Shown: positions 1 through 58,345 of the stretch, piece by piece
Position numbering within the stretch: the first letter of the stretch is position 1
How the letters are laid out: every line of letters begins with the position of its first letter
Notes under the pieces: model-generated
The model's database searches: none
Told to the model about the DNA's origin: nothing
Seen by the model: the letters and a program-made list of their open reading frames with translations, nothing else
Translations under genes and position numbers: made by a program
Assembly: GCA_016287985.1 (NCBI GenBank)
Contig: JAEEXX010000002.1
Location: 1 to 58,345 of the forward strand
Length of the DNA stretch: 58,345 nucleotides
Direction: 5' to 3'
From: Candidatus Gastranaerophilales bacterium
GTDB lineage: Bacteria > Cyanobacteriota > Vampirovibrionia > Gastranaerophilales > Gastranaerophilaceae

Positions 1-450
1 AACAAACCGGACATAAATAATAAACCTAAGCCGCTACCAAATGAAATACAACCGTTTACGGAAAAAGAACCACAAACAGCAACACAAACCGAAAATAAAG
101 AAATAAAAACGAAATTTGAAAAAGGTTTCGAAAAACTCGGCATACCAAAAGATACCGAACTAAAAGAATATGTACCGCAAAAAGGTGAATACTGGATTTC
201 AATCCTGAAAGCCAGATACGGAGCAGATGAAAAAACTGCACAAAAAATGGCAAATAAGATTAAAGAAATGATTTATGATGATGCAAAAGCATCAAAGCAA
301 ACACCTGTTATGTATTTGCCTGAAACCTGGACATTTGATGGTATAACTTATCAATATAATGACAATACGAAAGCGGATAAGACTGAAAAATATTCGGATA
401 ATGTAAAAACAGAAATGGGTAAAATGAGCAAAGATTTAAAATATGAATAA
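1..450 (+). CDS. 3' part of a hypothetical protein with a LysM-like C-terminal segment (truncated by window edge)
   Basis: The frame is open from base 1 to a TAA at 448-450, so this is the C-terminal 149 residues of a longer protein whose start lies outside the window. The visible part begins with a Pro/Lys/Glu-rich, probably disordered linker, followed by a segment reading VPQKGEYWISILKARYG and later MYLPETWTFDG. This resembles a LysM-type fold (KGD-x-W...I-A...Y at its start, a LPE strand near its end), which would imply peptidoglycan binding. The similarity is by eye only. A strong palindromic terminator follows within 20 bases. Confidence 0.6.
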   Translation, partial: NKPDINNKPKPLPNEIQPFTEKEPQTATQTENKEIKTKFEKGFEKLGIPKDTELKEYVPQKGEYWISILKARYGADEKTAQKMANKIKEMIYDDAKASKQTPVMYLPETWTFDGITYQYNDNTKADKTEKYSDNVKTEMGKMSKDLKYE

Positions 451-467
451 AATCGCAATAAGTATAA

Positions 468-503
468 ACAAATCGGGACAGGCTGCAGCCTGTCCCGATT
501 TGT
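468..503. terminator. Bidirectional terminator, perfect 36-bp palindrome
   Basis: A perfect inverted repeat (ACAAATCGGGACAGGCTG and its exact complement) lies between two convergent genes. T-rich sequence follows on the plus side, and on the minus side the arm itself ends in A/T. It probably ends both the upstream plus-strand gene and clpC. Confidence 0.8.
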
Positions 504-519
504 TATTAAAATTTACTTT

Positions 520-3045
520 TTATGCAATTTCAACCGGTTCTTCTTTTGCATGTCCTTCTTTTCTTTCAAAAACAAGTTTTTCTTTGCCTTCACCTTCGGA
601 ACTGTCAAGTTTTAACAAGATAGTGTCACCGGGCTGGTATGCATTACCCAGAATTTCTTCTGCAAGCTGATCCTCAATTTTCTTTTGGATAAGTCTGCGA
701 AGCGGTCTTGCACCATAAGCTTCATTATAACCGTCTTTTGCAAGATAATCCTTAACTTCATCGGTAACTTCGATTGAAAGTTCTCTTTCAGATAATCTCT
801 TGAACAAATCTTTCATCATCAAGTCAACGATTTGTCTGATTTCTTCCTTGCTCAGATGTGAGAATACGATAATATCATCAATACGGTTCAGGAATTCAGG
901 TCTGAATGCCTTTTTAAGTTCTTCGTTAACCGTATCTTTAAGTTTTTCATATTTATCTTTCTTAGCATCTTCTGCTGATGAGAAACCAAGCTTACCGCCT
1001 GTTGTAATCATACTTGCACCAACGTTTGATGTCATAATGATAATTGTATTTTTGAAGTTTATATGTTTACCTTTAGCATCAGTCAAACGTCCGTCATCAA
1101 GTATCTGAAGCAGAATGTTAAATACATCCGGGTGAGCTTTTTCGATTTCATCAAAAAGAATAACCGAATATGGTTTCTTTCTGACGAGCTCTGACATGTG
1201 ACCGCCATCATCATAACCAACATATCCCGGAGGAGAACCGATAAGTTTTGCGGTAGAATGTTTTTCCATAAATTCTGACATATCTACACGAATCATATTA
1301 TCTTCACTTCCGAAAACAGCCTCTGCAAGAGCTTTTGCGAGTTCTGTTTTACCGACACCGGTAGGCCCGGAGAAAATAAAACTTCCGATTGGTCTGTTAG
1401 GTGATTTTAATCCTACACGAGCACGTCTGATTGCTTTAGAAATTGCCGTTACAGCATCACTCTGACCTATTACTCTCGCATGTAGGGTTTCTTCTAAGCG
1501 CATAAGTCTTTCGGATTCACCTTCCGTAAGTTTTGTAACAGGAACTCCGGTCATAGTTGCAATAACTTCTGCAACATCTTCTTCTGTTACAGTAGGTTTA
1601 TTAGCATCATTTTGTTTTCGCCATTCTTCAGAAACTTCTCTGATTTTATCTTTCATATTAGCTTCATCATCACGAAGTTCAGAAGCTCTTTCAAATTCTT
1701 GATTTCTTATAGCTTCTTCCTTTTCACGGATAATATCTTTGAGTTCATTTTCAAGTTCTTTTCCTTCCGGAGAAAGTGTGCAATATTTTAGTCTGACTTT
1801 TGAACTGGCCTCGTCAATAACATCAATTGCTTTGTCCGGTAAAAATCTGTCATTTATATATTTGCTTGAAAGTTTTGTTGCGGCAACAATTGCATCATCT
1901 GAAATAATAAGATTGTGGTGTTCTTCATATTTCGATTTCAAACCTTTAATAATTTCAATTGTTTCATCAATGGTTGGTTCTTCGATTATTACAGGTTGAA
2001 ATCTTCTTTCAAGTGCAGAATCTTTTTCCACATATTTTCTGTATTCATCAGAAGTAGTTGCGCCGATTACTTGAAGTTCGCCTCTTGATAGAGCAGGTTT
2101 TAAAATATTAGCAGCATCAATAGCACCTTCAGCTGCACCCGCACCTATAAGAGTATGCATTTCATCGATTACCAGAATAACATTTCCGGCCTGACGGATC
2201 TCATCCATAATCTTTTTAAGACGTTCTTCAAATTCGCCCCTATATTTTGTACCGGCAATTAACAAGCCCATATCAAGCTGTATAATTTTTTTACCGTCTA
2301 ATATATTAGGTACTTCATTATTAACAATCCTTATTGCAAGACCTTCGGCAACAGCCGTTTTACCAACACCTGGTTCTCCCAAAAGCACAGGGTTATTTTT
2401 GGTTCTTCTTGCAAGAATCTGAATAACACGCTCAATTTCTTTTTCACGACCTACAACCGGGTCAAGTCTTAACTCTGAAGCTGCAAGAGTTAAATCTGTC
2501 CCATATTCGTCAAGGCTGGGAGTCTTAACTTTGCTGGCAGAAGACGATGAACCTGAATAGGAAGAACTGCTTCCTGAACTTGTACTTGCGCCTGCTCCCG
2601 CTGTAGGTTTAGAATCACCAAGCATTTTTACAACATTTGTTCTGATTTTGTTTAAATCAACACCGAGGTTTTCAAGAACACGTGCTGCAACACCTTCGCC
2701 TTCCCTTATTAAACCGAGAAGCAAGTGTTCTGTTCCGATATAATTATGTCCGAGCTGTCTCGCTTCATCCCAAGAAAGCTCCAGAACTCTTTTTGCTCTT
2801 GGTGTAAACGGAATTTCAACCGCTACGAAACCCGAACCTCTTCCTATAATTTTTTCAACTTCAACCCTTGCATCTTTAAGGTTAACCCCCATAGATTTAA
2901 GAGTTTTTGCTGCAATACCTGTTCCTTCACCAATTAAGCCCAACAAAATCTGCTCTGTCCCGACAAAGTTGTGTCCGAGCCTTCGAGCTTCTTCCTGTGC
3001 TAACATTATGACCTTAATAGCCTTTTCCGTAAAACGTTCGAACAT
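520..3045 (-). CDS. clpC: ATP-dependent Clp protease ATP-binding subunit ClpC
   Basis: This is a class I Clp/Hsp100 unfoldase of 841 aa, which feeds substrates to ClpP. Two Clp_N repeats occupy about residues 1-145. A Ser-rich linker lies at 150-172. AAA domain D1 has Walker A GEPGVGKT (223-230) and Walker B ILVIDE (around 290-295). A UVR-type coiled-coil middle segment sits at about 436-471, which marks ClpC rather than ClpA or ClpB. D2 has Walker A GPTGVGKT (560-567) and Walker B VILFDE (around 628-633). Length and domain order are normal for cyanobacterial and Firmicute ClpC. AAGAGG lies upstream of the ATG. It appears monocistronic, starting 106 bp after the TPR gene. Confidence 0.97.
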
Positions 3046-3151
3046 TTGAAATTACCTCTTCTTAACAGTAAAGATAAGTCTATTTTACCTAAAATCAGCT
3101 AAACTTTCAAGTAGTTTAGGATAAAACTACTCTAGATAGGTTACTCGTAAT

Positions 3152-3919
3152 TTATACCTTTGCCCTGATGCGCTCAATTAATTTTTTAACCGAATCTTTT
3201 TCCTCCTGCGGAATTTCAAATTCGGAGTATTCTTCAAAGTATTCTATTGCATCTTCATAGTCATTTCTTGCCATAAACAGAATTCCGACTTTTTTGTATG
3301 CAAGGGTAAATTTATCATTTACGGCAATTGCTTTCAAATAATTAGATATAGCTTTATCTACTTCATTATTTGCTTCATAAGCTTGTGCCAGAGCATAATA
3401 TAAAAGTTCGCTGTCTTGTTTGTATTCTAAAACATTTTCGTAATTTGAAATTGCACTTTCATAATCGCCCAATTCGAAACAAACATGTCCCATATCGTAA
3501 TATGCATCATAATTTTCAGGATTTCCGTCTAACACTCTTTCGAGTTCAACAATGGCATCTTCGTATCTTTGATCTTCAATATAAACTCTTGCCAAAAGGT
3601 GTGCAAGTATTAAATTGTTCTCTAATTCATAGGTGCCTCTTTGCAGAGTTCCGATGGCGGAGGGTAAATCTCCGTTTTTAAAATATAAATCCGATAGATT
3701 AATGTAAGCTTGAGCAAGTTCCGGATCCAGTTCGATAGCTTTAGTAAAACAATTCAGGGCATGTTCCATATCACCCGTCATAGAATATGCTACCCCCATG
3801 TTGTTATAAACATCCGCATTATCCGGCTCTGTTTCCAAAACCGCACTGAATGAATCAATACATTCTTTGTATTTTCCTTCCTTAAAGAAGGTCATGGCTT
3901 TATCTATTTTTTCTGACAT
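3152..3919 (-). CDS. Tetratricopeptide (TPR) repeat protein
   Basis: A 255-aa protein made almost entirely of TPR units. Consensus patterns such as ADVYNNMGVAYSMTGDMEHA and LAQAYINLSDLYFKNGDLPSA recur about every 34 residues. There is no signal peptide, so it is probably a cytoplasmic adaptor. Its ATG overlaps the stop of the lptA-like gene by one base (TAATG), so it is translationally coupled as the last gene of the lptC-lptA-TPR operon. A role in envelope biogenesis is inferred from position only. Confidence 0.85.
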   Translation of the reverse strand: MSEKIDKAMTFFKEGKYKECIDSFSAVLETEPDNADVYNNMGVAYSMTGDMEHALNCFTKAIELDPELAQAYINLSDLYFKNGDLPSAIGTLQRGTYELENNLILAHLLARVYIEDQRYEDAIVELERVLDGNPENYDAYYDMGHVCFELGDYESAISNYENVLEYKQDSELLYYALAQAYEANNEVDKAISNYLKAIAVNDKFTLAYKKVGILFMARNDYEDAIEYFEEYSEFEIPQEEKDSVKKLIERIRAKV

Positions 3920-4878
3920 TATAAATCTGTATCCATTTCTTTTGTGTCGACATTATGTATAATTGTTCTTACATTTCCTTCAGCTTGAAAATCTTTAGGA
4001 TCAAGTGATAACCTTATTTTGTCCGCAACTATGTCTTTGTCTACTTGAACTATTTTTGAACGACCAACAAAGTAAACTTCGTTTGGTTTTCCTGTATCTT
4101 TGTTGGGGAATACACTAACCTTAGGTCCTTGTGCGTAATAATCATCAAACCAAATTTTTACATGCCCGACTCCGATATATGAATTCTGTTTCTTGTTGTA
4201 CTGTTGGTAATCCGAGTGGATTGTTAATTTTTTCCCGTCATCCGTATATGCAATGGTTTTGGTGTTTCCTGTTACGTTCATATCATCGTTAATTGGGTTA
4301 TACACAAAATGCTCCCCTTCAGAAACATTTTGTTCCTGTTTGACTGTTGCATTACCGATTAAATCTATTTTTTTCAATCCGCCTTTTGAATCAGTCAGAA
4401 TTACTGCTTTATCCGAGACAGTTTCAATATCTTTATATTGTATTCCGACTTTGCCGGTTGCAACCATTATATTACTCTTTGTATCGTATTCCTGTTCATC
4501 TGCATTGATGATTACAATTGGTGTATTTCCTTCCGTAATTATTGACTGTGTATCTCCTTCTGCACGCACAACTTTATTAATTAAAGATACTTGCAAGATA
4601 TTTGCTTTTACTTCTCTTTTCTTGTTCATATTTATCTCAAACGCATAAGGTTTGTCATGAAATGTCGCTGTATCAAGTTTATTGTTACGTCTTACGGTTA
4701 CATCAGCTCTGGGGCTTACAACAGTTAAATTGTCCATTTTAACTGTAACCCCTCCGTCCAGTTTTATTTTCTTTTCTTTATCGGAAAAAGTTTGAGTTTT
4801 TGATTCAATAACAAGGTCTGATGCGTATACTGCGAGACTTGTAAGTATCAAGAAACAAATAATTAATACCTTTTTCAT
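3919..4878 (-). CDS. lptA: LptA/OstA-like periplasmic lipopolysaccharide transport protein
   Basis: A 319-aa protein with a Sec signal peptide (hydrophobic residues 4-16, probable cleavage after VYA at 17-19). Beta-strand-rich OstA-like repeats follow, with segments such as GGVTVKMDNLTVVSPRADV and ATGKVGIQYKDIETVSDKAV. The family forms the periplasmic bridge that carries lipopolysaccharide from LptB2FGC to LptDE. At 319 aa it is longer than E. coli LptA (about 185 aa) and probably has two OstA units. It abuts the lptC-like stop directly and overlaps the TPR gene. Its presence argues for an outer membrane. Confidence 0.85.
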   Translation of the reverse strand: MKKVLIICFLILTSLAVYASDLVIESKTQTFSDKEKKIKLDGGVTVKMDNLTVVSPRADVTVRRNNKLDTATFHDKPYAFEINMNKKREVKANILQVSLINKVVRAEGDTQSIITEGNTPIVIINADEQEYDTKSNIMVATGKVGIQYKDIETVSDKAVILTDSKGGLKKIDLIGNATVKQEQNVSEGEHFVYNPINDDMNVTGNTKTIAYTDDGKKLTIHSDYQQYNKKQNSYIGVGHVKIWFDDYYAQGPKVSVFPNKDTGKPNEVYFVGRSKIVQVDKDIVADKIRLSLDPKDFQAEGNVRTIIHNVDTKEMDTDL

Positions 4879-5490
4879 TTATTCTCCTTGCTTTTTATCG
4901 AAAATTTGAGTTTTCGTGTTACCTTTAATTTTAAAACTGTCATATCCTGCTCTAATTATACATTCTTCTGCTGTAGAGAGCAATTCATTTCCCTTTTTTA
5001 TTCTTACATTACCTTTTGCAATAGTATCTTTATCGGAACCGGACCAAACTAAATGGTCTGCTTCTAATGATGTTGCATCCTTGAGTACGATATATGTATT
5101 TTCAAAAAGCGTTATTTCTCTGCTTTTTTCATTATATGAGCCTTTTGAAGATTGGAAGCTCATCGAAACTTCGTTATCCTTGTAAAAATTGCCGATAACG
5201 TTGTTCAGTATTGCAACTTTATCTTGATTGTTATAATTTCCGCTTTCACCATAAAGTTCAAAATATTTTGTACCGTCTTTTGTTTCCGTAATAATAATTC
5301 CGTTGGCATTTACTTTTTGGCTGTCTGCTCCGTTTTTAATTTGTGCTCTGTTGAAATTTCCGGTAATAACTCCGGCGGAAATAAAAGCCCAGCCAAGTAT
5401 AATAGTTATCAGCGCTGCTGCAATTAAATATCCTTTTTTACTTTTATCAAGTTTTTTAAATTTTTCAAATTCTTTTTTTAAAGACTTCAT
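4879..5490 (-). CDS. lptC: LptC-like inner-membrane protein
   Basis: A 203-aa protein with a basic N-terminus, one transmembrane helix at about residues 20-42 and a periplasmic beta-rich domain (GIIITETKDGTKYFELYGES, LEADHLVWSGSDKDTIAKGN). This is the layout of LptC, the bitopic subunit that hands lipopolysaccharide from LptFG to LptA. The final VRIKKGNELLSTAEE stretch matches the OstA-type strand pattern. It is the first gene of a tight three-gene operon with lptA and the TPR gene. Confidence 0.82.
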   Translation of the reverse strand: MKSLKKEFEKFKKLDKSKKGYLIAAALITIILGWAFISAGVITGNFNRAQIKNGADSQKVNANGIIITETKDGTKYFELYGESGNYNNQDKVAILNNVIGNFYKDNEVSMSFQSSKGSYNEKSREITLFENTYIVLKDATSLEADHLVWSGSDKDTIAKGNVRIKKGNELLSTAEECIIRAGYDSFKIKGNTKTQIFDKKQGE

Positions 5491-5613
5491 AACAATATTT
5501 TATCACATAATATTTCATGAAAAAGAGAAAAACTACTTTGTTTTTTCTTATTTTTCACAAAATAGTTCACATTACAAAATTAAGAACTCAATATTTCAAT
5601 AAAAATTTATTTT

Positions 5614-6546
5614 TTATGCAGCTAGTGTTCGTTTAACTTTATCAATTTCGTTTTGTACACTTTTTGCCCAGTTTTTCTGACTCATTTTTTCTCTTGCAGG
5701 ACAGTATTTGGGTCCTACTTGATAAAGTTTCTTTAAATGTGCTACTTTCCCTTTTCCGGGAGATTCAACAAAATTGTTTTTCAATTTTTTAGCAAGGTCC
5801 ATAATACATTCTTCTGCGCTGTTATAAGTTTTCCAGCGTTCACCTTTGCCCTTATAGCCTTCTCTTTGAATATTTACGATGTTGTATTTGCCGTCTATTG
5901 CGTGACCGGCTGTTCCGTATGTCGTTTCAACACCGCAAATACCAAGCATAGCTAATGCACTTATTCCGTATTGATTTTCAGCATCAATAAAGGCTTGACC
6001 TTTACCTTTCAGTTCGCTATTAGGGTATTTTTTATCTATAAAGTTGTTTATTTGTTCTGCTGTTATTTCGCCTGTTGTTGTAATATCATAATCATAATTT
6101 CCGTATAATGCTTTCATTTCTTCATCCGTCATTTCCCACCAATAAGGAGCTTTTCCGTTATCCTTTTTTATTTCTGTGCTTTTGTTACCGGTATTGCTGA
6201 TATTTAAAGAATCAAATGGAGAATTATTGTATAAGACAAAATCTGAACTGTTTGATTGATAGGTTTGAAATGCATAGTCAAAAACTGAACTGCTTTTATC
6301 AAATGTGAAAGTCGTATTGCTCAAAGAACAGTCAAAATTGAGTGATGAATTCCAATTTGCAGAAGGAAACGGGAGAGAAATTTCCGGGTACAGGCTAAAA
6401 TTTCCACAGAGAGAATTCGGCATAGAAAAATTTACTGCAAAAGGATTGCTTACACAAGGAAACGGGCATGCACCAAACATTGCATACATGTTTTGAACTA
6501 TACCGTGATTAAAACCGTGTTTTACTCCGCTCCAAAAATCGCTCAT
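5614..6546 (-). CDS. Glucosaminidase-domain (peptidoglycan hydrolase-like) protein
   Basis: The N-terminal half (about 120 residues) is rich in Phe, Ser, Asn and Pro and resembles nothing I know. The C-terminal 120 residues match the glucosaminidase/lysozyme-like fold: QAFIDAENQYGISALAMLGI, the catalytic-Glu region GVETTYGTAG, then KYNIVNI and a Trp-containing tail. Such domains cleave the glycan strand of peptidoglycan. No signal peptide is evident. An in-frame ATG lies 12 bases upstream at 6558, but GAGG sits six bases before the ATG at 6546, so I start there. Substrate is inferred. Confidence 0.75.
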   Translation of the reverse strand: MSDFWSGVKHGFNHGIVQNMYAMFGACPFPCVSNPFAVNFSMPNSLCGNFSLYPEISLPFPSANWNSSLNFDCSLSNTTFTFDKSSSVFDYAFQTYQSNSSDFVLYNNSPFDSLNISNTGNKSTEIKKDNGKAPYWWEMTDEEMKALYGNYDYDITTTGEITAEQINNFIDKKYPNSELKGKGQAFIDAENQYGISALAMLGICGVETTYGTAGHAIDGKYNIVNIQREGYKGKGERWKTYNSAEECIMDLAKKLKNNFVESPGKGKVAHLKKLYQVGPKYCPAREKMSQKNWAKSVQNEIDKVKRTLAA

Positions 6547-6751
6547 TTGTATCCTCATTATATACTATATATATAAACACAAAAACACAGCAAAAATTGC
6601 CTTTTACCTGAAAAATATTAAGTTTTGTAACAAATTTAGTTCTTTTTATATCTAAAATAACAAAATAAATATTTATGAGGTTTAATGCATGTATATGTAT
6701 GTATCGCACATTATGTGTGGAGAGTATTATAGGATAGAATAGGAGTAAAAC

Positions 6752-7999
6752 ATGGAAATTCAATCAATCAGACCTTACGGTAACAATACCAGTTTTAATG
6801 GTATTGAGAGAATGGCAAGCAAAAATGTTGCCAATGTAGCTTTAGTAGGCGGAGGCGGAAGAATTGGTAGAAATGTTCTTCGTGAATATCTTTTGGCAAA
6901 TCATGCTCCAAAGGGTGTTTACAATACTTGGGACAGATTAAAAGAAGTATTGCCTTTGTTAAATATTGTTGCAATTAATATGGGTTCAATGGGCTTAAAA
7001 GGTGACAAGACTATTAAAGATGTCGGTGATGAAGATTTACTTGCACAAATCAGAAATGATAGTGTTTTAGGAAGATTGCCCGAATGTATTGCAACTTCTA
7101 TTAAACGTAATGAAGATGGTGATGTATTTTTACACGTGGAATCTCAAAATAAACAGGAAGATATCAACCTTGTTGCTACAAGAGCCGATGTAGATTTTTC
7201 AAAATGGAATGCAGAAGTTATGTTAGACGCAACAGGTGCAAGAACAAGCAAGGCAGCTATGAAAGAATTGTTGGATACAACCTCAACCGCTAAATATGCT
7301 CTTCTTTCGGCTCCGAGTAAGGAAAAAGATAAATCTGTTACACCAATGCCTACAATTGTTGCAGGTGTAAACAGTGAACGAATTGCTGACATTAAGAATG
7401 AAGGCAGAATTGCTTCTGCTGCAAGCTGTACAACTACTTGTATCGCTCCGATTATCAAATTGATGAATGATAAGTTCGGTGTTGCAAGCGGTTATATTGA
7501 AACAGTTCACGCAGCTACAGCTACTCAGTTTACAGCTGATAAATCAAATAAAGAAGCAGATTCTAAGAAACGTGGTTCATTTGATTCAATGATTCCTACA
7601 ACAACAGGTGCAGCAAAAGCTGTAGGTCTTGTTCTTCCTGAACTTAAAGGCAAGTTGAATGGTACAGCTACTCGTGTTCCGACTGCTGATGGTTCTTTAG
7701 CAGTTATTACATTAAACCTTAAGAACCCAACTACTGTTGATGAACTTAAACAAGCATTCAAAGATGCAGCAAATAGTGAAGAATATAAAAACTTAATTGC
7801 TATGGCACCAAAGGGGTCAAGCTCAAGAGATGTAATCGGCAGACATGAAAGCGCTCTTGTTGTTCCTGAAAGCATCATGATGATTGGTGATAACATGGCA
7901 GTTATAAAAGCGTACTATGATAATGAATTCGGTTACACAAGGAGCTACTTAACTCTTGCAAATGAAGTTGCAAAAGACGTTATTGCTGAAAAAGCTTAG
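6752..7999 (+). CDS. gap: Glyceraldehyde-3-phosphate dehydrogenase with N-terminal leader extension
   Basis: NAD(P)-dependent oxidation of glyceraldehyde-3-phosphate in glycolysis. The Rossmann motif VGGGGRIGR is at residues 32-40 and the catalytic cysteine in ASCTTTC is Cys226. A phosphate-binding region (HAATATQ) and the C-terminal DNEFGYTRSYL motif are present. The protein is 415 aa rather than about 335. Extra length comes from insertions in the catalytic half and from about 25 residues before the Rossmann fold that carry the MEIQSIRPYG...SFNG leader seen on unrelated proteins here. TAGGAG precedes the ATG. A hairpin terminator follows. Confidence 0.95.
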   Translation: MEIQSIRPYGNNTSFNGIERMASKNVANVALVGGGGRIGRNVLREYLLANHAPKGVYNTWDRLKEVLPLLNIVAINMGSMGLKGDKTIKDVGDEDLLAQIRNDSVLGRLPECIATSIKRNEDGDVFLHVESQNKQEDINLVATRADVDFSKWNAEVMLDATGARTSKAAMKELLDTTSTAKYALLSAPSKEKDKSVTPMPTIVAGVNSERIADIKNEGRIASAASCTTTCIAPIIKLMNDKFGVASGYIETVHAATATQFTADKSNKEADSKKRGSFDSMIPTTTGAAKAVGLVLPELKGKLNGTATRVPTADGSLAVITLNLKNPTTVDELKQAFKDAANSEEYKNLIAMAPKGSSSRDVIGRHESALVVPESIMMIGDNMAVIKAYYDNEFGYTRSYLTLANEVAKDVIAEKA

Positions 8000-8022
8000 T
8001 TCTGTTGTTTGACAACAATTCT

Positions 8023-8056
8023 AAAAAGGTTATTCAAATTTTTGAATAACCTTTTT
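8023..8056. terminator. Bidirectional terminator between gap and rimO
   Basis: AAAAAGGTTATTCAAA pairs with its complement 16 bases long across a two-base loop. The arms end in A-tracts and T-tracts, so it can act on both convergent transcripts. The rimO stop codon overlaps its edge. Confidence 0.85.
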
Positions 8057-9354
8057 TATATTTCTCCAATTAAGTCATATTCTGTACAATCGATTATTTT
8101 AATCTGTTCAATATCTCCAGGAACAAGGTGTTTGTCGGTTTTTATATTTACAATACCGTCAATTTCAGGCGCATCGTATTGTGTTCTTGTGATTACCTCT
8201 CCGTCATCAGAATAGCATTCAATAATACAAGGCAAAGTTTTTCCGACAAAACTTTTATTTCTCTCCTTGGAAATTTTTTGTTGAATTTCCATTAATTTTT
8301 TATAACGTTGATTTGCAATTTTTTTAGGAACTCTGGGTTTCATAGAATATGAAGGAGTTCCTTTTTCTCTCGAGTAACAAAAAACTCCCATCCTGTCAAA
8401 TTTCATTTCATGAACAAAATTGCATAAATGTTCAAAATGTTCTTCGGTTTCGCCGGGGTATCCTACAATAAAGGCTGTCCTTATTGAAACATTTGGAATT
8501 AATGTTCGTATTTTTTTAATTAATTTTCGATAATCAAAAGCCGGACGATTCATCAATTTTAACATTTCCGGATGAGAATGCTGTAACGGTATGTCAACAT
8601 ATTTGACAACTTTATCACATTCCGCAATTGTTTTTAAAAGTTCATCTGTCATTTGTGTCGGATAGGCATACATAACTCTTATCCAGCCCAGACCTTTTAT
8701 TTCATTTAATTTTTTTAGTAATTTGGATAACATTGGTTTATCATATAAATCAATACCATATCCTGTTGTATCCTGCGCAATAAGTATAATTTCAGTAACA
8801 CCGTTTTTAACCATATTTTTTGCTTCGTTCAAAATATCTTCCATCTTTCTGGAATGATAATTCCCACGTAAAGAAGGTATTATGCAATATCCGCATCGGT
8901 AGTTGCAGCCATCCGCAATCTTTATATAAGAACTTGCTCCCATAGTTATTTGCTGACGTTTTACTTTCTCGGGGTAAATATAGTCAGGATTTTTACTTAC
9001 TTTTGAAATAAAGTTTTTGTCAATATTTTCAATAACTTCAGCAATTTTATTAAAATCAGTAGTTCCGACAACTCCTGCGAGTTCCGGAATCTCCCTTTTC
9101 AGTTCTTCGGGATGTTTTTGTGCCAAACAACCGGTTACAATAACTTTTTTCCCTTGTTGAATAAGTTTGAGTATAGTGTGAATAGATTCTTTTTCTGCAT
9201 CACAAATAAAAGAGCAGGTATTAACAATAACAATATCAGTTTCATTTTCATCGAGAGTAATCTTGTATCCTTTTTCCGCAAGGATACCAAGTATTAATTC
9301 CGAATCAACCAGATTTTTTGCGCATCCGTGACTTATAAGAGCAATTTTTTTCAT
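8056..9354 (-). CDS. rimO: Ribosomal protein S12 methylthiotransferase RimO
   Basis: A 432-aa radical SAM methylthiotransferase that adds a methylthio group to a conserved aspartate of ribosomal protein S12. The N-terminal MTTase domain carries HGCAKNLVDSE, NTCSF and GCLAQ cysteines for one iron-sulfur cluster. The radical SAM domain has CNYRCGYC for the second. A C-terminal TRAM-like domain ends the protein. The CAKNLVDSE signature distinguishes RimO from the tRNA enzyme MiaB. It is a single gene transcribed towards gap. Confidence 0.95.
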   Translation of the reverse strand: MKKIALISHGCAKNLVDSELILGILAEKGYKITLDENETDIVIVNTCSFICDAEKESIHTILKLIQQGKKVIVTGCLAQKHPEELKREIPELAGVVGTTDFNKIAEVIENIDKNFISKVSKNPDYIYPEKVKRQQITMGASSYIKIADGCNYRCGYCIIPSLRGNYHSRKMEDILNEAKNMVKNGVTEIILIAQDTTGYGIDLYDKPMLSKLLKKLNEIKGLGWIRVMYAYPTQMTDELLKTIAECDKVVKYVDIPLQHSHPEMLKLMNRPAFDYRKLIKKIRTLIPNVSIRTAFIVGYPGETEEHFEHLCNFVHEMKFDRMGVFCYSREKGTPSYSMKPRVPKKIANQRYKKLMEIQQKISKERNKSFVGKTLPCIIECYSDDGEVITRTQYDAPEIDGIVNIKTDKHLVPGDIEQIKIIDCTEYDLIGEI

Positions 9355-9524
9355 GACTAAAGTTTAGCATGGCTTAAAAAGCTTATCAATAAAAAAATTC
9401 ACTTGCAAAGTCATTTGTCAACAGGAGTTGAGCCATTTTTTTAGTAAATTTTTGTAAATTTAAATTTTTCTCAATAGGCATGGGAAGCATGGTCAATTGT
9501 AAATTTTTTAAGAAAATTGTTTAC

Positions 9525-9553
9525 TTGATATAAAAAAATTGAAAGAATATCAT
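9525..9553 (+). promoter_or_regulatory. Candidate sigma-70 promoter for a small transcript
   Basis: TTGATA at 9525-9530 and TATCAT at 9548-9553 are separated by 17 bp, predicting a start near 9560. A terminator at 9694-9718 on the same strand suggests a short independent transcript between rimO and the recombinase gene. Confidence 0.4.
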
Positions 9554-9575
9554 AATAATACAGACGAAAGGAGTG

Positions 9576-9644
9576 ATGGCTATAAGACTTGGGGAGAGTC
9601 ACAAATCAATAAAAAGAGGAGAAAAATCACAATCAATTATTTAA
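9576..9644 (+). CDS. Possible 22-residue small protein or part of a small RNA
   Basis: ATG follows AAAGGAG (9567-9573) by two bases and opens a 22-codon frame starting MAIRLGESHKS and ending QSII. The spacing to the ribosome binding site is short. The surrounding 160 bases are strikingly purine-rich with several GGAG runs and are bounded by a promoter-like pair and a good terminator. Either a microprotein or a non-coding RNA would fit. I do not recognise either. Confidence 0.3.
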   Translation: MAIRLGESHKSIKRGEKSQSII

Positions 9645-9693
9645 AATTTAAGGAGTTTTTTAAAAGATTTGGAGGAGAAATTTGGGAGTTATT

Positions 9694-9718
9694 AAGAACG
9701 GCAAAAACCGTTCTTTTT
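9694..9718 (+). terminator. Rho-independent terminator, plus strand
   Basis: AAGAACGG pairs with CCGTTCTT around a CAAAAA loop and is followed by a T-tract on the plus strand. No annotated plus-strand gene precedes it, which is the main evidence for a small transcript at 9560-9720. Confidence 0.75.
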
Positions 9719-9726
9719 TATTATGT

Positions 9727-10644
9727 TTAACTGTGCGGATGTGCAGAATTATAAACATCTTGCATATGTTTCATTGAAATGTGTGTATAAATCTGTGTAT
9801 TTGAAATACCTGCATGGCCTAAAAGCTCTTGAACGACCCTTAAATCAGCGCCGTTTTCAATTAATTTTGTTGCGAAACTGTGTCTGAATACGTGTGGTGT
9901 AACTTTTTTCGGTAATTCTATTTTTGAAACGACATCGTTAATGGCACTTCTTATTGTTTGATTTTGAAGCCTGTATCCTGTGCAGTTAATAAAAATAGGA
10001 CTATTTTCTTCGGGTTCTTTTGTATTATATTCGGGCGCAATTAATTTTCTTGCTGTGTTAATATACTGAATAAGATAGTTTTTAGCTCTATCTGAAATAA
10101 GAACGATACGTTCTTTTGCACCTTTACCGAATACTCTTATTTCGTTTTCTTCAAGATTCAAATCCCCAAAATTCAGATTACTCAATTCTGAAACACGCAT
10201 TCCTGTTGCCCATAAAAGTTCCAGTATAACTCTGTTTCTGAATCCTGCAGGTGTATCAATTTTTATATTGTTTAAAATTTGCTCAATTTCTTCCGGAGTT
10301 AAAAATTTAGGCAGAGATTTTGGCCTTTTTGGTGCAGACAATGAAATAGCCGGATTATTTTCAATATATCTTTCCCTGAATAAAAATTTATAAAAAGTTC
10401 TTATGGAAGCTATTTTACGGGCTATGGTTGTTTTCTTATAATCAAATCTTTGTATAAAATAAAGATACTCCCTCAGTTTATTAAAATCTATTTTTGTACA
10501 ATCCTCGCCGTTAAGCCACAATAAGAAGCTCACAATATCAGAACAATATGCTGTCATCGTGTGCACAGAAAAGTTTTTCTCAACACTTAAATAAGTTTTA
10601 AATTCTTCTGTAAATTCTTTTTCTCTGTTGTTCAAAATATGCAC
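9727..10644 (-). CDS. xerC: Tyrosine recombinase XerC/XerD-type
   Basis: A 305-aa site-specific recombinase of the type that resolves chromosome dimers at dif with FtsK. A SAM-like N-terminal domain (residues 7-95) is followed by the catalytic domain with Arg150 (GMRVSEL), Lys174, His251 and Arg254 (HVFRHS), His277 (LLGHAGI) and nucleophile Tyr286 (QIYTH). The ending VYNSAHPHS is more like XerC than XerD, but with one Xer gene in view the choice is uncertain. The start could be the GTG at 10644 or a TTG at 10635. Nothing nearby looks like an integrated element. Confidence 0.88.
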   Translation of the reverse strand: MHILNNREKEFTEEFKTYLSVEKNFSVHTMTAYCSDIVSFLLWLNGEDCTKIDFNKLREYLYFIQRFDYKKTTIARKIASIRTFYKFLFRERYIENNPAISLSAPKRPKSLPKFLTPEEIEQILNNIKIDTPAGFRNRVILELLWATGMRVSELSNLNFGDLNLEENEIRVFGKGAKERIVLISDRAKNYLIQYINTARKLIAPEYNTKEPEENSPIFINCTGYRLQNQTIRSAINDVVSKIELPKKVTPHVFRHSFATKLIENGADLRVVQELLGHAGISNTQIYTHISMKHMQDVYNSAHPHS

Positions 10645-10719
10645 CCGAATTAATGTTTAAATTTACATTTATTTCGAAATATTATACAATATTTTTATAA
10701 AAGTTAGAAGTAGAATTAT

Positions 10720-10968
10720 ATGAACATTTTTAAAACATTTGAAACATTTTTAAAAGAACCGCTGAGTGTTATTAAGCAAAATTGGGTTCAAATTGTAAGT
10801 GTACAAGCAGATAATCTGTTTTGTCGCAAACCATCGTGTGAAGCCAGTTTACTTAAAAACGGAACTCAGCTTACAGTTATTAATAACGAAAAAATGTATA
10901 ATCTGCTTTCTCTTGTAACTTATAAGGCAAAAAATAAAAACAAAGAGCAGGAACAAAAAATAAACTAA
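10720..10968 (+). CDS. Small hypothetical protein upstream of engB
   Basis: An 82-aa protein I do not recognise. It has an amphipathic N-terminal half and a Lys/Glu/Gln-rich tail ending NKNKEQEQKIN. It has no signal peptide and no membrane segment. It stops six bases before the engB start and is divergent from the recombinase gene, so it is probably the first gene of the engB-WYL-WYL-coaX operon. The ribosome binding site is weak. Confidence 0.55.
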   Translation: MNIFKTFETFLKEPLSVIKQNWVQIVSVQADNLFCRKPSCEASLLKNGTQLTVINNEKMYNLLSLVTYKAKNKNKEQEQKIN

Positions 10969-10974
10969 TTTGAT

Positions 10975-11547
10975 ATGCAGCAAATAAACGCAAGTTTTGT
11001 AATAAGTTCAGAAAAATTATCCGGTTGTCCCGAATCAATACTTCCGGAGTTTCCGCTTTTAGGACGTTCTAATGTTGGAAAATCATCGTTCATTAATGCT
11101 TTGGCCAATAATAAAAAGCTGGCAAAAACATCTAACACTCCGGGAAAAACCAGATTAATCAACTTTTTTAATTTCGATAACGAATTTATGATAGCAGATC
11201 TCCCCGGGTACGGATATGCAAAAGTTTCCAAAGAAGCCCAAGCTAAATGGCAAAAATATTTGGAAGAATATTTATTAAACAGAAAACAAATTAAATCTAC
11301 GATTCAATTTATTGATGCAAGACACGAAATTCAAAAGAATGATTATCAGATGAGAGAATGGGTTAATGCCTATAATTTGCCAATATTTACAGTCGTTACA
11401 AAAATTGACTATATTTCAAGAGGAAAAATTTCGAAAGTTATATCGGATATTAAAAAAGAATTTGGCGGAGAAGTATTGCCGTTTAGCGCAGTTGATGGTT
11501 TTTACAGAGAAAAAACTATTGAATATTTATTAAATTTATGTCAATAA
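10975..11547 (+). CDS. engB: Ribosome biogenesis GTP-binding protein EngB (YsxC/YihA)
   Basis: A 190-aa GTPase needed for large-subunit ribosome assembly. G1 GRSNVGKS is at residues 30-37, followed by the switch region NTPGKTR, G3 DLPGYGYAK beginning at residue 75 and G4 TKID at 142-145. Length is typical of the family. It is the second gene of a plus-strand operon. Confidence 0.95.
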   Translation: MQQINASFVISSEKLSGCPESILPEFPLLGRSNVGKSSFINALANNKKLAKTSNTPGKTRLINFFNFDNEFMIADLPGYGYAKVSKEAQAKWQKYLEEYLLNRKQIKSTIQFIDARHEIQKNDYQMREWVNAYNLPIFTVVTKIDYISRGKISKVISDIKKEFGGEVLPFSAVDGFYREKTIEYLLNLCQ

Positions 11548-11570
11548 TGTTTTCGTAAGGAGAGGGTGTA

Positions 11571-12500
11571 TTGTTAGTTTTAGACGGAAAAACCGATTTA
11601 AATCAAATTTCACTGACCGGAGTAAGAGCTATCACTCTCATCGGACTTTTAGCAGTCGCTCCACGCTCTTTGGAGGAAATACGGCAGGCTTTTATTGATT
11701 TAAAAATTATGGATGAATCACATTCAAATGATATTTTAAGGATAGATTTGAATACTATTAAGTCATTTGGTTGTGAAATTTCGCGCCCATGTGCAAAAAC
11801 CGGTTACAAATACGTTCTGACAAAACACCCGTTCACCATTCCTGTGACTTTGGAAGATGTTAAAGTTTTAAAACGCTTGTTCAATAATATGAAAAGTTCT
11901 ATTGATATTACAAGATTGTTTAAATTTAATCAGTTACTTAATAAAATAGCTAAATACATATATGAAGATGAAATACGGGAGGAATTTTACGGACTTTCTC
12001 CATTAAAACATTATAACAGTGATATTGTTAATACTTTGATTAACGTTTGCGAGGAAGAAAATACAATAACAATTATGTATCAAAAAGCTACCGCAAAATA
12101 CCCAAAACAACAGGAAATTATAGCAAAAAAACTGGTTTACAAAAGTAATAAATTATATTTATACGGGTACGATTTGAATAAAAAAGTTTATGTAACTTTA
12201 CTTGTAAGCAGAATTGTATCAATTGATTCCAAGAAAATAACAAATGAAAAGTGCAAAAATAATACGTTTAATGTTAATTTTGAATTAAAAGATTTTGATG
12301 CAGATTTTCTTACTGATGAAGAAATAGTTATTGGAAATAACAAAAATTCTATCTTGGTTGAAGGGCAATATTTCAATGAATTTTTGGCAATACAAAGAAT
12401 TTTATATTTTGGACCCAAATGCACTGTAACAAAACCTATGGAATTTAGGGACAAGATTATTTCCAAATTAAAAGAAATGAGAAAACTTTATGAAAAATAA
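11571..12500 (+). CDS. WYL-domain transcriptional regulator (first of a tandem pair)
   Basis: A 309-aa protein with a helix-turn-helix-like N-terminus (about residues 15-90) and a WYL-like ligand-sensing domain whose core reads LVYKSNKLYLYGYD followed by VSRIVSID. It starts at TTG, supported by GGAG eight bases upstream. It overlaps the next gene by 11 bp. Tandem WYL proteins recall PafB/PafC, which control DNA-damage genes in actinobacteria. Here the partners precede coaX, so the target is unknown. Confidence 0.75.
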   Translation: MLVLDGKTDLNQISLTGVRAITLIGLLAVAPRSLEEIRQAFIDLKIMDESHSNDILRIDLNTIKSFGCEISRPCAKTGYKYVLTKHPFTIPVTLEDVKVLKRLFNNMKSSIDITRLFKFNQLLNKIAKYIYEDEIREEFYGLSPLKHYNSDIVNTLINVCEEENTITIMYQKATAKYPKQQEIIAKKLVYKSNKLYLYGYDLNKKVYVTLLVSRIVSIDSKKITNEKCKNNTFNVNFELKDFDADFLTDEEIVIGNNKNSILVEGQYFNEFLAIQRILYFGPKCTVTKPMEFRDKIISKLKEMRKLYEK

Positions 12501-13362
12501 AAAGGAAGCCGTTAAAAAGAATTTATCATCAACACAGGTATTAAAAACCTTGCGTGTATTAATGGAAGATGATTATTCAATGGTCGATTTAATTGAAAAG
12601 CTTAATGAAAAAGAACATGAACCGATTTTTAATAATAGTGTGGTAAGCAAATATATAAACACTTGCCGATTTTGCGGTATTACTATTCCAAAAATACAGA
12701 ATAAATATTATGTATCTAAACTTCCTTTCGGAATGGATGTATCCGATGAAGAATACGCAGTTCTTCAAGATATGCAGGATTGTGCGGATATATATATTTC
12801 AAAGAAATCCAAAAAACAATTTGATAAATTTATTCATAAAGTGAATGTATATTCTAACAGGGATATAATTCGTGTTGAAGAAAACTCGGTAAATCTTCTT
12901 TGTGCCGCATTTGAAAAAGCATTGGAAACAGAACGAAAAATAAAACTTTTATTTAAGACAGGGAAATCAATTACCGGCATTCCGTTAAGATTATCCGAAT
13001 ACAAAGGTAAACGCTGTATAACAATTCTTTATAACAATAATGAACGTTTGATTATGTTCGATAGGATTACAGGTATCGAAATAACCAAAGAAAAATTTAA
13101 ACAAGTAAAATTAGATGGCACGGTATTATTTAAGCTAACAGGTGCTTTAGCCGCAAATTACAACCTCAGAGAAAATGAAACTTTAGTCATAAATAATAAA
13201 CCTGATTATATTACAGTTATGAATGACGGAGAAAATAACTTGGCTCTCATTAACAGATTGCTTCGTTATGGTGAACTTTGTGAAATAGAATCTCCAAAAC
13301 ATATTCGTGATGCAGTAAAGAGGAATATAGATGACGCTCTTGCAAATTATGGGGTTATATAA
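12490..13362 (+). CDS. WYL-domain transcriptional regulator (second of a tandem pair)
   Basis: A 290-aa paralogue-like partner of the preceding gene. The N-terminal region (STQVLKTLRVLMEDDYSMVD) looks like a winged helix. The middle holds the WYL-type strands (GIPLRLSEYKGKRCITILYN, then MFDRITGIEI). The C-terminal WCX-like part ends in a regular alpha/beta segment. It overlaps its upstream neighbour by 11 bp and coaX by one base (TAATG), so the three are translationally coupled. The two proteins may work as a heterodimer, as inferred from PafBC. Confidence 0.72.
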   Translation: MKNKKEAVKKNLSSTQVLKTLRVLMEDDYSMVDLIEKLNEKEHEPIFNNSVVSKYINTCRFCGITIPKIQNKYYVSKLPFGMDVSDEEYAVLQDMQDCADIYISKKSKKQFDKFIHKVNVYSNRDIIRVEENSVNLLCAAFEKALETERKIKLLFKTGKSITGIPLRLSEYKGKRCITILYNNNERLIMFDRITGIEITKEKFKQVKLDGTVLFKLTGALAANYNLRENETLVINNKPDYITVMNDGENNLALINRLLRYGELCEIESPKHIRDAVKRNIDDALANYGVI

Positions 13363-14111
13363 TGTTTCTCGCAATAGATATAGGTAATTCAAACATAAAA
13401 ACAGCTATTTTTAATGGCAATAAAATTGAGCACTTATTTCGTTTTCCAACGATTAAAGAAGCCGACGTTGACGATTATTTCAACATTTTGAAAGACAAGT
13501 TAAAAGAGTATCCGATAGACAAATGCGGTATAATTTCTGTGGTGGAAAATTTGGATTCGGTTATAAAAACAGCTATAGACAATATTTTTAATATTGAATC
13601 TTTAATGCTCACTCCTTATTCTTGTATGAGTATAAAAATTGAATCGGAGAAACGAAAATTTGTCGGAATGGATAGGCTTGCAAATATCTATGCAGCATGT
13701 GATTATTCGCTTCCGGCAATAGTTGTTGATATAGGAACCGCAATTACATTTGATATAATTTCAAAAGATAAAGCCTTTTTAGGCGGAGCTATTATGCCCG
13801 GGATAAATATGCAATTGTCTGCATTGCACACTCAGACTTCAAAACTTCCTCTGATTGAGGCAGGAAAATCTGAAATCGCAATAGGAAATACAACAGAATC
13901 CGCAATTCTTGCAGGTGTAATAAGAGGAATTGCAGCAGCAATTGACGGACTTATTTCGCAAAGTGCTGCAGAGCTTGGAGAAGAAGCTGTAATAATAGTT
14001 ACAGGTGGACAATATAAGATTTTAACAGAATACATTAAAACCCGAGTTGACTTTTATGAACCGAACTTAACGTTGTTTGGTATTAAAAGAATTTTTGACA
14101 AGCAAAAATAG
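13362..14111 (+). CDS. coaX: Type III pantothenate kinase
   Basis: A 249-aa ASKHA-fold kinase that phosphorylates pantothenate in the first step of coenzyme A synthesis. The N-terminal phosphate loop is DIGNSN (residues 5-10). Later motifs are GMDRLANIYAA, VVDIGTAITFD and GGAIMPGI, and VTGGQYKIL lies near the end. All are characteristic of CoaX rather than CoaA. It is coupled to the upstream WYL gene and ends the operon 140 bp before ftsZ. Confidence 0.95.
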   Translation: MFLAIDIGNSNIKTAIFNGNKIEHLFRFPTIKEADVDDYFNILKDKLKEYPIDKCGIISVVENLDSVIKTAIDNIFNIESLMLTPYSCMSIKIESEKRKFVGMDRLANIYAACDYSLPAIVVDIGTAITFDIISKDKAFLGGAIMPGINMQLSALHTQTSKLPLIEAGKSEIAIGNTTESAILAGVIRGIAAAIDGLISQSAAELGEEAVIIVTGGQYKILTEYIKTRVDFYEPNLTLFGIKRIFDKQK

Positions 14112-14174
14112 CTATATTTTCATGTCAAATATGTAAATTTTCTTAACAAATGCAGAAAAATTTTACCCAAAAAC

Positions 14175-14203
14175 TTTACAATTTTTTCTATTTAAAATAG
14201 TAT
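14175..14203 (+). promoter_or_regulatory. Promoter of ftsZ
   Basis: TTTACA at 14175-14180 and TAGTAT at 14198-14203 are separated by 17 bp. A start near 14210 would give a leader of about 40 bases with GAGG before the GTG start of ftsZ. Confidence 0.5.
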
Positions 14204-14251
14204 GTTATTATGTTGTTACTAGTATAGTTATTAAGAAAAAGAGGATTAATC

Positions 14252-15439
14252 GTGGATAATTTAGGACCTGATATTTTTGGAAGAAAAGAGGCTGAACCTC
14301 AAACCAACTATGGATATAACATACAATCATCGGACGATGTTGTACAACCGTCACCCGGTGTTAACCCTGCTAAAATTAAAGTAATTGGTGTTGGCGGCGG
14401 CGGCGGAAATGCTGTTAACAGAATGATTAAATCAGGTTTGACAGGTGTTGAATTTTGGTTGATGAATACCGATTTGCAAATATTGAACACATCAACTTGT
14501 AAGAACAGAATTCAACTTGGTGCTAAATTAACTAACGGACTTGGCGCCGGCGGTGAGCCTCAGGTTGGTGAAAAAGCTGCTGAAGAAGCACAACAAGAAA
14601 TTACTCAAGCTATTGAAGGTGCTGATATGGTATTTGTTACTGCCGGCATGGGCGGTGGTACAGGTACAGGAGCTGCTCCGATTGTTGCTAAGATAGCTAA
14701 AGACTTGGGTATTTTGACAATAGGTGTTGTTACAAAACCGTTCTCTTTTGAAGGTAAGAGACGTCAGAATCAAGCTCAGCAAGGTTTGGAAAAATTGAGA
14801 GAATGCGTTGATGCATTGATTGTAATTCCAAACGATAAGTTGCTTGACGTTGTTGATAGAAGAGTATCTCTTCAAGAATCATTCATTGTTGTTGACGAAG
14901 TTCTTTTAAGAGGTGTCCAAGGTATTTCTGATATTATTACAATTCCGGGACTTATAAACGTTGACTTCGCTGATGTTAAGAGCGTAATGCAAGCATCAGG
15001 CTCTGCATTGATGGGTATCGGCAGAGGCACAGGTGAAGGCAGAGCAATTGAAGCAGCTAAAATTGCTATCAATTCTCAACTTCTTGAAACATCTATTAAC
15101 GGTGCAAGCGGTGTAATCGTAAATATTACAGGCGGCCCTGATATGACATTGCACGAAGTAACCGATGCTACGAACATAATTAATGATGCTGTTCTTGATG
15201 ATGCAAGAGTTATAATAGGTGCTGTTGTTGATGATAATATTCAGGGTGAAATCCAGATAACAGTTATTGCAACCGGATTTGAACTAAAATCTCAAATGCC
15301 TGTTGAAGAAAAGGTTGAAAACCGTTCAATAAGCGCAGTAGACTTTTTCTCAGGAGCATTTAATAATACAGCTGCTCCAAAAGCACCGACAATGACTAAT
15401 TTCTCTGATATTCAAATTCCTGATTTCTTAAGGAAATAA
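14252..15439 (+). CDS. ftsZ: Cell division protein FtsZ
   Basis: The bacterial tubulin that forms the division ring. It has 395 aa. Nucleotide-binding motifs are [12 protein letters not shown] near residue 50 and the tubulin signature [10 protein letters not shown] at about 134-143. The T7 loop region ([11 protein letters not shown]) is present. The protein ends with the conserved C-terminal peptide IPDFLRK, which docks FtsA, ZipA or SepF. Translation starts at GTG with GAGG upstream. It has its own promoter and terminator. Other division genes are not in view. Confidence 0.98.
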
Positions 15440-15457
15440 TTAAAACTGAAATAATCG

Positions 15458-15488
15458 AAAAACTCTCCGTCAAAAGCGGAGAGTTTTT
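15458..15488 (+). terminator. ftsZ terminator
   Basis: AAAAACTCTCCG pairs with CGGAGAGTTTTT around a seven-base loop, ending in a T-tract. Confidence 0.88.
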
Positions 15489-15578
15489 TGTTGAATAATT
15501 TTACAAGTACCAAATAAGATAATTATCTGTAGATACTTTGATAAAAATTTTTGTGTTATAATAAAGATATAATCATAT

Positions 15579-15650
15579 AGCGGTATCGTCTAGTGGTTAG
15601 GACGGGAGATTCTCATTCTCCAAACAGGGGTTCAATTCCCCTTACCGCCG
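15579..15650 (+). tRNA. tRNA-Glu (anticodon CTC)
   Basis: The cloverleaf folds as D-arm GTC...GAC, anticodon stem GGAGA/TCTCC with loop TTCTCAT (anticodon CTC at 15612-15614), T-arm AGGGG-TTCAATT-CCCCT, and acceptor AGCGGTA/TACCGCC with discriminator G. CCA is not encoded. Six of seven acceptor pairs form, but position 1 is A opposite C72, where G1-C72 is usual. A TATAAT at 15557-15562 is a plausible -10. A partial second copy of its 3' end lies about 200 bp downstream. Confidence 0.88.
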
Positions 15651-15691
15651 AATAAAACAGAGAATACATTTGTTGTATTCTCTGTTTTATT
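15651..15691 (+). terminator. tRNA-Glu terminator hairpin
   Basis: AATAAAACAGAGAATACA pairs with its 18-base complement around a five-base loop, starting directly after the discriminator base and ending TTTTATTTTAC. Confidence 0.8.
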
Positions 15692-15714
15692 TTACAAGTA
15701 ATGCTGGAGATTGA

Positions 15715-15749
15715 GAACCCCTGCAAGTCGTTAGACTTGCTAGGGGTTC
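15715..15749 (+). repeat. Hairpin made from an inverted and a direct half of the tRNA-Glu T-arm
   Basis: GAACCCCT and AGGGGTTC flank an inner stem GCAAGTC/GACTTGC with loop GTTA. The outer arms are the inverted and direct forms of the T-stem strand of tRNA-Glu. A sister structure at 35114-35147 uses the T-stem of tRNA-Leu with inner stem ACAAGAC/GTCTTGT, so the architecture recurs with different sequence. Confidence 0.7.
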
Positions 15750-15864
15750 AGCGACCTGTGAGCAGAGTGCGGAGGACTTTTCTTTGGAAGAAACGAAGTT
15801 TCTGAAAAGAAAATCCGAAGACACGTTTAATGCGAACAGGTCAAGACAATTCCCCTTACCGCCG
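15742..15864 (+). pseudogene. Truncated tRNA-Glu copy (T-arm and acceptor 3' half) split by palindromic element E1
   Basis: AGGGGTTC (15742-15749) and AATTCCCCTTACCGCCG (15848-15864) together rebuild exactly the T-arm and acceptor 3' strand of the intact tRNA-Glu upstream. They are separated by a 98-bp insertion in the middle of the T-loop. No 5' half is present, so this is not a functional tRNA. Confidence 0.8.
15750..15847 (+). repeat. Nested palindromic element E1 (98 bp) inserted in a T-loop
   Basis: It begins AGCGACCTG and ends ACAGGTCAAGAC. Outer stem GACCTGT/ACAGGTC encloses GTG/CAC, GGA/TCC and TTTTCTTT/AAAGAAAA, and an apical stem-loop AGAAACGAAGTTTCT. It shares ends, spacing and stem order with elements at 35020-35112 and 35479-35571, with compensating base changes. 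It has no coding capacity. One A at the junction can be assigned to either side, so there is at most a 1-bp target duplication. Confidence 0.8.
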
Positions 15865-16010
15865 CCATACTTTTTTCTTTACTAAAAAGAAAAAAGTATG
15901 CAAAAAAAGAAAAGAACATATTGGCTTGTAGTTATAACTACAGGCTTTTTGTATATTTACCACTACTTTTCTTTTTTTGTAAAATTTTTGTAATAATTTA
16001 AAATTTTATT

Positions 16011-16040
16011 GGCAAAAAATGTTTTCACAGGTTTTATAAT
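16011..16040 (+). promoter_or_regulatory. AGCAAA-N18-TATAAT type promoter
   Basis: GGCAAA, 18 bases, then TATAAT, with GGTTT directly before the -10. The same layout occurs at 17683, 27972 (minus), 39624, 40601 and 41574. The gene that follows has a normal leader with GGAGG. Confidence 0.6.
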
Positions 16041-16067
16041 GATGTATTTATTAAAAAGGAGGCAATT

Positions 16068-16394
16068 ATGCAAATTAATTCTGTAGGATACCACCCCGGG
16101 TTTAATGCTACTATAAAAGCTAAGAATGTTAATGTTTATGACATGAACAGTAAAAAATTTATAGGCAGCTTGAGCGATTTTACTATTAACACTGCTAAAA
16201 TTGATTCTGTAGTGGATAAAGTTAAGGGTCTGAATCCTGATTTTACAAAAGGAATTACAACATTTTTAATTTCTAACGACAAACAACAAAAGATTTTTGG
16301 CATACCTTCATTATACAGTTTTGAAGATAATAAAAAACTGATTGATGAATGTGCAAAAGAAGAAAATAGATTTAACATATATCAAATCGCTTAA
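16068..16394 (+). CDS. Small protein with the N-terminal M-Q-I...F-N-A leader motif
   Basis: A 108-aa protein of unknown function. It opens MQINSVGYHPGFNATIKA, an example of the leader shared by many otherwise unrelated proteins here. The rest looks like a compact alpha/beta domain with no transmembrane segment. AGGAGG precedes the ATG. It is monocistronic, with its own promoter (16011-16040) and a terminator at 16407-16438. I cannot assign a family. Confidence 0.75.
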   Translation: MQINSVGYHPGFNATIKAKNVNVYDMNSKKFIGSLSDFTINTAKIDSVVDKVKGLNPDFTKGITTFLISNDKQQKIFGIPSLYSFEDNKKLIDECAKEENRFNIYQIA

Positions 16395-16406
16395 ATAAAT
16401 ATTAAT

Positions 16407-16438
16407 GGGGCGGCTCGTTATAATTAACGAGCCGCCCC
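16407..16438. terminator. Strong GC hairpin between convergent genes
   Basis: GGGGCGGCTCGTTA pairs with TAACGAGCCGCCCC around TAAT. The flanking T-tracts are weak on both sides. It separates the small leader-motif gene from the efflux adaptor gene. Confidence 0.7.
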
Positions 16439-16452
16439 TTATTAATACTTAA

Positions 16453-17613
16453 TTACATCGGAGGTCTGCGCATTCCTCCTGCAGGAGCTTTCTTTCTCCC
16501 TCCGGTTGATGCAATTACAACTCTGTCTCCGGATTTTATTTCATCTGAAATAATTTGAACTTTATTGTCATCAGAAACCCCGAGTTCTATATCATAACGT
16601 TTTAAGCCTGTTTTTGTTTTTATCCAAATACCTTGATGTTCGTATTTTTTACCTGTTGTTTCAGGTGTAAATTTAAATGCCTGTACAGGTACGCAAAGTG
16701 CATCTTTTACAGAATTTGTAATTATAGAAACATTTGCGCTCATTCCCGGGATTACAAGTCCTTCCGAATTATCAACCGAAACGATAACGGTATAAGTTAC
16801 GACATTGTTTGTTGTGGTTGAGGCTAAACGTACCTGCGTAACCTCGCCTTCAAAACTCCTGTCTTGATATCCGTCAAGGGTATATTTTACTTTTTGTCCG
16901 ACTTTAATTTTGCCTATATCTGCTTCGGATACGCTTGTTTCAATTTGCATTTGAGTCAAATCTTTTGCAACTTCAAATAGTGTCGGTGTATTAAAACTTG
17001 CCGCAACGGTTTGTCCGACGTCAACTGCTCTTAAAATAACCGTTCCGTCGACTGGTGAAGTAATTTTTGAATAGCCGAGGTTAGTAAGATTATTTGTCAA
17101 AGTCGCTTGTGCAGCACTGACTTCAGCATTCGCAGCAGCAACTTCGGCAAGTGCCTGTTGATAGTTTGCATACGCTAATTCTACTTCATCTTTTGAAACA
17201 TAGTTTTTGTCATAAAGATGTTTGTATCTTAAATAATTATTTTTTTTGTAATTGAGTGTTGAATTTGCTTTTGCTTGAGCAGCTTTGGCAGTGCTTAATT
17301 TAGCATTTGATTGATCTACATTTGCCTGAAAAAGGCTCGGGTCAAGCTCTGCAAGCAAGTCACCTTTTTTAACGACGGAATTATAATCTACATAAATTTT
17401 CGCAACAGTTCCGGAAACTTGCGTACCGACTTCAATTGTGTTTATAGGTTTAATCGTACCTGATGCTTCGACATACTGTGTAATGGTTTCTTGCGTAACA
17501 GGTTTTGTTATGTATCTGACGGTTTTTTTGTTAATAATTCCTATTGCACAAAACAGTGCTAAAATACCTGCAAGTATTATTAGAATGTATTTCTTTTTGA
17601 AATTTATTTTCAT
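16453..17613 (-). CDS. Efflux pump periplasmic adaptor (membrane fusion protein, MacA/HlyD family)
   Basis: A 386-aa protein with an N-terminal anchor or signal helix (about residues 9-27). A lipoyl-like half begins VEASGTIKPINTIEVGTQVSG, a long Ala-rich coiled-coil hairpin covers about 100-165, and a second lipoyl half and beta-barrel follow (SPVDGTVILRAVDVGQTV). Such adaptors link an inner-membrane MacB- or RND-type pump to a TolC channel. The tail is Gly/Met/Pro-rich (APAGGMRRPPM). AGGGG precedes the ATG. A TolC-like gene lies 1 kb away on the same strand, but no pump gene is in the window. Confidence 0.9.
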   Translation of the reverse strand: MKINFKKKYILIILAGILALFCAIGIINKKTVRYITKPVTQETITQYVEASGTIKPINTIEVGTQVSGTVAKIYVDYNSVVKKGDLLAELDPSLFQANVDQSNAKLSTAKAAQAKANSTLNYKKNNYLRYKHLYDKNYVSKDEVELAYANYQQALAEVAAANAEVSAAQATLTNNLTNLGYSKITSPVDGTVILRAVDVGQTVAASFNTPTLFEVAKDLTQMQIETSVSEADIGKIKVGQKVKYTLDGYQDRSFEGEVTQVRLASTTTNNVVTYTVIVSVDNSEGLVIPGMSANVSIITNSVKDALCVPVQAFKFTPETTGKKYEHQGIWIKTKTGLKRYDIELGVSDDNKVQIISDEIKSGDRVVIASTGGRKKAPAGGMRRPPM

Positions 17614-17682
17614 GCTAATCCCCTGTTATCACAAATTATATCAAATGTTTGTGCGTTGTTCAATAAACATTTATACTTACCT

Positions 17683-17712
17683 AGCAAAAAATATTTTTGC
17701 GGGTTTTATATA
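17683..17712 (+). promoter_or_regulatory. AGCAAA-N18-TATATA promoter
   Basis: AGCAAA at 17683-17688 and TATATA at 17707-17712 with exactly 18 bases between and GGGTTT before the -10. It drives the 17756 gene, which has AAAGGG as ribosome binding site. Confidence 0.6.
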
Positions 17713-17755
17713 TGATATAAGTAATATAAATTAAAATACAGAAAGGGTTAGAATT

Positions 17756-18565
17756 ATGTCAATTTTTAAGAAAGCCGCAATAGAATATAATCCTAATCTC
17801 ACTAGGCGAATTTTTACAGGCGATTTTGCCATTATGGGACATATAAAACGTAAACCTGATACAAGAACAATATCGCAATTACAGGAGAATATTGACTATT
17901 TTGCCAATAAATATTCTGAGGTTGCTAAATTCAAAGACGAATTGAAAGCTATGAATCCGAAGTATCTTGGTTTAGTGTCGGATATTTGTGAGCTCGCAGG
18001 TGATTACGAACTTATTAATACAGCAATTGATATTAAAAAGGTCGCATCTAACGGAAAAAGTTTATTCGAATTTTTAATGGAAAAATTACCGCAGGCATCT
18101 AAAGAAAATCCGGTGTCACTAGAATTGTCACAGGCTGTTATTGACAATGCAGATTCTACTGCCTCTAAGTACGCTTTAGGTTATTTGTCTCCGTTATATG
18201 ACTGCAAACAGGGTGCAGAACATATCAAAGCAACAATCCCTTTGGTTGATAAAATTGCGGAAGCTACTTTGAGCGGAGGATATACAATGGATTATTCAAA
18301 AGAAAACAAGTTTGCGAAAGGAATTTTAAGCTTTATATCGCCTAGTGTAAAACTTGAAAAATTAAAGTATTTATCTGAAATAATAGAATATACTAATAAT
18401 ACAAATTCATTTAGTTTTATTGGTGCATTTCCGTTTATAACAAATGAAACACCAATGACAAAAATTAAAGAAAATATGGAAATATTTAAGAAAATCGACA
18501 AAAATATGGCAGGAAAAGAAATTAATCTAACAGAGTTTTTAGAGAAAAATGTTAACCTGATATAA
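17756..18565 (+). CDS. Hypothetical helical protein
   Basis: A 269-aa, mainly helical soluble protein with no recognised family. The start MSIFKKAAIEYNPNLTRRIF and a following FTGDF recall the leader motif loosely. It sits between the efflux adaptor and the TolC-like gene on the opposite strand, so it is not in their operon. It has its own promoter of the AGCAAA type. Confidence 0.72.
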   Translation: MSIFKKAAIEYNPNLTRRIFTGDFAIMGHIKRKPDTRTISQLQENIDYFANKYSEVAKFKDELKAMNPKYLGLVSDICELAGDYELINTAIDIKKVASNGKSLFEFLMEKLPQASKENPVSLELSQAVIDNADSTASKYALGYLSPLYDCKQGAEHIKATIPLVDKIAEATLSGGYTMDYSKENKFAKGILSFISPSVKLEKLKYLSEIIEYTNNTNSFSFIGAFPFITNETPMTKIKENMEIFKKIDKNMAGKEINLTEFLEKNVNLI

Positions 18566-18567
18566 AA

Positions 18568-20157
18568 TTAATTAGTTGAAATTCCCATTGATTTAAGCAA
18601 GTTTTCTCTTGCGACATTGTATTCAAACACAGTCTGCACAAAACTCAATTGTGCACTGTTATAATTTGCGAGTGCATCCTGCAATTCCACATAATTGCTT
18701 AATCCTACGCTATATCTTCCGTCTGCAAGTTCAAAGTTCTCCAGAGTTGCCTTTACTTTTTGATTCATCAAAGGAATTTTTCTTTCCAACTGACGCATTG
18801 TTATGTAATTCGCTTGAACTTCCCAATAGATATCGGATTTTGCAATATTCAGATTGTGTTTTGCAATATCTAAGTATGCTTCACCTTCTTTAATCTGATA
18901 ATGTATCTGATAGGGATTAAGCGAGCCTAAACCTATACTTGCACCAACTTGAAATGGGTTAGTGTAAGTAGATTCATTTTTAGTGTAATTGTATGACAAA
19001 TCTGCTGTTATCTCCGGTGCATATTGTCTTTTTATTGCTTTTAGGGATTCTTCCTGAACTTTTCCAACCATTCTTACTGATTTTAAATCCGGTCTGTTTT
19101 CCAGTGCTTTATCGACAGCTTCCTGCTTTGAAATTTTGTATGGATTCAATTTAAAATCCTGAATAATATCGCTGTGTTCGATTCCTGAAGATAATGTAAT
19201 CAAGCCGTCTTCATTCTTTTTGAATGAGAAACCGGACGGTTTAATATTATTATCCAAATTCTGCATTTTCTTTCTGTAATCTGCTTTCAAAAATCCAAAG
19301 TTTTCGGTATTTGTTACAATAAAACCATCTTTTTCCGTATAATACATTGAGTTTTGAAGATTAATAACAGCATTTGCAAGATTTTCCTGCCCGTTTACAA
19401 GTTGAATTTTTGCATCGGAAAGATTGACTTCAGCATTAACGACATCAATTTTAGACTTCAAACCTTCCTCAAACATAGCTTTTGTACGTTCATAATTTAG
19501 GGTATTAATTCTGACATTTTGTTCAAAAATATCAAGATTAGCAAGTGCAGACAAAACGTAGTAATAATTTATCTGTACCCTGTAAATTAAATCCAAAAGC
19601 TCGTAATCATAATCATATTGAGCAGCTTCTGTATCATATTTTGCCATATTAATACGTGCTCTGGTTTTACCAAAATCCCAAATCATTTCTGAAATCCCGA
19701 CACTGAACCCTCCGGAATTGGTATGTGTGCTTGCGATTCTTGAACCATTATTGTCCAAATGGTTATAATTTACTCTGGCACTTAATCTTGGAGCATAACT
19801 TCCTCTGGCTTCCCCAATCCCTGCCTTCGCGGCCTTTATTCGCTGTCTGTATATTTCGAGATTCGGATTATGTTCAATCGCATATTTTACACATTCATCA
19901 ATCTTCATAACAGAAAGATGTTCCGGCGGATTTTTCATTGAAAATACCGGAGGTAATTCTATTTCAGTAATTTTTACTCTTTTAGGTTCTTTTTTCTTTT
20001 CAAGTCTAGTTTCATTCTTATCTTTTCTAAAAAAACTAAATTTAGATTTTTTTGTCTGAGTATCTTCAATAGCAAAAACACTCTGAGTGATAATAGAAAA
20101 AATAAAACCGAATATCAAAAAATTTTTTAAATTGAATTTTGCTCCCATAAAATACAT
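18568..20157 (-). CDS. TolC-family outer membrane efflux protein
   Basis: A 529-aa protein with an N-terminal signal sequence (hydrophobic about residues 12-28, then FAIEDTQ). A basic linker and two OEP repeats follow, for example YAIEHNPNLEIYRQRIKAAK and ALENRPDLKSVRMVGKVQEE, with long helices typical of TolC channels. Homotrimers form the outer-membrane exit duct for efflux or type I secretion. No clear ribosome binding site precedes the ATG. The adaptor gene 1 kb downstream on the same strand is the likely partner. Confidence 0.9.
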   Translation of the reverse strand: MYFMGAKFNLKNFLIFGFIFSIITQSVFAIEDTQTKKSKFSFFRKDKNETRLEKKKEPKRVKITEIELPPVFSMKNPPEHLSVMKIDECVKYAIEHNPNLEIYRQRIKAAKAGIGEARGSYAPRLSARVNYNHLDNNGSRIASTHTNSGGFSVGISEMIWDFGKTRARINMAKYDTEAAQYDYDYELLDLIYRVQINYYYVLSALANLDIFEQNVRINTLNYERTKAMFEEGLKSKIDVVNAEVNLSDAKIQLVNGQENLANAVINLQNSMYYTEKDGFIVTNTENFGFLKADYRKKMQNLDNNIKPSGFSFKKNEDGLITLSSGIEHSDIIQDFKLNPYKISKQEAVDKALENRPDLKSVRMVGKVQEESLKAIKRQYAPEITADLSYNYTKNESTYTNPFQVGASIGLGSLNPYQIHYQIKEGEAYLDIAKHNLNIAKSDIYWEVQANYITMRQLERKIPLMNQKVKATLENFELADGRYSVGLSNYVELQDALANYNSAQLSFVQTVFEYNVARENLLKSMGISTN

Positions 20158-20222
20158 TTTACACTATTTTTTTAAATAAGTAACCAGTTATTTAACGAAA
20201 GTTTTTCAAGTAAGTTCAAAAA

Positions 20223-20248
20223 AGGGGTAAATAAAATCATTTACCCCT
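20223..20248 (-). terminator. Terminator of the nucleotidyltransferase gene
   Basis: AGGGGTAAAT pairs with ATTTACCCCT around six bases and is followed by a T-run on the minus strand. It lies 24 bases after the stop. Confidence 0.85.
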
Positions 20249-20271
20249 CTAAAATTTGTCAATATTTGCTG

Positions 20272-21465
20272 TTAAACTATTATATTTACTCCTTCAACAT
20301 TCTTAGCTTCCGAAAGCTGTTTTGAACTTATTTGTAAAGAATCTGAGAAATTAATGTAAGGGAATTCATTTTCTGCACCAAGGTGAACTCTTTGTGCAAA
20401 AGCTTTTTGAATTTTGTTAGCTAAATTTGTCGGGAAATTATGCAGATATAAACCATTTTTAACATCTTCAGCAAACTGATATAAAGCATTTGGTTCACCA
20501 ACATCTTCCCATTTATCCACGACTTTGACATCTGCCCCTTCTGTTGACTCAATACCAAACCATTCAGGAAGTTTGCTGTGAACATATTTGACCGCATTTG
20601 CGAAATCATATAATTCCACGTCATTTTTCTTAATATTATTTACTCCCCTGTTTATTTCTGCCATTAATTTTTCCATAGCTTCCTTACTAATGTAGAATAA
20701 TCCGGTATTTGCAATATTTTGTCCGTCGACAGCAAGTGACTGAGCGATTTCTAATTCCGGTTTTTCGCTAAATCCTTTTAATTTAAGGGATTCGTCATTT
20801 AAAGAACCTTCAACTTCCAGAACTCCAAATCTTTTTGCGACTTCTTCAGGTGTTCTGCCAACGCCTACGAGTGCAACATGCTTATTCGGATTATTAATCT
20901 CTTTTGTAAAGAAAGTCATCATATCGAAGGCCTTATCTCCGAATACGTTATCTCCGCAGCAAACCACCGTATCTTTAATAGGGTTCCCTGCTTGATAGTG
21001 TGCTACAATATCTCCGAAAGAACCTGAAGGCTGTGATGCAACAATTTTATTAACACCATCTTCTTCAATAAAATATTTTCCCATAGTCATTGCGAAATCA
21101 AGCATATGAATATCTGTATCTTTGTCAACTTTAAAGGGCAGGCTTATTTTATTATATTCACCAACTGTTTGGGCAAGTTCTTTAAATCTGCTTCCTGAAC
21201 CTGCAGCTAAAGCAAAAAAGTTTACATTATGGCGAAAATCTTCAGGTTTGGAAATAACTCTGCCTGCACCTGCTGCGTTAATTAATGCATTAGCCTCGAC
21301 AAATGCTGTTTTCTGTATTTCAGGCAGAATTTTTCCATTAAATGAATCTACAACATTTGCGGCAATTTTTTGCCCTAAATTTTTTTCTGATAAAGTTACA
21401 TAACTGGCTTTGAATGCCGGTTTCGGGTTGCAGCAATTTACTGCCGAAACACCTTGAATGTTCAT
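20272..21465 (-). CDS. Nucleotidyltransferase (sugar-phosphate NTP transferase fold) with N-terminal leader motif
   Basis: The sequence after the leader contains FFALAAGSGSRFKELAQTV, the G-x-G-x-R nucleotide loop of NTP transferases, then CCGDNVFGDKAFDMM (metal-binding Asp) and FSEKPELE. It therefore resembles GlgC/RmlA-type sugar nucleotide enzymes, though the substrate is unclear. The first 22 residues (MNIQGVSAV...AFKASY) carry the leader motif. Longer frames reach 21498, but AAAGGGG lies eight bases before the ATG at 21465. This is one of two enzymes here with the leader. Confidence 0.8.
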   Translation of the reverse strand: MNIQGVSAVNCCNPKPAFKASYVTLSEKNLGQKIAANVVDSFNGKILPEIQKTAFVEANALINAAGAGRVISKPEDFRHNVNFFALAAGSGSRFKELAQTVGEYNKISLPFKVDKDTDIHMLDFAMTMGKYFIEEDGVNKIVASQPSGSFGDIVAHYQAGNPIKDTVVCCGDNVFGDKAFDMMTFFTKEINNPNKHVALVGVGRTPEEVAKRFGVLEVEGSLNDESLKLKGFSEKPELEIAQSLAVDGQNIANTGLFYISKEAMEKLMAEINRGVNNIKKNDVELYDFANAVKYVHSKLPEWFGIESTEGADVKVVDKWEDVGEPNALYQFAEDVKNGLYLHNFPTNLANKIQKAFAQRVHLGAENEFPYINFSDSLQISSKQLSEAKNVEGVNIIV

Positions 21466-21538
21466 AAACATACCCCTTTCTATAATACTCATGTACACAT
21501 ATATAATGTTAATTGGTAAAATAATTATACTACAAAAA

Positions 21539-23182
21539 TTACTGCAACAGTTTCATTCTTTCTCTTTCTCTACGTTCATATTCTGTTTTTGAAATGCTTC
21601 CTTCCGAAAAGAGCTCTATAACACTTTTGAGCTTACGTCCCAGTAAACCAAATAAAGATTCTGATTTTCGTTCTGTATTTTGTGCGGAAGAATAAGTCGG
21701 ACTTGAGACAACAGGTTCTGTTTGAGTTGAAGTTTGTGTTTCTTTGTATGCTTGAGAAACTGTTTCATTTGTTTTTGTTGTTTCAGCTTGTCCTTGATTG
21801 TTATTATAAGATGAATAAACGGGTGCATAGGAGTAATAAGACGATGACATTGCCTCTCGAGCTTTCTTTTCAGCGGCTCTTAGTCTTGCTTTTTCCTCCT
21901 GTTCTTTTTGAATCCTGACTGCCTCATTTAATCGTTTTTCGTAGTTTGTATTGAGAGTTGTATATGTTTCTGACATTGTTGAAACGGTGTCGTTCATATC
22001 TTTTTGAGCTTGAATTTGCTCTTTTACTTCGTCTTGAAGAAAAGGAACTTCTGATTTTTTCATAATTGAGTTAAGCACAGAGAGCTTCTGATTTTCCAGT
22101 GTTCTCATCGCATCAACCTTTTGAGTTAAAATATTGGTTAAATTTATGGCTCTTTTTAATGCGGATTGGCGATTCGGATGTTTTACCAAAATCTTTTCGA
22201 CTTCGGCCAGTGTTTCTGCATATTTAAGCCGTTCGGCTGCCATCAAACAGATTTTTTCTGTAAGCTGTTCTTTCTTTACTTCCAAGGGTATTAAATTATC
22301 CCGAATTCGTATAGCTTGCTCAACAGGAACATTTTGATCAAGAAGTTCTAAGAATTTTCTGATTTTTTCTGCAGCTTCATCAGCATTTTTTAAATCGCCG
22401 TCCCATACTTGTTCGGTATAATAATCAAGGTATGCTTGCGGAGTATCAAATTTATCATGCCATTTTCTGCTGAAAATGTCCGAATATCCAACATCAGGGT
22501 TTCTTGGCCATATTTCCCAGTCACTTCCTCTAAGGTTATCGCATATGTCCTTAGTAATACGTTCAGACATAAATTCATTCATATTTGTTAATGAATATTC
22601 ACCTAATTTAAACTTTGTAATTAATATTCCAACCGGTTCGTGTAAAGTTTTCTCTCTCAAAACTTTCATCATTTGGACAGCATATGTTTTATTATGTTTA
22701 TTTGCAATATTGTGGAAGTGTGCGGAGTGTGCGAATTCATGGGCATAGACTTGCGCACTATGAGAAGATGAAAATAGGTTGAATTCTTTGCCGCGATATG
22801 TTTTTGCTCTGATACTTTGAAAAAGCCTATTAACGAATTCATATTTACTTCTGTTAAAAGCGACCTTATCTTCTGATGCTGAAAAATATCCACTGGCATT
22901 TTGCAGAAAAAATCCCATAAACTCTTGAAAATCGACAATTTGAGGTAATGCCCATCTGCCAAATAATTCTTCATAAATTTCTGTCATGCGTTTTACACAT
23001 TTTGCCAGATAACCGTTCTTTTCAAAATTACACTGCATACCTTTATCTAACAGTTCATTTTGAATAATTCTGGCTCTTCTGGCGCTTCCGGGCATAAATC
23101 TACCTTCAAAAGTTTGTTTTTGATCGGTATACACAAAATCAGCCGGCATAAAACCTGCTTGGGTAAGTTGGGATATTCTCAT
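21539..23182 (-). CDS. Large HExxH-motif protein with leader motif and coiled coil
   Basis: A 547-aa protein opening MRISQLTQAG with F-E-G near residue 27, matching the leader pattern. HEFAH at about residues 148-152, in a context of conserved His (SAHFH), is a zinc-metallopeptidase signature; which third ligand is used is unclear. Residues 300-440 are a long coiled coil. The C-terminal 100 residues are Ser/Thr/Tyr-rich and then basic. A GTG at 23188 is possible, but AAAGGAG fits the ATG at 23182. No signal peptide is seen. Proteolytic activity is unproven. Confidence 0.7.
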   Translation of the reverse strand: MRISQLTQAGFMPADFVYTDQKQTFEGRFMPGSARRARIIQNELLDKGMQCNFEKNGYLAKCVKRMTEIYEELFGRWALPQIVDFQEFMGFFLQNASGYFSASEDKVAFNRSKYEFVNRLFQSIRAKTYRGKEFNLFSSSHSAQVYAHEFAHSAHFHNIANKHNKTYAVQMMKVLREKTLHEPVGILITKFKLGEYSLTNMNEFMSERITKDICDNLRGSDWEIWPRNPDVGYSDIFSRKWHDKFDTPQAYLDYYTEQVWDGDLKNADEAAEKIRKFLELLDQNVPVEQAIRIRDNLIPLEVKKEQLTEKICLMAAERLKYAETLAEVEKILVKHPNRQSALKRAINLTNILTQKVDAMRTLENQKLSVLNSIMKKSEVPFLQDEVKEQIQAQKDMNDTVSTMSETYTTLNTNYEKRLNEAVRIQKEQEEKARLRAAEKKAREAMSSSYYSYAPVYSSYNNNQGQAETTKTNETVSQAYKETQTSTQTEPVVSSPTYSSAQNTERKSESLFGLLGRKLKSVIELFSEGSISKTEYERRERERMKLLQ

Positions 23183-23285
23183 ACACACACTCCTTTTGTG
23201 TGTATGTTAAAACATGCATAGTAGTTTTTCAATCGGTTGTTACGATATGTTAAGTTAACAAAAGACAACTTATCTACTATACATT

Positions 23286-23537
23286 TTAGCTAAAAAACCC
23301 GAAAAATCGTTTCTTTTTGGGTTTTGGAGCTTTTTGTACAGAAATATACACATCATTATTCAATGCTGTAAGCTTTTCATTTGCTTCTTTGTCAGAATAA
23401 ATATGATATTGAGGGACATTATCAGGCCCGCTCACAACAACTCTTTCAGGCTTTGTTACTTTTGCCTGAGTCGTATAATGTGCGTTCAAGTTTTGCATTT
23501 GCGCTTGTATCTGTGGTTGTTGAGGAATTTCGTTCAT
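23286..23537 (-). CDS. Small hypothetical protein
   Basis: An 83-aa protein with a Gln/Pro-rich start (MNEIPQQPQIQAQMQ) and a basic aromatic end (KKKRFFGFFS). It begins five bases after the stop of the acetyltransferase-like gene, so the two form an operon. I do not recognise a domain. Confidence 0.6.
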   Translation of the reverse strand: MNEIPQQPQIQAQMQNLNAHYTTQAKVTKPERVVVSGPDNVPQYHIYSDKEANEKLTALNNDVYISVQKAPKPKKKRFFGFFS

Positions 23538-23542
23538 AATTA

Positions 23543-24172
23543 TTAAAAAAGTTCTCCATACCTTAAAAGTTTATGTAAATTCTTTTTAGGTAAATACATC
23601 ATTCCTGTTTGAGCCGGTAAATCCGGAGTTTTAGTTTCTATACAATGTTCAATTCTTATATTAGCCTCCCACTCTATAAACCTAAATCCAAGTTTATAAA
23701 AGAATATTGCCGGAGAAGATTCCTGCCACACCGGAGCTGAATACGTTACAATCCTGCCTTGAATTTTCGGGTCGAACATTGCTTTTTCAGCCAAACCTTT
23801 TACGGCTTCGGTTCCCAATCCATTGTATGCTTGAGGAGACTGAATATAATCTATTATATAACAATCTTTCAAATATTTTACCTTCTTCTTTTGCGGCATA
23901 AGATTTATAAAAGAAAAACTCATATCAGATTGCTCAGATTGAATGTAATCATCCTCTTCAACTATATCAACATAATTGTCATCAATTTCCCCAACAATAA
24001 TTATTTTGTCGCTCCGTTTAAACTTTTTAACCCGAAGTTCTGCTTTCTTTTTACCTACAGGAGTTTTAAATCCTAAAATCGCAGGAATTGACATACTTGT
24101 TTGTGATGGCACTGCCTTTGCGACACTCATTCTTTGCATATGAGTATCAACATTTGTGATGTTGTTAATCAT
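23543..24172 (-). CDS. GNAT-like acetyltransferase
   Basis: A 209-aa protein. Its C-terminal half has a GNAT-like core: DYIQSPQAYNGLGTEAVKGL (acyl-CoA loop), then SSPAIFFYKLGFRFIEWEAN, the usual F-Y-x-K-x-G-F strand. The N-terminal 40 residues before LGFKTPVG may be a diverged leader. Substrate is unknown. Upstream lies a short tandem TAACC repeat (about 24178-24195). Confidence 0.65.
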   Translation of the reverse strand: MINNITNVDTHMQRMSVAKAVPSQTSMSIPAILGFKTPVGKKKAELRVKKFKRSDKIIIVGEIDDNYVDIVEEDDYIQSEQSDMSFSFINLMPQKKKVKYLKDCYIIDYIQSPQAYNGLGTEAVKGLAEKAMFDPKIQGRIVTYSAPVWQESSPAIFFYKLGFRFIEWEANIRIEHCIETKTPDLPAQTGMMYLPKKNLHKLLRYGELF

Positions 24173-24328
24173 AATAACCTAACCTAACCTATATTTCTAA
24201 CCTTATATATATAAAGTCATGTTTTGGTAAATAATTGCTTTTTTTACTGACCATTCAAACAATCTTGTTACAAAACTTAACAATTCTGTCAATTCTTACG
24301 AGAAAAATGGGGTTTTTGCCAACTTATT

Positions 24329-25552
24329 CTAAAGTTTTTTAACCATTTCTTCAAGACAAATTTTTACATGAGCGTAATTCAAACCGCCCTGCATATATGC
24401 AGCATATGGCGGGCGCATTGGTCCGTCTGCCGATAGTTCAATAGTCGAACCTTCTATAAAAGTTCCACCTGCCATAATCACTTTATCTTCATAACCCGGA
24501 ATATATTCAGGAATCGGTGTTACATACCCGTTGACGGGTGAAAGTGATTGAATTGTTTTGCAAAAAGCTTCCAAATGCTCAGGTTTTCCAAAAATAATAT
24601 TTTGTATAATGTCAGTTCGTTTTTCGCTATATTTAGGAATTGAATTAAACCCGATATCTTCAAAGACTTTGGCAGCGAGTATTGCACCTTTTAACGCTTC
24701 AGAAACCACAGAAGGTGCCATAAAAAGACCTTGGAAAATAAGTCTGTGCTGGTTAAACATAGCTCCGCCTTCACTTCCGATTCCGGGTGCAGTCAACCTG
24801 TTAGCAGCTCTATCAACATATTTTCCCCTACCTGCAATATATCCGCCTGCCTCAACGATTCCTCCTCCTGGGTTTTTAATTAGAGACCCGCCGATTAAAT
24901 CAGCTCCGACTTCGAGCGGTTCTTTTTTGTCGACAAATTCGCCGTAACAATTATCTACAAAACAGATACAATTTGGATTTTTGGTTTTTACAATTTTACA
25001 TATTTTTTCTATATCTTCTATTAAAAGTGATTTCCTTGTTGAATATCCTTTAGAGCGTTGAATTAAAACCATTGTTGTTTTTTCATCAACCATTTTTTCA
25101 AGCTGTACATAATCAATATCAGAATTATTTATAAGCGGGACTTCGTCGTACAGCACACCATAGCCGATAAGAGAAGAACGTTTTGTTTCTTCATCGCCTG
25201 CTGTTCCTATGACTTCTTGCATAGTGTCATAAGGTGCACCTGCAACAGACAACAGTTTATCCCCAGGTTTTAAGTTTCCGAAAAGAGCGCAGGCAAGAGT
25301 ATGGGTTCCTGAAGCGAAGTGAATTCTGACAAGGGCTTTTTCGGCACAAAAAACTTGCGCAAATGTTTTATCAAGGACTTCTCGTCCCAAATCATCATGC
25401 CCGTAGCCCGAAACCGTATAGAAATGTTCCGGAGCGACTCTGTTGTCATAAAAAGCTTTTAAAACTTTTCTTTGATTGTAATCCCTTATTTCGTTTATCT
25501 GTTCAAATTGTTCGGATAGACTTTTTTCAGCTTGTTTAAAATCGTAATTCAT
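24329..25552 (-). CDS. PLP-dependent enzyme of the methionine gamma-lyase / aluminium-resistance family
   Basis: A PLP-fold protein of about 407 aa. SGTHTLACALFG and PGDKLLSVAGAPYDT are cofactor-binding elements, VDNCYGEFV holds the Asp that contacts the pyridine, and GGSLIKNPGGG carries the probable Schiff-base lysine. The family cleaves sulphur amino acids in silico, but its true role is poorly known. A longer frame starts at 25573 at a TTG without a ribosome binding site. AGG before the ATG at 25552 favours the shorter form. The gene is monocistronic. Confidence 0.85.
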   Translation of the reverse strand: MNYDFKQAEKSLSEQFEQINEIRDYNQRKVLKAFYDNRVAPEHFYTVSGYGHDDLGREVLDKTFAQVFCAEKALVRIHFASGTHTLACALFGNLKPGDKLLSVAGAPYDTMQEVIGTAGDEETKRSSLIGYGVLYDEVPLINNSDIDYVQLEKMVDEKTTMVLIQRSKGYSTRKSLLIEDIEKICKIVKTKNPNCICFVDNCYGEFVDKKEPLEVGADLIGGSLIKNPGGGIVEAGGYIAGRGKYVDRAANRLTAPGIGSEGGAMFNQHRLIFQGLFMAPSVVSEALKGAILAAKVFEDIGFNSIPKYSEKRTDIIQNIIFGKPEHLEAFCKTIQSLSPVNGYVTPIPEYIPGYEDKVIMAGGTFIEGSTIELSADGPMRPPYAAYMQGGLNYAHVKICLEEMVKKL

Positions 25553-25648
25553 AATACCTGAATGGTACATCAAAAAAATGTAAATATTTGTAAATATTAA
25601 CCTAACTAACTAATACACAAATTTCTTTATAATTAATATTCTGTTAGC

Positions 25649-26350
25649 ATGAAAAGGTGGGTTATTTTTATTTTTTTAATCGCTATTCCTGTTCTTGCTT
25701 ACGAAGTCTATATGCCTGATGATTTTCAATACAAAGAGCAAGGGGATAAACTTTTATTTGTCGTTGATTTTTCAAACAGTATGAGTGAATATCTTGAAAA
25801 TCAAACAAAAGTGAATTTGGTTAAAAATGTTTTAAACAGAATTTTACCGCAAATTTCTCCCGATACAAAGTTGGGTCTGAGGGTTTATGGGCACAATTGC
25901 AATATTATGGCTTTGCAGGCATGCCGAAGCTCTGAGCTCCTCGTTCCTTTGGGAGAAAACAACGCTTCAAAAATTTCATCAGCTATTTATAAATTAAGGC
26001 CTCGAGGTATGACCCCAATTACATATTCTCTAAAACAAGCGGTTAAAAAGGATTTTGCGAATTTTGACGGTGCAAAACACATAATCCTTCTTACCGATGG
26101 TGGTGAAAATTGTGATGAAAGCCCTTGTGATTATGCAATTTCTTTGGTTAAAACGAGGCGAGATATTAATATTGATGTTATAGCTTTTAATGTTCATGAT
26201 TCGGATGATTTGGCGCAACTGAAATGCACGGCTGATGTTACGGGAGGAAAATTTATTGAAGCTGATACAAACGCTCAGCTTGTTCAATCAATGGAAGATT
26301 TGATTCTTCCCCATAAACAGGTTGAAGCTTTGATTTGGGGCAAAAACTGA
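25649..26350 (+). CDS. Secreted von Willebrand factor A domain protein
   Basis: A 233-aa protein with a Sec signal peptide (residues 1-17, cleaved near LAYE). One VWA domain has a full MIDAS metal site: D-x-S-x-S at 40-44 (DFSNS), Thr in GMTPI and Asp in LTDGGE. Two CxxxxC-like clusters suggest disulfides. Such domains bind protein ligands through a divalent metal. It has no sorting signal. It is 20 bp upstream of tcdA and may be co-transcribed with it. Confidence 0.85.
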   Translation: MKRWVIFIFLIAIPVLAYEVYMPDDFQYKEQGDKLLFVVDFSNSMSEYLENQTKVNLVKNVLNRILPQISPDTKLGLRVYGHNCNIMALQACRSSELLVPLGENNASKISSAIYKLRPRGMTPITYSLKQAVKKDFANFDGAKHIILLTDGGENCDESPCDYAISLVKTRRDINIDVIAFNVHDSDDLAQLKCTADVTGGKFIEADTNAQLVQSMEDLILPHKQVEALIWGKN

Positions 26351-26370
26351 TTTTGTGTTAAACTATTCAT

Positions 26371-27123
26371 ATGCTAAATCAATTTTCAAGAACGGAACTG
26401 CTTATAGGAAATTTGGGCATGGAAAAATTGGCTTCTTCCCGTGTGGCTGTCTTTGGTATTGGAGGTGTTGGCGGATATGTGGTTGAAGCACTTGTACGGA
26501 GCGGTTTAGGAGCAATTGATTTAATAGATGACGACAAAATTTGCATAACAAATTTAAATCGTCAAATTTATGCTACACGCAGTACCGTCGGAAAGTATAA
26601 GGTTGATGTTGCTGAGGAAAGAATAAATGACATAAATCCCGATTGCATTATTGCTAAATATAAGACGTTTTTTACTCCGGAAACATCAAGTGAGTTTGAT
26701 TTTAGTAAATATGATTATGTTGTCGATGCGATAGATACTGTATCCGGAAAAATAGAACTCGTCATGAAATGCAATGAGGTTGGGACTCCGATTATTTCAT
26801 CAATGGGGGCTGGAAATAAAATGCACCCTGAAATGTTTGAGATTTCTGATATTTATAAAACATCCGTTTGTCCGCTTGCAAAGGTTATGCGGCAAGAGCT
26901 TAAGAAAAGAGGTATAAAGAAACTCAAGATCGTTTATTCAAAGGAAATTCCTATAAAACCCAACGATGATATCGAAATTAGCTGCAAAAAGCACTGCGTT
27001 TGCCCCCCAGGTACTGTAAGAAAATGCACAGTCAAACACCAGATTCCAGGGAGTAATGCATTTGTGCCGTCCACAGTCGGTTTCATTATTGCCGGAGAAG
27101 TCGTAAGAACCCTTATAAAATAA
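26371..27123 (+). CDS. tcdA: tRNA threonylcarbamoyladenosine dehydratase TcdA (ThiF/E1-like)
   Basis: A 250-aa E1-like adenylating enzyme. VFGIGGVGGYVVEALVRSG is the ATP-binding loop, LNRQIYA is a conserved contact, and SMGAGNKMHPE identifies the TcdA/CsdL branch. It cyclises t6A37 to ct6A in ANN-decoding tRNAs. The family normally receives sulphur or dehydration support from CsdA/E, which is not in view. It converges with the 27124 gene with no gap between stop codons. Confidence 0.92.
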   Translation: MLNQFSRTELLIGNLGMEKLASSRVAVFGIGGVGGYVVEALVRSGLGAIDLIDDDKICITNLNRQIYATRSTVGKYKVDVAEERINDINPDCIIAKYKTFFTPETSSEFDFSKYDYVVDAIDTVSGKIELVMKCNEVGTPIISSMGAGNKMHPEMFEISDIYKTSVCPLAKVMRQELKKRGIKKLKIVYSKEIPIKPNDDIEISCKKHCVCPPGTVRKCTVKHQIPGSNAFVPSTVGFIIAGEVVRTLIK

Positions 27124-27435
27124 TTATGCATTATAATCGACACTGTGGTCGTTTGCATATAAATATGCAAGCGTTGTATTTATTGCATTCCGTTTATTTT
27201 TGGCATTCTTACATAAAGACTCGACAATTTCTGCCAAATCTTGCTCATCAAACCCCTTTTCGTTTTCATAATTAAATGTTTCAACACATTTGCCCTTTTT
27301 CATTACATCGCCCCAGATGCGCCAAATTGTGTCTCCTCCTTTGGCTTCAATTCTGCGGGTCGTTCCATCTATTTGACGGATTCTCATCATACCGAAATTT
27401 AATGGTGTTTGTTGTGCATTTGTATATATTTGCAT
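27124..27435 (-). CDS. Hypothetical protein with N-terminal leader motif
   Basis: A 103-aa protein opening MQIYTNAQQTPLNFG, a leader-motif variant with F-G. The rest is a small domain of unknown family. It lies 39 bp after a second leader-motif gene on the same strand, with AAGGAA before the ATG, so the two are probably one transcript. Confidence 0.68.
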   Translation of the reverse strand: MQIYTNAQQTPLNFGMMRIRQIDGTTRRIEAKGGDTIWRIWGDVMKKGKCVETFNYENEKGFDEQDLAEIVESLCKNAKNKRNAINTTLAYLYANDHSVDYNA

Positions 27436-27474
27436 TTTCAGTTTTTCCTTATTTAGTTTAAATTAAAATTTTTT

Positions 27475-27942
27475 CTATTCTTCGTATCTTAGATAATGCC
27501 CAAAGGGATATACATCAACGTACGAATCGTTTGGATCTGCACCAGACCAAAAAGGAGCAGGGGAAAGTACTTCTGTTTTTTGGTTTGCAGACTCAGGATC
27601 CGAGTTTTCGGCTTTATTTAATTCTGATTCCTCAATTTCCGCTTCATGAATTGCATTTTTTACAGCAGTTTCATCTTGTTTTTCTGTTAATTTAAAATGT
27701 TCACAAATTCTTTTTATCCAACTTGATTGTAGGAAAGCTTCATAGTAAGTCCCACTTGTCCATTCATGTGTGAATGCTCCCAACTCTCCTTTATTTCCCG
27801 ATAATTTAACCGATAAATCAGTAATTTTGCCCCTACTGTTGTGTATTACTTCAGCTAAAACAGTTGAGCCATTCTGTAAACTAGCTTTCCCTGTCCCGTC
27901 AAAATGCGTATTATAACCGCATGATATTGGATTTATTTGCAT
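27475..27942 (-). CDS. Hypothetical protein with N-terminal leader motif
   Basis: A 155-aa protein opening MQINPISCGYNTHFDGTGKA, a clear leader-motif example. A compact beta-rich N-terminal part is followed by an acidic low-complexity stretch (EAEIEESELNKAENSDPES) and a Pro/Tyr-rich end. It has AAAGGAG as ribosome binding site and an AGCAAA-N18-TAATAA promoter. Function unknown. Confidence 0.7.
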   Translation of the reverse strand: MQINPISCGYNTHFDGTGKASLQNGSTVLAEVIHNSRGKITDLSVKLSGNKGELGAFTHEWTSGTYYEAFLQSSWIKRICEHFKLTEKQDETAVKNAIHEAEIEESELNKAENSDPESANQKTEVLSPAPFWSGADPNDSYVDVYPFGHYLRYEE

Positions 27943-27971
27943 TTACGTACTCCTTTCACTTTGTTCCATAT

Positions 27972-28001
27972 TTATTAAAACGTGTAAAAATTTTTTTTGC
28001 T
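27972..28001 (-). promoter_or_regulatory. AGCAAA-N18-TAATAA promoter (minus strand)
   Basis: On the minus strand AGCAAA (28001-27996), exactly 18 bases, then TAATAA (27977-27972), with CGTTT before the -10. It drives the 27942-27475 gene and probably the following one. Confidence 0.55.
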
Positions 28002-28153
28002 ATTTGTATTTTGTATGTTGTATTAATTACAATACTTGTTTACAAAATATTTTCATGTAACAATAGTTCTAACTGGTTAACAGTATAAATAGTAGTAGGG
28101 GTGCAGGGGTATATAAAACTTTGCACCAAAGAAATATAGAAGGAAACAAGAAA

Positions 28154-30241
28154 ATGGCTAGAAAAACTCCATTAGAAAAAATCAGAAATATTGGTATTGC
28201 TGCTCACATTGACGCAGGTAAGACCACTACAACTGAACGTATTTTGTTCTATACAGGTAAGACGCATAAGCTTGGTGAAGTTCACGATGGCGCTGCAGTT
28301 ACTGACTTTATGGAACAAGAAAGAGAAAGAGGTATTACAATTCAATCAGCAGCAGTTACTGCAGAATGGAAAGGACATCAGATTAACATCATTGACACAC
28401 CGGGGCACGTTGACTTTACAATTGAAGTTGAACGTTCTCTTCGTGTATTAGATGGTGTTGTCGCAGTTTTCTGTGCTGTTGGTGGTGTTCAATCGCAATC
28501 AGAAACGGTTTGGAGACAAGCTAACAGATACGAAGTACCTCGTATGGTATTTGTTAATAAGATGGACAGAACCGGTGCAGACTTCTATCGTGTAGTTGAC
28601 CAAATTAAAAACAGGTTGGGTGCAAATGCTGTTCCGATCCAATTACCTATTGGTGCAGAAGATAAATTCACAGGTCTTGTAGACTTGATGACTATGAAGG
28701 CTGAAATTTATACAAATGACTTGGGTACAGATATTAGAGAAGAAGATATTCCTGCTGATTTACAGGCAAAAGCTAAAGAATATCATGATGCAATGGTTGA
28801 AGCAATTGCAGCTGAAGACGATGCATTGATGGAAAAATTCTTTGAAGATCCGGATTCAATCACTATCGATGAATTGAGAGCAGGTTTGAGAAAAGCTGTA
28901 TGTAACAACAAGATTGTTCCTGTATGCTGCGGAACAGCATTTAAGAACAAAGGTGTTCAATTATTGCTGGACAATGTTGTTTACTACATGCCGTCACCTG
29001 TTGATGTAAAAGCTATAGAGGGTGAATTGGAGGACGGAACAAAGACTGAAAGACATTCTTCTGACTCAGAACCTTTTGCAGCTCTTGCTTTTAAGGTTAT
29101 GACAGACCCGTTTGTAGGTCGTTTAACATTTATGAGAATATATTCAGGTATAATTACTTCCGGTTCTTACGTTCTCAATGCTTCTAACGGTAAAAAAGAG
29201 CGTATTTCAAGATTGGTTCGTATGTATGCTGACCAAAGACTTGAAGAAACTGAGGTTTATGCAGGTGATATTTGCGCGGCAGTAGGTTTGAAAGACACAA
29301 CAACTGGTGATACACTTTGTGCCGAGAATGCGCCGATTATCCTTGAAAAAATTAACTTCCCTGAACCGGTTATCTCTGTTGCTATTGAACCAAAAACAAA
29401 AGCTGACCAAGATAAGATGGGTATTGCTCTTCAAAAACTTGCTGAAGAAGATCCGTCATTCAGAGTTAAATCTGATGCTGAAACAGGTCAAACAATTATT
29501 TCCGGTATGGGTGAACTTCACTTAGATATCATTGTTGACCGTATGTTAAGAGAATTTAAAGTTGAAGCTAACATTGGTAAACCGCAAGTTGCGTATAGAG
29601 AAACTATTAGAGGCAATGCTGATCAGGATTCTAAGTTCGTACGTCAGTCAGGTGGTAAAGGTCAATACGGACATTGTAAAGCAAGAATCATGCCGGCTGA
29701 AGAAAATGCAGGATTTGTATTTGAAAACAAAATTGTCGGTGGTGCTATACCTAAAGAATACATTGAACCTGTCAGAAAAGGTATGGAAGAAGCTCTCGAA
29801 GGCGGTATTCTTGCAGGTTATCCGATGATAGACGTTAAAGTTGAGCTTTATGACGGTTCTTATCACGAAGTTGACTCTTCAGAAATGGCATTCAAAATTG
29901 CAGGTTCTATGTGTATAAAAGACGGTTGTAAGAAGGCTCAACCTTGCATACTTGAACCTATGATGAAGGTTGAAATTGAAATTCCTGATGAATTCACGGG
30001 TACAATTATCGGTGATATTTCAAGAAGACGTGGTAGAATCGAAGGCCAAGAACCTCAAGGAAACACAGGTAATGTAATCGTTAGAGCAGTTGTTCCTTTG
30101 GCTAACATGTTTGGTTATGCAACTGACTTGAGAAGTAACACTCAAGGTCGTGGAACATTCTCAATGGAATTCCAGAAATACGAACAAGTTCCTGCAAACG
30201 TTGAAAAAGAAATTATCGAAAAAGCAGGTGCAAAAGCTTAA
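28154..30241 (+). CDS. fusA: Translation elongation factor G
   Basis: A 695-aa ribosomal translocase. G1 [15 protein letters not shown], switch [16 protein letters not shown]3 DTPGHVDF and G4 NKMDRTGAD are intact, and domains II-V follow with normal length. An in-frame TTG at 28121 would add 11 residues. AAGGAA and the canonical [14 protein letters not shown] start support 28154. It stands alone rather than in the usual str operon (rpsL, rpsG, tuf are not here). Confidence 0.97.
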
Positions 30242-30256
30242 ATTTTTGCAATATAA

Positions 30257-30290
30257 AAAAGAGGATGACTCTCAAGAGTCATCCTCTTTT
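30257..30290. terminator. Bidirectional terminator between fusA and thrS
   Basis: AAAAGAGGATGACTCT pairs with its complete 16-base complement across CA. A- and T-tracts at the ends allow use on both strands. Confidence 0.88.
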
Positions 30291-30302
30291 CATACTTCCA
30301 AT

Positions 30303-32111
30303 TTATATTTTAACAAGTTCTTTTTTAGCAAAAGATTCATTTGCCCTTGTCGAAATTTCTTCTTTTAATTTAGAAATAAATTCGTCAATTCCCATTGTGC
30401 CAACTTGACCGATACCTCTTGCACGAACTGCAACAGAATTCGATTCGATTTCTTTATCTCCGATTACACAGACATATGGAACCTTTTTATCTTGCAAGGA
30501 TTCACGAATCTTATAGTTCATAGATTCTGAACGGTCATCAAGCTGAACCCTAATACCTGCTTCACGCATTTTTTTATAAATTTGTTCAGCAAAATCAACA
30601 TGTTTTTCGTTCGAAATCGGGACAATTGAAACTTGCGTTGGAGCAAGCCATGCCGGGAATGCACCTGCATAGTGTTCAATTAAAATACCGTGGAATCTTT
30701 CCATTGAACCAAAGATTACCCTGTGAAGCATTAGAGGAGTTTTCAACTGACCGTCTTTGTCTTGGTATTTAATATCAAATCTTGCAGGAAGGTTGAAATC
30801 AAGCTGGATTGTAGCACATTGCCAAGTTCTTCCGATAGCATCTTTGACTTTAAAGTCAATTTTCGGTCCGTAGAATGCGCCATCACCTTCGTTGATATCA
30901 TATTTCATGCCACGGCGTTCCATAGCTTCTTTCAAACCTGCTTCTGCTTTGTTCCAGTTTTCGATTTCACCGACAAAACTTTCGGGACGGGTAGAAAGTT
31001 CAACTTCAAATTCCATATTGAATATTTTCATAGTGTCAGCAACAAAATCGATAATAGCATTAATCTCGTCAACCAGTTGTTCTGGTGTGCAGAATATGTG
31101 TGCATCGTCTTGAGTAAAACCTTGAACACGGGTTAAGCCGGACAAAGCGCCTGATTTTTCTTTTCTGTAAACAGTTCCAAGTTCAGCCATTCTAAGCGGT
31201 AATGAACGGTAAGAATATCTGTTTGCCTGATAAATCAGGATATGGAACGGACAGTTCATAGGCTTAACTACAAATTGGTCATCAGAATCTTCATCTTTTT
31301 GTACAAAGAACATATTTTCCTTGTAATGATCCATATGGCCTGATATTTCCCATAAAGTAGATTTAGCGATTTGAGGAGTATTAACAATAACATATCCTCT
31401 TTTTCTGTGTTCTTCTCTCCAGTAGTTTTCGATTTGTTCACGAACACAAGCCAAATTCGGATGCCACAAAACCAGACCGCCACCCATTTCTTCTCTTGTA
31501 GAGAATAAGTCTAATTGCTTGCCGAGTTTCCTGTGGTCACGTTTTTCGGCTTCTTCAATAAAAGTTAAATAAGCTTGTAAATCTTCTTTATTCCAGTAAG
31601 CAGTTGCATAAATACGCTGGAGCATTTTGTTCTTTTCATTTCCTCTCCAATATGCGCCTGCAACTTTTAATAACTTAATTGCATTTCCTTTAATATACGA
31701 AGTATTAGGAATATGAGGCCCTGCACAAAGGTCATTAAACAGAACATTCCCGTCTTTGTCTTTTGTTAAATACAATGTAGGGTTGTCATTTTTGTGTTCT
31801 TCCAAAAGTTCTGCCTTGTAGATTTCACCTTGTGCTTTGAATTCTGCAATCTTTGCCTCAACATCTTCAACATAATACTTTTCAAATGTAAGGTTTTCCT
31901 TAATGATGTTTTTCATCTCTTCTTCAATTTTAACTAAATCTTCGGTTGTAAACGCATAACCGTCGGTCAAATCAAAATCGTAGTAGAATCCTTCATCTGT
32001 CGCCGGCCCGATAGCTAACTTTGCCTGTGGGAACAGCTTTTGCACAGCCTGTGCCATAATGTGAGAACAAGAGTGTCTTAGTGTTCTCAGAGTTTCATTG
32101 TTTTTTTCCAT
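30303..32111 (-). CDS. thrS: Threonyl-tRNA synthetase (lacks the N-terminal TGS domain)
   Basis: A 602-aa class II synthetase. It begins within the editing domain: HSCSHIMAQAV gives the HxxxH zinc/editing residues and CAGPHIPN the second pair. The catalytic core (MNCPFH, FRMAELG-like motif 2 region, motif 3 near the end) and the anticodon-binding domain (VSIVPISNEK...LDDRSESMNYKIRE) follow. Compared with the 640-aa E. coli enzyme the TGS-like N1 domain is missing. AAAGGAT precedes the ATG, so the short start appears real. A structured-looking leader precedes it. Confidence 0.95.
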   Translation of the reverse strand: MEKNNETLRTLRHSCSHIMAQAVQKLFPQAKLAIGPATDEGFYYDFDLTDGYAFTTEDLVKIEEEMKNIIKENLTFEKYYVEDVEAKIAEFKAQGEIYKAELLEEHKNDNPTLYLTKDKDGNVLFNDLCAGPHIPNTSYIKGNAIKLLKVAGAYWRGNEKNKMLQRIYATAYWNKEDLQAYLTFIEEAEKRDHRKLGKQLDLFSTREEMGGGLVLWHPNLACVREQIENYWREEHRKRGYVIVNTPQIAKSTLWEISGHMDHYKENMFFVQKDEDSDDQFVVKPMNCPFHILIYQANRYSYRSLPLRMAELGTVYRKEKSGALSGLTRVQGFTQDDAHIFCTPEQLVDEINAIIDFVADTMKIFNMEFEVELSTRPESFVGEIENWNKAEAGLKEAMERRGMKYDINEGDGAFYGPKIDFKVKDAIGRTWQCATIQLDFNLPARFDIKYQDKDGQLKTPLMLHRVIFGSMERFHGILIEHYAGAFPAWLAPTQVSIVPISNEKHVDFAEQIYKKMREAGIRVQLDDRSESMNYKIRESLQDKKVPYVCVIGDKEIESNSVAVRARGIGQVGTMGIDEFISKLKEEISTRANESFAKKELVKI

Positions 32112-32117
32112 TTTTTA

Positions 32118-32235
32118 TCCTTTCTTTTATGGGCAAATCTTTATTACTTCAGGCTTGTAGTCACACCTACCCGCCAATTACATTTACCCCTGAGGTGGAT
32201 CCCTCTAACTAGTACAATTTATAGTTTAGCATAAA
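32118..32235 (-). promoter_or_regulatory. Possible structured leader of thrS
   Basis: The roughly 110 bases before thrS contain a hairpin GGC-GG-GTAG-GTGTGA-CTAC-AA-GCC and a possible longer-range CACCT/AGGTG pairing. The segment is richer in GC than its surroundings. It does not show the T-box specifier loop or the conserved T-box antiterminator sequence. Autoregulation, as in E. coli thrS, is possible. Confidence 0.35.
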
Positions 32236-32254
32236 CATTGGATTAAATCTTAAG

Positions 32255-33139
32255 TTATAGTTTCTTGAGTAACTCTTCAACTGAATCTACGGGAATTATT
32301 TCTCTGTTTTCAAAAAAGAGTTTATTAAATCTTTCTTTTTCCTGATTATAATCTGCCAATAGTATTCGTGCATTTTTGACATATCTAGGTTCAGGCAGTT
32401 TACTTAATTGTGATTCCAAGGAAGTTATTTCATCTGTGATTTTTGCTGTCTCTTCTTTACTTAAATTGCCTGTAATTAACTGATTTCTACGTTCTTTGAT
32501 TGATTCTTTCAAGTTATGAGAGACTTTCATATTATGTCTGTCAATAATTTTCAATATCAATTTTTCTTTTGGTTTCATATCGGAAATTTTTGGTCCGGGG
32601 TAAAACTTACTCATTGCTTCTAAAAATTCCAGAGGATATATTTGCTTTCTTTTGCCAAAATATTTCTTAAGATGTGCATCTATTTTTGGAACCATAAATT
32701 TTTCAACAATTTTTGTGTCATCATCTGTTGTTACATAAATGGACTGTTCTGCACCTATAGAATCAACACTAAGTCCTTTATTTCTCAAATTTTCTAATCG
32801 GTTGTTTAAAATAGTCGGCGGTAGTAATGAAAAATTAAATATGTTTAATTTTTGGAATATATTTAATTTTATTCCAAGCTCTTCCGCTTCGTCTTCCGTT
32901 ATTCTTTTATTATCTATTAAGACAGAAGTAAGTTCTTCGCTGTACAGATGTTCATAAGGAAATGAATGTGCAAAAAAGCTTATATCTTTAGTACAACTAT
33001 TGGGTTTACTATGCCTACAAATGCCCGTTAAAGCATCTTCCAATTTTAATGCTCCAAAAAGTTTATTATACCCATTATCGCTATATGGTGCTTTGTAACA
33101 GGCTTTAAAAGTCCGGTTGCTGATGGGATTAACTTGCAT
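32255..33139 (-). CDS. Hypothetical protein with N-terminal leader motif
   Basis: A 294-aa protein opening MQVNPISNRTFKACYKAP, a textbook case of the leader motif. The body is mainly helical and charged with no membrane segment. I recognise no domain. It is monocistronic. An ACTAAA-N18-TAAAAT pair upstream resembles the AGCAAA promoter type. Confidence 0.72.
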   Translation of the reverse strand: MQVNPISNRTFKACYKAPYSDNGYNKLFGALKLEDALTGICRHSKPNSCTKDISFFAHSFPYEHLYSEELTSVLIDNKRITEDEAEELGIKLNIFQKLNIFNFSLLPPTILNNRLENLRNKGLSVDSIGAEQSIYVTTDDDTKIVEKFMVPKIDAHLKKYFGKRKQIYPLEFLEAMSKFYPGPKISDMKPKEKLILKIIDRHNMKVSHNLKESIKERRNQLITGNLSKEETAKITDEITSLESQLSKLPEPRYVKNARILLADYNQEKERFNKLFFENREIIPVDSVEELLKKL

Positions 33140-33310
33140 TTAGATTCTCCGTAAAAACTTCGGTTTTCATTTTAACACAAAAGGCATATGTTTTAGTTTA
33201 ATCAATAAAATTCTCTAAAATTTTTACAATTTGTTACAAATTGTGGCAATAATAATTTTTATTGATTAGAATAATATTATAGTGAGATTTTATATTTGGG
33301 AGATTGTTTA

Positions 33311-33823
33311 ATGAACGCGAGTCAGCAGAAAATGTTGTTACCGGACGACGTTAGAAAACTTTTAAATGTTGATAATAAAGAGATTGTAGAGCTTTGTAAA
33401 AAAACTTCGGTTAGTCCAAAAAGAAATAGTGAAGGACAGATTTATTTTTCTATTGAAGAAGTAAAAAAGCTGAAAAGCGCAAAATTTTCGGTAATAAATA
33501 AAATGACAGATAAGAAAAGTGCACTTTCCGTTGTTTCAAAGCCAACCTCACAATCTGTTGTTAACAATCTTCTTGATACATTGAACAAAATGGAAAATAA
33601 TATAATAACCTCAACAACAAAACTTCTTGATGAAAAATTGGAAGGAATGGATGATGTCGTTTTGGAGCTTGTTCGCTGTAAAACTGAAAATGAAAATCTA
33701 AAAAACAAAGTTAATGAATTGAATAAAGAAAATTTCAGATTAAAAAATGTTCTTAACAGTTTTAAACCGCTTGTTGCAGGTTTTTATATCAAAAAAGAAG
33801 AAGAAAATAATATATTATTGTAG
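33311..33823 (+). CDS. MerR-like helix-turn-helix protein with coiled coil
   Basis: A 170-aa protein. Residues 8-55 (LLPDDVRKLLNVDNKEIVEL, then FSIEEVKKLK) resemble a MerR/excisionase-type winged helix. Residues 100-155 form a heptad-rich coiled coil (ENENLKNKVNELNKENFRLK). It may be a DNA-binding dimer. GGGAG precedes the ATG at 33311; an upstream TTG frame (33296) is less likely. It lies 75 bp before recA and could share its transcript. Confidence 0.68.
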   Translation: MNASQQKMLLPDDVRKLLNVDNKEIVELCKKTSVSPKRNSEGQIYFSIEEVKKLKSAKFSVINKMTDKKSALSVVSKPTSQSVVNNLLDTLNKMENNIITSTTKLLDEKLEGMDDVVLELVRCKTENENLKNKVNELNKENFRLKNVLNSFKPLVAGFYIKKEEENNILL

Positions 33824-33898
33824 TGATTGGTGAATCGTGAGCCGTGAATCGGTTTATTAAGATTTAAGTACATTGCTCGTGACCGATAGGAGTTAGGT

Positions 33899-34918
33899 AT
33901 GGCTGTAAAGGAAGAAGAAAAAGTATCAGTGTCTGATGAAAGACAAAAGGCACTAAAACTTGCTATAGATAAAATTGAGAAAGATTTTGGCAAGGGTTCT
34001 ATAATGAAATTGGGCGACAAGCCACTGGTGAGCGTTGAGACAATTCCGACCGGTGCATTGGCTCTTGATATAGCACTTGGTGTAGGGGGTATCCCAAGGG
34101 GCCGTATTATAGAAATTTACGGGCCTGAGTCTTCAGGTAAAACTACTCTTGCGCAGCATATTGTTGCAGAATGTCAAAAGAAAGGCGGAATCGCAGCTTT
34201 TGTAGATGCAGAGCATGCTTTGGATCCTGAATATGCAAGAAACTTAGGGGTAAATGTTGATGAACTTCTTATTTCACAACCAGATACAGGAGAGCAAGCT
34301 CTTGATATAACGGAAGAACTCGTTCGTTCCGGTGCAGTGGATATTATTGTTGTGGATTCAGTTGCAGCACTTGTTCCGAAAGCTGAGATTGAAGGCTCTA
34401 TGGAAGACCAACAAATGGGTTTACAAGCTCGTTTGATGTCTAAGGCACTCAGAAAGTTAACGGGTATTATAGGCAAAACAAATACTACAGTTATATTTAT
34501 TAACCAATTAAGACAAAAAATCGGTGTTATGTACGGAAATCCGGAAACAACTACAGGTGGAAATGCTTTAAAATACTATGCGTCTGTTCGTATGGAGATT
34601 AAGAGAGTTGAAGGTTTAAAAGGTGATGGTGAAGATGTCGGGAACCACGTTAGAGTAAGAATTTTGAAAAATAAAGTAGCACCGCCTTTTAGAACAGCAG
34701 AATTTGATATAATTTTTGGAAAAGGTATCTGCAAAATAGGTAATATTCTTGACGTTGCAGTTAACCTTGACATAGTTAAAAAATCGGGTTCTTGGTTCAG
34801 CTATGGAGAAGAAAAACTTGGTCAGGGCAGAGACAAAGCAAAAGAATACCTTGCAGAAAATCCTGCTATGCTTGCTGAAATCGAAAAACTCGTTAGAGAC
34901 AAATTGGCAGAAGGATAA
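33899..34918 (+). CDS. recA: Recombinase RecA
   Basis: A 339-aa recombinase for homologous recombination and SOS induction. The P-loop GPESSGKTT is at residues 75-83. [15 protein letters not shown], the L1-region [15 protein letters not shown] and the [14 protein letters not shown] segment match the family fully. AGGAGTTAGGT precedes the ATG. No obvious LexA box is visible upstream, though GTGAATCG occurs twice about 15 bp apart near 33830-33852. Confidence 0.98.
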
Positions 34919-35003
34919 GTTTGACAAACTATAATACGTTAGAATTTTAATGCGGACGGTTGATTGGTTTTACCCAACTCATGTTTATTTTGTTTTCAAA
35001 AAA

Positions 35004-35120
35004 TGTCGGAGAAGGGACTGTCTTGCTCGTTCGCGTTGAACGGCAATTCCGTGTTTTGCTTTTGTGATTTCATCACAACGCAAAAGCACTCCAGCCTCTG
35101 CTCACTCGCGCTCGAACCCT
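35004..35120 (-). pseudogene. Truncated tRNA-Leu copy (T-arm/acceptor 3' half) split by element E2
   Basis: On the minus strand AGGGTTCG (35120-35113) and AGTCCCTTCTCCGACA (35019-35004) rebuild the 3' end of the intact tRNA-Leu, interrupted in the T-loop by 93 bp. The 25 bases beyond the acceptor (TTGAAAACAAAATAAAC) are also duplicated, giving a repeat spacing of 178 bp (85 bp plus the 93-bp element). Confidence 0.8.
35020..35112 (-). repeat. Nested palindromic element E2 (93 bp) inserted in a T-loop
   Basis: Read on the minus strand it begins AGCGCGAGTGAGC and ends ACGAGCAAGAC. Stems GTG/CAC and TTTTGC/GCAAAA enclose apical TGTGATGAAATCACA. The apical GAA loop and flank layout match E1 and E3, with different but paired stem bases. 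The outer stem is weaker than in E1 and E3. GTGAGCAGAG is identical in E1. Confidence 0.78.
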
Positions 35121-35147
35121 GACAAGACTACGTCTTGTAGAGGGTTC
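35114..35147 (-). repeat. Hairpin of inverted and direct tRNA-Leu T-arm halves
   Basis: GAACCCT and AGGGTTC flank inner stem ACAAGAC/GTCTTGT with loop TAC. This is the tRNA-Leu counterpart of the hairpin at 15715-15749, which uses tRNA-Glu sequence. Confidence 0.7.
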
Positions 35148-35181
35148 TCGTCCTTTCTACGTTTATTTTGTTTTCAAAAAT

Positions 35182-35263
35182 TGTCGGAGAAGGGACTCGA
35201 ACCCTCAAGGAGTTACCCACATGAACCTGAATCATGCGCGTCTACCAATTTCGCCACTCCGAC
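35182..35263 (-). tRNA. tRNA-Leu (anticodon CAG)
   Basis: Acceptor GTCGGAG/CTCCGAC with discriminator A; D-arm with GGTAGAC; anticodon stem CATGA/TCATG with loop TTCAGGT (anticodon CAG). A class II variable arm follows, and the T-arm has loop TTCGAGT. CCA is not encoded. TATAAT lies about 15 bases upstream of the 5' end on the minus strand. Partial copies of both its ends flank it. Confidence 0.93.
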
Positions 35264-35377
35264 GCGTACTATTTAATTATAAATCTACAAATTTGTTCTG
35301 TCTACGTGGCGAATGTTGAGTCAAGCTCAACCCTCTCGGAAAACTTGACATTTAGTCAACTTTTCCTGCGGCAGAGT
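35253..35377 (-). repeat. Tandem repeat unit A (125 bp, empty site) at tRNA-Leu 5' side
   Basis: The unit starts with the first bases of tRNA-Leu (GTCGGAGTGGC on the minus strand), its promoter region, then hairpins GTTGAG-CTTGA-CTCAAC and TTGACTAAATGTCAA. It is followed directly by unit B. Its TTGACTAAATGTCAA loop is the uninterrupted form of the site occupied by E3 in unit B. Confidence 0.85.
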
Positions 35378-35595
35378 GCCACTCCGACGCGTACTATTTA
35401 ATTATAAATCTACAAATTTGTTCTGTCTACGTGGCGAATGTTGTGTCAAGCACAACCCTCTCGGAAAACCTGACATTTGTCTTGAATGCTCGCAATAAAC
35501 GTGCCTGCAGGTTTTGTTTCAAAGAACTTCGTTCTTTTACAAAAACCTTTCGCACTTGGCTCGCATTCGCTAGTCAGCTTTTCCTGCGGCAGAGT
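35378..35595 (-). repeat. Tandem repeat unit B (218 bp) containing element E3
   Basis: Unit B is unit A plus a 93-bp insertion (218 = 125 + 93). Hairpin stems differ in compensating fashion: GTTGTG-CTTGA-CACAAC here against GTTGAG-CTTGA-CTCAAC in unit A, and CTGAC/GTCAG against TTGAC/GTCAA. A third partial unit (first bases of tRNA-Leu) begins at 35596. Confidence 0.85.
35479..35571 (-). repeat. Nested palindromic element E3 (93 bp)
   Basis: On the minus strand it begins AGCGAATGCGAGC and ends GCGAGCATTCAAGAC. Outer stem GAATGC/GCATTC, inner GTG/CAC, AGG/CCT and TTTTGT/ACAAAA, apical AAAGAACGAAGTTCTTT. It interrupts the loop of a small hairpin between CTGACT and AAATGTCAG. The neighbouring unit A retains the empty site. 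Confidence 0.82.
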
Positions 35596-35636
35596 GCCAC
35601 TCCGACGCATATCATCATTATACAACAAAAATAATT

Positions 35637-35668
35637 AAAACACCCGCCTCATTAAGGGCGGGTGTTTT
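35637..35668 (-). terminator. Terminator of the ferritin-like gene
   Basis: AAAACACCCGCC pairs with GGCGGGTGTTTT around eight bases. On the minus strand it follows the 35680 gene and ends TTTTAATTATTTTTG. Confidence 0.85.
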
Positions 35669-35679
35669 TAAATAATTTA

Positions 35680-37005
35680 TTATATTAATTTTTCTTTTTC
35701 CTTTTTTCGTTTTTCATGTTTTTCTATCATTTCATCGAGTTCCTCCGGCATTACAGTATTATCTGCAATCCCTTTTTGTTGAAGCCCTCTATTCAGAATT
35801 TCTGTTTCTTTTTTCTTCAAAGCATCACTTGCAGAAACTATATCTCTATCGTGATAGATTTCTATAAGTCTAATTGCATTTTCAGAAGGTGCACTCATTT
35901 CTGCAACTCGTTCCTGTACAGAATAACTTGCCCAATCATCAGGTAAATTGTCGATAGTAGTGTATTTTCCATCTGTATCAAGTCGTTTATCCACCTCTGA
36001 TTCGAGTACTTTCTGTACATAAGATTTTTGGCTCTTAAATCTGCAAGGAATTACAATTGCATTTCCGATAATTTCTTCCGGGTCACGTTTTTCGTATTTC
36101 TTAAACATTTCAGCAGCCAGTTTTAAATGTCCGATTTCCATATCAAGCGCAACTTCCCAATATTTTTTAATTCGTTCGTCAACTTCGTCCTCCATACAGG
36201 TATAGTAATTACAAACTTCGGTAAATTCGTGAATAAGAAATTTTTCCCACATTGTTTCAGAAGGATCAATTAGAGATTCATACATCGTAACATGTTCTTC
36301 CTCAACATCTTTAATCTCTGCATATGTTTCTCTCAAAACATGGTCGGCGTACATAAATCCATGTTCAGCATAAAAATTATGCGTCTGCTGTTCACCTGAT
36401 AGTACGGTTAATATATTAACTTTAGTTTGAGGAGCTGTATTATTTTTATCATAATGTTTTCTTAATCTTAGACCATTGCAATTGTGGTGGTGTTGTGTAG
36501 GACGACCCACAATTACATCAGTTTGACCCTGCACAATTTCATCAGGCTCAATTCCTTCTGTCATATAAGCAAATTGTGCGTATCTATAGAGGTGGTCAAA
36601 ATCTTCCAATAAACCAAAGTCAAATGTTTCTTTAACATATTTGTCAGGTTCGTTTTGCGCAAGCCAGGCTGTCAAATCAACAGCAACCTGTTCATAACCC
36701 AGAGTAGTTTCCAATACTGATTGGTCAGCAGGTCCCATCCAGTTTGCAGTCATTTGTTGTGTGTTTTCAATTCTGCCGATTCTTGAAATATTTGCTCTGT
36801 CGTCACAATCAATATCCGACATAAAACGATTCATTTGGTGTTTAAATCCCCATGCCTGTACTTCGATACCATTCATCAGGATTTGGCGGGTTCTGGTATA
36901 ACAGTCAACTTTTGTTTTGTTAAAAGGTTTACCGACAATTTGGTGCCAGTTTCTCATTTGTTTTTCTAGGGGCATTCCCTTTTCTTCTAACGGATTAAAT
37001 GTCAT
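35680..37005 (-). CDS. Ferritin-like (possible diiron) protein
   Basis: A 441-aa soluble protein. Helical segments carry Glu and His in ferritin-like spacing: EVQAWGFKHQMNRF, GEQQTHNFYAEHGFMYADH, EIKDVEEEHVTMYESL, and later FTEVCNYYTCMEDEVDERIK with MEIGHLKLAAEMF. This suggests a four-helix bundle with a carboxylate-bridged metal site. The last 30 residues are a Lys/Glu-rich tail. Function and metal are unproven. It is monocistronic with its own terminator. Confidence 0.65.
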   Translation of the reverse strand: MTFNPLEEKGMPLEKQMRNWHQIVGKPFNKTKVDCYTRTRQILMNGIEVQAWGFKHQMNRFMSDIDCDDRANISRIGRIENTQQMTANWMGPADQSVLETTLGYEQVAVDLTAWLAQNEPDKYVKETFDFGLLEDFDHLYRYAQFAYMTEGIEPDEIVQGQTDVIVGRPTQHHHNCNGLRLRKHYDKNNTAPQTKVNILTVLSGEQQTHNFYAEHGFMYADHVLRETYAEIKDVEEEHVTMYESLIDPSETMWEKFLIHEFTEVCNYYTCMEDEVDERIKKYWEVALDMEIGHLKLAAEMFKKYEKRDPEEIIGNAIVIPCRFKSQKSYVQKVLESEVDKRLDTDGKYTTIDNLPDDWASYSVQERVAEMSAPSENAIRLIEIYHDRDIVSASDALKKKETEILNRGLQQKGIADNTVMPEELDEMIEKHEKRKKEKEKLI

Positions 37006-37172
37006 AATTTAGCCTTTCTTTTTTGTATGCGTATTTAACGCTATCGAAAAAATAATACGAAAGTTAAAATTTTTGATTCCCTGAGTGGAACAACATTATT
37101 TCTTAATATTTCTTAACCAAGCTGTCAATTTTATTCAAGATAAATCCTTTATAAATATAGAGGAATTAAAAT

Positions 37173-38252
37173 ATGGGAACAGGGAAAACTATATTGAATC
37201 TCGTCGCAAAAGCGGCAGAGTATACAAAAATCAAAGGTCCCGGCAGCATAAAAATTACTACCAGCATTTTTCAAAATGCTTCCGGAATCAGTTCAAAAAA
37301 AATGCGAAAACTTCAGGAAATTCAAGAAAAAATGACAATGAAGGCTTTGACGAATATAGGAAGGTATATAGAAAGTCCTATTAAATCACTGGAAATTGAT
37401 TTTGTATCCAGAAAGGCTCAAATTCTTAAAGAAATGAAAGGTATCTGCACCCCGGAACAATTTCAAAGATTAGAAAAGGCTGATACTCCTGAAAAAATGA
37501 CAAAATTTTTATTCTCGGAAGAATTTAAACCATATCATAAAATTTTTGCTATAGAAAAAGAACTTCCAAAAGGGAAAATGCTTTTAGAATATGAACAAAT
37601 GGCACAAGCAGCCGCAAAGAAAAGACAGTGTTTCATTGTGGCAAGAGAGATGGGAATGCATATTCCTTCTACAAAACCGGAAGTAATTAAAATAGAAAAC
37701 ATTTTAAAAGAAAAATATGGTGTTGAGTTTGTCAGTCTGAAAGATGATGAAAAAATGGCAAACGCAGTTTTAAAAGCATTTGAAATCGCTGATAAAAGAA
37801 AAGTTCCGCTTCCCAAGAAGGTATTTATTTCCGATTTTATGGCAGCATACGGAGAAAATTTATATTGTGAAGATGCCATTATTCTTGCCTCAAATGCAGC
37901 CGAAGATAATCTCATGGGGATTACACTCAAAGCAATGGCTGAAATGCCAAAAAATGAGATAGAAATTTTGCAAAATAATGCCCGCTTTTTACCAAATTTA
38001 AACCAGTTTTCAACAGATGAGTTTGCACATATACCATTACATGAAATTTTTCATAATCTGCAACTTAAATTAGGCGCATATGGCTTAAAAAAGATTCCTT
38101 CGTCAATGAGAAAGACTAAAGAAAAGCTTTCTTTATATTCAGCTTTAGCACCAACAAATGAAACATTTGTTGAATTGAAAACGAAAGAAGCTTTTGTGGG
38201 CTTGAATGAAGAAGAGCAAATTTTAGAACGATTTCTTAACTTTTGGGGATAA
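37173..38252 (+). CDS. HExxH-motif hypothetical protein
   Basis: A 359-aa protein. HEIFH (His290, Glu291, His294) in the context FAHIPLHEIFHNLQLKLG is the kind of zinc-site motif found in metallopeptidases, and a conserved-looking Glu-rich region follows. The N-terminal 160 residues are basic and helical. The opening GTGKT looks like a P-loop but is at the extreme N-terminus without an ATPase fold, so I discount it. GAGG precedes the ATG. No signal peptide. Confidence 0.65.
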   Translation: MGTGKTILNLVAKAAEYTKIKGPGSIKITTSIFQNASGISSKKMRKLQEIQEKMTMKALTNIGRYIESPIKSLEIDFVSRKAQILKEMKGICTPEQFQRLEKADTPEKMTKFLFSEEFKPYHKIFAIEKELPKGKMLLEYEQMAQAAAKKRQCFIVAREMGMHIPSTKPEVIKIENILKEKYGVEFVSLKDDEKMANAVLKAFEIADKRKVPLPKKVFISDFMAAYGENLYCEDAIILASNAAEDNLMGITLKAMAEMPKNEIEILQNNARFLPNLNQFSTDEFAHIPLHEIFHNLQLKLGAYGLKKIPSSMRKTKEKLSLYSALAPTNETFVELKTKEAFVGLNEEEQILERFLNFWG

Positions 38253-38340
38253 TAAGCAAATATAATTACATACATTTCTTGTTCATGTTAAATTATGAAT
38301 GGAGATTTTTTAAAATAGCTTACGCTATCCCAATTTATAT

Positions 38341-39585
38341 ATGAAATGCAACAAGATATGTGATAATTTTTATCCGTTCAGGGGTAATCTATATAATGCA
38401 ACGGCCTACGTTCAAGACCATACGCTTTTGAACAGAGGAATAACTACGCTTGGCGGAAGTACAATTCCTCAATGTATTATGTCTAATAATAAATATGAAG
38501 CTCAAGAACGTGGTATTATGGGCGGAATATATTTTATTGCTTCATATCTCACTCCGATACTTCTAATTCCTGTTTATAACAGATGTTTCATGAAAAATAA
38601 TGGAATAATTAAAAACTTTGATAAAACTGCGGAAAGAATCATCCAAGTTCCTAAAGAATATCTTACTAAAGAAGGCAATTTAGCCGAAGGATTAAAGAAA
38701 ACTGCAAAAATTTTTGATAAAAAGTTCAAAAATAACAGTACTAATAGAGCTTTTGATGAGATTTATGACCGATACAACAACCCTGAAAAGCTTAAACAAG
38801 ACCTGCTTTCCGTGCACGAAAAAGTCTTAATGACAGATTTTATAACAACCGCTGCAATGTGGTCTGCAATACCTTGGATAGCAACGGAGTTTACAGAACA
38901 CCGAACAAAACGTACCGATTTTTCTGCCGGTTTTAATTTAAAAACTAATAAACAGGTTGAAATAGAAAAATCAAAACAAAATAAAAAGAAGAAAATTGCT
39001 TGGAACATCGCTTTCGTAACAATTCCGGGAATTCTTTATGCCAAAACCGTTACAAAAGGATTGAGTTCCAAAGTTACAACAGATTCTAATTTTTTAATAA
39101 AATCAATAGCCAAAAATGCTAATAAATTTAATTATACTTCCGGCACAAATATGTCCAAATTTATTTATGCCTCAATTTGGCTGTTATCAAGTTTTCCGGC
39201 TAAAATTATTTCTGCAAGAGATTCAAATGAGCGGAAAGACAGAGCTTTGAGAGATGCAGGTTTATTTACAATGTTTTTTGGCGGAGATTTTCTCATTAAC
39301 AATATTTTGGGCAGATTATCAGATAAGTTTTTTAAAACTGAAATTATGGATACAAAAGACAAAAACTTGAACTTTATGCAAAAATTTAAACTTGGTTTAA
39401 AAAATTTCCGAAAACTTGATGAAGAAAAAAGTCTGCCTCTAGAAGTTTTGAACCGTACAAAAAAAGCAGGTGCAGCAATATATTGGCTTTCTTTGCTTAC
39501 AAATACCGCTTTAATTGGCTTTGCCCTGCCAAAAGTTCTGAATAAGTTTCTTAGAAAAAATATTGAAAAAGAACAGTCGGTTTGA
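38341..39585 (+). CDS. Membrane-associated hypothetical protein
   Basis: A 414-aa protein. About four to five hydrophobic segments (for example YFIASYLTPILLIPVY, IAWNIAFVTIPGILYA, YASIWLLSSFPAKII, ALIGFALPKVLNKFL) suggest an integral membrane protein. The N-terminus MKCNKICDNFYPFRGN may be a diverged leader (F-R-G). There is no ribosome binding site. The last 21 bases are repeated at 43223-43243. No family recognised. Confidence 0.65.
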   Translation: MKCNKICDNFYPFRGNLYNATAYVQDHTLLNRGITTLGGSTIPQCIMSNNKYEAQERGIMGGIYFIASYLTPILLIPVYNRCFMKNNGIIKNFDKTAERIIQVPKEYLTKEGNLAEGLKKTAKIFDKKFKNNSTNRAFDEIYDRYNNPEKLKQDLLSVHEKVLMTDFITTAAMWSAIPWIATEFTEHRTKRTDFSAGFNLKTNKQVEIEKSKQNKKKKIAWNIAFVTIPGILYAKTVTKGLSSKVTTDSNFLIKSIAKNANKFNYTSGTNMSKFIYASIWLLSSFPAKIISARDSNERKDRALRDAGLFTMFFGGDFLINNILGRLSDKFFKTEIMDTKDKNLNFMQKFKLGLKNFRKLDEEKSLPLEVLNRTKKAGAAIYWLSLLTNTALIGFALPKVLNKFLRKNIEKEQSV

Positions 39586-39623
39586 GAAAAATGAACAGGG
39601 TTTTTGATAATTTTTCATTAATT

Positions 39624-39653
39624 AGCAAATTTTATTTTCAGGGGTTTTGTAAT
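39624..39653 (+). promoter_or_regulatory. AGCAAA-N18-TGTAAT promoter, leaderless type
   Basis: AGCAAA at 39624-39629, 18 bases including CAGGGGTTT, then TGTAAT at 39648-39653. The ATG at 39658 begins only four bases later and no Shine-Dalgarno is present, so transcription probably starts at or beside the start codon. AGCAAA-to-ATG distance is 34. Confidence 0.55.
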
Positions 39654-39657
39654 TTAT

Positions 39658-40602
39658 ATGCAAGTTACAAGTATTACACCTTTCTTAATAAAACCTTATA
39701 AAAATGACAATTACAAGTTGCGAAACAATATGCCGTCATTCAAAGCCGTTCCGTCCTCAGATGTTTTTACAAAAGAAATATTGCCGACATTTAACAGATT
39801 GAAACTTCTTAATGTTGCAGAGTACCGCAGTCTCTCAAAAGCCGAGATTGACGGTATTAACAGAGCGATTGATAACTTTATTGAAAACAAGTCATATATG
39901 AAATATGAAGAAAAATTTTTTCATACTGATAATGGGCATTGGTTTAACTATTATCATAAAACTTGGGACAATTTTGATGAATATTTGCGATTGCACGATA
40001 TAGCAGCAAGCAGGATAAAAGAAGAATTAGACTATAATTTTGGAGAAGGAAATTATGTTGTTATTTCAATAGGGCGTTCCCTTTCTTCAATCTGTAAATG
40101 TTTGGGATATAAAATTGGTGAAGAAAATGTTATACAGTTACCAATGAGTGATGCAGGGCGTTTCATCCCGTATAGGGTTGCAAAATTAAAAGAGGGAGGA
40201 ATAAATGCTTTAAAAGATTATTTGGATTCAAAAGGCATGTCAAAAGAAGCTGTAGAAACATCAGGTAAGAAATATATCTTTACGGATTTTCGTGCTAAAG
40301 GTGATTCAATGCGAGGTGCAAAGACATTATTTAAATCTGACAGGATGTTTGGGAATTCCGATAATATACTTTTTATGCATCAATATGAAATTTTACCACA
40401 TTTTGACTCTGTAGAAAGTGAAATAATCGATAAGGTGGCAAATTTAAAGTTTAAAGACTTATCTGTTGTAACTTATTGTGATAATCTGTTTCGCACAGCA
40501 AAATCAGTCGAAAACCCTGAAGATTATGATATACTGTTAAAAAGTTTTTATTTTAGATTTCTTGATAATGAAATGAAAAAAACTCAAGAACTAAATCCCT
40601 AG
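39658..40602 (+). CDS. Leader-motif protein, possibly phosphoribosyltransferase-like
   Basis: A 314-aa protein opening MQVTSITPF and reaching MPSFKAV near residue 27, matching the leader motif. The segment YVVISIGRSLSSICKCLGY recalls a Rossmann-like or phosphoribosyltransferase strand-loop-helix, and KYIFTDFRAKGDSMRGAKTL could be the second half of such a site. The assignment is tentative. No Shine-Dalgarno is visible; the gene appears leaderless. Confidence 0.6.
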   Translation: MQVTSITPFLIKPYKNDNYKLRNNMPSFKAVPSSDVFTKEILPTFNRLKLLNVAEYRSLSKAEIDGINRAIDNFIENKSYMKYEEKFFHTDNGHWFNYYHKTWDNFDEYLRLHDIAASRIKEELDYNFGEGNYVVISIGRSLSSICKCLGYKIGEENVIQLPMSDAGRFIPYRVAKLKEGGINALKDYLDSKGMSKEAVETSGKKYIFTDFRAKGDSMRGAKTLFKSDRMFGNSDNILFMHQYEILPHFDSVESEIIDKVANLKFKDLSVVTYCDNLFRTAKSVENPEDYDILLKSFYFRFLDNEMKKTQELNP

Positions 40603-40630
40603 CAAATTTAATTTTCAGGGGTTTTAATTT
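40601..40630 (+). promoter_or_regulatory. AGCAAA-N18-TAATTT promoter, leaderless type
   Basis: AGCAAA at 40601-40606, 18 bases ending GGGGTTT, then TAATTT. The distance from AGCAAA to the ATG at 40635 is again 34 bases. It shares nearly all positions with the element at 39624. Confidence 0.55.
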
Positions 40631-40634
40631 GAAT

Positions 40635-41480
40635 ATGAAAATAAATTTTAATAATCATAATATATATCAAAAAGGAAAATACACACAACCGCAATTCAAA
40701 GGCAAAGGTATTGATATGCTAAACGCTTGGATGCGTGATGAAAATATCGATGGCATAAGGTTAAATTACTATAAAGAAATTATGCGTGATTTATCGGAAG
40801 GTGCTAAATTGTATTTTGAAAAAAATCAGGAAGCTGATAATTCCGTAACAAAGATTAATGAAAGTGGATTAACAATGTTTTTTGATATGCCCAATAACGA
40901 AATTCTAAAGATATCACTTGAAAACCCGCTTGAATACAGAAAACACTGCCCGGAATTTGATATTCCGTTTTTATCACCTGTTGAAAAATATGGTAAAACC
41001 TATATAGTCAAACAACCCAAAGCCGATACAAAAGGAATTACACATGAGCATTTCAAAGATGTTGCAAAACGTATTTATAGTCATGGCTGTGAACTTTCCA
41101 GAGATGGTAACAAATACGAGCAATACGGAATATACAACGGAAAAGCATATCTGATAGATACAAGATGTGCTATGCCAATGCCAAATTTATATACAATAAT
41201 TATTGATAATATTTGCAAAAAAATAAACAAATGCTATGTCTGGGTAAGCAAAGAACAACACGAGGCAGAAAGAGCTCAGGCATATAAGGAAAAAGGATAT
41301 TTATCTTATCATGTCGATGAAACACCCCGAAAAAGTTTAAGATTTAAAGACGGTTTAATTAAACTATTCCAAACCGTAAAAAATAATATTAAGTACAGAA
41401 AGAATCATTATTGCGTACCTTATGAAGTTTCACGAGTTCAGCAGCTTAAACTTCCAAAAATAATGAAAATGAAAGCGTAA
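40635..41480 (+). CDS. Leader-motif protein, possibly kinase-like
   Basis: A 281-aa protein opening MKINFNNHNIYQKG and reaching PQFKGKG. Strands MFFDMPNNEILKISLENP, then YIVKQPKAD (hinge-like) and YEQYGIYNGKAYLIDTRCAM recall the N-lobe, hinge and metal-binding segment of protein-kinase-like folds, but no HxD-type catalytic loop is clear. A TTG frame at 40629 is less likely. No family is certain and no Shine-Dalgarno is present. Confidence 0.55.
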   Translation: MKINFNNHNIYQKGKYTQPQFKGKGIDMLNAWMRDENIDGIRLNYYKEIMRDLSEGAKLYFEKNQEADNSVTKINESGLTMFFDMPNNEILKISLENPLEYRKHCPEFDIPFLSPVEKYGKTYIVKQPKADTKGITHEHFKDVAKRIYSHGCELSRDGNKYEQYGIYNGKAYLIDTRCAMPMPNLYTIIIDNICKKINKCYVWVSKEQHEAERAQAYKEKGYLSYHVDETPRKSLRFKDGLIKLFQTVKNNIKYRKNHYCVPYEVSRVQQLKLPKIMKMKA

Positions 41481-41573
41481 TTGCCGCTTGTATGTTGGAC
41501 ATATTTGTCTAACGATAACTTTCGAGTACAAATTTCAAGACAAAAAGTGCAACTATTTTTTTTCAAACGAACT

Positions 41574-41603
41574 AGCAAATTTTATTTTTAGATGTTTTGT
41601 ATA
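41574..41603 (+). promoter_or_regulatory. AGCAAA-N18-TGTATA promoter, leaderless type
   Basis: AGCAAA at 41574-41579, 18 bases, then TGTATA at 41598-41603. The ATG at 41608 is 34 bases after the start of AGCAAA, the same as for the two genes before it. Confidence 0.55.
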
Positions 41604-41607
41604 GTAT

Positions 41608-43005
41608 ATGAAAATCATTTTTTTAAACAATAGCTATAACAATTCTTTCGTTATATGGAAAAATAACTTACAACCGATAAATAATCTTGAATATAATACA
41701 AAATGTTTTGATATACCTAATGATACTGTTTCTTTTCGTCAATCTTCACAAATACCGCTTAAAGCTATTGAAAGTTTGAAACAACAGAAGTCTTTTTTAA
41801 AGTCAGACTATGCAAATCTTTCTCGTTATAATTTGAAAGAATTAGACGGTTTGCAAAAAGGAATTAAGGTTTTTGAAGGATTGAGTTTTCCACAGCTTGC
41901 ATATTTGATTGATAATTTTTATAACTTAGTTGCATATAGAGGTTGTAATAATAAGTGCATTCACTGTTATGCTGATGCACAAACTCCATTTCACATGAAA
42001 GCTAACAATTATATCAATAAAATTGATTTTGAAGATTATCAAAATATACTTAACGGTTTTGAAGAACTGAACAAAAGACTCGGTTTCAATGCTTTCGCCA
42101 ATAGTAAACAAGATACTTATGCTTTATTTCACGATGCGGATTGTTCAATGATATATTTACGGGATAAAAATGGCAAGATATACGACTATGCGGATTTAGC
42201 AAAAATGTTGCATGATGTTACGGGCAAAACAATTATTTTTGATACTGCAGGATGGAATCTTACGGATAAAACAACACAAAAAAGGATGGAAGATTTAGTA
42301 CAAAAAGTATCAAACGACAAAAAATACAATTTTTTAATATTTTTAGTATCAATGAATCCTTTTCACGCAATTTATAATAAATCTGTTGAATTAGCTGTAC
42401 AAGGAGATATTGAAAAATCAAAAAAATTCAGAGATATTTACACAGACAGAATGGCTAACGTTATATTTACATTATCCCCATTGATTAAAGAAAAAAATTA
42501 TATAAATAATATGAATATGTTGAATTTTTTACCACGCGCCTTGAAATCTGAGACAGAAGCTAATGGATATAGAGAGATAGACCTTGCTTATTTAATGGAT
42601 GAAATATTGGTAAAACTCAAAAAAATGTACTCAGATGACTTAATGTCAGGTAGCAACAAAGTAATAGATTATAAAGAACAAATAAAAGATTATTTAGACT
42701 TTGTTAATCTTTGGCTTGGCTATGGCTGGGGCAGTATAAGTATAACTAACAAAACACTTGCAGACAAATTAAGTGGAATCCAGACCACTGAACATATAAA
42801 TACGCAGGAAGGAAGTTATAATTCGGCTTTAAAAGGAAAGCTTTTTGAACACGGTACAGTAGACGTCAACGGTAAATTTTATATGACAAATTTTGTCGAA
42901 ACTTATCCAACAGATATCGTTTTGAACTATAAAAATAAAGGAAAAGCTACCGCACCAATTAAGCCAAATCTTAGAGATGAAATTATTACTAAAGAAATGA
43001 TTTAG
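41608..43005 (+). CDS. Radical SAM domain protein
   Basis: A 465-aa protein. RGCNNKCIHCYADA supplies the CxxxCxxC cluster ligands Cys113, Cys117 and Cys120 of a radical SAM enzyme, preceded by a strand AYLIDNFYNLVAYR. The domain continues with KTIIFDTAGWNLTDK and FLIFLVSMNPFH. The C-terminus ends ATAPIKPNLRDE without an extra cysteine-rich SPASM domain. The N-terminal 45 residues (MKIIFLNNSYNNSF to VSFRQSS) fit the leader pattern loosely. Substrate unknown. Confidence 0.75.
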   Translation: MKIIFLNNSYNNSFVIWKNNLQPINNLEYNTKCFDIPNDTVSFRQSSQIPLKAIESLKQQKSFLKSDYANLSRYNLKELDGLQKGIKVFEGLSFPQLAYLIDNFYNLVAYRGCNNKCIHCYADAQTPFHMKANNYINKIDFEDYQNILNGFEELNKRLGFNAFANSKQDTYALFHDADCSMIYLRDKNGKIYDYADLAKMLHDVTGKTIIFDTAGWNLTDKTTQKRMEDLVQKVSNDKKYNFLIFLVSMNPFHAIYNKSVELAVQGDIEKSKKFRDIYTDRMANVIFTLSPLIKEKNYINNMNMLNFLPRALKSETEANGYREIDLAYLMDEILVKLKKMYSDDLMSGSNKVIDYKEQIKDYLDFVNLWLGYGWGSISITNKTLADKLSGIQTTEHINTQEGSYNSALKGKLFEHGTVDVNGKFYMTNFVETYPTDIVLNYKNKGKATAPIKPNLRDEIITKEMI

Positions 43006-43069
43006 AATGGTTAGAAAATACTCAAATTATCTATTTTTGTCCATTGATATGATTTAAGCTTTGTTAGTG

Positions 43070-43160
43070 TTTAAGTTCCGAAATCACGTTGTTAAAAGTC
43101 TTTTTGTGGACATTTATGTTCCCGAAACCGTACATTTCGGACTTTTTAACTCATCCAATT
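43070..43160. repeat. Diverged intergenic repeat
   Basis: GGACATTTATGTTCCCGAAA (43108-43127) is related to GGACATTTTTGTTACCAAAA at 58205-58224, and both are followed by CGGAC. The surrounding 600 bp (43006-43678) contain no gene that I can support. This copy lies at the left edge of the accessory island. Confidence 0.5.
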
Positions 43161-43184
43161 TCCGACTTTTTAAATCGGCAAAAG

Positions 43185-43220
43185 CTGGATTGCTTCGGGC
43201 ATTCGCCCTCGCAATGACTG
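43185..43220. repeat. REP-like palindrome (ATTGC...GCAAT)
   Basis: ATTGC-TTC-GGGC-ATTC-GCCC-TC-GCAAT forms a nested hairpin. The reverse strand reads CATTGCGAGGGC...GAAGCAATCCAG, the signature of a repeat type that is widespread in intergenic DNA of several bacterial groups. Confidence 0.65.
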
Positions 43221-43222
43221 TA

Positions 43223-43243
43223 AAAGAACAGTCGGTTTGAGAA
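43223..43243 (+). repeat. Copy of the 3' end of the 38341-39585 gene
   Basis: These 21 bases (AAAGAACAGTCGG...GAGAA) are identical to 39568-39588, which contain the last codons and stop of the membrane-protein gene. The flanking sequence does not continue the match. It may be the remnant of a lost paralogue. Confidence 0.55.
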
Positions 43244-43522
43244 TTTTTGACAGAAAATTTGAGAACTATTTAAAATTATTAAGGTCGTTTTGATAATTAT
43301 AGATTTCTATAAGAATGATAAAGGGGGAAATAGGAGAAAGAGTGGCTGTGTGTTTGGAATATAGGCTTATTGATTAAATTGACAAAAATGGGAAAAATGT
43401 CCGTTTTCTGTCCTCAAAAGTGACTATGAGTTTTTAAATTTTTAATTTTTGTTTGGATGTATTACCTAATATATTTGAGTTTTAGCCATTTAATAAAAAG
43501 TGCAAGAAAAGTGACATTTCGT

Positions 43523-43560
43523 CAAGGAGGAACTCAAGGAGGAACCAAGTTCCCCCTTAA
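43523..43560. repeat. Tandem CAAGGAGGAAC repeat with hairpin
   Basis: CAAGGAGGAACT and CAAGGAGGAACC are adjacent, and the second half pairs with GTTCCCCCTT just downstream. No gene is near, so function is unknown. Confidence 0.4.
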
Positions 43561-43727
43561 AATCATCATCATACCGATTTCAAGAACCTGATTAAAGTCA
43601 ATAATAGCAATATTTCCAAGATAAAAATATGCCTCAAATGCATATTTTTATATAATTTTAGATAATTATTAACAGAAATTAGTGCAAAATTTTTGCTAAA
43701 ATCGGACATTTGTCAAGAATTATGGAG

Positions 43728-44255
43728 TTATAAAAGATATTTATCCATTTTACAAAATGTATAATATACAGTAAGAATTTCCTGCTGAAAAAATTTATCA
43801 GACATTTTATCTTCAATCCAAGCTTTTGTGTTATCAACGGACAATGAAACTTTACCTCTACAAAAATTATTAGAGAAAATTTCATACGCAGTATTAAGCT
43901 TATTTTCAAAAGTTGCATCCGGATGTTTTTTTTCTATAAATTCCTTAATATATTTAATGAAAATATTATAATCTTTGATTATAGAACGAAAGTACTCAGA
44001 GCCATTATCATAATAAAAAAGTCTTTCCATATATTCATCAGCAGGTCTGAACATATTAGGTCCTGTTCCAAACATCCAATCAAAAGAAACATTATATGTA
44101 TCACAGAATAATTTCATTTTTTCTTTGCTTAATTCTGTTTGTCCGGTTTCTACTTTACTTAAATATTGTTTTGATACACCTAATTGGTCTGCAACTTCTT
44201 GCTGAGTAAGTTTAAGTTTATCTCTTATAAGTTTAATTTTTTCATTTTCGTACAT
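43728..44255 (-). CDS. XRE-family repressor of the Mu-like element
   Basis: A 175-aa protein with an N-terminal HTH_3 domain (residues 6-60: IRDKLKLTQQEVADQLGVSK, recognition helix near QYLSKVETG). The C-terminal half is helical and of unknown family. It is transcribed divergently from the transposase gene with 244 bp of operator-rich DNA between. By position and fold it is the likely repressor of the element. Confidence 0.85.
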   Translation of the reverse strand: MYENEKIKLIRDKLKLTQQEVADQLGVSKQYLSKVETGQTELSKEKMKLFCDTYNVSFDWMFGTGPNMFRPADEYMERLFYYDNGSEYFRSIIKDYNIFIKYIKEFIEKKHPDATFENKLNTAYEIFSNNFCRGKVSLSVDNTKAWIEDKMSDKFFQQEILTVYYTFCKMDKYLL

Positions 44256-44270
44256 TTGTAAACCTATGTG

Positions 44271-44299
44271 TTGACAACTAATAAAAAATAATTTATAAT
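44271..44299 (+). promoter_or_regulatory. Consensus promoter towards the transposase
   Basis: TTGACA (44271-44276), 17 bases, TATAAT (44294-44299): a perfect sigma-70 consensus. The transcript would have a leader of about 190 bases before the transposase ATG. Confidence 0.7.
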
Positions 44300-44315
44300 T
44301 TGATTAAAATATAAC

Positions 44316-44381
44316 ATGTAAATTTATATAAATCAACATATTAGTTTACAAATATGTCTAACTAAATATATAAATTTACAT
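44316..44381. promoter_or_regulatory. Paired inverted operators in the repressor-transposase intergenic region
   Basis: ATGTAAATTTATATA (44316-44330) is repeated in exact inverted orientation at 44367-44381. The first copy lies in the 17-base spacer of a minus-strand promoter TTGATT-N17-TATATT for the repressor gene. This is what an autoregulated phage-type switch would look like. Confidence 0.65.
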
Positions 44382-44499
44382 CAACACAAAACTTAAGAAA
44401 GCAGCTTTATACACTCCAATTAGTCCTGAATTAGAGCTAATATGTAGTGTGATATAAAGTGCGATTTTTCATACCCGACTTCAGGAGGTCGTAATATAA

Positions 44500-46473
44500 A
44501 TGCAAAACTGGATATCAGTGAAAGACTTAGCAAATATACAAGGTATTACCCCAAGAGCCGTAAGAAAAGCCGTCAATCAAAATAAATATATAAGCAGATT
44601 GGTTGACGGCGAAAAAGGCTCAAAGTATGAAATTTTGGTTCAATCCTTGAGTGAAGATACGCAAAATTTAATCGACTTTGAGAAAAGTAAAAACAAAATT
44701 GAGAAACAACGGGAACCGATTTTAAGAAAAAATAAGCAGGTTCCGCCTCATGCTATCCAAATAGCTCTTGCTCGGTATGACCTTGTAAACCTATGGGTTG
44801 ATTATAAAAATTCGCAGACAAATAAAACCGAAGCCGGAAAAGATTTCATTACAGCATACAATGTCGGGAAATTGTATCCGATTTTATTTAATGTAGTCGG
44901 TAAAGTTTCTATCGGAACAATTTATCGCTGGCATAAAAAATTACAAGCAAAATCCGATTACAGATTACTTATTCCAAATTATGATTATGGAGAAAAAGAA
45001 TGTACTGCAAATTTAACACCCGATGAGGAGCTAATTTTTAAATCACTTTTATTATCTCCAAATAAAATAAATATCGGTAAAGCAACAAAACTTACAAAAT
45101 TTATTCTGGGAAAACGTGGAATCGAATCCACATCATGTGAAAGAACATTCAGAAGATATGCCGATAACTTAAAACGCAGCCATTATGACGAATGGATATT
45201 ATCAAGAGAAGGACAAAAAGCTCTCCGAGATAAAGTTCAGCCATATATAACAAGAGATGTTTCTCAACTGGAAGTCGGAGATGTATTAGTAGCTGACGGA
45301 CACCGACTAGCCGTTCAATGTATAAATCCTTTTACCGGCAGACCATGCAGACCGACTTTAATAGGATACCTTGATTGGAAATCTACAGCATTAGTCGGTT
45401 ATGAAATTATGCTTGAAGAAAATACTCAAGCTATATCTTCAGCATTAAGAAATGCAATTATTAATTTAGGCAAAGTTCCTAAAATTTGTTATCAGGATAA
45501 CGGCAAAGCTTTTAGAGCAAAATTCTTTACCGGAGATTTTCAAGAAAGTGGAATTAACGGATTATTTAATAAATTAAATATTACTGCCGTATTTGCACAG
45601 CCCTATAATGCCAGAGCAAAAGTTATAGAAAGATTTTTTAGAGAACTTCAAGACGGATTTGAAAGACTACTTCCATCGTTTATCGGTTCCAACATATCCG
45701 ATAAACCTGCATATATGAAACGTAACGAAAAATTTCATAAAGCTGCACATAATGAATTTATTCCCACCATCGAGCAATTAACCAAAATGCTTGATTGTTA
45801 TATAGAATTTCATCAAAGTCTTGAATGCCCAAATATTAATGGTAAATCAATTGGCGAAGTTTTTGAAGATGGCAGAGGTAATGGTATTGATATAGAAGAA
45901 CTTGATGATTTAATGATGAGCAAAGAAATCAAAAACATAAATCGTAATGGAATCAGGTTCTTAAAAGCAGATTATTACAATGAATGTTTATATGGTCTGA
46001 AAGGTAAAGTAATAATAAAATACAGTTTATCAGATTTAACAAAAATAAAAATATATACCCTGAAAAATGAATTTATATGCACAGCAGAAAGAATTGCTCC
46101 GATAAATCCGATGGCGGAATATTTTGGTAATGTTAAGGATCAAGAAGAATTAAAATTCAAGCTTCGCCAACAAAAAATATTAGAAAAACAAACTATACAC
46201 AAAATTAAAAAATATCTGAAAACAGAACACATAAAACCTTTGGAATGGCAAAATATTCCGCAGATAGAAAATAAAACTACTGATATTATTAAAAACTCAA
46301 ACTCTGAACCTGAACCAAAAGACGGCAGACCTGAATTTGAATCAAGATGTGAAAGATATGAATGGCATTTGAATAACGGATTTGCTAATGATAACGATGT
46401 TGTTTGGTTTAAAGAATATGAACAGACTGACGAATATAAGCAGATTTACGGAGGAAGAACAAATGCAAGCTAA
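44500..46473 (+). CDS. Mu-type (MuA-like) DDE transposase
   Basis: A 657-aa transposase. An N-terminal winged helix (NWISVKDLANIQGITPRAVR) is followed by a linker and Ibeta/Igamma-type DNA-binding domains, then the RNase H-like catalytic core. Candidate catalytic residues are Asp266 (VADGHRL), Asp333 (CYQDNGKAF) and Glu377 (KVIERFFREL). A C-terminal beta-barrel and tail would contact MuB. CAGGAGG precedes the ATG. The gene overlaps the MuB-like gene by 11 bp. Structure and order match phage Mu and related transposons. Confidence 0.92.
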   Translation: MQNWISVKDLANIQGITPRAVRKAVNQNKYISRLVDGEKGSKYEILVQSLSEDTQNLIDFEKSKNKIEKQREPILRKNKQVPPHAIQIALARYDLVNLWVDYKNSQTNKTEAGKDFITAYNVGKLYPILFNVVGKVSIGTIYRWHKKLQAKSDYRLLIPNYDYGEKECTANLTPDEELIFKSLLLSPNKINIGKATKLTKFILGKRGIESTSCERTFRRYADNLKRSHYDEWILSREGQKALRDKVQPYITRDVSQLEVGDVLVADGHRLAVQCINPFTGRPCRPTLIGYLDWKSTALVGYEIMLEENTQAISSALRNAIINLGKVPKICYQDNGKAFRAKFFTGDFQESGINGLFNKLNITAVFAQPYNARAKVIERFFRELQDGFERLLPSFIGSNISDKPAYMKRNEKFHKAAHNEFIPTIEQLTKMLDCYIEFHQSLECPNINGKSIGEVFEDGRGNGIDIEELDDLMMSKEIKNINRNGIRFLKADYYNECLYGLKGKVIIKYSLSDLTKIKIYTLKNEFICTAERIAPINPMAEYFGNVKDQEELKFKLRQQKILEKQTIHKIKKYLKTEHIKPLEWQNIPQIENKTTDIIKNSNSEPEPKDGRPEFESRCERYEWHLNNGFANDNDVVWFKEYEQTDEYKQIYGGRTNAS

Positions 46474-47158
46474 ATTTCTAATGACTAAAAATGTGAAAAA
46501 GTTTGTAACTTTGGTCAATAATTTAATAAACAGAGCTGAAGGTGTTCCGGGAATGGCACTAGTTTATGGTGAGCCGGGACTCGGGAAATCTAAAGTAGCC
46601 TTATGGTGGTCAGCAAACAATGACGGGATTTTAATAACTGCAAAAAAGACAATGAGTCCGCATTGGCTGCTTGAAGAAATTGTTAAAGAAGTTGGCGAAA
46701 CACCTTTATACAAAAGTTCTGACTTATTTGACCAAGTTGTAAAAGCTTTAATTAAATATCCTAGAGTTATTATTGTAGACGAAGTTGATTATCTCATATC
46801 AGATAAAGATACAGTTGAAATACTCCGAGATATTCATGACAGAACACATAACCCGATTGTTTTAATCGGTATGAATTTTGCCGATAAGAAATTAAAACGC
46901 AATACTCATTTATATGATAGATTTTCAGAAATTTTGCATTTTGAAACATTTACAGCTAACGATATTGATATGTTTTTGAAGGAATTATCAGAGGTAAAAT
47001 TTACCCCCAAAGCAATTGACTATATACATCAAACCGGAAATCGTTTCCGACAAATAGTTAAATTAATAAATAAAGCAGAAGAGATGGCTGCTACAAATGA
47101 TTTAAAAGAAATAACATTAGAAATGGTTATGAAGATAACCAGAAAGGACCTTTTATGA
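46463..47158 (+). CDS. MuB-like AAA ATPase (transposition target selector)
   Basis: A 231-aa ATPase: Walker A GEPGLGKS at residues 36-43, Walker B VIIVDEVDYL near 103, sensor-type IVLIGMNF. MuB-family proteins bind target DNA, stimulate the transposase and give target immunity. The longer frame from 46382 is inside the transposase gene; GGAGG before ATG 46463 sets the start. It overlaps the following gene by ATGA. Confidence 0.9.
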   Translation: MQAKFLMTKNVKKFVTLVNNLINRAEGVPGMALVYGEPGLGKSKVALWWSANNDGILITAKKTMSPHWLLEEIVKEVGETPLYKSSDLFDQVVKALIKYPRVIIVDEVDYLISDKDTVEILRDIHDRTHNPIVLIGMNFADKKLKRNTHLYDRFSEILHFETFTANDIDMFLKELSEVKFTPKAIDYIHQTGNRFRQIVKLINKAEEMAATNDLKEITLEMVMKITRKDLL

Positions 47159-47904
47159 CAAAAAAGAAAATATGCTATTTATCCCGAAAATTAAAAGCAT
47201 TTACCTTTGAAGAACTTTATGTTCTCTCAGAAACACCAAAAGATGAATTAAAACAAATCCTGCAAACTTTGGTCAAAGAAAATATTTTAAAGAAAACTTC
47301 ACAGGGGTATGTGTATTGTGAATTTGATTATATTCCACCACCTGCTGAACCAACAGTCAAAGCCGAGTCCGTTAAATTTGTAAGAGATGATGATTATATC
47401 AAATTCAAAACAAAAGCTGTTATACCGGATTTTATTTCTGCAAAAAATTTATCAAATGAAGAATTAGAGAAGATTCCGGAATATAACTTAAGGACATATT
47501 ATAAATATTTACACCTTCTTAAAATAACCAATGGATTATACGGAAACAAATTAAAAGAATTTATAAAGGAATATAACCTGCAAAATCCAATGGAGCCTAC
47601 AAGCTATCAATCGGTTATTCGTAAAAGGAAAGCATATGTAAAATTTGGTGATGTAGCATTAGTTTCAAAATACGGACAAATAAGGAAACCTTATTATCCT
47701 GATATGCCAAAATATTACAAGATATTTAAGGAATATTACCTAAAACCTTACTATTACACAATAGAACAATGCAGACAAAAAGTTGCACAGAAGTTAAGAA
47801 TACCGATACAAAAATTACCAAGTGGTATGAGTTTTCGCAGGTGCTTATATAAAGAAATGAGTCTTGAAGAAATTCACGAATTAAGGAGCAAACTATGTTT
47901 TTAA
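47155..47904 (+). CDS. Mu-like element accessory protein
   Basis: A 249-aa protein. The N-terminal 60 residues look like a winged helix (KLKAFTFEELYVLSETPKDELK, then LVKENILKKTSQGYVY). The C-terminal 110 residues contain YYLKPYYYTIEQCRQKVAQKLRIPIQ, which reads like a second helix-turn-helix unit similar to transposase DNA-binding domains. It overlaps MuB by 4 bp and the next gene by 10 bp, so it is part of the transposon operon. Role unknown. Confidence 0.75.
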   Translation: MTKKKICYLSRKLKAFTFEELYVLSETPKDELKQILQTLVKENILKKTSQGYVYCEFDYIPPPAEPTVKAESVKFVRDDDYIKFKTKAVIPDFISAKNLSNEELEKIPEYNLRTYYKYLHLLKITNGLYGNKLKEFIKEYNLQNPMEPTSYQSVIRKRKAYVKFGDVALVSKYGQIRKPYYPDMPKYYKIFKEYYLKPYYYTIEQCRQKVAQKLRIPIQKLPSGMSFRRCLYKEMSLEEIHELRSKLCF

Positions 47905-48089
47905 AAAAGCGAGCAAATGCAATAAAAAAAGCAATGCTATACAAACATACCAACCAAAAGAAAATTGCACAGCACTTGGGCATATCTGAATCTTACGTTA
48001 CAAGACTTATTAACGGCGAACGATATTACAGAGAATTTGAAATATTTATACGATATGAACTCGGTGTCAGTTATACAAATTTTAGATAA
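47895..48089 (+). CDS. Small helix-turn-helix protein
   Basis: A 64-aa protein with one HTH (KKIAQHLGISESYVTRLING). GGAG precedes the ATG. It overlaps the preceding gene by 10 bp. It is probably a Ner/Cro-like regulator of the element, by analogy with Mu. Confidence 0.72.
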   Translation: MFLKKRANAIKKAMLYKHTNQKKIAQHLGISESYVTRLINGERYYREFEIFIRYELGVSYTNFR

Positions 48090-48101
48090 AGGAGAAAATT
48101 A

Positions 48102-48740
48102 ATGAAAAATAAAATACAAGAAAAAAAAGAATTATTTTTAAATAAAAAAGCAGAATATGACAAAATCAGACACGATGATAATGATTTATGCGAAAGGTTA
48201 AATGCTGCCGAAGAAAACATTGTAAGCCTGCAAGAAGAAATGGATGGTCTAAAACAAAAAAGACCTGCAATGTTAGCTGATAATGAAGATATCACAGCTT
48301 TGAATAAAAGACTAAAAGCAATTGAAGAAGAAATTGAAATAAATAAAGATACAATTACCGGAATAACCGCCAAACGTAAGTCTATGCATAATCCTATTCT
48401 TAGCTTACGACAAGATGTTAATTCTGAATTCCAAAATTATATAAAAGCAATTCTTACAAATCTGAGAAAAGACTATATGAAACTTGCGCCAAAACTTGCC
48501 GAAATATTAAAAGATTATATTGCACTTGAAACTATACGTGATGGAGACGGAACAAATTATGCGTGTTTTAACATAGATGATATAAAATGTTTGCCAAATT
48601 TTGACGATGAAAAGCACCCATTATTTAAATACCAATATTATGGAATTGCCAGAGAAAACAGAGAACATGTTAGAGAAAAATATGACATACCTGATTATTA
48701 TGTTCAACGTGTAAGTTTTACGGATTATATTAATGACTAA
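48102..48740 (+). CDS. Coiled-coil accessory protein of the Mu-like element
   Basis: A 212-aa protein. Residues 1-90 are a long Lys/Glu-rich coiled coil (for example LCERLNAAEENIVSLQEEMD), and the C-terminal half is a small mixed domain (ETIRDGDGTNYACFN). AAAGGAG precedes the ATG. It ends the operon at a terminator. Its coiled-coil form and position recall the Gam-type end-protection proteins of Mu, but I see no firm sequence match. Confidence 0.7.
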   Translation: MKNKIQEKKELFLNKKAEYDKIRHDDNDLCERLNAAEENIVSLQEEMDGLKQKRPAMLADNEDITALNKRLKAIEEEIEINKDTITGITAKRKSMHNPILSLRQDVNSEFQNYIKAILTNLRKDYMKLAPKLAEILKDYIALETIRDGDGTNYACFNIDDIKCLPNFDDEKHPLFKYQYYGIARENREHVREKYDIPDYYVQRVSFTDYIND

Positions 48741-48745
48741 AAATA

Positions 48746-48770
48746 AGCCCCTATAACGGGGTTTTTTTTT
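48746..48770 (+). terminator. Terminator of the Mu-like operon
   Basis: GCCCC-TATAA-CGGGG hairpin followed by nine Ts. Confidence 0.85.
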
Positions 48771-48832
48771 GCCAACATATATTTTATCATTCCCCACTTA
48801 AAAAATTAAAATTAAAAGAATTTAAACGACTT

Positions 48833-49072
48833 TTAAACAGGGTTTGATGTGTCTTTAGAAACTAAATTTTCGTGGTCAATAAAAAATGCATTTATCAAAT
48901 CTGCTTCCCGATGCAAATATTTTACTATTGGTGCAAGATTATAACATTCTTCTTTATCAGGCTGTGTTTCGCAAAAATAATCTACTACAACTGCAATATT
49001 ATAAACTTCTTCTGCCCATTTGCTTAACTGCTTAAATTCTTTCGGTGTAATATTCAATCCGACATTTTCCAT
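48833..49072 (-). CDS. Small hypothetical protein
   Basis: A 79-aa helical, acidic protein beginning MENVGLNITPKEFKQLSKWA, with cysteine pairs CETQPDKEEC. AAAGGAGG sits five bases before ATG 49072, so this start is preferred to an in-frame codon at 49099. No family recognised. Confidence 0.65.
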   Translation of the reverse strand: MENVGLNITPKEFKQLSKWAEEVYNIAVVVDYFCETQPDKEECYNLAPIVKYLHREADLINAFFIDHENLVSKDTSNPV

Positions 49073-49169
49073 AAAAACCTCCTTTATGCAGAAATACATT
49101 AGCTTGAAAGCAAATAAAAAGCATTCAAATCTTTACATAACAACACATTTTAAGGATATTAGACTACGT

Positions 49170-50390
49170 TTAGAATCTCGAATAAAATAAATTATTGTTT
49201 ATATTTTGCAAATTAAAATTCTGCTGTTGTAGATTATTATTTATATTCTGTAAATTATTATTCATCTGCATTTGATTTATACTTTGTATTCGCTGAATAT
49301 TAATCATTCTTTCGTTTTGATCCAAAACAGCTTGCCTATACATATTTTCCTGATGCATTTGTTCTTGCTGCATTAATTGTTGGTTAAGTGTATTTTGTTT
49401 AGATATTACTGATGTAAAGCAAGCAGATAATTCACTTCCAGTATAATTTTTTATACAATCATTAGTTGATTTAAAAAATTTGTCTTGTCTTTCAATCCAA
49501 TACATATCATTACCATATGAAGCAACCGGTGATATTATTTCAACCCAATTTGGAGTTTCAATAAATTTCTTAGAGCTTTTAACTGCATTCTGAATTTTTT
49601 GGTGTTCTAACACAATAATGGTAGTATTAATTTCAAGCTCAGCAGCACTATCATTTGTTAACTTTCTTGCCTTGTACAAATACTTTATTTTTTCATCATT
49701 ATTTGTTGTACAAGAAACTGCTCTTAAATAATGCTTTGGATTATATGAATCGATGTCGATTAATCGTTTTGCAACTATGTATGCTTCTTTTATATTTTTT
49801 TGTCTATATAAACATCTAAATAAAATTTCTTGTGCTTTAACATACATTTCATCATTCGATTTAACTTGTTTTGAATAGATCATAGCCTCTTTATACATAC
49901 CAAGATTAAAATAACAATCTGATAAATAATAGTTATAATACGGATAATTAATTCCTAATTTCTTTATCTCTGTTATAGCCTCGTTATACTGTTTTGATGA
50001 ATATAAATCGTTTACTAACTTTGCATTTATTGCTTTTGGGTTAAAGTTTGGATAAAGAGTTCTAATCTTCTTCAATTCAATTATTGCTGAATTATAGTTC
50101 TTTTTATTTTTATTATTAATGTAAATACTATATAATGCAGGCAAGAAATTAGGCTCAATATTTTGGATTCCATTATACTTTTGCTTTTTGTACAACTTAT
50201 TTATCTTCTTGTATTTCTTCTTTATTGCTTTATCTGTTGTAGGTTTTACTTCGTAAACAAGAGTGTATGGATTAAATTCATATTCTTCTGTCGAATATTT
50301 ATCCATATGAATATAATCATTTTGTGCATTTACAAATGTGGTATTAAATACTAAAAATATTGTCAATAAAAGCTTTATAAGATTCTTCAA
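49170..50390 (-). CDS. Secreted TPR-like protein with Asn/Gln-rich tail
   Basis: A 406-aa protein with a Sec signal peptide (residues 1-22, cleavage near VNAQ). TPR-like helical pairs cover about 60-270 (for example YNYYLSDCYFNLGMYKEAMI). The final 70 residues are Asn/Gln/Met-rich with repeats of NLQNINNNLQQQN. Translation starts at TTG with GGAGGG upstream. Its start overlaps the stop of the lipoprotein gene by 4 bp, so the two are coupled. Presumably periplasmic or surface-exposed; function unknown. Confidence 0.72.
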   Translation of the reverse strand: MKNLIKLLLTIFLVFNTTFVNAQNDYIHMDKYSTEEYEFNPYTLVYEVKPTTDKAIKKKYKKINKLYKKQKYNGIQNIEPNFLPALYSIYINNKNKKNYNSAIIELKKIRTLYPNFNPKAINAKLVNDLYSSKQYNEAITEIKKLGINYPYYNYYLSDCYFNLGMYKEAMIYSKQVKSNDEMYVKAQEILFRCLYRQKNIKEAYIVAKRLIDIDSYNPKHYLRAVSCTTNNDEKIKYLYKARKLTNDSAAELEINTTIIVLEHQKIQNAVKSSKKFIETPNWVEIISPVASYGNDMYWIERQDKFFKSTNDCIKNYTGSELSACFTSVISKQNTLNQQLMQQEQMHQENMYRQAVLDQNERMINIQRIQSINQMQMNNNLQNINNNLQQQNFNLQNINNNLFYSRF

Positions 50391-50872
50391 AATAAACCCT
50401 CCATGACACTGCCATTTGAAGATTTTTTACCTCTTATATTTGGTTTCTCAGCTGTATCATTTTTGTATTCTTCAGTAACTTTTTCTAACCTTTTTTTACT
50501 GGGTGTTATAAAAAATGTTATATTTTCATTTAAATTAGTTTTGCCTTCTCCACGCACTCTTGTACAAGCTTCACAAACCCAATCTCCGGTTACAGTTCTA
50601 CCATCATCACAAGTAAGTTCTGCTTCCCCTCTTTGTCCTTTGCAAGTTCCTAACCAATAACTTGAAGCTGGAATAAAGGTCACCCAACCTTTCCCCTTAC
50701 AAGTAATATTACTTGGAGTCGATTTTACTTTTATAATTCCATGTCCCATTAAATCCAAATCAATAGTACCTGAAAAAATTTCATTATAATCATCAAATTT
50801 GCCTATTACATTAGCAGTACATGCAGCTAACAATGGTACTGTAATTAATAATAAAACCATTAACTTTTTCAT
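50387..50872 (-). CDS. Lipoprotein of unknown function
   Basis: A 161-aa protein with a lipobox LLAAC at about residues 11-15 after a hydrophobic stretch, so a diacylglycerol-modified lipoprotein. Two CxxC-like pairs follow (TCKGKGWVTF, CKGQRGEAELTC, VCEAC). The longer frame from 50926 lacks a ribosome binding site, while TAGGAG lies five bases before ATG 50872. Coupled to the secreted TPR gene. Confidence 0.78.
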   Translation of the reverse strand: MKKLMVLLLITVPLLAACTANVIGKFDDYNEIFSGTIDLDLMGHGIIKVKSTPSNITCKGKGWVTFIPASSYWLGTCKGQRGEAELTCDDGRTVTGDWVCEACTRVRGEGKTNLNENITFFITPSKKRLEKVTEEYKNDTAEKPNIRGKKSSNGSVMEGLF

Positions 50873-51005
50873 ACAAACTCCTATCAGAAAAACATTTAAA
50901 TATAAATAATAAACTAATTCTATCATAAATTTAACATTTCAACACATTTACTTGAATTAATACCCCCCACAATCGATTAATGTTGATAACCGAAAGGAGT
51001 ACGAT

Positions 51006-51206
51006 ATGGCTGAAAAAGATTATCAATTATACGGGACAAAGATTTTGAATTTAAGAACTCAAGAAATCGGTTTGCTGATTTGCATTTGGCAAAACAAGTT
51101 TGCCGATAAAATGGTGGATTTTGCAACCTGCGTTGATAAAACCGGTAAACGATATAACATTGAACTTGATAATATAAGAGGGTTTGAAGATGATTTTGAA
51201 AAATAA
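51006..51206 (+). CDS. Small hypothetical protein
   Basis: A 66-aa acidic protein with a mixed alpha/beta pattern (TKILNLRTQEIGLLICIWQN). AAAGGAG precedes the ATG. It is followed by an overlapping small gene. No family recognised. Confidence 0.62.
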   Translation: MAEKDYQLYGTKILNLRTQEIGLLICIWQNKFADKMVDFATCVDKTGKRYNIELDNIRGFEDDFEK

Positions 51207-51420
51207 AAGAACCCGAGAAACTTTGAATATTACGTTAACAGAATTCAAAATCCGTTTTGTCAAAGAGATTAAAATGGAATTTGAAAGCTATAAGCAGACA
51301 GAACTGGCAAAGCCATATTTCAGAACCAAAAACATTGATGAATCCGATTTTTATTTTGACTTGCAATGGAATTTCAATCACCATGCCAGTTCTGATTGGT
51401 ATATTAAAAGTATTTTGTAA
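51190..51420 (+). CDS. Small hypothetical protein
   Basis: A 76-aa basic protein ending FNHHASSDWYIKSIL. It overlaps the preceding 66-aa gene by 17 bp and lies just before the methylase promoter. The TTG at 51184 is an alternative start. No family recognised. Confidence 0.5.
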   Translation: MILKNKRTRETLNITLTEFKIRFVKEIKMEFESYKQTELAKPYFRTKNIDESDFYFDLQWNFNHHASSDWYIKSIL

Positions 51421-51445
51421 TAATAATTAACATGCAACTTAATTT

Positions 51446-51474
51446 TTGCAATATGGGTCAATTTATGCTATTCT
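51446..51474 (+). promoter_or_regulatory. Promoter of the methylase/defence operon
   Basis: TTGCAA (51446-51451), 17 bases, TATTCT (51469-51474). A start near 51481 gives a very short leader and rules out the in-frame TTG at 51446 as a methylase start. Confidence 0.55.
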
Positions 51475-51499
51475 TTACATGTTAGGGGATATGGATTTT

Positions 51500-52612
51500 A
51501 TGAAAAAAGAAACAAAACCAAAGATTATTTCTTTATTTTCAGGCTGCGGTGGATTGGATTTAGGCTTTGAGTCTCAAGGTTACGAAACAGTATGGGCAAA
51601 TGACATAAATGAATGGGCAGTAAAAACCTTTAAACGTAATTTCGGAGATATAATAAGTCAAGAAAACATTGAAGACATTGATCCATATACTGATAAGTCT
51701 ATTCCAGACTGTGATTTGATTTTGGGTGGTTTCCCCTGCCAAGATTTTTCTGTTATTTGGAAACAACCCGGATTGTATGGAAAAAGAGGGAATTTATATA
51801 AAAGTTTTTTAAGGTTTATTGATGCAAAAAAACCCAAAGCTTTTGTAGCAGAAAATGTTAAAGGTCTTTTGAGTGCAAATAATAAACAAGCTATTGAGCA
51901 AATTGTAAAAGATTTTGAAAGTATTGAGCCTGGTTATGTAGTAAAAATACAATTATATAATTTTGCAGAATATGGCGTTCCACAGTTTAGAGAACGAGTT
52001 CTGATTGTTGGCGTTCGTGTTGACACTGGCTTTGAATTCTTCCATCCTGAACCTATGTATGGACCAGAGAAAAAATATCCATATGTAACAGCTGGTGAAG
52101 CACTAAAAGGCGTAGAAAAAATTAAGTATAATAATGAGAAAATGAATATTGCACCGAAAACTGTCGAGATGCTAAAACTGATTCCGGAAGGTGGTAATTT
52201 TACATCTATTCCAAAAGATAGTCCTTTATATGTAAAGGGCATGATAAGCCATGTTTATAGAAGAATTAAACTTGATGAACCATCAAGAACAATAATAGCA
52301 GCAGGTGGTGGTGGAACATGGGGATATCATTATCCAGAACCTCGTCCTTTGACTAATCGTGAACGTGCAAGATTACAATCTTTCCCTGATAACTTTATCT
52401 TTGAAGGCTCAAATGCAGAAGTGAGAAGACAAATTGGAAATGCGGTTCCTCCAAAAGGAGTCGAAGCTGTCGCAAGAGCATTAATGCCATTATTCAAAGA
52501 AGATTATAATATGATAGACTTGAATAAATTAAGAAATGAATTACGTTCAATGTCTGTAAAGGATAGGTTAGATTATAGAAGAAATCGTAAAGATTTATTG
52601 GCTCAAGCATAA
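51500..52612 (+). CDS. DNA (cytosine-5) methyltransferase
   Basis: A C5-methylase of about 370 aa. Motif I FSGCGGLDLGF, motif IV GGFPCQDFS with catalytic Cys80, motif VI ENVKG, motif VIII QFRERVLIVGV and motif X QIGNAVPP are all present in order. The C-terminal 35 residues (LNKLRNELRSMSVKDRLDYR) are an extra tail. ATGs at 51491 and 51500 are both possible; AGGGG is better spaced for 51500. It heads an operon with a nuclease-like gene six bases downstream. Confidence 0.95.
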   Translation: MKKETKPKIISLFSGCGGLDLGFESQGYETVWANDINEWAVKTFKRNFGDIISQENIEDIDPYTDKSIPDCDLILGGFPCQDFSVIWKQPGLYGKRGNLYKSFLRFIDAKKPKAFVAENVKGLLSANNKQAIEQIVKDFESIEPGYVVKIQLYNFAEYGVPQFRERVLIVGVRVDTGFEFFHPEPMYGPEKKYPYVTAGEALKGVEKIKYNNEKMNIAPKTVEMLKLIPEGGNFTSIPKDSPLYVKGMISHVYRRIKLDEPSRTIIAAGGGGTWGYHYPEPRPLTNRERARLQSFPDNFIFEGSNAEVRRQIGNAVPPKGVEAVARALMPLFKEDYNMIDLNKLRNELRSMSVKDRLDYRRNRKDLLAQA

Positions 52613-52623
52613 GGTAGGTGTCA

Positions 52624-53691
52624 ATGTCGGAATTCTTAATCTCAAACTTACCGCCAATGCGTTCATCTAGTAAAAGAACTTTCGCAAAGTGTTTTAAATC
52701 ATTATTTGAAGAAACAAATAAAGTTTGTATTGCTACTGGCTATATCTCAACAGATGCACTAACTGAATTAAAAAGTATTGCAGAAGCAAATAATAAGAGT
52801 ATTGTGCTAGTTATTGGCATGCATTATTTTGAAGGCATGTCAAAAGTACAATTTCAAGCAGCAAATTATTTGAATGAATTTTTAATAAATAATTCTCTTG
52901 GTGGAGTATATATTACAAATACATTTAAGTTTCATGGCAAATTGTATACTTTTCATAATAATAGTGATGTTGTTGCTGGTATTTTAGGTTCTTCTAATTT
53001 AAATAGTATTTTAGATAATCATTCAAACTACGAAACTGATATATTGCTTGATAATAAAGCAATTATTGCCGAAATGGATGAATTTATTTCCAGATTAATT
53101 GATAAAACATGTATTTCAATATCAGATTGGCACCCAGAAAGATTTTTGATAAATAATTCTTTGTTAGAAGGTCATGAAAATGTCAAACTTTGTCCATCTG
53201 ATGAAGTTGTTCAAATTGTTTCTAACACAACCTCAGTAGAATTTGATATTCCAATAAAACCTTATGAAGAAGCACCAAGAAGTAATGTAAATGCTTATTT
53301 TGGAGAAGGACGTAAAAATCAAAGAGGATTTGTTCAGCCAAGACACTGGTATGAAGTCGAGTTAATTGTTCCTAAAACAATTACAGATGACCCTAATTAT
53401 CCTAAAGCCGGATATCCACTGACTGAAAGTATAATTACTGTCTATACTGATGATTGTTGGAAATTTGATTGTAAAATAAGTGGAACTAATAGTAAAAACT
53501 TTAGATCTTGTGATGATTTGAAAATATTAGGAAAGTGGATTAAAGGACGCTTAGAAAATGCAGGTGCATTAGAAGTTGGAAAACCTTTAACAAAAGCTGT
53601 TTTGCAGTCATATGGAAGAGATAGTATAAAAATGAAAGGTACTAATAATCCTAATGTATGGTATCTAGATTTTTCTTCTAGGAGTATATAA
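52624..53691 (+). CDS. NgoFVII-family (PLD-like) restriction endonuclease
   Basis: A 355-aa protein. HGKLYTF (His104, Lys106) followed by AGILGSSNLN and later NYETDILL matches the HxK...E/N layout of phospholipase-D-like restriction enzymes of the NgoFVII type. The C-terminal 150 residues form a probable DNA-specificity domain. AAGGTAGG precedes the ATG (GTG at 52618 is an alternative). NgoFVII recognises GCSGC; whether this enzyme does is unknown. It shares one base with the Z1 gene. Confidence 0.82.
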   Translation: MSEFLISNLPPMRSSSKRTFAKCFKSLFEETNKVCIATGYISTDALTELKSIAEANNKSIVLVIGMHYFEGMSKVQFQAANYLNEFLINNSLGGVYITNTFKFHGKLYTFHNNSDVVAGILGSSNLNSILDNHSNYETDILLDNKAIIAEMDEFISRLIDKTCISISDWHPERFLINNSLLEGHENVKLCPSDEVVQIVSNTTSVEFDIPIKPYEEAPRSNVNAYFGEGRKNQRGFVQPRHWYEVELIVPKTITDDPNYPKAGYPLTESIITVYTDDCWKFDCKISGTNSKNFRSCDDLKILGKWIKGRLENAGALEVGKPLTKAVLQSYGRDSIKMKGTNNPNVWYLDFSSRSI

Positions 53692-55598
53692 TGACTTTTG
53701 TTGAAAGCTATTTAAATCAGGTAAAGAATGAAGAGATTAGGAATTCTGTCTTGCAAACCATACAAGATGTTGTTCCGGAATATATAGAAAATTTTTCTTT
53801 TCGTGAACACGTAACGGGGTTGCTACTGGGTAATGTACAAAGTGGTAAAACTGGTCAGATATTTGGTTTAATATCTGCTGCTGCAGATGCTGGTTTTAAT
53901 TTATTTGTTTTATTAACAACGGATAGCGTTTATCTTCAAAACCAGACTTTTAAACGTGCAATCAGAGATCTTATTGACTTTGAAATTTGCGATGAAAATG
54001 ACGAAACAAGATTTTTTGAAACAAAATTAAGAAAACCAACTTTAATTGTTTTAAAGAAAAATACTCAAATATTAAAAACATGGAAAAACAATATAGCCTC
54101 ATCAAAATATTGTGAAGGAGCTCCTTTGTTTATAATTGACGATGAAGGCGATGCGTCATCTATGAATACAAAAGTTAATAAAAATCAACAAAGTGCGATA
54201 TATCGTCATTTAATCGGAATGAAAAAACTTGCTGCAAGTAGTATTTATTTACAAGTTACCGGAACACCACAATCAATAATTTTGCAAACACAAAAATATT
54301 CTGAATTAAAGCCGTCATTTGCATATTATTTTAAACCTGGTAGTGGATATATGGGCGGTGATTTCTTCTTTAGTGATCCTGAATCCTATGTTATAAGATT
54401 AACAAAAGAAAATGAAGTTGAGGACGTTAAAAACGAAGATGAATATATCTCTGAGGGTTTACAAAAAGCTATATTCTGTTTTCTTGTTGCAGGAGCACAT
54501 ATTATGTTAACAGGCGGAAATGTATGTAATTTTTTAGTACATCCAAGCGTCAAAATTAAAGCTCATAATGCAGTAAGACAAAAAATTGCAGAGTTTCTTA
54601 ATACATTAACTCATTCAGACGAAGAAGAATTAATTAATGAGCAGATAAAAAATGCTTGGTTAGATTTGCATAGCAGTAAACCTGATATAAAATCATATGA
54701 AGAAATCAAAGATTATATACATTCAGAACTATTAAACGAAACATTATCCTCAGAGAAAGACGAATGTAAAATTCAATTAATAACAATGAATTCTAAAAGT
54801 AGTCAAGATATATCTTATGATAATGGACTTAATATAATCATAGGTGGAAACAGTCTTGGTAGAGGTGTAACATTTGAAGGATTACAGATTGTTTATTATT
54901 CAAGAACGGCAAAGGTACCTCAAATGGATACATATTGGCAACATTGCAGAATGTTTGGATACAATCGAGATAAAGGATTACTTCGTATATTTATATCACC
55001 ATTGTTATGGAAGTTATTCAGGGATTTAAATATATCAAATCAAGCATTGATAGACCAAATTACAAATAATAATTTAGATAATATCAATTTACTTGTTCCA
55101 AAAGGAACTAGAGCAACTAGAAAGTGCGTTGTAAGAAGTGATGCTCTTATTGATATTGTTGGAGGTGCGAATTACTTCCCAAATTACCCAAAAGATAGTA
55201 AAACATTAGAGCTAGATAATATGCTTACTGATTTTGATCAGAATCAGCCAGTATATGAGGTAAAAATAGATTTTCTTATTGATTTACTAAAAAATTTAGA
55301 AAGTGAGCAAATTGCAGAATGGGATAATAATAATATAATTTCCTGCTTACAAGCATTAAATGGAACAAACTATAAAAAAGCAGCATTAATAGTAAGACGT
55401 GAACGTGACATTAAGAAAGGAACCGGAACTTTACTTTCTCCTAATGACAGAGATTTAGGCAAAAGAATTGTTGATAAACCGATTCTTACATTGTATCGTA
55501 TAAAAGGGCAAAAAGAGAAAGGTTGGAATGATAAGCCATTATGGATTCCAAATATAAAATTCCCGGATGGAATAGCTTTTTGCAAAACTATTAATTAA
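53691..55598 (+). CDS. Z1-domain ATPase of a restriction/defence operon
   Basis: A 635-aa protein. GNVQSGKT (47-54) is the P-loop, FIIDDEGDASS (DDEG at 150-153) the Walker B-like motif, then QVTGTPQSI, NSLGRGVTFEGL and DTYWQHCRMFGYN. This matches the Z1 ATPase domain, which is known from restriction-modification operons and is related to superfamily 2 helicases. It overlaps the nuclease gene by one base and converges with the AIPR gene, overlapping in their stop codons. Confidence 0.88.
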   Translation: MTFVESYLNQVKNEEIRNSVLQTIQDVVPEYIENFSFREHVTGLLLGNVQSGKTGQIFGLISAAADAGFNLFVLLTTDSVYLQNQTFKRAIRDLIDFEICDENDETRFFETKLRKPTLIVLKKNTQILKTWKNNIASSKYCEGAPLFIIDDEGDASSMNTKVNKNQQSAIYRHLIGMKKLAASSIYLQVTGTPQSIILQTQKYSELKPSFAYYFKPGSGYMGGDFFFSDPESYVIRLTKENEVEDVKNEDEYISEGLQKAIFCFLVAGAHIMLTGGNVCNFLVHPSVKIKAHNAVRQKIAEFLNTLTHSDEEELINEQIKNAWLDLHSSKPDIKSYEEIKDYIHSELLNETLSSEKDECKIQLITMNSKSSQDISYDNGLNIIIGGNSLGRGVTFEGLQIVYYSRTAKVPQMDTYWQHCRMFGYNRDKGLLRIFISPLLWKLFRDLNISNQALIDQITNNNLDNINLLVPKGTRATRKCVVRSDALIDIVGGANYFPNYPKDSKTLELDNMLTDFDQNQPVYEVKIDFLIDLLKNLESEQIAEWDNNNIISCLQALNGTNYKKAALIVRRERDIKKGTGTLLSPNDRDLGKRIVDKPILTLYRIKGQKEKGWNDKPLWIPNIKFPDGIAFCKTIN

Positions 55599-57418
55599 AG
55601 TAATTCTTTTAAATCATCTATTTCAACAGATTCGAATTCTACATCTAGTATGTTTGTGAATTTTGAATCTCTTTGATAATTTCTTATAACAAATGGTTCA
55701 TCCTTACTTTTTTTGCTATCTTGAATCTTTTTAATTTCTTTATCTATAATTTTTACTACTTTTTTAAAATATGAATAGAATAATTTTTCTTTCTCTTCAC
55801 TTTCATCTTGTGATATATACGCGCCACGCATAATCATTCTTCTTAGTATGGTATTGGAAATCTCTTCATCTGAGTATTTCTTTTTTAATAGTTTCACAAT
55901 ACCCCAAAGTATGTGATATTTGAATTTTTCAGAATATATATCTTCCTTATTTTCATCCATTTTATATTTTGGTATTTTTAACTTTATATATTCCATAATG
56001 TAATAACTACCTAGTAATTTATAAAACTGTTCATCTGATAGAATTTGTTCATTATCGCCAAAAACAGTATTATATAAACCAGAATCAGAATTGTCCCACA
56101 TCTTTTTGATTGATTCATTTAATGTATGTGGTTCATAAAAGGCACTATAATAACATTTACCGAGATCCTTCATTGTTACATATTTATTCCCTCTAACAGA
56201 CTGCATTCTTTTTCTCTTGTATAATAAATCTGTAGTAAAAGGATATTGCAATCGATATTTTAATTTACAATCTTTAAATTTTCGTTCTATTTGTATTTGA
56301 ATATTATCGTTGCTTCTAAAATCAGATACTTGTATAATTGTTTGATTATTATTGTTAGTAACGATTTCTTCACATAAATGATTAGACTTACCATATTTAC
56401 CTGCAGAAATAATACGGAATAAAACCTTTACTTTTGACAGATTTGCATCATTTTGACACTTTGCAATTGTTGTAACAGTTTGTGCTCCATTTATAATTTG
56501 CAGTTTATTACATGTTAAATACGATTCATCATCTGATAAATCAAAGCTTTCACAAATACCTGTAATGCCATTATTATAATAAAAGAAATGTTCTGGCTCG
56601 TTTTTAATAGTTTCTTCCATTGCTTTATTCACTGCATTACGCCCTAACCATGAACGTATATTTAAATTAAATAGCCTTTCCATGCAATCATTTCTTAAAT
56701 AAAGTTGTTTTAGCTTACTACCTTTTTGTGTAATCAAAATAGTTGGATGCTCACTTCCCAATTCATTTAATACTTGTACATCTTCTTGACCTAATATAAA
56801 TTTTACGGTTTCAGGTGGTAATTCTCCACTTGAATCAATCGTTTTTTTATCCTGCCTCAATTCAGGAAAATCTTTTATTATTAGTTCTATATTATTAAAT
56901 AAATGATTTTTATCTAAATACAAATTCTTATCATCATCATTAATTCGTTCAGATGTAAGATAAATAAGTTTAAAATTTGGATGTTGTATTTTCTTAATTT
57001 CAGAAATGAAAGATTTAAGTTTATTATTAGCTGTTTTATAGAAATATTCAGACATAACATTATCTGGAAATGCAATCAATGAATCTATGTATTCTCTCCC
57101 GCTATATCCATATTTTGATTGTATAACATATACATCACTACCATCTATAAGTATAAAATCACAGCCTTTATCATTTTTCCCATCAGTAGTACAAATATCT
57201 AATAAACCTTCTTCAATAGCATCGTCATCTACGTCATTTAATTTAATGAAAAAATTATATAAGTAGTATTTTAGAAAAGCTTTACCTTTATGAACGGAAC
57301 TAGCATTATTTACTTCATTTGCAGTTTTTAATTTTGTGTATCCTAAATCAGTCTGTAAGATGTGTAACATTCCTTCTAATATAATTTTTTTAAATTCTTC
57401 GTTTTTGTTATAACCCAT
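55595..57418 (-). CDS. AIPR-family (abortive infection phage resistance) protein
   Basis: A 607-aa protein. HFFYYNNGITGICESF and KLQIINGAQTVTTIAK are the hallmark segments of the AIPR family, and TNNNNQTIIQVSDFRSND is a conserved continuation. The N-terminal region (CDFILIDGSDVYVIQSKYG) looks like a PD-(D/E)xK-type nuclease core with D...QSK. It is transcribed against the Z1 gene, with stop codons overlapping. AGGAG precedes the ATG. A role in phage defence is inferred from family and position. Confidence 0.85.
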   Translation of the reverse strand: MGYNKNEEFKKIILEGMLHILQTDLGYTKLKTANEVNNASSVHKGKAFLKYYLYNFFIKLNDVDDDAIEEGLLDICTTDGKNDKGCDFILIDGSDVYVIQSKYGYSGREYIDSLIAFPDNVMSEYFYKTANNKLKSFISEIKKIQHPNFKLIYLTSERINDDDKNLYLDKNHLFNNIELIIKDFPELRQDKKTIDSSGELPPETVKFILGQEDVQVLNELGSEHPTILITQKGSKLKQLYLRNDCMERLFNLNIRSWLGRNAVNKAMEETIKNEPEHFFYYNNGITGICESFDLSDDESYLTCNKLQIINGAQTVTTIAKCQNDANLSKVKVLFRIISAGKYGKSNHLCEEIVTNNNNQTIIQVSDFRSNDNIQIQIERKFKDCKLKYRLQYPFTTDLLYKRKRMQSVRGNKYVTMKDLGKCYYSAFYEPHTLNESIKKMWDNSDSGLYNTVFGDNEQILSDEQFYKLLGSYYIMEYIKLKIPKYKMDENKEDIYSEKFKYHILWGIVKLLKKKYSDEEISNTILRRMIMRGAYISQDESEEKEKLFYSYFKKVVKIIDKEIKKIQDSKKSKDEPFVIRNYQRDSKFTNILDVEFESVEIDDLKELL

Positions 57419-57478
57419 TTTATGACTCCTGTATGTAAATCATATCATGAATTAAAAAAATAATGCTTAAGTTTTTTC

Positions 57479-57787
57479 TCAATTCCTCCTGTCACTTTTT
57501 CTCAATATCGTTGTCAGTTTACAATAATCTGAAAGAACTCTTAATATTTTTAATTCAGAATTAGATAATTTATATACAATAATATAACTTTTAAATACAT
57601 ATGTATAAATATCGCCTTCTTTAAATTCATAACGATATCTGCCAATTTTAGGATAAATTGATAAATTAACAAAAGTTCTCTTTAACTGAACCGTAAAACT
57701 TGCAGATGCAACTTTATTATCTTTTGCTATATATTCTCTTATACTCTTGATATCACATTTTGCTTGGTCTGTGATTTTAACTTGCAT
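57479..57787 (-). CDS. ParE/RelE-type toxin
   Basis: A 102-aa protein with the ParE-like opening VKITDQAKCDIKSIREYIAK and strands YVFKSYIIVYKLSNSELKIL. ParE toxins poison DNA gyrase and RelE relatives cleave mRNA. The strand pattern fits ParE slightly better. It overlaps the antitoxin gene by 11 bp in the usual antitoxin-first order. Confidence 0.85.
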   Translation of the reverse strand: MQVKITDQAKCDIKSIREYIAKDNKVASASFTVQLKRTFVNLSIYPKIGRYRYEFKEGDIYTYVFKSYIIVYKLSNSELKILRVLSDYCKLTTILRKSDRRN

Positions 57788-58037
57788 TAGTTCTATCTTC
57801 TTCTATTAACTCATCCATAAACGCAAGCCCGTCAGATAATCTTCCAGCCCCTACATCATCCAATCCTTTTTGAACATCATCTTTAAATCTTTTTAAAACA
57901 TCTTGCGGTATTGCACGTTCGGTTGAAATAATAATACTCAAGTTTGCATTAATTGCATCGCTCAAAGTACTATAAATACCTGCTGCAATTTGGCTTTGCA
58001 AAAATTTTTCATTATCCGGTGATAAAGATATATCCAT
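57777..58037 (-). CDS. ParD/CopG-type antitoxin
   Basis: An 86-aa protein beginning MDISLSPDNEKFLQSQIAAG, the ribbon-helix-helix layout of ParD, with an acidic C-terminus (DGLAFMDELIEED) to bind the toxin. The longer frame to 58256 has no ribosome binding site; TTGGAG lies before ATG 58037. It presumably represses its own operon. Confidence 0.82.
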   Translation of the reverse strand: MDISLSPDNEKFLQSQIAAGIYSTLSDAINANLSIIISTERAIPQDVLKRFKDDVQKGLDDVGAGRLSDGLAFMDELIEEDRTNAS

Positions 58038-58141
58038 AATGAACTCCAATATTATCTTAATTATATCAAATCTATAGAGTAAAAACAATCTTATTGTTTT
58101 TATTGTTTTGTTAACAAAACTTAATATTGTTAAGTTAATAG

Positions 58142-58230
58142 GACGGGTTTTAACCCGACAATAACTTTTGAGTGCAATTATTAGGACAAAAAGTTCAATA
58201 AAGCGGACATTTTTGTTACCAAAATCGGAC
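58142..58230. repeat. Diverged intergenic repeat, second copy
   Basis: A palindrome CGGGTTTTAACCCG (58144-58157) is followed by ATAACTTTTGAGTGCAA...GACAAAAAGTTCAA, related to ATAACTTTCGAGTACAA...GACAAAAAGTGCAA at 41516-41551. Then comes GGACATTTTTGTTACCAAAA, related to 43108-43127. AAAATCGGAC (58221-58230) also occurs at 43698-43707. No gene is present from 58038 to the window end. Confidence 0.55.
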
Positions 58231-58345
58231 TGTCTTGGATTATTGGCGGTTCGCAAGTTTTCATTCGCTTTATTTCTCTTACGAGAATAAGTCGCTCATT
58301 TCAACTTCCTCACTAGGGTGAGTTTCGCTAACGCTCACTCTTGCC
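58225..58345 (-). repeat. Possible larger relative of the E elements at window edge
   Basis: On the minus strand this stretch contains AGTGAGCG, hairpins GTGAG...CTCAC and CTCAC-CCTA-GTGAG, TGAGCGAC, GCGAAC and AATCCAAGACAG, the same kinds of end motifs as E1-E3. It runs off the window, so its full extent is unknown. Confidence 0.35.

Follow-up and report, generated by a model that had tools for sequence, protein, structure and literature searches.

Two copies of one sequence unit lie next to each other beside a tRNA-Leu gene of a Gastranaerophilales bacterium, and one of the two (unit B) carries a stretch of 93 bp, here called E3, that the other (unit A) lacks. The locus raises the question of what E3 is and how it came to reside there. 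The window (the whole 58,345-nucleotide stretch of DNA that was analysed) is contig C39 of a MAG of 2.01 Mb in 211 contigs. The sizes given for the two units in the original prediction, 125 bp for the empty unit A and 218 bp for the filled unit B, were borne out, and in a base-by-base alignment the 93 bp form a single clean insert that leaves 125 bp facing 125 bp. When the 93 bp are cut from unit B at offset 100 or 101 (equal to the removal of 35478–35570 or 35479–35571 of the window), four mismatches remain, and all other splits are worse. The one base left ambiguous at the E3 border reads A on the strand of the element, and the alignment agrees with the earlier claim that there is no target duplication beyond it. 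The loop sequences quoted earlier are correct and belong to the minus strand, which is also that of tRNA-Leu. The description of the pair as a tandem repeat holds in that there are two units, but this is not an ordinary repeat: the host unit is a tRNA-Leu-derived, promoter-bearing hairpin unit, which forms a repeated family of its own.

Features of the tRNA-Leu locus and related element copies in the window
Feature	Position	Strand	Composition or evidence
Intact tRNA-Leu (CAG)	35182–35263	-	ARAGORN; Rfam RF00005, 53.1 bits
Unit A, empty	35253–35377	-	Promoter copy, first 11–13 nt of tRNA-Leu, core1, H2 (GTTGAG/CTCAAC), inverted tRNA arm ATTCGCCAC
Unit B, filled	35378–35595	-	As unit A, but H2 is GTTGTG/CACAAC and the 93-bp E3 lies in the core1 loop
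E3, core2 family copy, (A)GCG...CAAGAC(A), 93 bp plus one ambiguous A	35478–35571	-	
core1 hairpin of unit A	35332–35377	-	ACTCTGCCG - stem - TGACTAAATGTCA - stem - GAGAGG; family listing, stem covariation
Diverged core2 copy	35020–35109	-	T-loop of partial tRNA-Leu 3′ copy (GGGTTCGA^...^GTCCCTTCTCCGACA); covariance model R1, 61.1 bits
tRNA-Leu 3′ appendage	34983–35160	-	Partial copy of the tRNA 3′ part, plus hairpin, core2 and a duplicate of the 3′ flank
core2 copy	15751–15847	+	T-loop of partial tRNA-Glu 3′ copy (GGGGTTCA^...^ATTCCCC); covariance model R1, 94.7 bits

Both units are appended to the 5′ side of tRNA-Leu. On the minus strand, each consists of a promoter-like sequence, GCGTCGGAGTGGC (the 5′ end of tRNA-Leu), the core1 hairpin, a second hairpin (H2) and the terminal arm, which is an inverted copy of GTGGCGAAT in tRNA-Leu, one base off the tRNA. 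Across 21 distinct 5′ units, the inverted match of the segment that follows core1 is longer to the unit's own tRNA than to other tRNAs: it amounts to 7.1 nt, compared to a permutation mean of 5.1 nt, and 0 of 5000 permutations gave a match as high. For the 3′ units, the idea of an inverted T-arm copy was dropped because the outer helix was not significant in the permutation test. Above the gathering score, an Rfam covariance-model search returned nothing but tRNA-Leu and tRNA-Glu.

The hairpin that hosts E3 is widespread. A pattern search of 386 genomes from the phylum found TGACTAAATGTCA in 109 of them, the reversed control pattern being near zero. The matches are concentrated in the family of the organism itself (f1), where a single genome holds as many as 41 copies, and two or three genera belonging to another family (f3) carry the sequence as well. 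In the D-arms of partial tRNA copies, core1 has two preferred positions, one after about nucleotide 11–12 and the other after about nucleotide 18–20, which falls between G18 and G19; further copies lie antisense in tRNA T-arms, inside partial copies of 5S rRNA and within intergenic repeats. As a rule the core1 loop is unoccupied (138 distinct sequences). At the tRNA-Leu locus itself, seven relatives have the same upstream gene followed by tRNA-Leu without a unit, while the orthologous locus holds three core1 units each in two other genomes (G303 and G005) and two in this one. Since the arrays vary from zero to three units between species, they must have been gained, lost or amplified.

E3 belongs to a different family, core2, which was searched for in this genome both by pattern and by model. 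It matches covariance model R1 at 35479–35570 with 82.7 bits and is one of 13 copies in the genome; core2 is present in 19 of 23 sampled genomes. Among the matches listed in a scan of the collection, the core2 records that bear a name are for the most part Candidatus Gastranaerophilales or unnamed MAGs of cyanobacterial or rumen origin; the few records under other labels are taken to be misnamed bins. The family has two internal conserved motifs (GAGCAGAGTGCGRAG and GRCACGTTTAAYGCGA) and covarying stems, in which 13 of 20 pairs are altered on both sides. The original prediction that the filled and empty sites define the ends of the element is sustained by the family as a whole, in which the same termini border other core2 copies: 87 of the 97 distinct copies with a readable GCG start have an A before GCG, and 83 have an A after CAAGAC. 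More than half of these copies (54 of 97) interrupt a partial tRNA copy in its T-loop (TTCGA^), and the intact gene for that tRNA is in the same locus. They span 14 amino-acid types and are always in the sense orientation relative to the tRNA. Another 19 of the 97 have TTC-like flanks, mostly GTTCGA. The tRNA-Glu copy in the window follows this arrangement, its intact tRNA-Glu lying upstream at 15578–15651. As core1 and core2 copies are kin by descent, independent transpositions are fewer than these copy counts.

Two further core2 occurrences stand apart. In G005, the end of a contig (L188, C19:19331–20047) holds a cluster of at least five nearly identical copies, some of them arranged head to tail. 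On an IMG/VR contig classed as viral (L225), a copy on the minus strand near position 5171 lies in frame inside an ORF of 195 residues. Carriage by phages was considered and set aside: the four IMG/VR matches to the core1 pattern look like chance, and 21 of the 22 matches to a core2 16-mer are without the rest of core2, leaving L225 as the only real one.

The four mismatches that separate units A and B form two complementary pairs, at unit offsets 67/75 (A–T to T–A) and 93/107 (T–A to C–G), and these double changes fall in two hairpins, one per hairpin stem. The chance of such pairing from four random substitutions is about 5e-6 (31 stem pairs counted), so that hairpin pairing is either selected or kept by hairpin-templated repair. 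Since core1 and E3 both come from dispersed families with many copies, the pattern seen in units A and B is not a chance one.

On balance, E3 is probably a non-autonomous mobile hairpin, in which folded DNA serves as the donor and is placed into hairpin loops by a trans-acting enzyme. E3 would have inserted once, precisely, in the apical loop of core1 in the outer of the two tandem tRNA-Leu leader units. The core2 element may move as a folded DNA hairpin, either as single-stranded DNA or as a cruciform, and the enzyme would attach both ends of the element at one defined nucleotide where the loop of a different DNA hairpin is exposed. The usual target would be the T-loop of a tRNA gene after A58, and sometimes the core1 loop. 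The number of units could then change through ordinary recombination between direct repeats.

No transposase was found among the domains and neighbours examined (Y1, IS110, reverse transcriptase and flanking ORFs). Y1 (PF01797) is absent from this genome (G000) and from G350, G398, G385, G305 and G196, among many high-copy genomes. Y1/RAYT was rejected as the mobiliser because of this absence and because its own loci are flanked by other REPs. In relatives, RAYT-like Y1 transposase genes (L234–L237 and L239) have REPs of their own on their flanks, of the GTTGGG/CCCAAC or the GTCGGG type, and these REPs are unrelated to core1 and core2. IS110 was rejected with Transposase_20 (PF02371) in 0 of 23 genomes, as was reverse transcriptase (PF00078), which is patchy and absent from this genome and six other element-bearing genomes (G020, G425, G198, G350, G186 and G160). 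Clustering of ORFs in the 1.5-kb flanks of about 200 loci gave no recurrent neighbour protein. An integron attC site was dropped, as no GTTRRRY core site was seen by eye.

That the search turned up no mobiliser fits an explanation with no dedicated enzyme, in which hairpins are copied between loops by cruciform template switching during replication, followed by gene conversion. It would also account for the differences between units A and B, all four of which are paired double changes of the kind produced by quasi-palindrome correction, and for the arm of the local tRNA that is repeated in inverted form in the 5′ units. However, core2 has identical ends in unrelated targets that share no flank (the T-loop and the core1 loop), and pure correction would erase the G.G mismatch of the core1 stem, which is conserved in 85 of 134 sequences. 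We regard template switching as rather unlikely.

The transfer of a folded DNA hairpin agrees with the composition of the stems. The ratio of G.T to A.C is 11:11 in element stems versus 74:9 in the tRNA acceptor stems of the same loci (Fisher p=1.6e-4), and G.T accounts for 1.3% of core1 pairs versus 7.2% of tRNA pairs (p=3e-9), although these p-values are optimistic because the sequences are related. The second pair outside GAC...GTC occurs as all four Watson–Crick types and is paired in 136 of 138 sequences, versus 43 on average after shuffling. As the element stems are without the G·U excess of tRNAs, their pairing seems to be maintained at the DNA level.

This bears on an RNA-level route, in which core2 RNA would be joined or reverse-spliced into the loops of transcripts (tRNAs or others), then copied into DNA by reverse transcription and brought into the genome by recombination. 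The targets are indeed loops of RNA genes, the uniform sense orientation of T-loop core2 is what an RNA mechanism would also predict, and the nesting of core2 in core1 recalls twintrons. The lack of a G·U excess argues against this route, as do the antisense core1 copies in tRNA T-arms, the copies in partial 5S copies and the absence of a reverse transcriptase domain from the seven genomes named above. It is thus an unlikely explanation.

Insertion of core2 into a core1 loop was found three times, in E3 and in two other assemblies (L278 and L333), always at GACT|A|AATGTC. The host site of L278 is a core1 within a partial 5S copy, and the same site is empty in genome G020 (L085), where the comparison defines an insert of 99 bp between flanks that are identical at 164 of 166 positions. 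The reverse nesting, core1 inside core2, is present at five loci (L130, L133, L136, L139 and L150). The recurrence at the same nucleotide and the empty L085 allele identify E3 as a mobile-element insertion with defined ends and not as an oddity of the assembly. Insertion is precise, has fixed ends, is targeted to hairpin loops and can be nested.

The original prediction of a precise event was correct, and the choice between insertion and excision, which it had left undecided, can be taken further. In what they contain, units A and B differ only in E3, and the pair alone gives no direction, so unit B could be ancestral and unit A derived from it by precise excision of E3. This is very unlikely, since core1 loops throughout the family are as a rule empty, core2 is independent of core1 and mostly found outside it, and the orthologous site in the 5S copy is empty in G020. 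An assembly artefact or a chimera of two loci, which the origin of the window in a fragmented MAG and the poor handling of repeats by short reads might suggest, is highly improbable, as the same junction occurs in two independent assemblies (L278 and L333) and the E3 termini agree with the rest of the core2 family.

Both core1 and core2 are small palindromic mobile repeats, a known kind, and their choice of targets is unusual. Among described elements, their nearest counterparts are Rickettsia palindromic elements and REPs. The former are palindromic mobile repeats of about 100–150 bp with no known mobiliser, which sit inside RNA genes (tmRNA, M1 RNA) and occur as in-frame insertions in ORFs (PMC2229807). 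In behaviour core2 resembles them, being a palindrome of about 100 bp that is inserted both in RNA genes (the T-loop copies) and in an ORF (L225), whereas the host here is Gastranaerophilales and insertion is at fixed nucleotides of hairpin loops, chiefly in tRNA T-loops and D-arms and also in the loops of the second family. REPs and REPINs are imperfect DNA palindromes with a covarying stem, non-autonomous and associated with RAYT (PMC3733652, PMC3116915). The elements here share with them an imperfect hairpin, a conserved mismatch (the G.G of core1 above) and DNA-level pairing (the even G.T to A.C ratio), but no GTAG/CGTC tag logic is seen here, and Y1 is absent from most genomes tested and flanked by unrelated REPs where present. 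Yeast mitochondrial GC clusters and the double-hairpin elements of Allomyces are also small hairpin-forming mobile DNA, with units that merge and shuffle by a debated mechanism, and GC42 uses an AG target (PMC4478555). Unlike core1 and core2, these elements are organellar, and the target of GC42 is not a tRNA loop. In the same phylum as the host of core1 and core2, filamentous cyanobacteria reportedly carry small dispersed repeats (SDR; Elhai et al. 2008), very small mobile repeats that are said to be about 20–27 nt long, some of them in structured RNA genes; compared to SDRs of that reported length, core1 and core2 are longer, structured and directed to tRNA loops. No description was found in the open-access literature on Gastranaerophilales or Melainabacteria repeats and tRNA-loop elements. 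It is possible, if somewhat doubtful, that these repeats represent an undescribed Gastranaerophilales system with folded DNA hairpins as both donor and target. A novel enzyme family would transfer core2 strands into the apical loop of a tRNA T-arm or of core1, and the units at tRNA ends (partial tRNA, inverted arm and promoter copy) would keep the tRNA gene functional.

The window has other features besides these elements. A Mu-like transposase gene (44500–46473; Mu-transpos_C and rve domains) with an adjoining HTH regulator lies in the region 43728–48740, which probably represents a Mu-like prophage that extends in the direction of the contig end. A dispersed repeat, AAAAGAACAGTCGGTTTGAGAA, is found at several loci in this genome and a relative, namely at 39564–39615 and 43219–43270 of the window and at L087 and L020. 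Between 39620 and 41613, a leader-like sequence of 44 nt (TAGCAAATTTTATTTTCAGGGGTTTT) occurs three times, just upstream of three consecutive ORFs that have no Pfam match.

Small palindromic repeats are common in bacteria, but one can seldom see what they target or how they move. At this locus a filled site adjoins an empty one, a further nested copy has an empty orthologous allele, the ends of the element are exactly defined, and it has entered a hairpin loop. The case of E3 in core1 gives a testable model of hairpin-into-hairpin movement. Together, core1 and core2 explain a striking layer of repeats associated with tRNA genes in an abundant uncultured gut lineage, and they bring to light a poorly known group of very small mobile DNAs that are aimed at the loops of tRNA genes and at each other's loops.
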